Positions 1 through 64,000 of a stretch of 64,000 nt of DNA are shown here, in pieces (the stretch's first letter is position 1; each line of letters opens with the position of its first letter). A program made the translations under genes and the position numbers. The notes below the pieces were generated by a model. It saw only the letters and a program-made list of their open reading frames with translations. It ran no database searches and was not told the origin of the DNA. Source of the DNA: Sipunculus nudus (Eukaryota; Annelida; Sipuncula; Golfingiida; Sipunculidae); the NCBI GenBank assembly GCA_026874595.1, contig CM049319.1:62132917-62196916 (forward strand), written 5' to 3'.

Positions 1-2480
1 GTGTTGTTCCATACCAAATCATCAGGTATCATGATGCTCTCTTGGCTAAATTTAATGGAATGGTAGCACATTGTGTCACCAAAGCACAATGCGATGCTTA
101 TTTTCAATTGTTACAGTTTGGTCCTAAAACACGGGTTCATGGGAAGCCCTCCAATATATAGGGAATAGGACAAACTGGGGAGTGTGATGATGACTCCAAA
201 AATCAATAATGCACTGACCTGTGGTCACATTATTGCCTAAAACAAGGGTTTGATATGGTTAACCTCATTAATAGCTGGAATTGCCAGGCAAGATAGGTTA
301 GCACAGGAATTCACATTTACGCGTACTATGACAGACATGTTTCATGAGCAAATGCATTCTGGTCACTGCATTCATGATACTGATAACCCATTGACCAAGA
401 TGTGGAGTGACAAGGATTTCAAACATTAACATTTTTCATTTATTTTAAATCATCACTCTACAGATGTATGTTTGATCTTACACATGAGCTCACAATAAAA
501 TTACCATCAAAATCCATATGGTCTAGATTGATACATGCAACTGTCAGGGATTTATTTTCATTATCATCACATTTTCACACATATTTCGCCTTGCTCCTGC
601 ACAGAAAATGGGTAATAAATGGGAATATATGTACAACATTCCTCTATCGTTAGGAATGACCTCATTCTGTCATGTACTTATCCGCTGGTTAGGTACACCA
701 GTTGTGTTATGCTAAAGGAATAGCATATCAACCTTCCATTATTCACAAGTCAACTTGTCCCAATGGCAAGTATGAAAGCCAAGATGTATTTTGAATCATT
801 GGTACTGTTCAACACACAGAGCAGATTGTCATGTACCTATGTATATGTTTAACTCTTAGGCACAGAGTATATACACTTTGTCAGATTGGGAATTCATGAT
901 CACTTTTTCCATAGGAATTATATGTTTAGCTACAGGCATTGCTAATTCACTTGTTATAATTGGTAATGCATATTGCTGTTCGACAGAACATCTTTCTGTA
1001 ACATAACTTACTGTATGCTAGAATGGTTCACATACTTTGAATTATTCCATTGCTTACACGGTATGCATAGTACTTGTATATTCTAGCTGTGCATTCATTA
1101 TGAACATGATGCTATACTCATATCTTTTAAGATGTTTATTTATTAATTCTATTTAGATGTGTCATACTTACATCTGAAGTTTTAATGCTTATATTAAGAT
1201 GTCAAATTATGTCATCATAGTTGCAATGTTGTTCCTGATTTTCTTACAAATCAGCATTTTCTCTTTAAGATAGTTAAGGATTGTCAATTCACGAAAAAAA
1301 ATGTCTTTAGAACATGTATGTATAGCTATAGACTTATATATGTAGTTTCTCAGCTTATTTAGCTATTGCTACAGCATTGTGGTTGTACTACTACAAAAAT
1401 TTCCAATAGGCACTTCCTCAAATTCCTTACACTGTTACATCTGGAACTGTGACATATGTTCATGTAATTCACATCTATATTGATCTGTGTAATTCCATCA
1501 CAACAACACACTAGTGCTAGCTTAAAATATAGTTCAATTCACTATTATGGCACCTGATCTTGCAGTAAATACAGACTTAAGCAGTGTATCTTGATCCTTA
1601 CACATACTGTATTTCTGTCATCTACATTACAGTTATCCTTCTTGAAATAACTAAATTTTCTCAAACTTAGCCAATGAGGCCGGAGCCTCATTCTGAATAC
1701 CAGAGGGATATGTTATGGAGTAGGAAAGTGCATATTTGTGACTTAACACATATTTCAAGGAATATTTCACATTTCATATTTCACAAATTTAAGCTGTTTC
1801 AGGCATGTCAGACTGAACAATTAATGACTTCTCATAATTGATGACACCCAACAACCAGTCATCTGGTCACACACATATAGGCTTCTCTCCCAGTTTAATC
1901 AGAGAACAGTACACCAAACCATTAAGGTCTATTTTAAGTCTGTACAAACAGAAATAGTGTCACAGAATGACTTATGTGTTTAGTCTTTATGAGGGAATGG
2001 TAGAACACAATTAAAACATGTTATTTTATGAGACTCCACATGTGTATATAAGCACTGTCCTGCAAATAGGACTTGTAGGTCAGTCTATAACTGGATGTAT
2101 GTCAGGTCAGACTTGGGATTTTCCAGAATACTTTCATCCAGTAAAATCATGCAAAACTTATTAAGTCAACTTATAACTCTGATGTAATTGTGACCTACTT
2201 TGAGTCATCCAATAAGGTTTAGCTTTTATGACGAAATGCAGAAATATGGATATGAATGTCTCATATGTCACGTGAAAGCTGTGTAACAAAACTATCTGTA
2301 GTGCGCACAGAGAGACAGAGAGAGAGAGGGACCATGTCTAGCTGGGCACTGCAGGGCCTCAGCAAAGACTGTCCCAGACCTCTTGCTATTGAATAAAGAC
2401 TTCTATCATCAAATTGGTCTTGGAACATTGTCAGCCACCAACATCAGCAACCGTAAGTGATACAGTGTGGGGACATCCCC
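1..2480. other. Intergenic AT-rich DNA, no gene seen
   Basis: No open reading frame longer than about 60 codons and no recognisable domain was found on either strand. A short GA-rich tract lies near 2310-2330. A TATA-like stretch near 2045 and an AATAAA near 2391 suggest a degraded LTR, but no partner repeat or clear TG/CA ends were found, so it is not called. Confidence 0.5.
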
Positions 2481-2496
2481 AAACCCCACATTTGTA

Positions 2497-2650
2497 TCAA
2501 TAGTAATAAGTAATAGTAATTGTAATAGACTATTACAGCTTTTTCCATGTAATAGTAATAGTAATAGACTCAAATATATTAGCTGTAATAGTAATAGTAA
2601 TAGAAACAGAAGGCAAAGTAATAGAGTAATACATATTACTTTCTATTACT
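2497..2650. repeat. Imperfect TAATAG/TAG trinucleotide-type microsatellite
   Basis: Repeated 'taatagtaatag' runs, interrupted by unique bases, make up this stretch. The 63-codon frame running through it is low complexity (Ser/Asn/Cys) and is not a gene. Confidence 0.7.
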
Positions 2651-3120
2651 TCCTGTGAGCCCCTTGATCATGAAGCATATCAGCAAATAATGCTGAACAC
2701 ACTCAATTCTTGTCCAGCAATTGCCCAGGAAGTGCCTATTGTTGAGGCAAGCATGGGCCAGCTGCCACACTGCTGGTGATCACTGGTGCTAATTACATAA
2801 GAGTACTGGACAGAGCAGGTCACAGCCAAATAGGTAACCTGGCACAATCTGACCTTTGATTAGTAAACCATGGATAAACAGAGGAATGTTTGATGTTATG
2901 AGACAGATAAATTGTGTATTATTATATTGACATGTACATCTGATCTCACATCCATCAATCCATATGCATATTCTGAAATGTACCTAGATTTATTTTCACA
3001 AGCCAGTTTGCATTTTAATCATACAGATTGCAATAACACACATTTAAGAAAAATAGAATATGGAACCAGATGTAGTTGCAGTGCAGACCCAAAATGTTCA
3101 TGATAAACTTATGGTGTTTT

Positions 3121-3483
3121 CACTGGGTGACAGACAAAAGCCCACCCTGACAAAAGCCCACCCTGACAAAGGCCCACCGGACAAGAGCCCACTGGACAAA
3201 AACCCACCCCTAAAAGTGCAGACCTTGAATACAATGTAAAATTAAATGATTTTATTGTGTTTTTCTTAAGTTTTTTTAAAAACTTCTGTATTCTGATAAC
3301 CCTGTGGTACTGTGTGGAAGAGTATATTATGATTAACATATTATGATTAACATATATTAACATACACATTATAATATGAAGATTAACACCCCAATATATA
3401 TTATACCTAATAAGCCCACTGATGTAATTGTTTTTACAGGAAATATGTATACATTATATTATATAAATATTCTATATTAATTA

Positions 3484-3533
<50 letters not shown>

Positions 3534-3969
3534 TTAATATATGTTTTAATAAATGTTGGATTTTTAATATAATATTCTTACTACAATTATCATTCTTTTA
3601 TGATTATATTATTTTATAATATATAATTTATAATATATATGTCTCTGTTAATAGTTTAGGAGAACCCTAGGCATTCTCTTTGATGTTTGTGTTTGTTTTG
3701 ATTACATCACTTTAGCTGTAGAGACCCCAATCAGAAACCAATTAGCTAATTAGCCTGATTATTTGCTCAAAAGATTGGGTGTCACATTTCCCTTTGTGGA
3801 ACATAAAGATCCCAAGTATAATTATAATTAACATATAAATTATATAATTTTGGTTAACATATAAATTATAACTAATTAGCCTATAGACATTTTTTAATTT
3901 ACATGAAATATATATAATATATCATTATATATTATATATTATATATATGCAATATTATATATATAAATA

Positions 3970-4030
<61 letters not shown>

Positions 4031-4309
4031 GTGATCTATAAAGTGATCTATGAAAAATATAAATATAACACATATATGTTCACTTATATATATTTATATA
4101 TCTGTTTTAGCAAACTGTAGATAGATATATAACAGATATATATGCATGTATATGAGCACATAAACATATATATATATAATACTTGTCATAAGTATAAAAA
4201 ATGTTACATACATTTAGAAAATGATACAGAAGTATATAAAAAACTTTAGAAAAACATGATAAAATCATTTTTATTTATAATTTAGTCAAGGGTGGGCTTT
4301 TGTCCAGTG
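3121..4309. mobile_element. AT-rich element with terminal inverted repeats CACTGG..ACAAAAGCCCACCC
   Basis: The left end reads CACTGG and then carries about five tandem copies of a ~17-bp ACAAAAGCCCACCCTG-like motif (3131-3215). The right end, read on the minus strand from 4309, starts CACTGGACAAAAGCCCACCC. The interior is very AT-rich, with two (TA)n tracts (about 3488-3530 and 3976-4025). It looks like a non-autonomous DNA element or foldback sequence. No target-site duplication could be fixed, and no transposase is encoded. Confidence 0.55.
3488..3530. repeat. (TA)n microsatellite
   Basis: An uninterrupted run of TA dinucleotides inside the inverted-repeat element. A second, longer run is at about 3976-4025. 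Confidence 0.9.
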
Positions 4310-4734
4310 AGGTATTGAGACTGACAAATTTTATAGAAGAGCCGAAGGTCAAAACATATAATTAATTATTATGTTGTAGATACCGCAAATCCAATATAAC
4401 CTCAGAGAGAACACTCATCTCCTTTAATATATTATTTTTTTTCCTGTAAAATTAGTGATGTGGTTTAGTTTTTCTCCTGCTCAAGTTACATGTTCAGCCC
4501 CCAGATGGTAGGCAAGTCAGCCAATGCGAATTCCTTATTTAAATAAAGAGATGGTGTCCTTTGCTGATTAATGCAAAGTTTCAGGAGGAATAAATGAATA
4601 TCTTTCACTACAGTGTTCATTCTCTCTGAACTATGCCCTTTCTCTGGTGTTAAAATGTTCTCTGTTCCATAAAAAAAAAGAAATTCATAATGCTGTGATA
4701 TGAACTTGTACTCCCATGTACATCCTTCGGATGA

Positions 4735-5175
4735 CAGTGGTCAACAAGAACAACACAAATGGTTCAAAATATGCCCATTGTGTGTCTTGTGACCTTTGAC
4801 CTCATTAAATAAGCATGAATTTTGTGGAGAATGTAATTCAGGTGAGAAACCATTGGTTAATTTTTATAATGAGTTTCATGAATATCCATCATATTTCTGG
4901 TAAGTCATCATGCAAAGTGCAACGAGTCTGGTGATCTCTGACCTTATTAAATATGCAAAGATTTTTTCAGAAATCTGAGGTGAGATATTTTATTGGTTAA
5001 TATTTCTCTTGATTTCTATCAACATCCATCACATTCCTGGTAAGTTACCACGGTGACACTACAAAGTGGCCTGATGACCTGTTACCTCATTAAATATTCA
5101 TGGATTTTGTCCAAATTAATCGAACTCAGGTGAGATAATCTTGGTTTTATTGTGAGTTTTGTGAAAATCCATTGA
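4735..5175 (-). repeat. Tandem ~140-bp repeat carrying AGGTCA half-sites
   Basis: About three degenerate units share phrases of the type 'ttaaatatgca', 'gtgacctttgacctcatt' and 'catccatca'. They are the reverse complement of units in the larger array at 60.7-62.7 kb. A perfect spacing-1 direct repeat of AGGTCA occurs at 4790-4802 on the minus strand. Confidence 0.65.
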
Positions 5176-5314
5176 AGCCCTGGCTAGTAAACGCAGTGAC
5201 ACTGAAAGTTAATAAATGGACAGGCAGACTGTATGTTTACTAGAATATGTCCTGTCATAGACAGGCATATAATAATAGACACAGCCAATGTTAAAAAGAC
5301 AACAAACATCGGAG

Positions 5315-5545
5315 TAGCTTCTATGGTCAAAAGGAAGAGCACAACGCTCAAAGACAGGAGATCACGAGTCTGAATCTCAGCTGAGTTGTGAGATTCACAA
5401 ACAAGTGCATCTTTGGGGGGTTCCTCAAGGTTATGACCCAGCAAGTGGGGATGATTACCCACACAGAGGAAATGCACATCTTGATCACGAAGCCTGTTTG
5501 AGGCCAAGATAATGGTGTATCACTGCCCTGTTACACAGTCTGAAC
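5315..5545 (+). mobile_element. tRNA-derived SINE
   Basis: An A-box-like TGGTCAAAAGG (about 5323) and a B-box-like GTCTGAATCTC (about 5367) mark a tRNA-derived head. The body includes 'ttcctcaaggttatgaccc' and 'gatgattacccac'. It resembles the bodies of the copies at 51.2 kb (plus) and 62.8 kb (minus). Diverged and not a functional tRNA. Confidence 0.6.
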
Positions 5546-5879
5546 GAAAACGGAGGCAGTTACTTCCACCAAAAATATTATTTTACAAAATAAACAAGGC
5601 CTACAGGCCTAATGCGAACCTGTGCAAAGTTTGGCAGTATGAAGAGAGGTTGATTTTTTAAATTTAATATTGATCCTTTTAAGTCCTGCATATCTACCTT
5701 AGTCATTATGATTTCAGCAAAATGGACATTTCGGACCTGCACATTTCAGACTAGAACATTTTAAAAATAGTATATGGGTAGTCGGCAAGCGACTATGTGT
5801 ATCCGCAAAAAATAAAGAGTGGGACGGGTGAAGTGAGGCATGGATTAAGTGGCAAGGGGAATAGAGTGAGGTGTGTTGC

Positions 5880-8110
5880 ATATTAGCATGGATGTCTGCA
5901 GTGTAAACGTGAATGTAGGTGGTGCCACCTGTCATAAAATCGAGAAAATTGTCCAGGATGTATAAACCTGCAATTTTTCAGGTGGATAAGTAAAACCACT
6001 GCTGAGATATGAGTGATTTTATCCCAAGGCAGATGAACAGATGGATGCTGTGCATAAATGGTTGCAGGTGGCACCACCAGTTTTGCCTACAATGAAGAGC
6101 TGTGGGGGAGATCTATACACATGCAAAATTTTGGCCCAATCGGTCAAATGGTTCCCGAGATATGAGCTTGGATGTCTGCAGAGTAAATGTGAATGTAGGT
6201 GGCGCCACCTGTCATAAAATAGAGAAAGCTTTTCAGTAGTATAAACCTGCAACATTTCAGGTGGATATGTCAAACCACTGCTCAGATATGAGTGTTTTTA
6301 TCCCAAGGCAGATGAACAGATGGATGCTGTGCATAAATGGTTGCAGATGGCGCCATTGGTTTTGCCTATGATGAAGAGCGGTGTGAGATCTATACACATG
6401 CAAAATTTTTGCCCAATCGGTCAAATGGTTCCCGAGATATGAGCTTGGATGTCTGCAGAGTAAACATGAATGTAGGTGGTGCCACCTGTCATAAAATCGA
6501 AAAAGCTTTCCAGGATGTTATAACCTGCAAAAAATTTTATTAGGAAAAGTCAAACCACTGCTGAGATATGAGTGATATTATCCCAAGGCAGATGAACAGA
6601 TGAATGCTGTGCATAAATGGTTGCAGATGGCGCCACCAGTTTTGCCTAAAATGAAGAGCTATGTGAAATCTATACACATACAAACTTTTGGTCCAATCTG
6701 TCAAACGGTTCTCGAGATATGAGCTTGGATGTCTGCAGAGTAAACCTGAATGTAGGTGGCGCCACCTGTCATAAAATCAAGAAAGCTTTCCAGGATGTAT
6801 AAACCTGCAAAATTATAGGTGGATATGTCAAACCACTGCTGAGATATGAGTGATATTATCCCAAGACAGATGGACGCTGTGCATAAATGGTTGCAGGTGG
6901 CGCCACTAGTTTTGCCTATGATGAAGAGCTGTGTGAGATCTATACACATGCAAAATTTTGGCCCAATCGGTCAAACGGTTCCCGAGATGTGAGCTTGGAT
7001 GTCTGCAGAGTAAGCCTGAATGTAGGTGGCCCCACCTGTCATAAAATCAAGAGAGCTGTCCAGGATGTATAAACCTGCAAAATTTCAGGTGGATCAGTCA
7101 AACCACTGCTGAGATATGAGTGATTTTATCTCAAGGCAGATGAACAGATGGACTCTGTGCATAAATGGTTGCAGGTGGCACCACCAGTTTTGCCTATAAT
7201 GAAGAGCTATGTGAAATCTATACACATACAAACTTTTGGTCCAATCGGTCAAACGGTTCCCGAGATATGAGCTTGGATGTCTGCAGAGTAAACCTGAATG
7301 TAGGTGGCGCCACCTCTCATAAAATCGAGAAAGCTTTCCAGGATGTATAAACCTGCAAAATTTCAGGTGGTTATGTCAAACCACTGCTGAGATATGCGTG
7401 ATATTATCCCAAGGCAGATGAACAGATGGACGTTGTGCATTAATGGTAGCAGGTGGTACCATCAGTTTTTCCTATGATGAAGAGCTATATGAGATCGATA
7501 CACATACAAAATTTTGGCCCAATCGGTCAAACGGTTCCCAGGAAATGAGCTTGGATGTCTGCAGAGTAAATGTGTATGTAGGTGGGGCCACCTGTCATAA
7601 ATTAGGGAAAGCTGTCCAGGATGTATAAACCTGCAAAATTTCAGGTGGACAAGTCAAACCACTGATTAGATATGATAGATTTTATCCCAAGGCAGATGAA
7701 CAGATGGGTGCTGTGCATTAATTGGTGCAGGTGGCGCCACCAGTTGCCTATAATGAAGAGCTATGTGAGATCTATACACATGCAAATTTTGGCCCAATCG
7801 GTCAAACAGTTTCCGAGATATTAGCTTGGATGGCTGCAGAGTGAACCTGAATGTAGGTGGCGCCACCTGTCACAAAATCGAGAAAGCTGTCTAGGATGTA
7901 TAAACCTGCAAAATTTCAGGTGGATAAGTCAAACCACTGCAGAGATATGAGTGATTGTATCCCAAGGTAGATGAACAGATGGACGCTGTGCATAAGTAGT
8001 TGCAGGTGGCGCCACCAATTTTGCCTATGATGAAGAGCTATGTAAGATCTATACACGTGCAAAAGTTTGGCCCAATCGGCAAACGGTTCCGGAGATATGT
8101 GGGTTTATGT
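5880..8110. repeat. Tandem array, eight ~278-bp units, each with GGTGGCGCCACC palindromes
   Basis: The motif 'gtaggtggcgccacct' or a close variant starts at about 5918, 6198, 6475, 6755, 7025, 7303, 7581 and 7856, giving spacings of 270-280 bp. A second palindrome copy sits ~148 bp into each unit in the context 'caggtggcgccaccag'. Similar 61-codon frames recur in some units, but 278 is not a multiple of three and the frames are opened and closed by unit-specific mutations, so coding is not inferred. Confidence 0.9.
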
Positions 8111-9130
8111 GTGGGAACAGACGCACAAATGGACGCTGGGCAGCGAGGAAAGGTCAGAGGTCAACCAAAAATGAGGGCGCAGCAGTTCACATGTGACCTG
8201 ATGATAAACCCTATTCACTTAAAATGCAAACCAAGTTTTTTCAAACAGTTGAAAGTATAGTTCCAATAATCTGGGAATTCTGCATCTAAACACTGTGTGC
8301 AGACGTCTAGACGCTGTGTCTAGCCGTCTAGACACATTGTCTAGACACCCCCCTAGAGCCAGGTCAGATGCCATGGTGATGTCTGGACCCCGACTGTTTG
8401 TACTGAGTGACCTCTTGACTTGGCTGCTGAAACCCAGCATGTTGTCAAATCTGTTTTCAAATACAGAAAGCCTTTTTCAATTGGCTACAATGCTTTTTTT
8501 TAAAACTGTGTTTACCCAATCTATTCTTATAAAACTGGCAGAACCCTACCATAGAATAATTCTTGTAAAGTTTAAACTAATCAGCTTAACAGTTTCATCA
8601 TAAATCAGTTTATAAGCTAGAAGAGTTTAAAATTACATTTTCACTTGTAAAAAACAGATCATTGTAGGTGGCGCCACCAATACCTCAATTTCAGATATGA
8701 CGTGACAAACATTGATATAAAATTTGGTGATTATAGCTCTAGCCGTTTCTGAGATTTTAATTTTAGTGTGCTTTTTCAACCTCCTGTAACTCAGCCAAAA
8801 ATCTCTGAACTGGAACTATTCGAACAAACTTGAGAGAGATTGTTCCAGGGATCATTTCTGTGAAATATTGGACAATTTGCCTGACAGTTTCGGAGAAGAA
8901 GATTTTTAAAGCTTTTTTAGCTTTTTCCCTATAAAATCTAAGAAAATGCAGTTAGTAAAAAAATAAACAATTTCCGATAGTTTTTCAGATGACTGATTAT
9001 TTGCAAAAAATTTGGTGATGCTAGCTCCTGCCATTTTTGAGATAACTATGGTTAACGTACAGACGACGCAGGACGCACAACACACGACGTACGACCCGCA
9101 CCATTGCATTAGCTCACAGGTTCGCTAACA
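8111..9130. other. Repeat-derived spacer, no gene seen
   Basis: Contains the GTCTAGAC cluster (8305-8347), a lone GGTGGCGCCACC near 8670 and, at its right end, a GC-rich 'cagacgacgcaggacgc' segment of the type ending several invertebrate repeat families. No coding sequence recognised. Confidence 0.5.
8305..8347. promoter_or_regulatory. Cluster of three GTCTAGAC palindromes
   Basis: GTCTAGAC occurs at 8305-8312, 8326-8333 and 8339-8346, with a half-matching GTCTAGC at 8318. GTCTAGAC is the known optimal palindromic Smad-binding element. Whether this is regulatory or a by-product of a short tandem repeat is unknown. Confidence 0.35.
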
Positions 9131-11229
9131 AGGACCCATTTCCTCTTCTATAGACACAACAATTTCTAGATGATATACAAGAAAGCTGTATCTTTACCAT
9201 AATTTTATTTATAAACAAAATTAATCATACAAGTCCTGCATAGCCCAATTATGTCATAGTCCCACATCATGTGCATGGCTCGATTATTCTTGCAAAAGCA
9301 AAAGCTTTCATCCATTGATCAGGTTGCCTATACTATGCTGACACCTGTTGGCTGACTTTGGTACTTATACTTGGTGACAGTGGAGTACATGAATTAAAGT
9401 ATAATTTCTTGTGTATGCAATATATAAGTAAATATAAAAACCATATGGACATAAAATTAGGTGATATTCATATTTTTCATGTTGTATTTGATATTTCAGC
9501 CACATGTGATAATGATTAAAGAATACTAAAAATATGACCTGGTTAAAGTTATTTCTAACCACAAAAACAAATGGTTATGTGTAATGATAAAAAAAAAAAC
9601 TAATGGTATAATGAGAAAAATAAAGTATGGTTGACACTTTTGAGAATCATGAAATATAAACATACAAATACTTGATGAAACACTAAAGTTGAAAACATGT
9701 TAAACATGCACAACTGGATACAGGTGGGGGACTTGTACCACTCAGTACACGTATACTGATTATATGACCTGACACCCCAGATTTGGTATCTCACACCCCT
9801 GTTGACATTCCTCAGTGATCAACAGTGCAAAATGTGAACAAGGCACTACACGGAGTGTCTTTGTCTCAGAAACTGATGGTAGAGTGGTGAAAGAATGGTC
9901 ACTGCTTAATATGGCAGTCTGCAGAGCTAAAATGTGACATTCAAGTATAGTGAAATCTCACTAACATAAACACCTGTGGAACCAGCCAAAGTAGCTGGGT
10001 GGTGTGTTGGCAGGAGGTTTCATGATGATAAAATTTAGTCCAGGACCAAAACAAGTGGTTGTCTTAGTGGGGTGGTCATGAAAGTGAGGTGGTCGTCAGG
10101 AGAGACTTCACTGTGTACTGCCATTTGTCTTTTTGCTAGCTTCATTGTAGCTTATGTAAATGAGATGCAAATAGAATGACCACAAATGAAAGCCATACAG
10201 CCATTAGAAAAATAACAAGGTCAATTAAATAGATGTCACTGATTCATGAAAATATTAAACATTCAATGACGAATACTCAGCATGAACATTTCTCTAAATA
10301 TACAGAAATGTAGTTGGCACTATAACTTTAAGAGAACTGCTATACAGTTAAGTTTTTCTTCTTTTTGAAAAATGGTTGAATCATAAAGATAAAAATCCAT
10401 CAGCCCAGTTTTGGTGATAAAAAACAGCCTAGATTTGGTGATAAAACCCCATGATTACACCCACAGCCACCGGGACACAAGCTCTCATTGGTCAGATTCT
10501 TGTCCCTTTGCCAGAACCAATGTTATCAGACCAATAAGAGTGGATGTTACATGTTTAAAATTTGGGTTGGATACACAATGCAATACCAAACTTTCAGTGG
10601 TTTGTTACAAATCTGCACTCTATGGGCACTAAGCACCCTGATGTTCCTGCCTAGAGAATCTTGCCATACAAAGAGGTCATTACCCTAATTATGTCTGGGA
10701 TGGCTGCAGTGAGAAGCGTACATGAGGATATGAATTTGCTGATCACACACTGCCACCCACAGTCAGTTCAAAGCCTAATTCTATTATTCTACAGTTCATG
10801 AGTACTTCTGCTTAAGAGTAAATTTTCATGAAACCCAAAGTGAATATTCATTAGTTTTTTTGTTTTTGTTTTTTTTAAGAAAAGGTATTTATGATGAAAC
10901 TTTAAAAAAACTTTAAACAAAGCTTGATTGAATATGAAATCACAAAATAATACACAATAACATGCATTAAAAAAATCTAATAATAAAACAAGCTGGCTGA
11001 CAAGAAAACTGGTACAGGGTAAACCTCTCTTTTACAGACACCTTTCTTTTATGGACACCTCTTAATTAAAACACCTGAAGTGGTCCAGCAAAGCATATTT
11101 ATAAGGCACCAACCATATTAACACAGCCACCTCTCTTTTATGGGCAAAATCTAAGGTCCTGACTGAGTCCTCGCGCTGCCGTCAAATCTCCTTCACTTTA
11201 ACCGCTGCTTTGTCTGAGCAAGGTTTTTG
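9131..11229. other. Intergenic region downstream of HIKESHI, no gene seen
   Basis: AT-rich sequence without a convincing reading frame. It holds a short MITE-like palindrome (9950-10116) and a similar 'aaacctctcttttacagacacc' fragment near 11020-11150. Both resemble pogo/Tigger-type ends by eye only. Confidence 0.45.
9950..10116. mobile_element. Short MITE-like inverted-repeat element (pogo/Tigger-like ends)
   Basis: The left end reads AGTGAAATCTC. The right end, on the minus strand, reads AGTGAAGTCTC followed by GACCACC-rich sequence. The total is ~165 bp with no coding capacity. Family assignment rests on the resemblance of the ends only. Confidence 0.4.
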
Positions 11230-11376
11230 GGTTTCTCCACCAGGGTTGGCACAGGGCCAAGAATTATAATTAGACTGATGAGAGCGTGGTATTGCATTGG
11301 GAGTGGGTTGTCACGGATTTGGAACTTGGGAATTCAATTAAAATTCTTTGCCCTGTGCCAGTCCTGGTGGAGACAG
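11230..11376. repeat. Foldback element with ~45-bp arms
   Basis: The left arm starting at 11231 (TTTCTCCACCAGGGTTGGCA...) is nearly the reverse complement of the right arm ending at 11375 (TGTCTCCACCAGGACTGGCA... on the minus strand). The loop is about 55 bp. It lies ~160 bp downstream of the HIKESHI stop codon, so it may be transcribed in the 3' UTR and form a hairpin. Confidence 0.7.
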
Positions 11377-11534
11377 CTGGAGAACCTTGCTATACAAAGC
11401 AGTTTTTAAAGTAAAGGAGATCTGGAATGACTGCAGTTTATAACTGCTGCATGAGGAGTGAAACAGTGTCCTTTACTGGCAGGCTCTACTGTACATCCAT
11501 TACATGTTGTCAGTATTTCTATCACACTTATAGC

Positions 11535-11860
11535 TTACGTCCTCCAGAAATACGGATTCAGCTGAAGCTTGTGCTCAAAGTTCCTATACCAGTTCTGTAA
11601 CGTACTGAGAGGCACAAATGTCTCAGTCGGGTTTGGTGTCATCTGTGACTGTGTCACAGCAAATGATGATGCGTAATTAAAAAAGTTTTCGAGCATCTTT
11701 TTGGAGAAGTCCACAAAGGTGTTAACTGTAGAAGCTGTGGTATTTGTTGCTGGAGTCTGCTGAGCAAGCTGCGACAGTGGTTCCACCGAGATCCCAATCT
11801 GAGCCACATGAGACGGCTGGATTTGTAGACTTCCAAACATCAAGTTGTTCTGTCCATCAT
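11535..11860 (-). CDS. HIKESHI: HIKESHI exon 4 with stop codon
   Basis: Residues 89-196, with '[20 protein letters not shown]', '[20 protein letters not shown]' and the terminal NPYFWRT. The acceptor is TTCCAG. The whole C-terminal half lies in one exon. No AATAAA was seen just downstream on the minus strand, so the mRNA end is undefined. Confidence 0.95.
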
Positions 11861-14800
11861 CTGGAATTAATTAGAACAAACTATGACAACCTTTGGTGGA
11901 TTCAAATTATTGGGAGGAATCAGTTGTAAAATCACATTTAATGACTGAAGGATTAAAATGCCTGATCATTATTCATTTTTTATTTTTTGTACCTTCTATA
12001 TTACTGTGAAAACTACTGCACAGAATTTTAACTTATATATTGACAGAGTATTAAGATTGTACGATAGGTCTAGGGGCCTCTGCTGAATTTACACCCCCAG
12101 CACAGTGTGTCCTTAATCCACTGCAACACATGATGCTCCAGCCAATGGGAACATATATTACATTTTTTTGGCAAAATCAGTCAGGGCATCTCCTGATTGA
12201 CAGTTGTTGTGGCCTGAATATAAACATGCATGGTTGAGAAACACCAGTTGTAGCCTGAAAAGAAAATGGACAACACAGGTAGCATTTTTACCTGTGTTTA
12301 TGTTGGCGCCAGTGATCATGCACGGTCCACTTTTTTTAAAGCTTGTGTATAGGAGTAAGGCCAATGGTCTCAGGGCAATATTTTGACACCTCTATGGATA
12401 ATTTAAATTTTTTTTATCATTTGAGAAAAACAATATCTGAACATTAAAGGGGCCCAATCACCTATCTGACCTTTATAAACTAAAAGTTATCCCTTTGAGC
12501 TTATATAAAAATTTGCAAGAAAATGTGGATATCACCAAACACAGGCTTCTTGTTTTGTGTATATCAACGTGTTTATAATATGTGGGGGCCAACCAAAATA
12601 ATCCAAACAAATTCACCAAGGGCATCTGGCAGAAGGTAAAAAAAGCCAGAGTTTTGCAAATAGCATTTTGTAACAAGTGACCTTTCTACCTCCGCGTATA
12701 TGCAACCTACCACCTTAGGTTACATGTTTTCCCATTTGTCAACAAAGCTGTGTTTACAAACATGTTGTTGATAAACAAGTTCATACATCCTTCAAAGAGG
12801 TGTTATGAGAACTTTTCACAACCAGAATTACCCTGAGATCGTTAATATATACACAGAGGAAGCCAGAATTCACATAAATTCTTTTTCAAAAGGTATGTGA
12901 ATAGGAACCTTTAAGTATAAATCCTTGCCAACAGATGTCCCTAGTGAGGTAGAAAAGATCTGTTGCAATGACTATTGTCCCTCTTTCTTGGTTCATGCAA
13001 CATGGACACACTGGCAAACAAGGGACCTATGGGTCACGACGCTCAGCTGTTAAATATAATAAAAAAAAATATTATTTAGAAATAAGATTCATGCTGGTTT
13101 TGTTTGGTAATAAATATAAGCTGTATTATGAGTTGTTGTTGTTTAGCTTATGTATGATTTTGATAGTACCTTTGGAGACAGGGAAGAGGATTAATTTCAT
13201 TTATTTTATTAACAAATGGAGTGCGATTGTCACACAGATTTTGACTTGGCCATATAACTTATAAGCAGAACATATAATATAAGAGTTTAACTATTTATTA
13301 AAAAAAATTACAAATATTGTCCCAAATATAATTTTTATTAAAAATAATAAGAGAATCATATGATTTTTTAAAATGAAATATAACTGAAATGAGTATTAAA
13401 ATAATATTAAAGAATATATTCATGAATGCATTCATGAACACATTTTGAAAGTATTTGCACGAGTATTCATATACTTTCATTTTTACCTGAATTCCCATTC
13501 TTTATGCAAGAAATTTTATAATGGAGTACATAATCATATTCGTATTTAAATACAATTACAAAGTATTCGCACCATGTCTGGTATTTATTCAGTTTCCACC
13601 AAACAATGATGTTGAGAAGCCAGAATATACAAAATTCACACATTTAAATAATGATCATAAGTACCTGGTTTAATGGCTTTTATTTATATTAAAAAATAAC
13701 TGTAAAAAAATCATTTTGGACTAATTTCACATCAATGTACACACTAGACACAGTAGGAATCTAGATTAATATCATCAACTGCATCTTTGTCTATCATTAA
13801 TTTCCTTCATATGATCCCTAATGATTAGTAATGAATAATATGATTTACTTTTTTATCATTAAAATTGAACTGAAAAATGCCATAGGTGACTGCATGGTGT
13901 TATTTGGAATACGTGTTATTCTACCCATCGATACAAGATTCTTATACCATCAGTAACTGCAAGTTAACTTCCTGTTATTATAAACTAACAAATTCCTTTT
14001 CTATTTTTCTTTAATTTGTTATTAAAAACCAATAAAAATTTATTAATTTATTGTTTATTGTTATGTTGTTGGTTGAAACTACTAGATAAGTTGGGTTGGA
14101 CACCTGGATCCACTGTGGCTGGCCATAAGCTGCCTGGATTCCGTGTATGCCTCGCCTCAAGCATGCATAATTCAGGTGACTCAAGAGGGGCTGGAGAGAG
14201 CCAAAGTCTGACAGGGTCTCATAAAAAACATTAATAAAAGCTACAATTTTTGGCCAATTTCTTTCAGCTTTCTAAACTAAAAAGCTGAAATCCTTATGTG
14301 TGCATGATATGAAAATTATATCAACAGTGCTCACGGGAAACAAATGTGCCATGGTCACAGTTGGGCAAAATTTTAGGTACTCATTTTATATTTATACTAA
14401 TAACTGAATTCTGAAAAATTCAGAACTAATTTTGGGTATTCAATTGAATCCTGATTAAATAATGTTACATCCCTGACAAAAAAATCTCTAGCTTCAGCAA
14501 TGCCCTTGTTAAGGGAGTAAATATATTTCTTGATTTTTTACAAAGAGCATTATGTTTGGGCCCATAACTTAAAACAATTACGCAATACTGACATCATTCT
14601 GGCATGTGCATAGAGATTGAAAAATATGTATATTATTTATGATTAAAATCAGATCAGTGGTTTTGATATTTGGCAGTCTTGAAGTGTAATAATGGGATTT
14701 TAATGGAAAAATGAAGTTTTTCATTAATATCTCGAAGGTATTAAGTCCTAGTGACCAAATTCTTGGCATGGTAGGGGATTTTGGAGACATCTAACTGTAT

Positions 14801-17800
14801 GCCGAATTTAAGGAACTTAGAGCTGAAGCTGGGGAGCTGAGCTCTTGCAAACTGCATAACACTAGCTTGATGTAAACAATATGTTACATGGTGCTTGAAA
14901 ACTTGAATAAAATCTACAGTTTTTGATCAACTGGTTTCAAATTTTTGGTGTTAACAGACAAAATGCTAACATAAACATGCTGTGAAAATTAAATCCACAG
15001 TACTTACAGGAAAAAAACTTGCCATGGTCAAAGTTGGGCAAAATTTAAGGTACCAATATTTTATTTTTGTTAATATCTTAAAAAATTTAAAATATTTTGA
15101 TCTAATTTTGGGTATACAATTTAATTTTGATCAATTAAAGTTATATTACTGGAAAAAAAGTCCATAGCTTTAACAGGTTTGGTGTTAAGTGACCAAATAT
15201 TTTTCCTGATTTTTTACAAAATGCATTATGTTTGGGCCCATAACTTTTTTAAATTATATAATACAGACATAATTTCTGGAATGTACATAGAAACTATATA
15301 GAGGAATATTTATGGTAAATATGAGGAAAAACAGATGAGTGGTTTTGATATTAGGCAGTCCTGAAGTGTGAAAATAGGTTTTTAATAAAAAATTGAGATT
15401 TTTCCTTAATTTCTCAAAGGAACGAAGTCGCAAGGACCCAGTTTTCGGCTTGGTAGGAGATCCTGGGGACATCTAACATTATGCCAAATTTTGGTTTCCT
15501 AGGTCTTACGGTTTTAAAACGTGCCACATCTACGGACGGACAGACGGACAGACAGACGGACGGACGGACGACGGACAATGGACCACGACTATAGCTCAGA
15601 TGACTTATAGTCAGCTGAGCTAAAAATCACTGCAAATTCAGTTGATGACTGAATTAATTATACTGAAACTACCACTGTGTGGACTTTACTTTGTGCAAAA
15701 TGATTTATGTGAAATCTGTGTGTATGAGGGGAATTATTTGTTTTTATGAGTTACATCTTCAGTATGCATTTTACCTTTCTTGAGGTTTGAGATCTTGAAT
15801 ATGGCACTGGGCTTGTTGTTTGTGATGTGTCCAAGAAGTTGCCAGGCCTGACCTTGTGACCCTGGCCATCCAAAATGAACTGAAAATACAATAAAATAGA
15901 ACAATGTTTTAATATGTAGACCATCATGTCAGCATTACATATCCAAGTTAAAATGAATTGACTAAATATCTGATTTTACAATAATCACACTCCTTATGCA
16001 GTTGTAACATAATTCATTTGTCCTGTAAATCCTTCCACTTAACATCTACTAACTACAGCATAGTTTGCTGGACTTTGCCATCAAAGACCAAGAATTTTAA
16101 ATTTGACGGTAGTTAGGTTTCACTGGTTGCAAACTTGGAAACACCAGCTGAAACCAACTTTGTTTACAAACTACCTGTGTGTAAAACATGTTCTAAACCA
16201 CCAGTGCAAAACAATAAAGTCATATATACACTTATACTATTTAGCTTTGAACTGTAACCAAAGCAAAAGTTACAACAACGATCAAGTATCAGGTAGACAG
16301 AATTTGACTGCTTAACATATTTCTATCAGTTAGGATATAATTATTAAAGGGGCCCATATTGATATCTATTAACTGAAGAAAATCCCTCCAACTCTTATAT
16401 AAATAGGCCATAAAACACCAATCCCGCTGCATACAGGCTGTTAATTTTGTTTATACCCACATGTTTAAAACATGTGGGGGGGGCCTGCCCAATTATATCC
16501 AAACATGTTAAACAAGGACATGAAGCAGCATGTCATATGAACCATAGTTTTGCAAAGGGCCTTTTGCAACTGGTGACAATTCAATTACTGCACATATGCA
16601 ACCAACCACCTCAGGTAATTTTTTTTTTGTTCTGTTTGTCAACATTGCAACAATAAACTGATAGATAAACAAGCGCATACATCCATCGAGTCATTATAAG
16701 AAATTTTCTTAACACAAATCATCTACAGTTCATTAATATATACACAGAGTAAGCCAGAAATCACATAAATTCTACAGAAAAGGTAGGTGAATAGCTGGCT
16801 TTAATATTTTCCCTGTTTGTGATTTTCCCCAAATTTTCTGATATGATGTGGCCTGATGATGTTTTTAATTTAAATTCTCATCCTGCAATACCTGAGGCTC
16901 CCAGTTCGTCAGGGAATGGCTGCTGGCCCGTCAGGAACACCACGATGTGATTTACATTATCAGCCTCAGGAATGTTGAAGAGAAACTGAGTTTCCCCAAT
17001 CTGGGCAATGTCTGTCTGCACCTGAAATTAATGGTTACTAAGGTTAGTCACTAATGAATATGTACAAAAGACTAAATGACTAAAGTCATACATGGAAATA
17101 CACTACAATGACAATCCATCCTGTTCCATCAACATTGTGGTAAACATTAGCTATGAGTGACAAATTAACATAAAAGAATGCAAATGAACTAACAAACCAA
17201 AGTGAAAATTTTGCTTACAAGATTGCTATTGTCCAGTAACTAGTATGAGCAATGCTTGTATTCATTCCTGTCATAACTAAGCAAGACACTCTCACATCTC
17301 AATTGACTTTCTTAATATCAGAGGCCAAAAATGGCACTGCTGAAGATGATGTTTTATCTTTGTCACCCCGTGATATTTCATTATATACTGTTGTCATAGT
17401 AGCTTTGGGCAAGAGATGAGCAAGATTTCACTAGCTAGCAACTAGTACTGTATCATTTTATTTTCAGTCAGTCAGGGTATATTTTAACATTACCCCAACA
17501 AAGAATTGTGAAGACAGAGATCTGCTGAATAAATTGGACTCTTAATCAAATCTGTTGATCTAATAAAACTGTACAAGAAACTCATCAGCTCAGCCTGAAT
17601 TACCCTTCTACTGACCTCAACAGTCACTGGCTCACAGCTTGCTTGACAACCACATACCAGTAAAGCCTTGTAATCACTATCCAGGCTTGTTTAAACAGAA
17701 ATAAGCTAAAAGCAATTAAGCCATACAGTAAACAGTACTACCAGACTAAGTGCAATTGTCTGTTTAAGCGATCATGCCTCTTATTATACTGACACTTCAA

Positions 17801-19073
17801 AATAATAGTCCATAATGCCAATATTAATGCATAATGCAGATTTCACACATAGATAACCATGGTATTAAATACTTGACATAGTCAATTGCAAATATCTTTT
17901 TTCAATCTAAAAGTATAAAGAATGGAAATATGTATATGACTGTGGTATTAAATTCTTTATATAATCAGTTGCCAAAAACTTGGCCAATCTAAAAGTAAAA
18001 AGAATGAAAATAAGATAAAACTATCCTAAAAAATTATGAATGTTGTGGACAGGTCAGCAGGAGTCTTCATGAGAGCAAATAGGAACTATTGTGGTGCCAA
18101 ATTCCTTCATCCTACTCTGACTTTAGGATTTGGGGAAGGGAAAAAAAAGTATTATATCTCTCTCTACTTTGTCAACATGTCTCCTTCAACTCCTTGCCAC
18201 CAAACTCTCTCTTCAGATACTGACACATTCTAGTCTGGAGGCTGTCCTCAGGGTACCTTTGTGTCACATCCCTGCACCCCCTTTTTGAACCCTGACAGAT
18301 TACTTATCCCAATTTCTCAAAACCATCCATTTTGGGGGGGGGGGGGAGGGGGCTACCATTTTGTGCACACACTAAAACTAGGATGTCAAAGTTCGCATGT
18401 TGCAATAGACCTTTTCCTTTTCACTAGTGACACCTATCAGAGATATCAGACATACATGATTTGGGGTTATTAGCATACACATGCACGGCAATCCCTGGCA
18501 AAAGCGGTTGTGTTTTAGGTCCTGTTGCATTAACAAAACTTGCAGCATCCTTGACATCTGTGAGAACCTGAACGAAACAGGGTTCAACTTGGAAACACTG
18601 TATGTTTTGAATGTATCTATACCTGACAGTCCATGGTATGTATGCTACAAACTAGGGACCCATGGGTCTCGCCACTTAGCTGAATTCCTCTAGAAGGATT
18701 TTTTAAAGAAATTTTTCAGAATGACAGTCCTGTGACCTTAATGACCTTGTGACCAAAAAATCTTAGAACTTATTATCCTTGAACTTGCAGCATTTAGATT
18801 ATTGTAACAATCTTTAAAAAAAGTGACCTTGACCTCTGACCAGGTAACCTCAAAATCTACAGATTTTCTCACTTTGGGCAAGTAAGCCATGTGTGAAAGA
18901 TGGAAAGTTCGGGATGAAAAGTTTTATTTCCAGTGCATCCACAATCTTTTTAAAGATGTGGCTCCTGTGACCTTCAACTTTGATGTCTTGACCCTGAAAA
19001 TCAAAATGAATTTACTTGATTGGGGGGGTCATTATTAAATTAAGTTTTAAGCCAATCTATCTATTGAAAGCAG

Positions 19074-19108
<35 letters not shown>

Positions 19109-22100
19109 TATTTATTGACAAAAGAACAATACATAAAAAGTATACAGCAAAAATACACACAAGGCAAACAACATTAAGTTAGTCCGACTGTAGAATATAT
19201 GTATGTATGTATACATACATTTCTCTATACCCGGCTATAAATAGCAGAATTTGAAAGCAGAATTATCATCTATAAATTAATTTGTAAATGGACGGGGCCC
19301 TGTAACCTTTGACCCTATGACCCTAAAATCAAACAGAATCATCCCCTATGGGCAGGTTAGCAATATCTTGAAGATTCAAGTTTTACGATTAAAAGTTTGG
19401 CTTCAAATGCATACACATTCTTTATAAAAAATGAGTCCTGTGGCCCTGACCTTTGGACCCCAAAATTGACACTGTTCTTACTTAATAATTGGGCCATATA
19501 TAAGTTCAGTTTGAAACCAATATGTCAAACTAAACTGGAGTTATAATCTGGAAACTAATTTGTGAACAGATGGTCCCTGTGACCTTGACCTTTGACCTTG
19601 TGACCCCAAATACATTTATGCTCTCTCCACACTTGCAAGCTAAATGTGCAAAATGGAAAGTTTTGGATAAAAAGCTTGGTTTAAAATCTTTTTAAATAAG
19701 TCAGTCCTGTGACCTTGACCTTTGACCTCATGTCCCAAAAATCATATAGGTTATTGCTTCAGTGGTGGGCCAAATGTAAGTAAAGTTTGAAATCCATGTG
19801 TCAATACAACATGGAGTTATCATCTGGAAACAAATTTGTGTGGATGGACAGACAGACAGAAAAACAGACAGAAAGACAGGGTGATTACTTTAAGGCATCC
19901 ACTTGTGATCAATAACAAGAAACCCATGGGTCATTTGCTCAGCTGAATTTTGGAAAATATTAGTAACTGCAAAATATCTTTATTTCTTTTGGTTTTTCAT
20001 GTATATTATCATTAGAAAAGCTATGAGAAAATGGCCCTGCTAAAATGAAACTCTGTAAATTATAGAATAATGGACATGAGCTAAACCATTTAGTGATGCA
20101 CCAAGGAAACAAATAGGCCTATGGTAAGTGTTATATAAAAGTAACATTTCATAAACAAATAATGTGTGAAGGTAATTAAGTTTTCAAAAGCATTTGAATA
20201 TTAGGATTAAATTCCTGAATTTTTTTTCTTTGAAACAATCAAAATTGTCCAAGTCTCATCAAAAAGAATTTATTTAACATTAAAATTATGAGATTCATCT
20301 TGTTTATAATTAGTCCTATATATTGAAAGGGTGGGTGGGGGGAAGGGTCTCCGTTGTTACTGCTTGTTGCTGAAAAAAAAGTTAATTTTAAGATTCATCT
20401 AGTTAATAGTACAGGTCTGTCAACAGAATGGGGGTGGGGGGGGGGGAGGGGGGGGTTGCCAGAAAAAAAGGCTCCCTGTGGTATGGTATTAACTGCAGAC
20501 AGCCTGATCAAGCTCAACCCAGTGGAGAGAGCTGCACTGAATGACCTACAGTCACCAAAGTGGACTGCTTGTCAATGTAAGGGAATACAACAAGAGCCTC
20601 CAAAAAAAATTCAATTACTAGCCTAATTTTGCAGCTTTTATTTTGAAATTTCAGATATTTACAGATTAAATCCTTATGTGTACATGCTGTGAAAATTAAA
20701 TCCACAGTACTTACTGGAAACAAGGGACCTATGGGTCACTGTGCTCAGCTGACGTTAACCTTGAAGGTAAAAATCTAAAATAATATCAAACGGAGATAAA
20801 GTGTAAGAGGAAAAGGTAATAAAGGTCATGGTTGGTTTATAAGACATTTCTAGTGTCAAGGATAACATTTTTTTAGAATCTGAAATTTAGAAAAATCCTT
20901 CCAAATTCTACTATGTCTTCATATTCAAGGAGAAATGTTTGAAAAAAAATATTCATGTTTACAAAAACCAATGTTACAATTTATTAAGACTTAAGCAGTT
21001 TTATCCAGGCGACACAAACTATTACTTGTTCTTTGTATTTACCACTCCTATTTCTATTAATTTTTTTTTCTGGATAGGTTCAGTTAAGTTGCTTTTTTGT
21101 ACTTTTGCCTACATTGGGTAAAAGAACTTTAAAAGGGATGAGAAATGGACTGAAATTTGTGGTGATTATATGCAACATTTGAAAAACAGAAGCATTTTTT
21201 TTTTATTTTCCTAGTATGTAGGCAAAAATTCAAAACTGTTTCTCAGCTTGTAAATTGAAAAATAAAACAAACAAAAAAATGCCTGCTCACACTATTACAG
21301 AATACTTATTTTTTGTGAGGCCTTATGTATTTGATAATAATTTAAAAGGTATAAATAATAGCAAAATGTATTCAAATTTACCCTTTTTTTAAGTTATGTC
21401 TTGTAATGGTGTTTACTGTTGATGACTGAAATTCACAAGCCAAGTGTTTAAAGATAACTCCAACTATAAATATTCCATAGTCCATACTCTTGATATAATG
21501 TTGAAACAGGATGTGTTCAACAGGATTTACTAGCACCTACATGTACTGAAATAAATGTCATGACAATTCAGTTAATATGCCACAAACTAAACAAACTTTA
21601 ATTTTAATATATATTAATATAAACTGTAAAGAGTAATTTTTTCTAGCCCCGAGGTTGATGTAACATAGTCCTGATTGATCAAACATGCAAACTTCTCTGA
21701 AGGGATTTGAAGGGGAGGATAATATTACAGCCTGGGTTCCTGGTTAAATTATCATATGATCTACAAACTTAAAATTAATTGTATGTTCAATCTATTACAC
21801 AATGCTGGGGCTGAAATGGGTACAACATTTTGGACTACCTGATTTATAAGCATTACCTGACTCTAGCTTAGGTTCTCCATGTCATGGTAACACTGTTTAC
21901 TGATGCAAATACTGTGTAAATTTGACTTTGTGATGGCTTTAACTGACAACTTTCATGCAACAAAGGGATAGACATGAATACAGTGGAAAATCCCCTACCA
22001 AGCATATAACGTCAAATTTCCTTCCAAATAAGCTATATATTATGTATATGACGTATTAGTTGACTATGACAAGTTTCAAGCTCAACGGTAATCATTAAAT

Positions 22101-25100
22101 AATAACTGCCTAATGGTTTGCAGTCATATTCAGATATACATGTAAACCCTAGTGCTCTATTACAAATAATTCCAGTACCCCTTTCAACCTATACAAAGTG
22201 CTAATATTTCAGGGCAAAGGAGATCATGTAAAAAAGGGACCTATGGGTCACTGTGCTCAGCTGACGTTAACCTTGAAGGTAAAAATCTAAAATAATATCA
22301 AATGGAGATAAAGTGTAAGAGGAAGAGGTAATAAAGGCCATGGTTGGTTTATATGATTGGTTTGTATTGATGAGCAAGAAATTGTTGCAAAAAAGTTTTT
22401 TTTTTTTGCGACCTGACCATGTGTTTCCTAATGTTGAAACTAAAGCATGTGAGCAGTTTGTGAACAAATGATCTGTACTATTACCATGATCATTAGTTGG
22501 TTTTTTGATTAACTGTTGACATTTCAGCAGTTTACACATTTGTTCAATTGAATCTATTTTTTTGTATAATATATATTATTAAATATATATGTATTTTTTT
22601 TATGAAATGTATACAGTTGAAATATAGCTAATTAACAACATAAAACAGGACAAACAAAGCCTGATCTCAAATTCTGCTCAGGCAGGAAAATAATGAACAA
22701 ATGTTTGTATTAAATCCTCATTTTTTTATCACATCAATTATTTTCTAATTTAAGTTTATATTTCTATACATTTCCAATTTAACATATATATCTGAATATA
22801 AAAGTTGATTCATAATTCTCAATTGCATCATCATAAATCTCAATCTTGTCAGATAACACCACATCATGCATACAAATGTTTATTTATTTTTTACCACAAA
22901 AATATATCTTTTAAATCTGCAAAATAATAAATTTCTAAAAATTATACTTGATTTAGATTTCACAATTTTTAATTGTGTCTTTATTTATCCATAATGTGCT
23001 TCATATTTTATAAAAATTTAAGCATACTGATGGGTTCAATTATATTTGTTAAAATCATTTAAAAGAAAATTGATTTCTCTGAAAATGCTACATTACACAA
23101 CATTGCATCTTCTGGATTACACCTTGAATTATTTTTTCAAGGAAAGTTTTTGCATATCAAAGTGGAAACAGCATTACAATTAAGGAGATGCAGTGAAAAC
23201 AATAACAATTACTGCATAACACTTGGTGGGTTGGGTTTGCCGGAGGGGGGGGGGGATGATTGGGGTGGTGATATGAGAATAACTGTACACATGTCACAGC
23301 AGGGGATCTCCCCCAGTGACTGTAACAAATCAGAAACCCTGGCATAGCTGACTTCCAGTGACCTGGAGTGGGACCCTGCATCTATAATCAAAGCAAGCGA
23401 CTACAGAAAAAAAATCAATAACTAGCTTAATTTTCAAGCTTTTATTTTCAAATTTCAGATTTGAAAAAACTAAATATTTATGTTTACATGCTGTGAAAAT
23501 TAAATCAATGGTGCTTACAGGAAAAAAACGTGCCATGGTCAAAGTTGGGCAAAATTTAAGGTACTGATTTTTTTTTATGCTAATAACTTAAAAAATTTAC
23601 AAAATTCAGATCTAATTTTGGGTAAACAATTGAATCTTAATTAAACATAGTTATATATTTGAGAAAATAGACTCTAGTTTAAAATTTTTTCATGTTAAGT
23701 GAGTTATTATTTTTCCTGATTTTTTACAAAGTCCATTATGTTTGGGCCCATAACTTAAAGAATTTATACTTTACAGACTTAATTTCTGGCATGTACATAG
23801 GAACTATATAGAGGAATATTTATGGTAAATATGAGGAAAAACAGATGAGTGGTTTTGATATTAGGCAGTCCTGAAGTGTGAAAATAGGATTTTAATAAAA
23901 AATTGAGGTTTTTCCTTAATTTCTCAAAGGAACAAAGTTGCAAATACCCAGTTTTCGGCTTGGTAGGAGATCTTGGGGACATCTAACATTATGCTGAATT
24001 TTGGATTCCTAGGTCTTACGGTTTCAAAACGTGCCACATCTACGGACGGACGGACGGACGGATGACGGACAATGGACCACGACTATAGCTCAGATGACTT
24101 ATAGTCAGCTGAGCTAAAAAACGTGCCGTGGCAAAAGTTGGGCAAAATTTAAGGTACCAAATAATTTAAGGTACCAAATTTTATTTTTGCTATTATTTTA
24201 AAAATTTTAAAGATTTTTTATCTAATTTTGGGTATACAATTTAATTTTGATTAATTAAAGTTATATTACTGGAAAAAAGTCCTTAGCTTTAACAGGTTTT
24301 GTGTCAAGCGATCAAATATCTTTTCTGATTTTTTACAAAATGCATTATGTTTGAGCCAATAACTTTTTTAAATTATATAATACAGACCTTATTTCTGGCA
24401 TGTATATAGGAATTATACAGAGGATTATTTATGGTAAATATGAGGAAAAACAGATGAGTGGTTTTGATATTAGGCAGTCCTGAAGTGTGAAAATATGTTT
24501 TTAATTAAAAATTGAGGTTTTTCCTTAATTTCTCAAAGGAAAAAAGTCGCAAAGACCCAGTTTTCAGCTTGGTAGGAGATCTTTAGGACATCTAACATTA
24601 TGCCAACAGCCTGGGGAGCACAGAGATATGCACTGAATGACCTACAGGCACCAAAGTGGACTGCTTGACAATGTAAGGGAATACAGCAAGAGCCTCCAAA
24701 AAATTCAAAAATTAGCCTAATTTTGCAGCTTTTATTTTCCAATTTCAGATTTTAACAGATTAAATCCTTATGTGTAAATGCTGCTAAAATTAAATCCACA
24801 GTACTTACATGAAAAAAACGTGCCGTGGCCAAAGTTGGGCAAAATTTAAGGTACCAATTTTATATTTTTGCCAATATTTAAAAAAATTTAACAGATTTTG
24901 ATCTAATTTTTGGTAAACAATTAAATTTTGATTAATTGAAGTTGCATTACTGAAAAAAGTCCTTACCTTTAACACTTGGTCTTAAGTGACCAAATATCTT
25001 TCCTGATTTTTTTACAAAGTCCATTATGTTTGGGCCCATAACTTTTTTAAATTAAATAATACTGACTTAATTTCTGGCATGTACATAGGAACTATATAGA

Positions 25101-28100
25101 GGAATATTTATGGTAAATATGAAGAAAACCAGATGAGTGGTTTTGATATTAGACAGTCCTGAAGTGTAAAAATAGATTTCTAATAAAAAATTGAGGTTTT
25201 TCCTTGGGTCATGACGCTCAGCTGACTGGGAAGAGATTTGCAAAAGGAAATTTTATCATCTGAATGGTAGTATATACCTATTTTACTGAAGCATCAATCA
25301 GATTAACAAACAGGCCAAGATTGTGTCTGTATTTATATATATCAAAAATAGAGAAAAAATGTGTAAACTTTAAAAAAAATACAGGTGGCTCCACCAGTCT
25401 GCAGAAACTAATAAAAACACTTAATGGTCAATATCCATGCAAAGAATCATAGTGATCTCTGCATTAGTTGTTCAGATACTTCAGCTTTTGTATCAAATTT
25501 TCCATTATTCTGAAGGATACTATGGAGTCCTATAGCTTGAAGGATATGGGTAACAGAGACCTAATTTCCGGTTTCCACAGACATTTCATGGGCCTCCTTG
25601 CATGACAAGAATGAAGATTCTAGGTCCAGTTGTTAAGATTTGTACCCTTTTGACAGATAACCACATCATAAAGGTCTCAAAAATAGAGAAAAAAATTGGT
25701 AAAAATTTGAAAAAAAATAGAGGTGGCGCACCCAGTCTGCAGAAACTGATGGAACACCTCATGATCAATATAAATGCCTAAAATCATGACCATCAGTGTT
25801 TTAGTTATTGAGATACTGCAGTTTTTGTATCAAATTTTTCATTATTCTAGAGGGTATTTTGGAGCCATACAGCTTAAAGGATATGGGTAACAGAGACCTA
25901 ATTTCAGGTTTCCATGGAGACTTTTCATGGGTCTCCCTGTGTGTCAAGAATTAAGATTCTAGGTCCAGTTGTTATGATTTGTGCCCTGTTAACAGATTTT
26001 CATTTCTTTAAAGGTCTCAAAAATAGAGAAAAAAAAATCGAAAAAAAACTTGAACAAATACAGGTGGTGCCACCAGTTTGCAGAAACTGATGAAACACTC
26101 CATGATCAATATCTATGCAAACAATTATGGTGATCTCTGCATTAGTTGTTCAGATACTTCAACTTTTGTATCAAATTATCCATTATTCTGAGCTGTACTT
26201 TGGAGGGCCATAGCTCAAAGGATATGGGTAACAGAGACCTAATTTCATGTTTCCAGGGACACTTTTCATGGGTCTCCCTGTGTGTCAAGAATGAAGATTC
26301 TAGGTCCAGTTGTTATGATTTTGATGAAACATCTCATGATCAATATGTATGCCAAAAATCATGACCATCAGTGATGTAGTTAATGAGATATTGAAGTTTT
26401 TGTATGAAATTTTTGACTATTCTTGGGGGTACTTTGGGGCCCCATAGCTAAAAAAATATGGGTAACAGAGACCTAATTTCTGGTTTCCATGGAGACTTTT
26501 CATAGGTCTCTCAGTGTTTTAAGAATGAAGATTCTAGGTCCAGTCTTTACGATTTGTGCCCTGTTTACATATGTTAACATTTTTAAAGGTCTCAAAAATA
26601 GAGAAAAAAAAATTCTTAAAAAACGAAAAATACAGGTGGTGCCACCAGTCTGCAGGAACTGAAGTAACATCTCATGATCAATATGTAGGCCAAAAATCAT
26701 GACCATTAGTGATGTAGTTAATGAGATATTGAAGTCTTTGTATGAAATTTTTTACTATTCTTGGGGGTACTTTGGGGCCCCATAGCTCGAAGAGTATGGG
26801 TAACAGAGACCTAATTTCTGGTGTCCAAGGAGATTTTTTATGGACCTCTCAGAATGTCAAGTTACAACATTCTAGATCCAGCGGTTCTGATTTGTGCCTG
26901 GTTAACAGACAGACAGACAGATGGACGACGGACAAAGAGTGATCGCTATAGCTCAGATGACTTACAGTCAGCTGAGCTAAAAATACAGATGGAGCCAACA
27001 CTTTTCAGGAACTGACAAAACTAGTCATGGTCAATATTCAGAGCAAGATTCATGCCAATCCATGCATTATTTATTAAGATATTGGAGGTTTAGTATCAAT
27101 TTTTTTTATTATTCTGGGGGGTACTTTCAAGCCCCATAGCTCGGAGAATATAGGTTGCAGTGACCATATTTCAGGTTTCCAAGGTGAATTTTTTATTGAC
27201 CACCCTCGATTTTCACTTAGAAATTTCTAGGGCTAGCAGTTAAGATTTGTGCCTTGCTAACAGAATGCCAGACGGCCGGACAGACAACGGACAAAGCACC
27301 ATTCCTATGCCTCAGTTGACTTACAGTCAGCTGAGCTAAAAAAAATATGTTAATTCCTTTATTTTTGGTCATATTACAAAAATATGTAGGGCTATCTAGC
27401 TATAATATTGTTGCATTCTACCTAGTATTTATTAATATTAGACACCTGAATACTTGATATCATCATCTCGCCTGTTTATTTACATGTGGCGGTCAGAAGA
27501 CCAGAACCCTTCAGACCAGAACCCTGCTCAAACATGCAAAGTGCACATGCTCATGAAAAAGGACTATTATAAGTAAACTATCTGTGTAAAGTAAAGGAGA
27601 GTAGGTTCAGAACCTGGTATTCATTTTGGAACTTTAAAAAATGTCTCCTTGTGTGCTGCGGCAGATATCCATGGCTGCAATCATGCCTCTTACATAACAG
27701 CATAATTTTACATAATTCAAGTCATGTCAGTCAGCATTAGGTTCTGCTATCTCATGAGCAGGAGTCATACAGGGAACTTTCCATGACAGTAAAAAACTCT
27801 GGATTTGACAGGAACCAACAATTTAAGGGCATTCATCTGTCTGGCACAAATAAAGGTCAGATTTTGAACATCAACAGCAAGATAAGTGGTTTTGGTATTA
27901 TATGCCATCATTTTCAATGGCTATTTCATTGTTTTCAAGTGCATTTGTATGAGCAATGATACAGATGATCCCAAGGTGCTGCTGTGTATGTAAACAACAG
28001 ATCACTTGCATCAAACCCACATACATACCACACTCTTGCATTATTTGGCCAGTTGAGCACCTGGGGCCCAAAGAAGTTAAGTGAATGGATTATTTCTTAT

Positions 28101-28918
28101 ATCTCAACTGTTTCCTGAAAACTTTGTCTGTTAGTAAATCTTTACCCAACTGTATTTATCTTCTTTAATGTTGACAGATGTGGCATCTCACATCATTTAA
28201 TCTAAGAACACAATATATACTGATGACGGGGTTCATTAGAAAGAAACCTATGTTCACTGAATTATGTTACCTGAGCTGACAAACCTACAAGTGACCCCAG
28301 GGTCATGATGCTCAGCTGACCAACAAGCCATTTTAGTCTATAATTCAGAACAGGAATTTCATCATCTGAAACCCATTTTGAGAAAAACTTCAGAGATGAT
28401 CTATATCATTGACCTTCTGACACCAGAGTCGACAGTCAAGTGAAAGAGATATAAATATATATGAATATTCTTAGAATAAAAAAAGCAGACTTTGGCAAGC
28501 TTCTTTAACCATCACTGTTTGACATAAAATAATAGTAATAATTAATAATGGTTTGTTAAAGATTCTATAAGTCCATATAAAAAGATAATGATAGAAGTAC
28601 AATAAAATAAAAAGGTGAAGATTTATAGAATTCCAAACATCATAGTTTAGGCTAAATAAATACTGCTACTTCTAAATTGCTATTTATAAAGTTTTATTTA
28701 TAAAACTATAACTTTCCCTCTGAGGCACAACCTCTTTTGTCAGATTATGAATCACGAGTTTTACTCAGTGGGACAGTGTTTGTTTGCCCGGGGGTGGGAT
28801 GGTGGTTGTAAATGTTGGTTCATTCAGGCCATGCTACCAGTGAATAGGTATACATAGATCAGTTAAAAATCAGCTTTATGTGACTTACAAGTCTGCCTGC
28901 TGCAATCAAACCAAACAT
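11535..28918 (-). CDS. HIKESHI: HIKESHI homologue, Hsp70 nuclear import carrier (complete, 4 exons)
   Basis: The CDS is the minus-strand join of 28918-28889, 17021-16892, 15879-15775 and 11860-11535, 591 bases encoding 196 residues. The human protein is about 197 residues. All three introns are GT-AG and exon phases agree (0, 1, 1). The start [10 protein letters not shown], the central '[20 protein letters not shown]' and '[11 protein letters not shown]', and the end NPYFWRT are diagnostic of the family. Family knowledge: Hikeshi carries Hsp70 through nuclear pores during heat stress by binding FG nucleoporins. The N-terminal beta-sandwich region is encoded by exons 1-3 and part of exon 4; the C-terminal Hsp70-related region lies in exon 4. 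The A at -3 favours the chosen start, which matches the conserved N-terminus. No heat-shock element was searched for exhaustively. No frameshift or missing exon was found. Confidence 0.95.
12444..12914. mobile_element. TTAA-flanked MITE, copy 1 (HIKESHI intron 3)
   Basis: Starts TTAAAGGGGCCCAAT and ends, on the minus strand, TTAAAGGTTCCTATTCAC, so TTAA is at both ends and the inverted repeat is ~18 bp with mismatches. A homologous copy is at 16344-16804. TTAA targets are typical of the piggyBac and Kolobok superfamilies; no transposase is present. Confidence 0.7.
14240..15622 (-). repeat. AGCTCAGCTGAC-family repeat block, two ~670-bp monomers
   Basis: Two diverged monomers each contain 'tgccatggtcaaagttgggc' (near 14345 and 15018), a 'gtttgggcccataactt' block and a 'gattttgatatttggcagtc' block. 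The block ends in a CGGACGGACG-rich tract and the near-palindrome AGCTCAG..CTGAGCT (15593-15621). A start-like 'gggacctatgggtcac' lies upstream at 13020, so the full element may span 13.0-15.6 kb. The recurring frames of ~70 codons come from the repeat. Confidence 0.75.
15775..15879 (-). CDS. HIKESHI: HIKESHI exon 3
   Basis: Residues 54-88, including the conserved [19 protein letters not shown]. The acceptor is TTTTCAG and the donor GTAAAA; the exon ends after the first base of codon 89. Confidence 0.94.
16344..16804. mobile_element. TTAA-flanked MITE, copy 2 (HIKESHI intron 2)
   Basis: Same order of shared blocks as copy 1: GGGGCCCA near the left end, 'gtttataatatgtggggg'-like centre, and a 'taatatatacacagag' block near the right end. 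It starts TTAAAGGGGCCC and ends at a TTAA. Confidence 0.7.
16892..17021 (-). CDS. HIKESHI: HIKESHI exon 2
   Basis: Residues 11-53, starting [15 protein letters not shown] and ending PFPDELGAS. The acceptor is TTTCAG and the donor GTATTG; the last base starts codon 54. Confidence 0.93.
18700..19910. repeat. Degenerate tandem repeat rich in TGACCTTTGACC
   Basis: About six diverged units each contain 'cctgtgaccttgacctttgacc' or a variant, followed by 'aaaatca' and a 'ggcca/ggcaagt' block. Perfect spacing-1 direct repeats of AGGTCA (minus strand) lie at 19586-19598 and 19716-19728. No gene is present in this HIKESHI intron 1 stretch. Confidence 0.7.
19079..19242 (-). mobile_element. 5'-truncated poly(A) retro-insert with target duplication
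   Basis: Read on the minus strand, ~140 bp of unique sequence ends in AATAAATATGT and then a run of over 25 A. It is flanked by AGCAGAATTT at 19069-19078 and 19243-19252. This is the footprint of target-primed reverse transcription: a truncated LINE or SINE 3' end, or a processed transcript. The source is not identified. Confidence 0.8.
20722..20840. repeat. Direct repeat A, copy 1
   Basis: 119 bp beginning AAGGGACCTATGGGTCACTG and ending GGTTGGTTTAT. It is repeated almost identically 1512 bp downstream at 22234-22352. The first ~35 bp match the 'CTCAGCTGA / GGGACCCATGGGTC' end of the AGCTCAGCTGAC family. A poly-G-rich tract (about 20430-20456) lies just upstream. Confidence 0.8.
22234..22352. 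repeat. Direct repeat A, copy 2
   Basis: Near-identical partner of 20722-20840 with only a few substitutions visible. The 1.4 kb between the two shows no gene. Confidence 0.8.
23130..25230 (-). repeat. AGCTCAGCTGAC-family repeat block, about three monomers
   Basis: 'cgtgcc(a/g)tggtcaaagttggg'-type blocks recur near 23528, 24120 and 24817. The terminal near-palindrome with CGGACGGACG is at 24040-24118. The part 23150-24118 is a close inverted copy of 63034-63990, including a G-rich run at 23240-23255 matched by a C-run at 63880-63910. The last monomer is interrupted near 25205 by a 'gggtcatgacgctcagctgac' end. Confidence 0.75.
25260..27000. repeat. Tandem array of ~340-bp units with GGTGGNGCCACC
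   Basis: The phrase 'aatacaggtggtgccaccag' or a variant starts near 25384, 25722, 26063 and 26635. The first spacings are ~338 and ~341 bp; the 26.1-26.6 kb unit carries an internal deletion. Each unit also has 'ggtctcaaaaatagagaaaa', 'atgggtaacagagacctaat' and 'agattctaggtccagttgtt'. It ends in a GACAGACAGACGG tract and the AGCTCAG..CTGAGCT near-palindrome (26949-26980). Confidence 0.8.
27001..27342. repeat. Further diverged unit of the ~340-bp array with palindromic end
   Basis: Contains 'ggggtactttcaagccccat', 'gacggccggacagac' and a second terminal near-palindrome at about 27311-27340. It is more diverged than the units to its left. Confidence 0.6.
27343..28888. other. HIKESHI intron 1 proximal part, no gene seen
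   Basis: AT-rich intronic DNA with no recognised coding frame. A repeat-end fragment 'gggtcatgatgctcagctgac' is near 28302. Confidence 0.5.
28889..28918 (-). CDS. HIKESHI: HIKESHI exon 1 (coding part)
   Basis: Ten codons, [10 protein letters not shown], then a GTAAGT donor. Too short for an ORF scan; found by matching the conserved family N-terminus. Intron 1 (17022-28888) is 11.9 kb. Confidence 0.92.
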
Positions 28919-29515
28919 CTTCGGATGTCAGCGTTCAAAAAGCGACCTGATGTGTTTCTCGTTACAGTGATCCCTCTGATTGTAAATAACTTGACGATGA
29001 TGAGAGCACCGATCTCGTTTCGAGTACATTCTATACCATCATCCCAAGAGAAAATAGACTGGTGTTTTCTGCTTTATTTCAATTTATAAATAATTTATTA
29101 AAAGAAGTATATCCCAATTATGTTATAAATCCATAAATTAAGAAAATATAAAACGAATTTTTGAACCATTGGCAAGATAATTGCACAGTTTTGATCTATT
29201 TTTTTACATCAACTTAATATGCGTGGAGGGAATTATTCCTAGGACTGATCACCAGAAAAAGTTTTCTTAAAACAATTTAACTCCTGCACAAAGTCCTTTC
29301 CCAATTTCCAAAAACCGAATAAATATTTAAACTATTTATAAAAAATATACCGATGCATTGGCAATTGCATATTAAAACATAGCATTATATTTCATGAGTC
29401 AGAGTCTGAAGAGGGTCGTTCATTATTTTACTTAAAAATGTACAAAATAACGTATGTTGAAAAGAGAAAGCGAATGTTTTGTGCTACACTTGTGTAAAGG
29501 TGAAGGTCGAGCGCG
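28919..29515. promoter_or_regulatory. Shared HIKESHI / INTS12 divergent promoter region
   Basis: The 597 bases between the HIKESHI ATG (minus) and the INTS12 ATG (plus) must hold both 5' UTRs and both transcription starts, unless non-coding first exons lie elsewhere. No TATA box could be assigned and the sequence is AT-rich except near the INTS12 start ('gtcgagcgcg'), so no strong CpG island is visible by eye. Confidence 0.6.
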
Positions 29516-29656
29516 ATGGCAGCAACAGATCTCGATCCGCTGTTCGTTAAAGCTCTGAGACTTCTACAGTCCAGATCGAGAGAATCTACTGACCAGCTGA
29601 AGCAAATGCTAGATGATATCCTCTCTCAGAAGAAATCCGGCCGGGTTCCATTAAAG
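29516..29656 (+). CDS. INTS12: INTS12 exon 1 (coding part)
   Basis: 47 codons from [18 protein letters not shown] to SGRVPLK, then donor GTATGA. The start context is GCGATGG. It matches the family N-terminus 'DPIFLKALGFLHSKSKDS' in type. Confidence 0.94.
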
Positions 29657-31241
29657 GTATGACAGACTGCTTTGCTTGGGCGATAATAGGTTGTTTCCAA
29701 GGAGTGTGCTGACAGTGACAGTTGAACTTTATTGAGCTCAGTTCTTCTTTACTATAGCCCTCTAGAAGCATTTGGCTCCCGCTTGTGACACAATTACAAA
29801 CAAGTTAAAATTTGGTGATATGTGCTGTGCATGTAAACATTTGATTATGGATAGGCAGAACTATAGAAACCGGGCTTCAGCCTACCACCGCACAATCAAA
29901 CATGCTGTGCAGATTTACCCACGCATAATTAGCCGTTTCAAACTTCTACCACTAGGCGGCGTGCACGTTGGCGAAGATCGCTTCAGTGTTAGAATGAGTA
30001 TTTATCTTAATTAATTAAAGTTTTTTTCATCAAACTGTTACATTTAATGATGTCCTGAGTGGTTATTTACATGAAATGACCAGTAAGAGATCGTTACTAG
30101 CGAAAAAAGTGAAGAATTCAACCCTTGTGTATGACGCCGCTTCATGTCAGAGCTGGCATGTCAGCATCAGCAAGCTTCATTTCACTGATTAAAAGCAGCC
30201 AATCCCGGTCACATCAGGAGAAATAGTATAAATAACCGTATTCTACAAGTGTTGTCCTTCACACTAGTATATGTAAATAGGTTGCCCATTGTTATTTTTT
30301 AATTATTTTTGTATGATTTATATAGCTTAACTAGGGTTTTGTCAATCATTAATTGTGCAGGGTACCAGTCTAGTCCTGCTATATCTACAGAGATTTAAGG
30401 GCCTTTTAGTTACATTTTCACATTTCATGTTCATTAAATTCAGGCTTTTCAATACTTATGCATATAAACACATCAGAGTATATATGTAATGGTATATACA
30501 GTATTTAAATTCTTATATTATACTATATTATATGGGAACCAGTCGTTTCGTCACCACAGTCATTTTGTCACCAAAGGAAATTGGTGCCGAAGTGACCGTC
30601 AAAATGCAACAGGCTGGACTTAGCCGGACACGTTCTTAATATCAGCAATTCAAATGCATAGGGAATGACAGAAGAACAGAATATTGTTTGACAGAAGAAT
30701 GAAATATGGCTGAGAAAATAGTTACTGCAAAAAAAAAAAAAACAACTTTTATACTCTTCAAAGGCCGTTTAAGATTTAAGAAAGTTCTTTTGGTGACTTG
30801 TTTCTCTGTGTCAGTTGTGGTCGTGGATTTTATTTAATGAAAAAAACACCTGCGTGTGTGAAATAAAAGAACATTTCAAGCAGACTGCCTTGAGGGAATC
30901 GTTTGCGGTGAGCAGTGACGTAAATAGCCCTGAATACCATTGGCGGCCAGTTGGCCATGCTGCGCAATGTTTGTATTTATATGTAATCCACTCCTTGCAT
31001 GGTGTATCCTGAGCTGTTAATTAAAAGAATCAACAACCAAATAAACTTTTCAGTATAGGTATCATTGTGTGTTTTAATTTTAATTGTAATAGATAACATT
31101 TTATCATACAAAATATTGGTGACGAATTGACCATTTGGTACCGCATGTAAATTGGTGACGAAATGACTGTGGTGACGAATCGACTGGTATCCTATTATAT
31201 TATTTTTTTATTATATTGTTATGAAATATTAATGTATAATA

Positions 31242-31273
<32 letters not shown>

Positions 31274-31360
31274 TAATGTATATATATATAATATGTAACT
31301 TTTATATATCAAAAATAAAAAATAACATACAATTTATATGTAAACAATATATGTCTGTAA

Positions 31361-31397
<37 letters not shown>

Positions 31398-34300
31398 CAT
31401 TAAAATATTGATACAGGTGTAAATAAACTATGACAATAGATATAGAATTTTCCATATGATACACACACAGATTCATATTCAGTTGAAATTAGTTGTAATT
31501 TAAACATAATAAAATAATAAATAAACCCTAAAAAAAAATTATATTATAACTTCTTATTAAAATCATTTGAAAAGTATTTGAAAATATATGTTGTTAGGGT
31601 TTGATGAGGCAATAAGAAGTGTATGAGGGCTTTAGGCCTTTTAATATGGGTTAACTTGATGTGTCATGACAGCTAGTGATAAGCTCATGAGCAGGTTACA
31701 AGTCTATGAGTGATGTCATTTGTCCTTATCTCCTATTGGTTCTCTGCTGGGTCATGCCATATTCATGAGCTGATCATGTGATAGGCAAACAATTGCAGCC
31801 CCCATAGGAAAGTTTTGTATGTGCACCGGTACCTTAGGCACAATGGTGTCACGTAAGAAAATGTTTCTAAAAAAAGGCAGATACATATTATTTTCCTGAG
31901 AATTCCCGTATTTAACTTTGCTCATAACTGGAGTTTATTATATTAGAGAAGGAGGGGTCCAGGGAACCTGGGTTCCCCGTCTGAACGGGGGTGCGGGGGC
32001 TCACTGAATCTCCTCTTTATGGCTCACTTAGTAGCGTGTAGGGCTCCTAGTCTAGAAATTGTAGGTTCGATTCCCGATTCAGGCGACTTCTGATGCTTAG
32101 TAGTTGTTAATGTTAGAAGAGTTGAGTGTAAGGACATCTACAGGGAAGAGTAGGAGTTAAAATAGGGAATGAGAGGAGACAGTTTTATTTATATTTTCCT
32201 CAATAGAAGCATTCTATAGTGGCTTCTATGGATATTATTTATCACATTCCCTATTGGATTCTGCATATACATATATAAGTAAATAAATTATTGGTACTAC
32301 TATAGAATGCCGGCTTCAGCCCAACAACCATAGGATACTGCTGCTTGTATTTTAATTTATGCCACTTATTTTTCTCTGCCCTTGCACTCTCCTCCATTAC
32401 ATAAATCTTAAACATCATACATCCGTCGATATACCTCATCAAGACAGTGCAAGTGATCCTACATTCACTCTGAAGCCTGCATTCTATAGTGGCTCCAAAT
32501 TATTCATTAACAGATACATAAGTATATAGTGTTCCTGCTGCTGCTCATCAACGATTGTCATTGACCAGAGAATTGCCGCCGTGATGAAATTAAAATTACT
32601 TGCAGTTGTCATTTTGGTGAGAGTATTTCAGAGATGGTTAAAATAAAATAATGCCAGATCAGACATTTTTGTTTTGTCCCTTCTTTCCCTTCTCTGCAGC
32701 TTCTCTCATTCATTGTACTCGTTTCCCGGCTGAGATCTTTCTGAACATTTAGCCAATCAGCTTTGTTTGATATGTGATGGTGCGACTGGGTCTGATACAT
32801 AAGTATATATACATAAGTTGAGTATTATTCCTTGCATCATTGTAGATGTTTCTATGGTAGTGTACGTAAGGATAATTAGAGTTTCCCTCCATCTGATTTG
32901 TTGTACTCATCTCAGATAATCTGTTAGGTGTATTGATCGGTTAATGTCTGAGCACTGCATGAAAGGATGAAGATAAAATCCTTGTCTGCAGAAGCTAATG
33001 GTGGGAATATATCATGAAGATTGTACATCATTTTCCTTCTTTCTTCATTATATTTTCTACAGGACATCATAAATTGAGATTCATCCTCTACATTATTATT
33101 ATTACACAGGCTACTGGTTGGTGAATGATTATTATTGTAAAGGCTGCTCTTATTGACACCTGGTGTGTAAATAAGGTCTAGCTGATCTACATACAGCAGG
33201 CCACGAGGAAGACAATGTTCACGGAAGAAATGCTGTACTTTTCATTGAATTCCCAAATTGGTCCCTCATACACCCCTGACTGAATTTCTGAAAATTTGTT
33301 TTTCCGAAAGAAAACCATGTCACCCGACACTTTCAGAAAAACGGTACTCTACTGTATGTATTCGAATCCCTACCCTGCAAGAATCACCTTCCACTTAATA
33401 CCATTTCTATTATAACGTTTTTTTTATATGGTGAATTTTATCAAAGCATGCTGCAACAGTTGATCCTTTATCTTTTGCTTCAATAAGTCATTAATAGATA
33501 TACCGTATTTATTCTAATTTGGCGACCACTTAAAAATAATTAATTTTCTCAGAGGTCGAGATAATGGAGGATATTTGAAAATTATCTTCACGCAGAATTT
33601 GCGGTGGTCGAGATATTAGAGGCATGCGGTTTGATAACCTTCCGTAGAGACGCAGATCGAGCCGCTCTGACACTCGTCATATGAATTGGGTGATAATTTG
33701 GTCGTATCTAAGTTTGTTTTGTTATCTTAACAGTATTTCTACAAACGGGCTTCCAGCCGTCACTTGAATTATATGCAGTCCGCAAATGATTAATCAAACT
33801 GAGCTCAATCACTTCACAAAATGATCACTACTTCGCGTATAGGTACGATCACTTGACATAGACGGCAACTCATGTAACCACCAGTTGTTTCAAGTTAACC
33901 CGCAAGGCGGCAATACCGGCAGGCCGAAAAGGGACAAGCAGCTGCATCAAGTTGGAAGAAGACTTTATAAAAAATAACTGCCTATTATCAGATAACTTTT
34001 ATTTGCATAATACGTAATAAATATAGGAAAGTAAAGGCGCGTTAAAATATACACGACCGGAAATGGTCCTAGCTCGCGTGCCCTCGATCGGGCCCTGTTT
34101 GGTACGCGCGGTCACCCATCCAAAAACTAACCGGGGTCGTTTAAACTTAACTAAGATGACAGTTCCACCTGTGTCACTGTTGTTCCAGCACGCGAGCTTT
34201 GCAGTATTTTGTAAATATTATTGCTGAAGATCCCACGTGAATTGCACACGAGGCACGTGCATACCAGGAACGGTACACGAGTTTGCTTCGTCACAATAAC

Positions 34301-37300
34301 ATAGTAATGACAGCTCAGGCAGATCAGGAGATATCAGTTTCGTTCACGTTCTCACACAAATGTCAAGGATGCTACGATTGTATTTAGCAAACACCTCTCA
34401 GTTTCGCTAATTAATAGACATTTGCAACTGTTTTTAAGTGTTATTTACGCCTCTTTAATATCTAATTTGTACCTCGCCCGCTTGGCCCCGCATCAAGGGG
34501 TGAGTACCTTGGCCAGCTGCACAACGAGCGTCAGAGTGAACGTTCTGGGAAACCTGCAATAGGCGGTCGCCTCCCTGTCAACCAATATGCCGATAGGCTT
34601 GCTGTGTTTCCATAAAATGCACCAATCAAGTTGAATTTTGTGCCAGATATGCCTCAAAACAGTGTCATGTGGCCATGATTTCTTGACTTAAGCCTGCTAC
34701 CGGACAGGCTTAGGGCTTAAGCCCCAAAACGGACATAAGTAAATTTTGGTATTTTTATAAAATGGGGCTTAAGTCTTCAGCTGGGTGGCTTAAGTCAAAA
34801 TTGGTCATTGTTGGGCTTAAATCAGTTTATTGAAACACCCCCCAGGTAGTGTAAAAAGGCAGTGTAAAGCAATTAAACCATAAAAAATGAAACTATTGTC
34901 GAACTCCACGCTTGTTTTTTTGAGCAACACTAAGGATAGTACACATTAAAATGTTATATAAACAATAAATCCAACCTACTCCTTTGTAGGTTAATTGTAT
35001 CCCACATCCGTCTCACGTAGACATAGACACCAATACTATTTCAGGCTGAACCAACTCACTCCAATACCTCAGTTCGTGCCTATGGTGTTGGATTATCACT
35101 CCGAAAAATGTTTAATTCTTAAAAGCTGAGTATTTTCATCTTCAGGTATATTAATTAGAATTTAATCTGTTTTTATAAGACAAAGTACTACCCATTCTTG
35201 GGATAAAGTTAACTAGTGGATGAAAATTATTTATCTCATTTCAAAATTGAAATTATATTCAACAATTAAAAATAAAATTTAATTTAGTTTATATATATAT
35301 CTCTTGTTCTAATGATTATAATTTTCTAATTTATGAATAATAAACAAAGGTAATAAGAACAAATTAGCTTTATTGATATAAATACCAAACATAGTACGTT
35401 ATTTATAGTGTCTGATGACTAGATTAACAAACTATATTAGCACACATCAATACTGAAAAATTATAGTGTAAAAGTGTAGTGATTAACTTGGAGAAGTAGT
35501 TATTTTTATAGACCATGATTTCTGTGAATATTGACACATTATTTTTTATGATATGTATACATTTCCACATTAACATGATGTGAAGTGGACATTATCAATA
35601 TTGTGCCGTACTAGAAACAGTGAGCATTTTAAGTGTCTTGGTTTCTACCTACATGAACACATAAACTCTGATAAAAAATCTTATTTCCTAGTGGATGTTG
35701 GATTATGAACCCTTGGTTCAGTAGCACCGATTGGGCAAATTTAAAAATTTTAAGAATGCTATACTTACATGACTCCTTTACAAAATTATATACTTTGGGG
35801 GTAGTAACAGTCTAAGATATGGGGATCTGCCAAAACCCTGTCATGTGATAAAATTTAAAACTGAGATCTCCGTTGCTTTTTTTAGCGTTCACCGGTTCTA
35901 CATGAGCATTGTTGCTCAAAATGGGACATTTGATGGTTAACAGGTAGATATCCTTTCACTGATATGTTACAGTTTTGGAATCACTATGGATAAGTCTGAC
36001 CAAGAAAGTATTCATATGGGATATAACCAGGTCATGTATACCGTAACTGTTGCTCAGATGCAGAGAAGATACTCGAATCCATTGATCTGTTATACACATA
36101 TATAATGAAATGGCGCCCATTGCTTATGTAATTTGGAACAGAAGTTACCTTCTGATTATCAACAATTGGCTTGAATAATGCCAATCAGTGCCTAAGTTAA
36201 GAGTTTTACCAGTTTTATCAGCACTGGCGGCACAGAAGTATACATTAAAAAGTTAATGACCCGACAGCAAATATCATTATACTTGCTCAGCTTTGGTGTT
36301 GAAACTTGCACTTAGAAGAGACACTGACAGATTTCAGACACCAAGGATGATACCACCAAATAAATACAAGAACCTAAAAATTGAAGAAATGGGTTGTCCC
36401 ATATGTAAAAACATTGGTGTCGAAGATGAAAGGCACAATAGTTTTGAATGTTCTGCCTATTTTGAACCCCTAGTAATTCTTTTTGATAAAACATCTTACA
36501 CAATTACGCAGTTTCCTTATCTTGATAAAACAGTTCAAAAGGTTTATTTAATGAAATGTGACTGTAAGATTTTTGTAGAATACTTTTTTTACTTTAGTTT
36601 TATGCTGTTAGAGGAAGCACAACCCCTACACTCTAATGATTTTTATGATGTTGTTTAATGCCTACCACTAAGTATTTACTGTGTTTATATTTGAGATGAC
36701 ATATAAGTTATAAGTCCAAAGAGGACTGGATAATTTACTGATGTACCGGTGACAAAGTTTATATCATGTATGTTTCATATCTTTATAATTATAATAAATG
36801 GCTAATAAAAGCTGCAAAGAACAATTAATCATACTATAAGATACACACAATATACACAATATCAACATGTTCAGATACAGACATAAACATGCATACACCT
36901 TTAGTAATGTATAAAATATACATATGCAAGTAAGATCCTTGTTATATTAAAAAAAAAATCTTTTCCCAAATATGCCTCAATAGTCTTCTTCAGTATCATC
37001 CTTCTCGACCTCTGTAAAGTGTTTCATAATCGCCAACCCTGCCAGGGGCCTTGGATAAGGTAAATGCACATTTTAGAGAATGTTTAAAGGCTTAAAGGTT
37101 TTTATTATCTTTTGAACATATTTAAAAAAAAAATTATTATTCTTTTATAAGGAAAAATGAATACCTGTATAAGAATAACCAACATATTTGATATGTAATG
37201 ACAAAATGTGCTCAAATATAGCTTGTTCAATGCATCATTTTTTCTTGGAGACATCATGCATAAAGTCATGGTGGAAGATAAAAATTTGAGCCGATAAGTT

Positions 37301-40300
37301 TGACCTAGGAGATACAGTGACTCTCAAACAACAACACCTTTCATAATATAATGCTTGTATTTCTTAAAATATACATCTTCATTATATAACAGAAAATAAC
37401 TTTTGTTTATAATTTGTGTTAACGATTGTAAAATAGGCCATTAAAAAAAACTCTGAAATACACAATTACCCTGGATAATCCCTGTTACAACAAGGCAAGG
37501 GAAACATCTTCACAATGCTTAAAACACCATATTCCATGACGCAAAAATTTCCCTGGTGGCCTTTGAAGTTACCTGGGCACTAGATCTAGGAAACCATTGA
37601 TCAAAGTGATTAATTGGGTGCTGCAGCTTAATTGCGGTACGCTTGACTGACCATTGCTGACTCATGCTGACCACAGATGCTTTTGTGACACACAGTAATC
37701 GAGAGTTCCAATTCTCAGTACCCCTTACTGCAAAACACGGTAACAGAGACTTCCGGATTGAGGTTACCAAGATTTTTCGGATTGTGTGTCATTAAGCATT
37801 CTGTATTGTTAATACAGGTCAAGCAAACATCTTCCAAATCCCATTGTATCACCAAAAAAGGTATTTGCCTATAACAGTTTTTGGGGCAAGTTCACAATGG
37901 GGCCTTCATTTGCACCAGATAAAAAGTGTGTTGCATTGTTGTTGCACAATCTACAACTGTGATACAATCACATTGATGGAGAGCAGCAGAGTGAATCAGT
38001 ATTAAGCATCTTGGGATGAGAGAAGTTGCATTTGAACAGAGCTGGACAAGAAAGGCCTCACAAACCAACTCCCCAGCCCTGCCCAGTCAAGCTCCATCAC
38101 ATTCAGTTCTACCAACTGTCAGATCAGGTTGGTAGGCGGCTTGTTCTGGTCCATTGATGTGCATAGGATCACTGTTGAACAAGTAGGAGTAGGACAGATT
38201 CCGAGCATGAAGGAATCTGATCTACAAGGGAGAGGTGGAAAATTTAAAAAAGCTTCTTGGAGTGACTCTGTGTTCTGTGTTACTTTCTGTGTTCCATGAC
38301 CTCTGTTGTCTAACTTCTTTTTTTTCTGCATTCTGAATAATGGGAGAAAAATATGTATTATTAGTACATAGAGAATAACATGCAAAGATGTGATATAAGA
38401 ACAGGGTTCAAGCCCCTGACTGCCTGCTTGAAAGCCATCTGTATAACCAGTTGTGTCATGAAGGCAAGTTGCAAGCGAGAGGAAAGCCGGGATATTTAAG
38501 TCCATTCAATCTAATACTTATAAAAGGAATTCAGTTCATGTTTGTTCGCAGTGTTCTCTAAAACCCCGTTGTGTACAATATTGTGCCATACATCATTTTA
38601 AAGGTTATTATCCCTGCAGTGACATAGGCGATATGAAAATAAATTTTTAATATACATTTAATTTTGAGTGATTTTTCCGTAATTTTACCGAGCACAGCCG
38701 AACTGCCTTCGGCAATCACCGGAATGTGGGCATCGTGGTTACTTAACGTCTAACACTAAGGACTATTGTTCAAATGAGTAACGCTTGCTTTCAGTGAGGG
38801 ATTTGACCCACGTGCGTGGTCAGTAAAAGGGAAAAACGCATGTTTCTCGCTTTATGAAATGGAGAGTTCAACCCAGGAGGATTAATGTCAAAACCTAATT
38901 CAAGGTCCCAATTTCAGGAACAGGGCTGGGGTGGTGTCGGGGGTTTCAGGCCTCAAAATTTGTCTGATACGATGAAAAAAAAAAGGTTGCGGCGGTTGAA
39001 AATGAATACGGGCCCTCTCTATGCAGTCCCGTTGGGTCCGCTTCTGCTACTTATGAGGTATGCATATTTTTGTTTCTTTTTTCAGGAACAGTTTCCTTGC
39101 AACGTACATTTAATTAATTTTTCATGTGTTCCTCACATCAACCTTATCTTTATACGTCCCATGATAGAATCCAGTCAAATATCATTGAAAACCTGAATGC
39201 CCCCGCGTCTCATTCCGGTTTGCAATGTAAACACCATCACTGTCCAGGTCTTCAAGGTAAATATACCGGGGTATAAATTTCATGCCACGAGGACAGCCCC
39301 ACAAAATAAATGTTAAAAATATTTGAGCGACTGCAGGATCTCTCACGCATTGTCTCCACCAGGTTATGAGTTTATATGGACGGGCGGTATGATGTTTAGG
39401 ATTCATGTAATTTAAAAGTAAAAGGCAGATAAAAATAAGTGGCAAAATTAAGATACAGGCAGCTGGACATAGAAACGTTTTTTGTTCACAGAAGTGTTGT
39501 GCCTCATAGAGGTTCGTGAGTTATTCTGCAGTCGTGCCAAAATGTTTATACAGATCTTATGGAGACAATTTCCCACTGAAAACCTATATTTTCTGTTAAC
39601 TTTTAGAATAAAAAATGAGCCAACATTTCACATCTCAGTTTATAAATTTCCCCAACCCCGGTAATAAGCCCGGTGTACCGGGTCTATCAGCTAGTCTATT
39701 ATATTGTGACTGAATAACAATACCAGTGTCCACCAGAGGTCACTGTGCTACAGTTTGGGATTCTCCCATGTGAATGGAATGCATCACAGTGATCTTCCAA
39801 TATTGTCGCCTTCATATCATGGTAAACAGTTCATAATCTTAACATTAGGCTGAAAATGATGAATTAACACAAAAGAGTACAGGTAACTCACTACCCAAAC
39901 TTAAACTCTATCTCTATAGTAACAAGTCATTTCTTGTATCTGTTACAAGTTGGTTGTGTGTATTAACCTGTGCGACCCATGCTTGTATCAGTGCAGTCAG
40001 AAATTCAACAAACATGTGGAGGGATCACCAAAAAGAGGATTTAAATGCTCATGTTTGGTGTTGTTAGAAAGTAAACTAATAAAGCAAACAATTAGTCTGG
40101 CTTATGTCAATTGACAGTGTACCTGTAGGCCATGACGTATCAGAAATGATGAAAACATTTGCATCCTCATAGTGCCTTAAAGTGCATTCCTCGCTGAAGG
40201 ATGTAGTGGCACTCTGAAAGCCAGTAAGCTAGCTGTAGACTTATGTCAGAGGGCCAAAATGGCGCTAGTATTTACCCACCCAGTACTCATTACTTTTAAT

Positions 40301-43300
40301 GTATCTGAACTCATTAATTTCAATGTATCTCTCTCAAGTTACAAATAATCATAGGAATTAATGCTGCTAATTTTTGCAGGAAACAAAATCTGTGGAAGAC
40401 TGGGATGAAGCCATTAGTGGAGTCAAGGTAACCGTGACCAAACCACAGAAGAAAGAAGAAGTGAAGAAACGAGAAGCAGAGAAGAGGACCGAAAAGGTAA
40501 ACTAAAACTTTCATGTGTTTATAATATCTTGCATTTATAAAAATAGGAAAGGTAATATATCCTGTTGAATTAAAAAGAAAGGGTAAATATTTTGCATTGA
40601 TAAAACAGAAAAGATAAAATAACTTGTCTAATTAAAAAGAAAAGGTAAAATATCTTGCGTTAATAAAAGAGGTAAGTTGAAATATCCTGTGTTAATAAAA
40701 CAGAAAAGGTAAAAAATCTTGTCTAAATAAAAAAAGGTAAAATATTGTGCATAAATAAAACAGGGAAGGTAAAATATCCTGTGTTAATAAAACAGAAAAG
40801 CTAAATATCCTGTGTTAATAAAATAGATAACATAAAATATCCTGTGTGTTAAAAAACAGGAAAGGTAAATATCCTGTGTTAATAAAATAGAAAAGATAAA
40901 ATATCTTATGTTAATAAAACTGAAAAGGTAAAATATTCTTTGTTAATAAAACAGAAAAGGTGAAAAATCTTGTCTAAATGAAAAAAAGGTAAAATATTGT
41001 GCATAAATAAGGCAGGGAAGGTAAAATATCCTGTGTTAATAAAACAGAAAAGGTAAATATCCTGTGTTAATAAAAGAGAAAAGCTAAATATCCTGTGTTA
41101 ATCAAACAGATAACATAAAATATCCTGTGTAAATAAAACAAAAAAGGTAAAATACACTGTGTTAATAAAACAGAAAAGGTAAAATACACTGTGTTAATAA
41201 AACAGAAAAGGTAAAATAGCTTGTGTTAATAAAACAGAAAAGGTAAAATAGCTTGTGTTAATAAAACAGAAAAGCTAAATATCCTGTGTTAATAAAATAG
41301 ATAACATAAAATATCCTGTGTGTTAAAAAACAGGAAAGGTAAATATCCTGTGTTAATAAAATAGAAAAGATAAAATATCTTATGTTAATAAAACTGAAAA
41401 GGTAAAATATTCTTTGTTAATAAAACAGAAAAGGTAAAAAATCTTGTCTAAATGAAAAAAAGGTAAAATATTGTGCATAAATAAGGCAGGGAAGGTAAAA
41501 TATCCTGTGTTAATAAAACAGAAAAGCTAAATATCCTGTGTTAATAAAAGAGAAAAGCTAAATATCCTGTGTTAATCAAACAGATAACATAAAATATCCT
41601 GTGTTAATAAAACAGAAAAGGTAAAATACACTGTGTTAATAAAACAGAAAAGGTAAAATACACTGTGTTAATAAAACAGAAAAGGTAAAATAGCTTGTGT
41701 TAATAAAACAGAAAAGGTAAAATAGCTTGTGTTAATAAAACAGAAAAGGTAAAATAGCTTGTGTTAATAAAACAGAAAAGCTAAATATCCTGTGTTAATA
41801 AAATAGATAACATAAAATATCCTGTGTGTTAAAAAACAGGAAAGGTAAATATCCTGTGTTAATAAAATAGAAAAGATAAAATATCTTATGTTAATAAAAC
41901 TGAAAAGGTAAAATATTCTTTGTTAATAAAACAGAAAAGGTGAAAAATCTTGTCTAAATGAAAAAAAGGTAAAATATTGTGCATAAATAAGGCAGGGAAG
42001 GTAAAATATCCTGTGTTAATAAAACAGAAAAGGTAAATATCCTGTGTTAATAAAAGAGAAAAGCTAAATATCCTGTGTTAATCAAACAGATAAGCTGAAT
42101 ATCCTGTGTTAATAAATCATAAGGTAACATTTCCTATGTGAGTAGAATGGAAATTGTAAAATATTGTGCATAAATAAAACAGGGAAGGTAAAATATCCTG
42201 TGTTAATAAAACAGAAAAGGTAAAATACCCTGTGTTAATAAAACAGAAAAGGTAAAATACACTGTGTTAATAAAACAGAAAAGGTAAAATACACTGTGTT
42301 AATAAAACAGAATAGGTAAAATAGCTTGTGTTAATAAAACAGAAAAGCTAAATATCCTGTGTTAATCAAACGGATAACATAAAATATCCTGTGTTAATAA
42401 AACAAAAAAGGTAAATATCCTGTGTCAATAAAACAGAAAAGGTAAATATCCTGTGTCAATAAAACAGAAAAGGTAAATATCATGTGTTAATCAAACAGAT
42501 AACATAAAATATCCTGTGTTAATAAAACAGAAAAGCTAAATATCCTGTGTTAATCAAACAGATAACATAAAATATCCTGTGTTAATAAAACAGAAAAGGT
42601 AAATATCCTGTGTCAATAAAACAGAAAAGGTAAATATCCTGTGTCAATAAAACAGAAAAGGTAAATATCCTGTGTTAATAAAACAGAAAAGCTAAATATC
42701 CTGTGTTAATCAAACAGATAACATAAAATATCCTGTGTTAATAAAACAGAAAAGGTAAATATCCTGTGTCAATAAAACAGAAAAGGTAAATATCATGTGT
42801 TAATAAAACAGAAAAGGTAAAATACACTGTGTTAATAAAACAGAAAAGGGAAAATAGCTTGTGTGAATAAATCATAAGGTAAAATATCCTGTGTTTATAG
42901 AATTGAAATTGTAAAATATCCGTTGTTAAGAAAACAGAAAAGGATAAAATATCCTGTGTTAATAAAACAGAAAAGTTAAAAACACATGTACACTGTGTTA
43001 ATAAAACAGAAAAGGGAAAATAACTTGTGTGAATAAATCATAAGGTAAAATATCCTGTGTTTATAGAATTAAAATTGTAAAATATCTGTTGTTAAGAAAA
43101 CAGAAAAGGTAAAATACACTGTGTTAATTAAACAGAAAAGGTAAAATACATGGTGTTAATAAATCATTAGGTAAAATATCCTGCCTGGGCTTTAGTGTAT
43201 TTACGTTTACTACTAAAATGCTTAAAATAAAACGTTTTTCCATGTACCGATAGACGTAACTCAGTCCCAGCTCTTATCACTAAAGCCCTGTTAAGTCCGT

Positions 43301-46300
43301 GATATTTGAATATTAGGGCGTCACAAGGCTCCTGACGATTCCCTCGCATTTGCATATCGGGCCGTCATGCCTCTTGTGAATGGCATTGTTGCTATGTGGA
43401 GGCTAGCAGCGGTCAAAATGGCAATAGACAGCTCAACCCGCTTGGTAACATTTGCACTGAAATCATATTTACAGAAAGTCCATACATGGACCTCCGTGTC
43501 CTATGATATATCTCTGCTGTTGAACACTAAGGCCCATGGGCCAAATGTAAGTGCATTGTAGACACTGTCACATCTATTTTGTACAGTGTATTTGTTAGTG
43601 TTCAAGTTACACTTGAAAGTCCTGCCCCTGTTAAGTTGCCAACAAGCTGATCGTTTCAGCCAGCCGGTTCGCGTGTGGACCTGAATATCTCATGCTGATT
43701 GGCTTAGCTAGAGATACATTTTCAAACCGGCCTGCCTTGAAAAGCGTTGGTCTGATAAACGGTGACACTCTGACTCACTGAGGCTGAGGGTTATATTTAG
43801 TGTTAAAAAATCTTGCCGTACTCAAAATAGCCGAGGAATATAAAATATTAAGACTGATTAAATGGGTATATAAATAGCAAGCTAGAAGCCCACAATAGGC
43901 GGTTACTGGATAACCAATGTTGGTTAAAAAAAAGATTTTGGGAAAGACCACTTTAATTACTCTGTACGTCACTTGGAAAGACCTAAGTTCAGCCAGGTGG
44001 TGATGTATGGCGCTGACTGTCCGGTACGGCCCAAGTTTACCAGTTGATGAAATAAGAGGGTCAGCGAGTGGTAATTAGTTAACGAGAGGTGGCGATACCG
44101 ACACTATACGTGCGATACAGTGAGAAAACGTTTGGTTTCTCTGTCAGAGGCAACAATTAAGAGCCATTTCATTGACTGGGCCAGTCTATATCCTGTGTTA
44201 ATAGAATGGAAATTATAAAATACCCAGGTTTATAAATATAATGAAAAAGAAGAAACATCTAGTGTTATTTAAATAAAAAAGTATAAATTTCCTGCATTAG
44301 TTGATTATTTGTGTAGGGGTGTATTCTTAGACTCATTGCTCATATCGATTCATTGCATTTATTATTTTTCTGTTGCCTTTCAGATAAAACTTGACTTGGA
44401 TGAACCTCCAACAGAACCTGCCCTGAAAAAGCTGAAACTTGAAGCCCCAAAGTCACGATCAAGGTCACCATCACCAGCTCCACCTAGTGACAGAGAAAAA
44501 GACAAATACAAGGAGAAAAAGATCAAAGAGAAAATAAAAGAGAAAGAAGTTAAAAAAGAGGTTGGTGTATTAAAAACTGGTTTTATTACGTAAACATAAT
44601 TGTGAGCTGTTTCTGTATTAATGAGAATTTTCTCTGTTAAAGTTTATACGCCAGAGTAAGCCAACCGAAAATTTTCCCTTATTGGGCCTATTATCGCCCA
44701 TCCCGCCTCGTTCCCGTGTATCTAGGTCACACTTCCGTTACCCATAATCACATTTTCTTCTGGCGTACGCCATGATGGACGTGTGATCCCGCTCTGCGAG
44801 ATTCGTCCACTGTTGGGTTTGTACTAATGAGTTTGCCAACTGAACTGTAAGTTGTCTTCTTTTTCCTTTGCCCGCCATGGAGAACCCCACTTCTTGTGGC
44901 TCTTGTCTTCTTAATCCCGGTTGGAACTCCCACCCCACTTGTTTTCGTTGCCGCTCCAACAATGACTCCTGCCGTGTTCCGGCTGTTCCTTGTTTTCACT
45001 GCCTGACTTGGACGTCTGACCAGTGGGCCCTTTCCCGGATTGGGCTCATTCCCCGGTACTTGGGGGTTCACCCTCCTGTATTCCATTGTCTGGCCCCGTG
45101 GTTGTCTCCGAGGGGGTGGGGGGGGGGGGGCCTACCCTGGTTGACCGCACCACGGCCGTGCTGCGTTCACCGTCTGTTCCCGCCGGTCCTGTCACCTCTC
45201 CAGTGGTTTAGACAGTTATATCGTTGAATTCTCATTCATGGAAACGGAATTCTTTCCCCGTTCCCGCGGCCTCCCGTTCTGCCAGCACATCTGCCTATTC
45301 CATATTACATTTATTGTCCCGGGTTTGTTAATCACTTATGTCGGATCTCGACGATTCGTCTAGACCCGATTCTGTCCGCCCGGCGCCCTCGCCCGCGCCC
45401 CGGTACTTTCTCCCCGGCCGTTCTCGTCGCCGGCTCCTCGCCGGATTCCTTCCTTATCCCCGGGGCCGGCTGAAGCCGTCCCGCTGGATCCCCCGGACCT
45501 TCCTGGTGTGCAGGTAAGTGCGTCGGTCCCTACTGCCTCCATTCGGGGCTGCCGGCCTCGCCTCCGGTTCCTGTGCCTTCCCGGCTGGTTCCTGCTGCTG
45601 CTCGTTCCCTGGCTTCCTGTTTCCAGCCTCCCGTGGCTCCGGCTCAGCGGGTCTCTCTGGCTCCCCCTACCCGGGGTTCTCCAGGGTCCCCGACTGCTCA
45701 GTCAGATGATCCCGCCCTGGCATCAGACCAGTGGTCGGCGATCGCGCTGCGCCGCCAGGCTTGGTGTCCGCGCAAATCTGCTCAGTCAGCCGATCCCGCC
45801 CTGTCATCAGACCAGTGGTCGGCGATCGCGCTGCACCGCCAGGCTTGGCGTACGCGCAAATCTGCGCTTATGGACCTAGGGGCTACCTCCACACAGGAGG
45901 CTAACCCTAGTGGTCTGAAGTTCCGTTGGTACAACCTCGGACTTCCTCGGCGTCGGCGGCCGGTTCTTAATTGAATCCTGGCCCCTTCCATCGCCCTCCG
46001 CAGCACCCGCCGTGTGTCTGGGATTACAGACCACCCGGGGGATCTCTTACGTGGGCCCCACGCGGTGGTCTCGGGTTCTCGCTCTACTGGGGCCCCGCTT
46101 CCACCGGGTTCGGTTACACCTTGGTCCCCCGGTACCCTCGGGGAGTCCCCTGGGTTCCAGGCTACCTGTTGGTTCGCTTGCTCCCTTCTCCTGAGCTCCC
46201 GGATGTTCAGTCTGCTCCGCTGCGCCTCGTGTCCGGCCTGGCTCAGCCGTTTGCGGACGGTAAGTCTTTATTACCATCCTCTGTCCAGTTCCGATCGTCC

Positions 46301-49300
46301 CCTGTCGGATCTGGAGGGGCTCGGCCGGTATGGTTAACGACTTGCAGGCTGTCACTAGCTTGCTCGCCGTTTCTCCGGACACGCTCACTCTCCACGCCTT
46401 ATGGCAGGCTTCTGCCCATACTGGCGCTGAGTTTATTCAGGTCGTTGGCTCCCGGTTGAAAAATTGCATTCTGTCATTTAAGCACTTACAGCCAATGCTT
46501 CTCAGGCGGAGTTGTCCGAGCTTTATTCTCCGCCTTTACCGGTTCCCTGCTGTTTGGCGGCCAATTACGGCCTCTCTTTGACCACACCTTGGCGCGCTCG
46601 GATCGTCTGGCCTGCCTCCGCTCAACCTCTCTTGTGCCTCGGCCTTCCTTCCACGATCCTCCCGTTTCGGAGCGGGTTGCGGCTTTCGCTCAGCCGCGTC
46701 GCGCATCTGCTCTCTCTTCACGTCCTTCCGGACATTCCAGCCGTTCTCCACCTTTTTGTGGTCGATCCTCCATCCGAGGTTCGACCAAGAATTGCCTCTC
46801 TAGCTCCGATCGGCGCTCGGCTCAGCGACCGTTTTCCCGCGTGGGCGGGTTTCACCTCACAGCGGTTCATTCTCGGCGCCCTACAGTTCGGGTTCCCTCT
46901 TCTGTTTAGCCCGCTCCGCCTCCGTCCGTTCCGGCATTACGCCTCGCATGGCGGAGGCCATTCAATCTATGTTCGACAAACGGGCAATTTCGAGGTTTCC
47001 CCATCCACCGTGGGGTTTCACTCTCGCCTTTTCTTGTTCCCGAACCGCACGGCCGTTGGCGCCCGATCATAGACCTGTAGTGCCTCAATTTGTTCATCCG
47101 TGCGCCCCCGTTTCGGATGTTCATTATCCATGCTGTGCTCCGCATTGTTCGGCGGATGGATTGGGCGTTCAAAAATAGACCTTACGGATGCCTTATTCCC
47201 GTTTCCATTCCGGGTCCATCCGTTCGGGATCCACGTGGCCCCTGGATTTTACCATACTTGTTCACGCGGTCCCGTGTTTTCCCCGTTCACCTGGCATTTC
47301 TGTGCTCCCTTATCTGGACGATGGCTTGTCCTTGGGCCGCTTTGCATCGCATCGCTCCCGGGTTCTCATCTTACTTCGGAACCTCGGTTTCCTGGTCATT
47401 GCGGCGAAATCTCTTCTCACTCCCACCCAGTCCCTCCGATTTCTGGGTGTCACGCTGGCTTTGGCGTCCGGCACAGCATCGCTCCCGCGCGATTTTACTC
47501 TCCCGCTCCGCCGCCTGATTCGTTCCTTTCTCACGAGGCACCGTGTAGACTCGCGCCCTGCGGCTTCTCTCCCCGGTGCTCTCAACCGGGCCGCGTCTTT
47601 CATCCCGTTCGGCCGCCTGTACCTGCGTCCGATTCAGTCTATCTTGCGCCGTCACGGCCTTCTCCGGTTAACCTCAGTTCGTCCTACGATCCTCCCGTTT
47701 CGGCGCACCTGGCGGTCCCTTCGTCCCTGAATGGACCTTTCCTGTCTCCTGCGCGGCATTCCTTTTTCCAGGGGTGTCGCTTGCACCGTCTATACCGAGG
47801 CGTCTCTCCTCGGTTGGGGGGCCCATCTCGCCGATCTTCGCGCTTCCGGGATTTGGTCCCCGTCGGAACGTCTGCTCCCTATCACAATCCTCGAACTGCG
47901 TGCCGTCCGTCGCGTGATCTCCCACTGGTCTCCCGCTTGATCGGACATCACATTCTCATCCGGACCCACAATACCACGGTTGTGGCATATATCTACAGGC
48001 AGGGCGGTACTCGGTCTCCCTCGCTCATGCAGGAGACTTACCTTTTGTTCGATCTATGCCTCTCTCTCCGGGCTTCAGTTCGTGCATCCCATCTTCCGGG
48101 CGTGTCGAACATCCTAGCGGACGTCCTTTCCCGTCATCCGGCGTCTCTTCCTTCCCCACCGCTCCTTCCACTCCTTCTTCGGAGTGTTTTCGCTCGCCTG
48201 GGGTGGCCGGAATTCGATCTGTTCGATTTTCCGTCCCCCCCCGCTCTCGTGCCTTCCGAGACGCGTCTACGTCACCCTCGCGACCGTCTCCCCGACACGC
48301 CGCCGTCCGGGTGGTCTCACCGGTTTCTCTTTGCGTTTCCGGCGCCTCCGCTCATCCGCCGTGTCCTTCTCCGCTTGTCCCGCGCGGACCAGACTACCCT
48401 GCTTCTCATCCTTCCGTTTCATCCTGCGGCTCCATGGTTTCCTCTGTGGCGCTCGCTTCTCTCTCGCCCCCCGCTTATCCTACCGCTCCACATTGCGCTC
48501 CCGTCGTTCCCTCGAGCGCGGCGCCCGTTTCGGTCGTGCCCTCTATGCACATGCGTGCTCTCATCGGACACCTCAAGGATCAGGGCATTTCAAGTCCGGC
48601 TGCTCTCCTTGCCTCGGCTCCCCGTCGCCGTTCTTGGGACCGCATCTACGACTCCCGGTGGCGTCTCTTCACGGAGTGGGCGTCTTCCCGCGGCATCTCC
48701 CCTTTAGATCCGTCGCTTGCGGCTGTTTTGGATTTTTCGTGTTCTTACTACCGGATCAACATTTATCCTATCCCTCTCTGCGTGGCTATCGCGCCGCCCT
48801 GCTGTCGGTGCTCCGTCCGCTGGGTCACGCTCGTGTCCTTCATCCCCGTTGGTGTCGGACTTTCTCCAGGGGGTTCATGCCCGTGCGTCTAGTCCACGGT
48901 ATGTTGCGTCTTCCTGGTGCCTGGACATCGTCTTAAGTCACCTCCGGGAACCCCCTTATAAGCCGTTGCGTTCGGCCCATCTTCTCCATTTGTCTCGGAA
49001 AACGGTTTTTCCTCCTTGCTCTTGCCTCGGCTGGTCGCCATTCTGAGCTTCATGCCCTCGTCGCTGATTCGTACTTCACGCAATTTGCGGCCGACGGTTC
49101 GTCGGCCACTCTACATTTTCTGCCGGATTTTTATAGGAAATATCACAATTTCGATGACCCCCGTCTGCTTGGCACGTTCCGGCCCTCCCTACCGGTCAGT
49201 ACTGTTATGGGGCTACCAATTGCCCGGTTCGTGCGTTGCGTTATTATCTACCCGCTCCTCCTTCTTTACGGGGGAAGTTGTTTATTTCTACAAAAGTCAC

Positions 49301-52300
49301 ATCTTCCAATTCGGTGATTAGCCCTTTCACCATTAGTGCGTGACTCAAGCTCCTATCGTCGCCGCATATGAATCAGCTTCTCATTCCACATTAGACCAAC
49401 TTCACTTCAAGGCCCATGACATTCGAGCTATTTCAACTTCCTTGGCCCATTTCTCCAGGATCTCACCTAATCCGTTGGTCCAGATGGGATACTGGATCTC
49501 CCCATCTCCATTCACACGCTTCTATCTGACTGTTGTTCCGCTCCAGGCTTCGGGCCTCTCCTCCATGGGCCCTGTGTTCACGTCGGGTGCGGTCCTACAC
49601 TTTTCCAGGCCATCTTCTTCCTCTCCGTCGGTTCCGCCACCGACGTCGTCCGCTGCTCCTTCACAGCACTGTGATTCCTCGTTCCAGCGTTACAGGTAGG
49701 TGCTCCCTCCCCAAGGCATGTCTGTTTTTTTTTCATTAATACAGAAACAGCTCACAATTATGTTTACGTAATAAAACCCCCCCATTCCCTCCCTGTGAAT
49801 GGTGGTTTTGTTAGTAAACTGTTGTGAGCTTTTCTGTATTACAAACATCGCTCCCTCCCAGTCCTCTTCCTTACGCCTTCGAAAATGTGATTATGGGTAA
49901 CGGAAGTGTGACCTAGATACACGGGAACGAGGCGGGATGGGCGATAATAGGCCCAATAAGGGAAAATTTTCGGTTGGCTTACTCTGGCGTATAAACTTTA
50001 ACAGAGAAAATTCTCATTAATACAGAAAAGCTCACAACAGTTTACTAACAAAACCACCATTCACAGGGAGGGAATGGGGGGGTTTTGGCGTATATGTATT
50101 TGTAACTCAGATTACAAAGTAGCCTCTTTTCTGAGGGTTTGCATAGAAGGTAGTGTAGTGGTTAAGATGTTAGGCTTAGACCAGGAGGTGACTGGTTCAG
50201 TCCCCACCTATGCCATAAATGGCAGCAACATGAAATCTCGATGAAATCTCATAGATTCTCTCAAATGTCTTAACAACAGGTTTTGACTTCTGGTTTCTTC
50301 TAAGCTCCTTGCGTAGAGGACCAGAATCTGAAAGGCTTAATAACATTTAATTCTTGTCATAAAGTGGCCCCTGGTGTAACCCCAGATTAATTGGTAACCT
50401 GTTGTTAAGGACTGTCTTTGCCTTGCACTAAACAGTTTTACAGTTAAAATGTACCTTGACAGGTGCATAGGTGTTCACCTGTCTATGCAACAACTTACTA
50501 CTGAAAGAAACAGTCAATTTGCCTGCTTTGTAAGACCATTTGCTAAACAAACTGACCGCTACCTGAGTACTTGTGCAAAAGAAAGCAAAACCAGACTGAT
50601 AATGGCACCTGTTTGCTGTTTTTTGCACAGTCAGCTCTGACCATTTGGACTAGAAGTCACATCACACAAAACTGCCTTGTGTTTCAGGCTGCTGGTCACA
50701 GGTTTTGCACAGAAGTGAGCTGAGTTCCGCACACAGTGCTCCTGGCAGCCCCTGATATGCCTGCTACAGCCGTATGAAATGGCAAATTACAGTGACAATT
50801 GACTAACATGGACAGTCTACTTACACTTCATATTGAAAAATGTTGGTGAATAACATACTTAGATAAAACAAAGATCTTTTTTCAAAGATTAATGTATCAG
50901 AATATAAATATAATTAAATAGTGTCCAATATGAGGACACAAACCCTATGCTGAAGATAGTGATGTCGAAGTTAAATAAAACCTGTGTTATTCCTGGGAAC
51001 TTTTAAACTGAATATTTTGAAAAAAAACCTAATAAAATAAATACAATTTTGATCAGATTATTTTGTTATGTATTACTTTTACCTGTTTAGCAAAAAAAAT
51101 GTTGTGATTAAAATGCTTTTCCTTGATCATATGACCTTTTTATAGAAAACACAAAAAAAAATTTTTTTAAAGTTTAGACCACAGGGCTTAAAGCCTGGAA
51201 AATGTGAGTTTCCAATCTCAGCCAAGGCAATGTGATTTTTCTCCACCCAGGGAGAGCACTCTGCAGGCTAAATGGTGAGACTGTGCCCAACAGTTTTGTT
51301 TCACTCACAGTGTTCACCTTAGGGCATTCCTTGGTATTATGACCTAGCAAGGAGGATGACTCACAGCCAGAACTTGCAGAAGTGGTACACTGAGCCTGAT
51401 TGATGCCAGGATAATCAATTTTAAGCCCCTGTCATGTAGTCAGAAACTGCAAAGGAATTCTATTGATGTACTTAGTACTTAGTTAAGCAAGCATTAAAAA
51501 AGGAGGGGGTTACCCCAACACACATTTAAAAAAAAAAACTTGGTAATATTTTTCCATACAAAGTGAGTTGATTGTCCATGTCAGTCAGTTTGTCACCATT
51601 TCCCTACCATACTCTAACGAACATAATGGGCATATCAGTGGCCACCACATGGCACAATGTTTGTCTGGTTAGTTGATTTGTTAGTGGCCAACTTTACTTA
51701 ATTTTTTTAGGAGAACTTTGATCTTGCTGTAATTTTTGACCATTATAATTGCTTCTGGTAGAGAAAAGAACTGTTAAATAATTGTTTTCATTGAATTGTT
51801 CATTGTTCAGTGAAGTAATATATACACAACTTTCAGGTTAAGAAGGAAGTAATAGAGGAGCCGAGCTCAGAGAGTGATGACGACACAGAGAGTAACCATG
51901 ACGATGAAATGGCAACTGATGAGTTTGCCATGGATATGGGAATCACATGTGTCGTCTGCAAGTGAGTACTTCATAGTAATTTTATCTTTTGCCATACCAT
52001 CTTTGGCCTAAGATAATCCACCTCCTCTGATTATCTACATCAGAACCACAATTTTTGGAGAACATCTTATAACCCTGAGTATAATATGCACCCTGTTTCA
52101 TTCCAAAATACTGCTATTGCTTGTAGCGCCATCTGACAACTGACAGTGGAATCAAATAATTTCAGCAGGACCATGTGATTGTGCATATTTCAGTTTGCAT
52201 ATCATTCATTCTCTGGAGTTGAAAGCTATATTAAAGGTGTATATTAATAATTATTTAAAATTGAAGTAATTAATAAGATTAAACTTAATGTTATCTATTT

Positions 52301-55300
52301 GAAAATTAAACACGTACTGTTCATTTACTTAAAAATTGTTTTTAGCTCAGCTGACTATAAGTCATCTGAGCTATAGTCGTGGTCCATTGTCCGTTGTCCG
52401 TCCGTCTAGCTGTCTGTCTGTCAGTCCGTCCATCCGTCTGTCCAGATGTCCGTCCATAAGACTGGCACACTTTGACACCATTGAACCTACGAATCTGAAA
52501 TTCGGCATACAGTTAGATGTCCCAAAATCTCCTACCATGCCAAAAATTGGGTCAATAGGACTTCGTTCCTTCGAGATATTAAGGAAAAACCTCAATTTTT
52601 TATTAGAAATCTATTTTTACACTTCAGGACTGCCTAATATCAAAACCACTCATCTGGTTTTCTTCATATTTTAATCATAAATATTCCTCTCTATAGTTCC
52701 TATGTACATGCCAGAAATTAAGTCCGTACTATTCAATTTAAAAGGGTTATGGGCCCAAACATAATGGACTTCGTAAAAAAATCAGGAAAGATATTTGGTC
52801 ACTTAAGACAAAAGTGTTAAAGGTAGGGAATTTTTTTCAGTAATACAACTTTAATTAATCAAAATTTAATTGTATACCAAAAATTAGATCAAAATCTGTA
52901 AAATTTTTTTTAATAGTGGCAAAAATATAAAATTAGTACCTTAAATTTTGACCAACTTTGGCCATGGCACGTTTTTTTCCTGTAAGTACTGTGGATTTAA
53001 TTTTCACAGCATGTACACATAAGGATTTAATCTGTTAAAATCTGAAATTTGAAAATAAAAGCTGCAAAATTAGGCTAGTTATTGAATTTTTTTGAAGGCT
53101 CTTGTTGTATTCCCTTACATTGTCAAGCAGTCCACTTTGATGACTGTAGGTCATTCAGTGCACATCTCTATGCTCCCCAGGCTGTTGGCATAATGTTAGA
53201 TGTCCCCAAAATCTCCTACCATACCAAAAATTGGGTCATTAGGATTTCGTTCCTTTGAGATATAAAGGAAAAACCTCCGTTTTCCATAAAAAAAAGCCAT
53301 TGTTACACTTCAAGGCTGTCTAATATCAAAACCACTGATCTGTTTTTGATCATATTTAGTTTTCACATTCTTTCATACATTTTCTATGAACATACCAAAA
53401 ATAAGGTCAGTATTAGGTATTATTTTGAAGTAATGGGCCAAAATGTAATGCAATTTTTAAAAAAATCAGGAAATATATTTACTCACCTAACATGAGAATT
53501 GCTGAACCTAGAGACTTTTTTCAGGAATATAACTTTATTGAATCAAGATTCAATGTTTACCCAAAATTAGATCTGAATTTTGCAAATTTTTTCAAGTTAT
53601 TAGCATAAATAAAAATTCAATACCTTAAATTTTTTCCAACTTTGGCAATGGCACGTTTTTACCCTGTAAGCACTGTTGATTTAATTTTCACAGCATATAT
53701 ACATTCATTGCATTCATATTTGCTCAAATATATCACAATTTTCAACCCCTCCTAAATAAATAAAAAATAAACCACTATATGTAACTCTATTAATCCATCA
53801 GTCAGGTAATTTCATTTATCATTTACTCACATGTTACATTACATTCCTTTATAATAGCCAAACATGTCCATGATATTCATAAGCTTTATCGACTCAATAT
53901 AGTATCACAGTGGAGAAATATTTATTGTCCAATCACGATCAGCTGAGCGCCGTGACCCATGGGTCCCTTGTTTATCATTATCTCTGATATTGTGATGGTC
54001 TTTACACCTTCAAAAGACATTCAATGCAGCAGGAAAACAGGTAGAAAATTATGCCTTATCCTTGTATTATATTCACCAAGGTGTTTTGTTTCATTTATTG
54101 AAGAGAAAATGTGAAATACCTTTGGTGAAAGATGGTAGTTAGCCATTCACCAGTAAAATGGTACTGATCTAATTACAGTTGGAAAACATCTCCACAAAGG
54201 CCCAAATATATATTGATTATATTTTGAATTTTTCACAATATTTGTGCCAGGTTACATTTGCCTTACTTATGATTTGCCATCCTTGATAAAACTTTATAAC
54301 TGTATGTTTATGAGACCAGCTGTCAGTGAGCATTTGTTATATAAATTTGTTATGCATATGTATAGGTCTTTTTCCTCCTTCATTAATGATGCCTGAAAAT
54401 TTCAACACCTTACTTTTTCTAATATTTATTACAATATGTGATTACATTAATGCATTTAAATGTAAAATTTGTGTTTCCTCCAGACAATATTTAATGATTC
54501 AATTTTAAAAAAAGATCTGTGATTCACTCTTTCAGTGTTACATTCAGTACAGTTGACTGTATATATGTCAAAATATTGCAAAAGTTATTCTGAAACCTAT
54601 TTGTGGAATGAACAACAGTCATGTCCATCTCAGTTATACAAGTATTCCAGTTCTGACTCTAAAAAAAATGAAAAGTGGTATAGCTGTGTTCAAGGTAGTG
54701 AATTGAAGAAGATATTTCTCTTTTATTTCAGAACATTTGATGTTAGCAATAGGAATCAGTTAGTGGAGTGTCAGGAGTGCCATAATCTTTACCACCAGGT
54801 GAGTCAACCAAACCCCCCCCCCCCCCTTCCCAAGCATGGTTTATTAAACAAATTTATTAAAGGGAAATAATCAGGAGCCATAATATGCCAATTCTTTCAC
54901 ACTATTAGTTCACTTTTGCTGTATACAAAAAAAATCTAAATAAAACTATTTTAACACTCAGTCCCAGTACCTCCCCTTTAGCTGCTTAACACCTTGTTAT
55001 GGTTCTGTGTGTGAGTAAAAACTGTTCATGTGTGTCTCTTTACCACAACTCCTCTTATTGCCCCCACTCAGGCTGCTCAGTGGGATGGCTGGCTTGATGG
55101 CTGGCTTGAGCCAGACCTATAGGGCTGGCTTGTTGGCACTTGGCTGAAGGTGGCATCTAAAATTTATGGCTGAAAGAGAGCCGGGGAGAGTGGGTCCAAG
55201 ACCCTTCCAACGAGATCGTTCAGCAGGCCCTAACTTTTTCTATTCGATTTGAACTTGAAATTTTGGATTTTCTATCAATTCACAAGAGGTGACACTTTCT

Positions 55301-58300
55301 GCATCAGTCGCCTGACTACATCATACCAACTCATGATGCCTTCCGGCTGTTCACACAAAGTCCACAGAGTTACGTTGTATTAACATTTGGGTTGTACTGT
55401 GCCCTGCTGCTAAGGTCAGCTCTATCAGGCTTGAAGATAATCTTTTAATAATCTTTGGAAGGTTGAAATCAGTAATCTTTGATGGTCCCCAGGCTGCCCA
55501 CATCTGTGTGGAAAAACAAGCTGCAGGGAAAACTGCATATTTACACACTGGTTACCCCCAACACATATTGTTGCTATGACAACAGTAAGAGCAGGGGAAT
55601 TTACCATTCTTAGAATATGTGACGACTGCAACTTAATTGCATTAATATACCTGTGAAATTCCAGGAGAGGCCCTTGTAACTATTGATGTTCCTGGAAAGT
55701 ACACTTGGTTCATTGAAATGGCAACAGATGGCACTACCTGTCTGCCTCCCCTTTATTAGTCCAGTTGGGAAAGTAACAGTCACAGAAGCAACCTCAAGCA
55801 CAGGGTTAAGATCTGTTGTGCAATGACAGATTAAAGCATGTTTGACCTGACATTTGATGTAGTCACTGTCCAACTTGCATGGTCAGTAAATGTGAACAAC
55901 ATTTGACTGTTTATCCCTTGGCACTCATTTCTTTTGTCAGGATGCAATAATGGTTAATCCCCCTATTCATCCAAATAATCCCTTCACATAATGTTGAAAT
56001 GACCACTATAACCTTGCATTTACATCTTCAACTGACAACAATGGATATTACATTAAAAAAAGTTACTAAGCTTTGGCAATATATAAAATAATAATATATA
56101 TATAAAATTCTCAGACAAGTACCTTCTGTTGATTATATTTGGGATGGATGTTGTTAAATATATGCTCAGTATTTGCTCCATTTACTTATTTTTTTGCGAT
56201 TTGTAAAGTAGCTCGATTTTGATGTTAAAGCATGCTGTTCTAATGAATATTGGCAATAGGTCTGTCCTTGACATTCATATATATTCTGTGTGGAGAATGT
56301 CACAGAACCATAAGTAGATATATATTTTGCCCACAGATGGCAGCACCTGTTCTGGGTGTTTCATTGAAGAATACTTGGCTGTATTTATTTTCCCAGGATA
56401 ACATCTACAAAAGTCCTGAAGTCTAGACCTTTTTTGTATAATTTTAGAAATAAATTCTGATACTAATCTATTTTACCTGGAATTTTGTTGTTTTTGCAGT
56501 CAGTCAAGGCCATGAAAAATCATGAAAATGAAACCCTTGTGAAACACTAAAAAAAGTGAAAATCATGAATATTTAACCTCGTGAATATGAAACAAATCAC
56601 TGTATATAAAATGCATCTACATTAACTATGTGTGCACAGTACTTATCAGTAGCACAAAAATCATATCTGATTTCATCAGAATTTGTAAAAAAAATACATG
56701 TAAAAGGTGAGGAAATTTGATGTGTCAATCCATGTGTTAAAAGATTACATACAGCTTTTTAATATCACTTTGTTCTTTTTATTCAGGAGTGTCATAGGCC
56801 TCCGGTTACTGAGCCAAATGTGAATGACCCACGTTTTGTCTGGTACTGTTACAAGTGTACCAAGAATATGAAGAAAATGGTGAGTACAGTTTATCACAGT
56901 AAATCAAATGTTGCTATGTCATACATCATCAGTGTTTTGTTTTATTTCCGGGACTGTGTATTCACTTATAGAGTTAGGACATAGCCTAGTGGTTTTCACA
57001 TTTGACTTTGAATCTAAAGGTCCATGTTTTGTCGCAGCAAGAGTTGTGAAGGCTGAATGGTGAAATATTAACAGATAGATTGAATGTCATACTGTAATAA
57101 TTAACCTAACCACCACAGCCCTTAAGCTTTGCTTGTTTGACCTAGTTATGCTAATGAGCCCCAAAAACACTCCTTCACAGAAAGATTCCCAAACGTATGG
57201 TTGTGCTATGTGTGCTCTTTATAAGACTATAGTGACATCACATTGATGTCACCAAAGTCATTCGCATATGACGTTGCATGGACTTACGTCATCAGCTTGA
57301 GTTGCTATTTCTGTGTTCTCCATTGATGAATATGTCGCAATCATTGTAAAGTGTTTTGCCATATTTTGGGTTATGTCTCATAAGAATTCAGTGCAAGGTA
57401 AGACATTATTATTCACTCGGCAATCAGTGACACAGCTCCTTCAACCTTGGGCCTAGAAATTTTTATACTGTCTCCTTTGTATTAAAAATATCCTGGTAAA
57501 TATCTCTGTTTGGGAGAGTCGCCTAAATATATCAAATTTTGCGCTTTGTCACATGATTGACTGTTTACATTACCAATAGTAGCTTGATTGGTTGCTCGCA
57601 GTTATTCTGCTTATGATTATTCATTGAATGAACATGCAATTAAGGTCACATAGAGTTCATGGTTAGGACAATTTAGTCTCTAAATTTGATTATCTGACAT
57701 CCAGTCTTAATAGGGTACAATAAATGTCTTAATAATTATGTCTCCCCTCCCATGGTGAAGACATACAGTGTTGTGTCTGTGGTCATGGTAGTCTGTCAGT
57801 GGTGGCAGTGTCTGTGTCATTTCTTGTGAACATGATGACCTTTGAACGGCTCAATATTTTTTTCATGAAATTTTGAATTTAAATTGTTTCTACCAATATC
57901 TCAGACAAGTTCTAAAACTGGTGACCTTGACCTTCATCATCAAGGTTAAATGGGCCAAAATTAAAAACTTTTTTGTAAACCCCAAGCTTTTTTGAAGTAT
58001 TGCAACAGAAAAGGTATGGTTTTCAGGCACTTTTTCAGATATCAGTGTGGGCGGGCAATATTTTTTTTTCTTTATGTTTCTATAAAAATGTTTTATGATC
58101 AGGGACAAGCATGATTTTTTTTGCTAAACAGGTGAAAACACTACATTTCAAATGAAATCTAATCAAAATTATATTGTTTTATCTTCTTGAAAGATGAGAA
58201 TCAAAATAAAATGGGTTAAAATTGACACAGGCCTATCGCTTATTCTTTCCTGAAATGAGAAGCACTTATTGTTTGAACCTAATTCTTTGAACCGTTCAGA

Positions 58301-58736
58301 AACTGGTGATCTTGACCTGGATCTTCAAGGTCAAAACTGTTGAGATAGAAATTATTTTTGAATGCTATAACTTTTCAAGTAGTCCGCATTATTTTTTCTC
58401 AAATTTGGGGTTGGGAGACCCATATGGAGGGAGAAATATGTTTTGGCATTGGAAAAACAACCTCATTCTAGTTAACACTTTCTTGTAAATGTTTTTAAAA
58501 TTCTTCTGCCAGTTAAAACTTGAAATTCCTGAAACTATATGTTTTATGTTTTTGGCAGAAGATTTCACCATTTGACTTATGAATAATCACATATAATTTT
58601 GTTTCCAAAGGTTGCAACAAAGACTTCAAAGACTAAACCGGCAGCCCCTCCACCGAGTAAAGAAACACTGGTTACGAAGGCACCCCGCATAGAATCCACA
58701 CCCATGCTTCCCTTCAGACGAGTTGACTCCATTAAG
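29516..58736 (+). CDS. INTS12: INTS12, Integrator complex subunit 12, PHD finger (3' end outside window)
   Basis: The CDS is the join of 29516-29656, 40380-40496, 44384-44560, 51837-51961, 54732-54798, 56787-56879 and 58611-58736, giving 282 residues. The human protein is 462. All introns are GT-AG; all are phase 0 except intron 4, which is phase 2. Residues 1-47 form the N-terminal microdomain (in this family it binds INTS1). Residues 100-145 are basic and rich in Lys, Glu and Ser. The PHD finger has C4HC3 ligands C183, C186, C200, C203, H208, C211, C230 and C233, with '[15 protein letters not shown]' diagnostic. Integrator is the nuclear complex that cleaves snRNA 3' ends and attenuates promoter-proximal RNA polymerase II. 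The Ser-rich C-terminus with GLTGWAAFA-like sequence was not found before 64000, so the final exon or exons lie downstream. A small extra phase-0 exon in intron 1 cannot be excluded. Confidence 0.94.
29657..30533. other. INTS12 intron 1, proximal part, no feature
   Basis: Unique-looking AT-rich intron. The frame at 29772-30014 (80 codons) lacks family resemblance and is not called. Confidence 0.5.
30534..31192. mobile_element. 659-bp DNA element, ~40-bp inverted repeats, 8-bp target duplication
   Basis: The left end is GGGAACCAGTCGTTTCGTCA. The right end, on the minus strand, is GGATACCAGTCGATTCGTCA. Similarity runs ~40 bp through CACCACAGTCATTT(T/C)GTCACC. TATTATAT flanks both sides (30526-30533 and 31193-31200). 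An 8-bp duplication fits hAT, P or Merlin; the GG start fits Merlin best. No transposase ORF, so non-autonomous. Confidence 0.85.
31236..31400. repeat. (TA)n-rich microsatellite region
   Basis: Two TA runs (about 31243-31290 and 31365-31395) separated by AT-rich sequence. Confidence 0.85.
32015..32170 (+). mobile_element. tRNA-related SINE-like fragment
   Basis: TGGCTCACTTAGTAGCG resembles an A box and GGTTCGATTCC (about 32066) is a near-perfect B box. No acceptor stem closes around them, so this is a tRNA-derived SINE head rather than a tRNA gene. Confidence 0.55.
32171..36189. other. INTS12 intron 1 middle part, mixed repeats, no gene
   Basis: Three related 'gcattctatagtggct'-type segments occur near 32204, 32295 (inverted) and 32480. 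A less AT-rich island at about 33500-34860 contains 'ccgtatttattctaatttgg' and repeated GGCTTAAG phrases (34690-34820), probably transposon-derived, but its ends could not be defined. Confidence 0.45.
36290..36658 (+). pseudogene. LINE reverse-transcriptase C-terminal fragment (zinc-knuckle type)
   Basis: A 121-codon frame contains [20 protein letters not shown] and then [20 protein letters not shown]. That is the CxxC...H....C arrangement found downstream of the reverse transcriptase in many non-LTR elements of invertebrates. No catalytic RT motif lies upstream in frame, so this is a truncated 3' remnant. The family is not assigned. Confidence 0.55.
36660..40379. other. INTS12 intron 1 distal part, no gene seen
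   Basis: AT-rich with a few frames of 60-128 codons (for example 38119-38505, minus) that show no domain or family resemblance. A GGGTTCAAGCCCC B-box-like string at about 38404 hints at another degraded SINE. Confidence 0.45.
40380..40496 (+). CDS. INTS12: INTS12 exon 2
   Basis: 39 codons, [17 protein letters not shown] to EKRTEK, after acceptor TTTTTGCAG and before donor GTAAAC. The region [10 protein letters not shown] matches the family. A GTAACC inside the exon (after GVK) is a possible alternative donor. Confidence 0.88.
40550..43183 (+). repeat. ~32-bp minisatellite filling INTS12 intron 2
   Basis: Roughly 80 units of the type GTTAATAAAACAGAAAAGG plus TAAAATATCCTGT, with variants (GCTAAATATCC, ATAACATAAAATATCC, AGCTTGT, ACACTGT). 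It starts within ~60 bases of the exon 2 donor. A higher-order block is repeated, with matching starts at 40801, 41275 and 41781 (offsets 474 and 506). Units carry AAAAGGTAAA, similar to the real donor. No unique spacers, so not a CRISPR array. Confidence 0.95.
43184..44187. mobile_element. 1004-bp insertion splitting the minisatellite
   Basis: The array stops after ATATCCTG (43176-43183) and resumes with ATATCCTG (44188-44195), consistent with an 8-bp target duplication. The inserted DNA is unlike the array and less AT-rich. Its ends (CCTGGGCTTTAG and, on the minus strand, AGACTGGCCCAG) are not a clean inverted repeat. No coding frame is convincing. Because ATATCCTG is part of the repeat unit, a deletion or replacement origin is also possible. 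Confidence 0.55.
44188..44300 (+). repeat. Terminal remnant of the intron 2 minisatellite
   Basis: Three diverged units ('atatcctgtgttaatagaat', 'ggtttataaatataatgaaa') precede the exon 3 acceptor. Confidence 0.75.
44384..44560 (+). CDS. INTS12: INTS12 exon 3
   Basis: 59 codons, [19 protein letters not shown] to KEVKKE, Arg/Ser- and Lys-rich and probably unstructured. The acceptor is CCTTTCAG; the donor GTTGGT is weak. The DIRS element begins only ~20 bases beyond this donor. Confidence 0.9.
44581..44757 (+). repeat. DIRS left inverted terminal repeat
   Basis: From about 44611 to 44757 it is almost the exact reverse complement of 49881-50031, including CTAGGTCACACTTCCGTTAC. The outermost ~30 bases (TTTTATTACGTAAACATAAT) are unique to this end and appear inverted in the internal complementary region. 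Confidence 0.93.
44877..45227 (+). CDS. DIRS gag-like ORF1, N-terminal part
   Basis: The ATG sits in CCCGCCATGG, a near-ideal Kozak context. The protein begins [20 protein letters not shown] and continues with paired cysteines of the C-x2-C / H-x3-C-x2-C / C-x2-C kind, then WTSDQWAL. This Cys/His-rich head with a closing Trp is typical of DIRS ORF1 products, presumed structural nucleic-acid-binding proteins. The frame stops at 45227, which is early for gag; a poly-G run near 45113-45130 is a likely place for a frameshift. Confidence 0.6.
   Translation: MENPTSCGSCLLNPGWNSHPTCFRCRSNNDSCRVPAVPCFHCLTWTSDQWALSRIGLIPRYLGVHPPVFHCLAPWLSPRGWGGGGLPWLTAPRPCCVHRLFPPVLSPLQWFRQLYR
45228..46600 (+). pseudogene. 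DIRS gag-like region, remainder, broken frames
   Basis: GC-rich, with Pro/Arg/Ser-rich frames in all three phases. A possible second start at about 45340 gives [13 protein letters not shown]. The stretch from 46330 ([20 protein letters not shown]) looks like a helical gag segment. Frames are interrupted repeatedly, so boundaries are uncertain. AGGTAAGT at about 45511 is a strong donor-like sequence. Confidence 0.45.
45699..45866 (+). repeat. 84-bp in-frame tandem duplication in DIRS gag region
   Basis: Two 84-bp units (45699-45782 and 45783-45866) are about 90% identical by eye. Each encodes a segment with DQWSAIAL and RRQAW or HRQAW. As 84 is a multiple of three, the duplication keeps frame. 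Confidence 0.9.
46690..47730 (+). pseudogene. DIRS reverse transcriptase, frameshifted
   Basis: Recognisable blocks in changing frames: [20 protein letters not shown] (about 46830-46895), then [12 protein letters not shown] followed by a TAG stop and [16 protein letters not shown] (47040-47125), IDLTDA (about 47177), and VLPYLDDGL with the catalytic YLDD at 47311-47322, followed by [10 protein letters not shown]. An in-frame TGA at 47728-47730 separates it from RNase H, at a point where a Trp codon would fit. RT copies the element's RNA into DNA in DIRS replication. Confidence 0.8.
47731..48490 (+). pseudogene. DIRS RNase H and methyltransferase-like region, frameshifted
   Basis: [14 protein letters not shown] is the first RNase H block, with Glu where Asp is usual (codon at 47797). 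[20 protein letters not shown] follows. Near 47935 the frame changes (one base apparently lost) and continues as [19 protein letters not shown] and [14 protein letters not shown]. Beyond it, DLFDFPSP and [20 protein letters not shown] resemble the Dam-like methyltransferase region found after RNase H in DIRS elements. That last assignment is tentative. Confidence 0.75.
48540..49699 (+). pseudogene. DIRS tyrosine recombinase, multiple frameshifts
   Basis: The N-terminal SAM-like part starts in frame 2 ([20 protein letters not shown], 48544 on), moves to frame 1 near 48735 ([20 protein letters not shown]), then to frame 3 near 48840 ([23 protein letters not shown]), and changes again near 49008 ([16 protein letters not shown]). 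The C-terminal catalytic part (49340-49699) has HDIR at 49415-49426 and the presumed nucleophile Tyr in FTRFYL at 49523-49525. The enzyme would integrate a circular DNA intermediate. Four frame changes make this copy inactive as read. Confidence 0.8.
49733..49841. repeat. DIRS internal complementary region (ICR)
   Basis: 49733-49778 is the reverse complement of the element's left terminus (44579-44624), and 49773-49841 is the reverse complement of its right terminus (50018-50086). The two halves meet at AAAACC (49773-49778), the complement of GGTTTT. In DIRS1 such a region is thought to bring the two ends together so that a full circular DNA can be copied. Confidence 0.93.
49881..50084 (+). 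repeat. DIRS right inverted terminal repeat
   Basis: The inner part mirrors 44611-44757. The outer ~55 bases (CACAACAGTTTACTAACAAA through AATGGGGGGG) are specific to this end and reappear inverted at 49779-49830. Confidence 0.93.
50140..50440 (+). mobile_element. tRNA-derived SINE
   Basis: TAGTGTAGTGGTTAAG fits an A box and CTGGTTCAGTCCC a B box ~40 bases on. Weak pairing of CATAGAAGGT with ACCTATG resembles a tRNA acceptor stem. The ~230-bp body ends in a TTGTTAAGGACTG segment. Placed just after the DIRS right end. Confidence 0.65.
50441..51164. other. INTS12 intron 3 distal part, no gene seen
   Basis: AT-rich intronic DNA without recognised elements. A palindrome-like pair of 60-residue frames near 50430-50640 is not considered coding. 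Confidence 0.45.
51165..51445 (+). mobile_element. tRNA-derived SINE, same body type as 5.3 kb copy
   Basis: The head has GAGTTTCCAATCTCAGCC as a diverged B box. The body has 'attccttggtattatgacc', 'gcaaggaggatgactcac' and 'gccaggataatcaatttt', parallel to 5400-5530. Confidence 0.6.
51837..51961 (+). CDS. INTS12: INTS12 exon 4 (start of PHD finger)
   Basis: An acidic stretch, then [13 protein letters not shown] with zinc ligands C183 and C186. The exon ends after two bases of codon 187 with donor GTGAGT. Confidence 0.95.
52340..53972 (+). repeat. AGCTCAGCTGAC-family element with both ends, two monomers
   Basis: Begins with the near-palindrome AGCTCAGCTGACTATAAGTC (52344) and a CCGTCCGTC-rich tract, and ends at CAGCTGAGCGCCGTGACCCA / TGGGTCCCTTG (53940-53972). 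Two ~690-bp monomers are marked by 'ccaactttggccatggcacg' (52950) and 'ccaactttggcaatggcacg' (53640). The 112-codon frame at its start is repeat-derived. Lies in INTS12 intron 4. Confidence 0.8.
54732..54798 (+). CDS. INTS12: INTS12 exon 5 (central PHD finger)
   Basis: Completes K187 and encodes [22 protein letters not shown], supplying ligands C200, C203 and H208. Donor GTGAGT; a C-run follows ~20 bases into the intron. Confidence 0.96.
54799..56786. other. INTS12 intron 5, no element defined
   Basis: Contains a C15-type run (about 54812-54827) and a short GGCTGGCTTG repeat (55085-55145). The rest is AT-rich with no recognised coding sequence. Confidence 0.45.
56787..56879 (+). CDS. INTS12: INTS12 exon 6 (end of PHD finger)
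   Basis: 31 codons, [20 protein letters not shown] to NMKKM, with ligands C211, C230 and C233 and the conserved Trp228 before the last Cys pair. Donor GTGAGT. Confidence 0.96.
56960..57205 (+). mobile_element. Possible degraded tRNA-derived SINE
   Basis: TAGCCTAGTGGTTTTCACAT resembles an A box; the B box is poorly kept. 'ggctgaatggtgaaat' matches 'ggctaaatggtgagac' of the 51.2-kb SINE. Weak. Confidence 0.35.
58611..58736 (+). CDS. INTS12: INTS12 exon 7 (last exon in window)
   Basis: 42 codons, [20 protein letters not shown] to [10 protein letters not shown], then [16 protein letters not shown] aligns with the 'FLAFKRTEVK' type segment of vertebrate INTS12, which is followed there by ~170 more residues. 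Confidence 0.9.
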
Positions 58737-58782
58737 GTGAGTTTGTTTTATACACCTGAATTTTAGGTGGCAGTGTTGTAGT

Positions 58783-59130
58783 GAAGTCCAGACTAACTAA
58801 GTCTGAATCCAAGCCACTCAAGTCCAAGTCTGCCTTCTTTCAGTCTGAGTCTTTTGGAAATCAATATATACTGGTAGTCTTTACTATATCTTTATCTGTG
58901 TCTCAAGCTTTTGTAATTTTCTGAGAACAATTTGTACATATGTCTCATTTGGCATGTGTTACGATCTGGACATCAGGCCTTAGATGACAAACTTTTATTT
59001 CTATTGGACTCTAAATGGACTTGGCCTGTTTCTTAAGTCCTTACCTCCAGTACAAGTCCAAGTCCAGGAACCTTAAGTCAAAGTCCAAGTCAATAAAAAG
59101 TGGATTCAATTCCAGACTCCAAAAACAAGT
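58783..59130. repeat. Scattered AAGTCC hexamer cluster
   Basis: AAGTCC or GGACTT occurs about fifteen times in ~350 bp, partly in tandem ('aagtccaagtcc'). It lies just inside INTS12 intron 7 and looks like a decayed hexanucleotide repeat. Confidence 0.65.
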
Positions 59131-60154
59131 CCACACTTGTCCTGTATTACTGCTAGGTGGTCATATCATGGTATTGATGGTATTTATCAGAGATATAAGG
59201 AAGAGGGGACACAAAACAGCAAACAGTATTAAAACTTAACCTTGCACAACAAATAATTGTCAACAACCTGGCCATTATTTTGGTCTTTAAGTGTGATGTA
59301 CAAGTTAGACTGAATTTACTCAGTCAATGGTTTAGGTATAATTCTATACAGCAAATTTTACAGTTATGTAAATGGTCCATAGATTAATCAATTGATAATA
59401 AATCATTGGTCTCTTTTCATCTTTCAATCATCAAATATGATTTTGCAGCCACTTCCTACCACCAAAAAATTAAAGCAGACTTTTCTTAATAGAATATGTT
59501 GGTTTAATGAGCTGAGGTCAGGCTTGTATGTTCTGCAAGATTTTTGCAGACATGGGACAGTGTTAATATTGATCGTATTGGAGAGAACTACAGAAGTTAT
59601 CAGTAACGTGTTGCCTGTGCCTAACTACTGTTAATTCTCCATGTTAAGCTGTACATCTCTTTAAAGCCACACAAAATTGTCTGTTCTTTTTTCTGAAGAA
59701 GAGGATCTGGAAGACCCCGTATAGACATCCTGTGCATGGACCCAAGCCAGCAGAGCCATTCAGTCTGGATCATTAACTTATCCCTTATTATAAATATAAT
59801 TAGAAGAAAGGAAAAAAGGAAAGATGATAATATAATAACTAAAGATATACACTTATGTACAAATGTGGAATTTCCTTAATATGAGAAACTCAAAAACCTG
59901 TGTTTTAATTCACTAATTGGCCCATATTCCTAGATTTATTAGAGCATGTATTCCTTCAACAAGTGTTTGCATTCACTTCTTTGGCCCATATTTCCATGAT
60001 AAATAAGGCATATGTGACTGCACATTTTGAATATTCCTGGATGTCTTTCTTTGATCCAGATCATTAACTAGACACACAACAAAATCTAATTGATTCTTCA
60101 TTGGCCTGCCAGAGGTGCCCCGGAAATTATTGGGATTCTGTTCTTGATACCATG

Positions 60155-60258
60155 CAGTGGCGTCAATTTTTCTTCCAGGGTGGGGGGGGGGGATGACTTT
60201 GTATATTTATATACACACACATATATATACTTTTTCAGCGTCTTTGAGTGATATATTC

Positions 60259-60323
<65 letters not shown>

Positions 60324-60590
60324 CATACCAATGTTAATCATATTTCAAATAATTATAATATTGTATTAGAAAATAAGTTTTTTGTGATACAAAGCAAAGT
60401 TTAGATATAACATTTTTTTACTAAATGGATCCAATGTCTTCAAATGTATTTATTAATATATTTCATTTTGCAATATTATGATATTATTCTCTGAAAGGTG
60501 GGGGGGGGGGATGATTACATTGGCCACCCCCCCTTGCCAAAAAGTGGGGGGTATATATACCCCCCATCCCCCCCTATATTGACGCCCCTG
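60155..60590. mobile_element. hAT-like MITE with 8-bp target duplication
   Basis: The ends are CAGTGGCGTCAAT (left) and CAGGGGCGTCAAT (right, minus strand), each followed by a G-rich run. ATACCATG flanks both sides (60147-60154 and 60591-60598). CAG..GCG termini with an 8-bp duplication are typical of hAT. The interior holds a long (TA)n run (about 60262-60320). 436 bp, no coding capacity. Confidence 0.88.
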
Positions 60591-60689
60591 ATACCATGAG
60601 TTATCTTGTGAACAAACACACACACACACACAAACAGGGATGAATGCATACCCTCCTGATGAAGGTGATAATGAACATTTACGACTTAT

Positions 60690-62720
60690 ATTTTATAGGC
60701 CAGTCATATGACCAAAGTATTATGGGATACCAACTGTCCCTCTGTCTGTTAACTGTCAGCGTCGCTCTGATAACTTACCAGGGCTTTGATGGATTTTCAC
60801 GAAACTCACCATAATTACTAACCAACAGATTATCTTGCCTAAGTTTGCATTTGGGTAACATCAACACATATTTTATAAGGTCACAAGTCACTTGGCTACT
60901 TTGTTATGTTGCTGTGATAACTGTTAAATAATATGAATGATTTTGATAAAACTCATGAGAAATGTTAATTCATAAAATATCTCTCCTAAGCTTGATTTCC
61001 AGCAAAATCAGTGCATATTAAATGAGGTCATAGGTCAAGGAAATTTATATGCACCTTGGTGACTTACCTAAAATCCTATGGATTTCAATGAAACTCTTTA
61101 TACATATTTACCAAGTGAGTTTCTCACCTAAATCACCTTCTCATAAAAATTTATGCATATTTAATGAAGTCAGAGGTCACCAGATACACGACGGGATTAT
61201 TATGCACGTTCGTGGTGCTCCTGGTTCTAGTGTAGAGAGTTCTACAAAGTTACAAAGGCTAGAACATGGGGGATTTTTGGGGCTGTATTTAACATCCAAA
61301 CTCTAAAGTGTTCACAATCTAAGCAAGATATTCAAGCACAAATGTTCACCTACATATATATTGTAATTTTATTAATTGATTGAGAAACCTTAAGCTATAC
61401 ATATAGAAACAGCAAAGAATAAAAAAATAAAGATTTTATAAAAAGATATTTGGTTATCAGCAATTTGTCATTAGTTCATTGTTATTTGGCAAGAGCAACT
61501 GGGCACACAGTACATGGTGGTACCGTATATATGTATACAATACATGGTAAGGCAGAATGTTCACAAACCCTGTATGGATATTGCCATATTATATAAGTGC
61601 GTCTTTTAAGTTGCATGGCAATACACAGCCCTACATATTATATATCTCCTTTTCTAAAAATTCTAGACCTTTGAAAATTCAGATTTATGCCCTTTAAAAG
61701 GATTGAAAAGTAAAACAAAGTATTTCCTCTGTAAAATATTATTTGCAACTAGTTACATTGTCAGGTGCCAGATGGCAGCACTGAAACTGTATGCAGTTTT
61801 CTCGGTGAAAAGAACTGTTCCTTTGCCTTTGGCATATTTTTAGAACAGAATATTATTTTATTAACACTTAGCTTAAAATCAGATCTCCATGGCTTTATTT
61901 TTTTACAGGAACCACTTTTAAAATAAGTACTTTAGTGTACCAGTAGCAGAGACCTTTACCATTAAAAGTTTTTTTTCAATCCGTTTTTTTTGTCCCTCCA
62001 TCTTTTAATATGTTAATGTTGCAGCTATAACTTATTGGGGCTTTGATGGATTTTCTAGAAACTCACCATAAATACTGACCATTAGATTATCTCGCCCGAG
62101 TTTGATTATGGACAAAATCCATGCATATTTAATAAGGTCAGAAGTCACTAGACTACTTTGTAGTGTCGCTGCAGTAACTTATGAGGAATATGATTGATTT
62201 TGATAAAACTAAACAGAAACATTAATCAATAAAATATTTCACCTTAGTTTGATTTCTAGCAAAATCCATGCATATTTTATGAGGTCAGAGGACACTGCAA
62301 TTTTGGGGCACAGTCGTGACTCACCAAAATCCTTTGGATTTTTGTTAAACTCATTATACATAATAACCAATAGAGTTTCTATCCTCAGCAAAGTTTTCAC
62401 ATATTTAATGAGGTCATAGGGTCACCAAGCTGATTTGTACAAGCTAATTTGTGATGTCTCCTTGATGGATTTTAATAAAACTCAATAGAAATATTTATCA
62501 TTATAATATCTTACCTACGTTCTATTTACAGCAAAATTCATACATATTTATTGATTTCAGAGGTCATGAGGGAACTTAGTGATGTTGTGGTGATTACTTA
62601 TAGGAATATGATGGATTTTGATGAAACTCAACAGAAATAATAACCAATATAATATCGCACCTAAGTTTGATTCCCAACAAAATTCATGCATGTTTAATGA
62701 GGTCAGAGGTCACAAGAAAT
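60690..62720 (+). repeat. Tandem ~143-bp repeat with AGGTCA direct repeats
   Basis: 'gatggattttgatgaaactca' or a variant recurs near 60791, 60936, 61078, 62047, 62190, 62335, 62464 and 62610, mostly 129-146 bp apart, interrupted at about 61200-61980 by other DNA. Each unit ends near 'tttaatgaggtcagaggtca'. Perfect spacing-1 AGGTCA repeats lie at 61025-61037 and 62700-62712. Confidence 0.8.
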
Positions 62721-62774
62721 ACAACAGGCATATTATGCACCCCTGCATGGCTCTTTGTTTTCTGAATGGCCATA

Positions 62775-62998
62775 CTAGCATGATCAGTCTTCCTCAAATA
62801 ACTTATATCCTGTCGTTAAGCAGGCCTGGTGACTCCTGGCGGCCCTTGATGTGTAATCATCCTCATTGCTGGGCCATACCACTGAGGAACCCCCGAAAGA
62901 CACTTGTTTGTGAGTGATACACGGCCATTTGGCATGACCTTACCGGCTTTGAGTCTTGTGTTCTACCCATGGGCCACTGAGCCAGTTACAATCTAGCA
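62775..62998 (-). mobile_element. tRNA-derived SINE, minus strand
   Basis: On the minus strand the head reads TGGCTCAGTGGCCCATGGG, then 'cgtgtatcactcacaaac' and 'gggttcctcagtggtatggc', sharing its body with the 5.3-kb copy. Confidence 0.6.
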
Positions 62999-63033
62999 AC
63001 CAGATGATCTGGTAATTTAAAATGTCATATTTT

Positions 63034-64000
63034 TAGCTCAGCTGACTATAAGTCATCTGAGCTATAGTCGTGGTCCATTGTCCGTCGTCTGTCCGTAGAT
63101 GTGGCATGTTTTGAAACCGTAAGACCTAGGAATCCAAAATTCAGCATAATGTTAGATGTCCCCAAGATCTCCTACCAAGCCGAAAACTGGGTCTTTGCGA
63201 CTTCGTTCCTTTGAGATATTAAGGAAAAACCTCATTTTTTTTTTAAAATCCTATTTTCACACTTCAGGACTGCCTAATATCAAAACCACTCATCTGTTTT
63301 TCCTCATATTTACCATAAATATTCCTCCATATAGTTCCTATGTACATGCAAGAAATTAAGTCTGTAAAGTATAGATTCTTTAAGTTATGGGCCCAAACAT
63401 AATGGACTTTGTAAAAAATCAGGAAAAATAATAACTCACTTAACATGAAAAATTTTGAAACTAGAGCCTATTTCCTCAAGTATATAACTATGTTTAATTA
63501 AGATTCAATTGTTTACTGAAAATTAGATCTGAATTTTGTAAATTTTATAAGTTATTAGCATAAAAAAAAATCAGTACCTTAAATTTTGCCCAACTTTGAC
63601 CATGGCATGTTTTTTTCCTGTAAGCACCATTGATTTAATTTTCACAGCATGTAAACATAAATATTTAGTTTGTTTAAATCTGAAATTTGGAAATAAAAGC
63701 TTGAAAATTAAGCTAGTTATTGATTTTTTTTCTGTAGTCACTTGCTTTGATTACAGATGCAGGGTCCCACTCCAGGTCACTTGAAGTCAGCTATGCCAGG
63801 GTTTCTGATTTGTTACAGTCACTGGGGGAGATCCCCTGCTGTGACAGGTGTACAATTATTCTCATATCACCACCCCAATCACCCCCCCCCCCTCCCCCCC
63901 CCCCCCCCCCCGGCAAACCCAACCCACCAAGTGTTATGCACTAATTGTTATTGTTTTCACTGTATCTCCTTAACTGTAATGCTGTTTCCCCTCCAATATG
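63034..64000 (+). repeat. AGCTCAGCTGAC-family element, one monomer, runs to window end
   Basis: Starts with the near-palindrome (63035) and a short CCGTC tract, carries 'ttgcccaactttgaccatgg' (63590), and ends in a C-run (63880-63910). It is a near copy of 23110-24118 in the opposite orientation. Confidence 0.8.

What the first reader, a model, noticed from the sequence alone, without database searches (positions are those of the whole stretch)
44581..50084. GC-rich DIRS retrotransposon inside INTS12 with every structural landmark readable
The inverted termini, Cys-rich ORF1 head, RT (YLDD), RNase H, methyltransferase-like stretch, tyrosine recombinase (HDIR...FYL) and internal complementary region are all present in the canonical order. 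The element is sharply GC-rich against an AT-rich host, which suggests a distinct mutational history or fairly recent arrival despite the broken frames.
Basis: partly seen in the sequence, partly recalled or inferred. Interest (0 to 1): 0.75.

Follow-up and report, generated by a model that had tools for sequence, protein, structure and literature searches.

The report
Adenine-losing DIRS retrotransposon inside INTS12
A jumping element of a known kind (DIRS) sits in an intron of the INTS12 gene; comparison of its sister copies suggests that broken copies keep spreading with help from intact ones while their A letters turn, on one strand only, into C or T.

Summary
In detail: a DIRS1-like retrotransposon (about 44580-50086) lies in an INTS12 intron, with identical 148-nt inverted repeats and an internal region complementary to both outer ends. 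An open-frame relative has a clear reverse transcriptase (RVT_1, 4.3e-24). GC-richness alone does not show recent arrival: DIRS are reported as the GC-richest TEs of fish (PMC6909575, passages).

The unexpected part is how copies differ. Termini differ by 0.9-2.6%, coding bodies by 4.4-10.5%, with little sign of codon constraint. Copies at different loci share inactivating substitutions and frame-shifting indels, so broken copies were mobilised in trans. Body changes are dominated by sense-strand A>C and A>T: A>C 57/347 columns against T>G 12/831. Against open copies, 20 of the window's 24 changes in a 333-nt recombinase piece are A>C or A>T, none A>G; an RT piece agrees. The changes form a nested ladder, and A>C is favoured before C.

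I infer adenine-directed error at reverse transcription. A control on another retroelement family and an enzyme test are missing.

The parts
44580..44757 (+). left terminus: divergent outer part 44580-44609, conserved inverted repeat 44610-44757
   Evidence: left end reads GTTTTATTA in all 19 left junctions listed
44758..44876 (+). 5' untranslated stretch, nearly unchanged between copies
   Evidence: 17 substitutions/kb between copies; A>Y at 1 of 16 A columns against 8 A>Y entries over 15 A columns in the next 150 nt
44877..46900 (+). relic of ORF1 (gag-like), frames broken; starts at an ATG
   Evidence: no Pfam family over cut-off
45694..45861 (+). 84-nt tandem duplication, two copies, 93% alike
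46950..47727 (+). relic of the reverse transcriptase, YLDD near 47311, one in-frame TGA after 47727
   Evidence: RVT_1 in an open-frame relative; RT piece aligned
47731..48141 (+). relic of RNase H
   Evidence: weak RT_RNaseH match in the relative
48142..48700 (+). stretch called methyltransferase-like; overlaps the recombinase frame in an open relative
   Evidence: resemblance only; no Pfam match; overlapping frames
48700..49699 (+). relic of the tyrosine recombinase; R near 49039, HDIR near 49415, FYL near 49520
49730..49841 (+). internal complementary region: left part matches the left end, right part the right end, overlapping in AAAACC
49881..50028 (+). right conserved inverted repeat
   Evidence: 148 nt, 100% complementary
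50029..50086 (+). right outer part and extension, ending GGGGGGGTTTT
44381..44561 (+). INTS12 exon just upstream; the element starts about 20 nt after its likely splice donor
   Evidence: frame read; splice site by eye (inference)
56784..56879 (+). INTS12 PHD-finger exon

Best explanation
It is a DIRS1-like retrotransposon that was probably already broken when it inserted, recently, into an INTS12 intron. It belongs to lineages that no longer code but keep their cis-acting ends, and that are copied and integrated by proteins of open-frame relatives in the same genome. During copying, adenines of the sense strand are misread, most likely when the sense RNA is copied into first-strand cDNA and a purine is put opposite A, giving A>C and A>T. 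In coding copies selection keeps the needed adenines; in broken copies the body loses them step by step; the termini stay nearly unchanged because they are needed in cis. This pressure can account for the A-poor sense strand. Shown: anatomy; sharing of broken states between loci; strand-specific A>C and A>T; its inheritance through copying. Inferred: that it happens at reverse transcription, and that the element's enzyme rather than a host factor causes it.
For: Anatomy; RT. Recent insertion: ITR arms 0/148 different; 0-5 substitutions in 15 of 20 copies measurable. Broken lineages replicated: four A columns invariant in six open copies are changed in 17 to 19 of 19 other copies (one of the four has 18 readable, all changed); 34 frame-shifting indels in the body are shared by two or more copies. 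Open and broken copies both occur among the 3' ends that are 99% identical to the window's (that list is the best 40 of 1246, so it is chosen for likeness); in copies chosen by body likeness the ends still differ only 0.9-2.6% against 4.4-10.5% in the body. Signature in gap-free non-CpG columns: A>C 57/347 vs T>G 12/831 (p 4e-21), A>T 37/347 vs T>A 30/831 (p 6e-6); C>T/G>A, C>A/G>T, C>G/G>C and A>G/T>C do not differ. Polarised by open copies: recombinase A>C 31/72 vs T>G 2/90 and A>T 21/72 vs T>A 7/90 columns; RT A>C 16/33 vs T>G 3/92. Nested, inherited ladder. 19 of 21 copies have more A>Y than T>R per site. Body vs ends: A>Y 94/347 vs 5/117. Third codon positions of mostly open copies: A>C 9/32 vs T>G 7/112, p 0.0017. 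Neighbour: A>C before C 83/160 vs before A or T 67/201; the C/T choice follows the 3' neighbour (p 0.001), not the 5' (p 0.86). Equilibrium A from this spectrum 0.118, observed 0.123.
Against: The same spectrum predicts T 0.505 and G 0.115, but the body has 0.285 and 0.241: only A fits well. Against one open copy directly, A>G is also high in the gag-side and RT regions (11.8% and 10.1%). RT A>T vs T>A is not significant alone (p 0.10). A protein-guided count on open copies showed little asymmetry (third positions A>C 8/24 vs T>G 24/101); I set it aside because its upstream part mixed reading frames (422 columns for 320 codons), and recounted on DNA alignments, where C>A is also high (19/72). 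Recombinase third positions are somewhat more variable (pi 0.088 vs 0.061 and 0.067), but that set held some open copies. The only control elsewhere is a tandem array of 8 units (A>C 2/61 vs T>G 5/54); no other retroelement family was tested. No link to predicted RNA pairing (p 0.20). T changes also resemble both neighbours. Several 'broken' copies keep long RT-side frames (up to 709 aa), as A-poor DNA has few stops. Near-constant ends may mean selection or a body-limited process.
Confidence: 0.65

Rival explanations
1. A host defence or RNA modification (for example a methylated or lost adenine in the element's RNA) makes the reverse transcriptase misread A; the enzyme itself is ordinary.
For: The same strand-specific A>C and A>T would result, since a purine is placed opposite an unreadable A.
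Against: No preference for predicted unpaired adenines. Mostly open copies show the A>C bias at third positions too, so it does not single out broken copies. It does not exclude this rival.
Confidence: 0.25
2. The changes arise in the DNA after insertion, by a transcription-linked or other strand-biased process.
For: Many are private to one copy, and CpG decay after insertion is plain in the same copies.
Against: Shared nested changes at different loci were inherited through copying. Ends of the same copies lack the signature: A>Y 5/117 vs 94/347.
Confidence: 0.05
3. Selection, not mutation, removes adenines: pyrimidine-rich RNA is copied, packaged or expressed better.
For: Shared changes look like successful lineages.
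Against: Private, recent changes have the same bias, and the choice of C or T follows the 3' neighbour, as a copying error would.
Confidence: 0.08
4. An artefact of alignment, majority polarity or assembly errors.
For: The body is GC-rich and has homopolymers and indels; polarity is by majority.
Against: Gap-free columns only; complement changes in the same columns are symmetric; polarity from open copies gives the same in two coding regions; the same changes recur at different loci.
Confidence: 0.03

Closest known systems
DIRS1-like retrotransposons, e.g. GaDIRS1, TnDIRS1a, SkoDIRS2 (Table 3 of PMC3266345; sections 3 and 10 read)
   Same: GTT start, conserved inverted repeat of 142-148 nt, longer right end, two-part internal complementary region; RT-side and recombinase frames overlap by about 2 kb in an open relative, as listed for GaDIRS1 and TnDIRS1a (SkoDIRS2 is listed without overlap)
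   Different: The right end is followed by TTT in 33 of 43 right junctions, by ATTT in 6 and TTC in 4. The adenine-losing pattern is not described in the sections I read.
Diversity-generating retroelements of bacteria (PMC12875486, passages)
   Same: Errors at template adenines; the error giving A>C is favoured when the 3' neighbour is C
   Different: In those cells C misincorporation (A>G) predominates at 59%; here A>G is the rarest A change. No template/variable repeat pair or target gene was looked for here.
APOBEC (G>A) and ADAR (A>G) editing of retroelements (spectra recalled; APOBEC G>A also in PMC9099904 passages)
   Same: Strand-biased changes on one strand of a retroelement
   Different: Here A>C and A>T; C>T and G>A are balanced and A>G is not in excess over T>C.
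Non-autonomous retroelements mobilised in trans (e.g. Dasheng/RIRE2; title seen only in a reference list)
   Same: Ends kept, coding capacity lost, coding relatives present
   Different: Here most of the coding length remains as a relic that loses adenines.
Frog L2 elements rich in C and T on the sense strand (PMC9099904, passages)
   Same: Pyrimidine-rich sense strand in a retroelement
   Different: A LINE; the passages I saw leave the cause of such strand biases open.

Membership tests
DIRS1-like retrotransposon | inverted terminal repeats | tested here: met
   148 nt, 100% complementary
DIRS1-like retrotransposon | internal complementary region matching both outer ends with a short overlap | tested here: met
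DIRS1-like retrotransposon | reverse transcriptase and RNase H of the Ty3/retroviral kind | tested here: met
   open-frame relative: RVT_1 4.3e-24, PDB matches to Ty3 and retroviral RTs; the RNase H profile stays below cut-off
DIRS1-like retrotransposon | methyltransferase domain | tested here: inconclusive
   resemblance only; no Pfam match
DIRS1-like retrotransposon | tyrosine recombinase at the 3' side | tested here: inconclusive
   R, HxxR, W and Y conserved across 10 aligned relatives; no Pfam match, no PDB profile match
DIRS1-like retrotransposon | integration without target-site duplication at a short core | tested here: inconclusive
   19 left and 43 right junctions listed; no empty site examined
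DIRS1-like retrotransposon | RT and recombinase grouping with DIRS rather than Ngaro or PAT | not testable with these tools
   no reference sequences held; split direct repeats, which mark Ngaro and PAT, were not reported
Diversity-generating retroelement | adenine-specific errors of its reverse transcriptase | tested here: inconclusive
   adenine-biased changes seen; the enzyme was not tested
Diversity-generating retroelement | template repeat, variable repeat and target gene | not tested
   no dedicated search made
APOBEC- or ADAR-type hypermutation | excess of G>A or of A>G on the sense strand | tested here: not met
   C>T 55/685 vs G>A 29/416, p 0.56; A>G 13/347 vs T>C 19/831, p 0.17

The most novel reading that the evidence does not exclude
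A eukaryotic tyrosine-recombinase retrotransposon whose own reverse transcriptase is systematically unfaithful at template adenines, partly by slipping onto the base it has just copied, as proposed for bacterial diversity-generating retroelements. Over time this sets the base composition of the family and could explain why DIRS elements stand out as GC-rich.
Probability: 0.3. Interest if true: 0.85.

Novelty: new variant of a known kind. Interest (0 to 1): 0.55.

Why it matters
Why transposable elements have odd, strand-biased base compositions is an open question in the review I saw in passages (PMC9099904), which thinks error-prone reverse transcriptase an unlikely major cause of AT-richness. 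Here one family shows a strand-specific, inherited A>C and A>T pressure, whose predicted A content matches the observed one (0.118 vs 0.123). If it comes from the enzyme, it is an adenine-unfaithful reverse transcriptase in an animal retrotransposon, testable in a tube. The ladder of changes also offers a clock for how long a broken lineage has been carried by its helpers.

Tried and rejected
Reading GC-richness as a sign of foreign or recent origin: rejected. CpG decay as the cause of the body/end contrast: rejected, since non-CpG diversity is 0.048 in the body and 0.0087 in the ends, while CpG columns differ little (0.113 vs 0.077). APOBEC or ADAR editing: spectrum does not fit. RNA pairing of mutated adenines: no significant relation. 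A tRNA-like repeat at 50130-50340 as control family: too old (other copies 70-86% identical). A 32-nt satellite as control: the script found one unit and no result. Pfam on the window's own pieces: nothing above cut-off. PDB profile search with the recombinase: nothing. One search stopped with an error part-way and was redone with other pieces. One search mixed reading frames and was replaced. Rows dropped: body piece 45380-45629 had no usable copy, 45477-45626 likewise. The 42 'other' copies include six with open frames that fell below my 88% identity line, and four more with few changes. One search used 29 relatives, three of which (of those checked) had given no long recombinase frame.

Literature: nine searches. 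None of the listed titles or abstract starts describes adenine-to-pyrimidine change in DIRS; two searches found no paper at all, one unrelated; (36 papers; 17) only 15 and 10 were listed. So 'not in print' is limited to those listings.
Full report
What is there. The window (position 62132917-62196916 of contig 14 of an unnamed 1.43-Gb genome) holds a DIRS1-like retrotransposon at about 44580-50086, in the same direction as INTS12, about 20 nt behind an exon. Its 148-nt inverted repeats are identical, and the internal complementary region 49730-49841 matches both outer ends. In the terms of PMC3266345 (sections 3 and 10 read) this is the standard DIRS1-like plan. The left end reads GTTTTATTA in all 19 left junctions listed; the right end's G run is followed by TTT in 33 of 43, ATTT in 6 and TTC in 4. 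In two fetched loci one element is joined directly to the end of another. INTS12 is supported by a PHD-finger exon.

The frames of this copy are broken, and Pfam finds nothing in its pieces. A relative with open frames has a 729-aa frame with reverse transcriptase (RVT_1, 4.3e-24) and a weak RNase H, overlapping a 992-aa frame that ends in the recombinase. Recombinase membership rests on conserved motif residues only.

Copies that were fetched. Twenty were chosen for body likeness and thirty for 3'-end likeness (which scored 40 of 1246 candidates). Among copies chosen by body, the ends, 5' stretch and internal complementary region differ by 0.9-2.6% and the body by 4.4-10.5%, with more indels. 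Within a copy, the two repeat arms differ by 0-5 substitutions in 148 (15 of 20 measurable; 0 in the window copy), so insertions are young and much of the body divergence is older than the insertions. Codon positions are nearly equally variable. Frames are fragmented: among the window copy and 20 others, only two have HxxR in a frame of at least 150 aa and five have YLDD in one, although some keep RT-side frames of up to 709 aa.

Broken copies multiply. Thirty-four frame-shifting indels of the body are shared by two or more copies. In an RT piece, four adenine columns that are invariant in six open copies are changed in nearly all of the 19 other copies. Open and broken copies occur together among the 99%-identical 3' ends. 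The simplest reading is that open copies supply the proteins and broken ones keep the ends those proteins recognise.

The signature. In gap-free non-CpG columns of the body, single-copy changes are A>C 57 and A>T 37 of 347 A columns, A>G 13, against T>G 12, T>A 30 and T>C 19 of 831 T columns. A>C/T>G and A>T/T>A differ strongly (p 4e-21, 6e-6); the other complement pairs do not. With a wider set, A>C is seen in 159 and A>T in 118 of 409 A columns of the body, against 4 and 5 of 153 in the ends. Polarised by 20 open copies, a 333-nt recombinase piece has A>C in 31, A>T in 21 and A>G in 12 of 72 A columns, against T>G 2, T>A 7 and T>C 8 of 90 T columns; the window copy has 24 changes, 11 A>C and 9 A>T. 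The RT piece gives A>C 16 and A>T 6 of 33 A columns, against T>G 3 and T>A 7 of 92.

Inheritance. The recombinase changes form a nested ladder: one group carries about 1 to 6 A>Y changes, a second about 10, a third about 15 to 17, and the window copy 20, mostly with the same new base at the same column. So the changes were passed on through copying. Among mostly open copies, third codon positions show A>C 9/32 against T>G 7/112, which suggests that the pressure also acts there while selection keeps the needed adenines.

Mechanism. Strand-specificity plus inheritance through copying point to the RNA or first-strand stage. A>C and A>T both mean a purine opposite A. A>C is favoured before C (83/160 vs 67/201 before A or T), and the C/T choice follows the 3' neighbour (p 0.001) but not the 5' one (p 0.86). 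For an enzyme copying the sense RNA, the 3' neighbour is the base just copied, and PMC12875486 (passages) proposes such slippage for a bacterial adenine-unfaithful reverse transcriptase in the same context. That enzyme, however, gives mostly A>G in cells, unlike here. Predicted RNA pairing does not matter. The A content expected from the spectrum (0.118) fits the body (0.123), while T and G do not.

Limits. The only control outside the element is a small tandem array. The host was not identified, so the fish comparison is a comparison only. Whether the ends escape mutation or are kept by selection is open.

Noticed in passing
window 45694-45861: 84-nt tandem duplication in the ORF1 relic, two units 93% alike
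   Followed up: no
window 40540-43183: Purine-rich, GC-poor satellite of a 32-nt unit, about 84 copies
   Followed up: no
window 5880-8099: 278-nt tandem array of about 8 units; used as a small control for strand asymmetry
   Followed up: partly
window 50130-50340: Old tRNA-like repeat next to the element; other scored copies 70-86% identical
   Followed up: partly
L013 and L021: One DIRS element joined directly to the right end of another, as expected if circles insert at element ends
   Followed up: no
relatives L060-L079, recombinase stretch: A run of G codons before the conserved recombinase core varies in length between copies
   Followed up: no
window body vs right flank: CpG observed/expected is 1.04 in the element body and 0.18 in the right flank (0.63 in the left), with many C>T and G>A changes at CpG columns between copies
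   Followed up: partly
genome contigs C60, C61, C62, C66, C72, C74, C75, C89: Nine full COX1 matches with frames of 577-578 aa and no internal stop on eight small contigs; these look bacterial, which would suggest symbiont or contaminant genomes in the assembly
   Followed up: no
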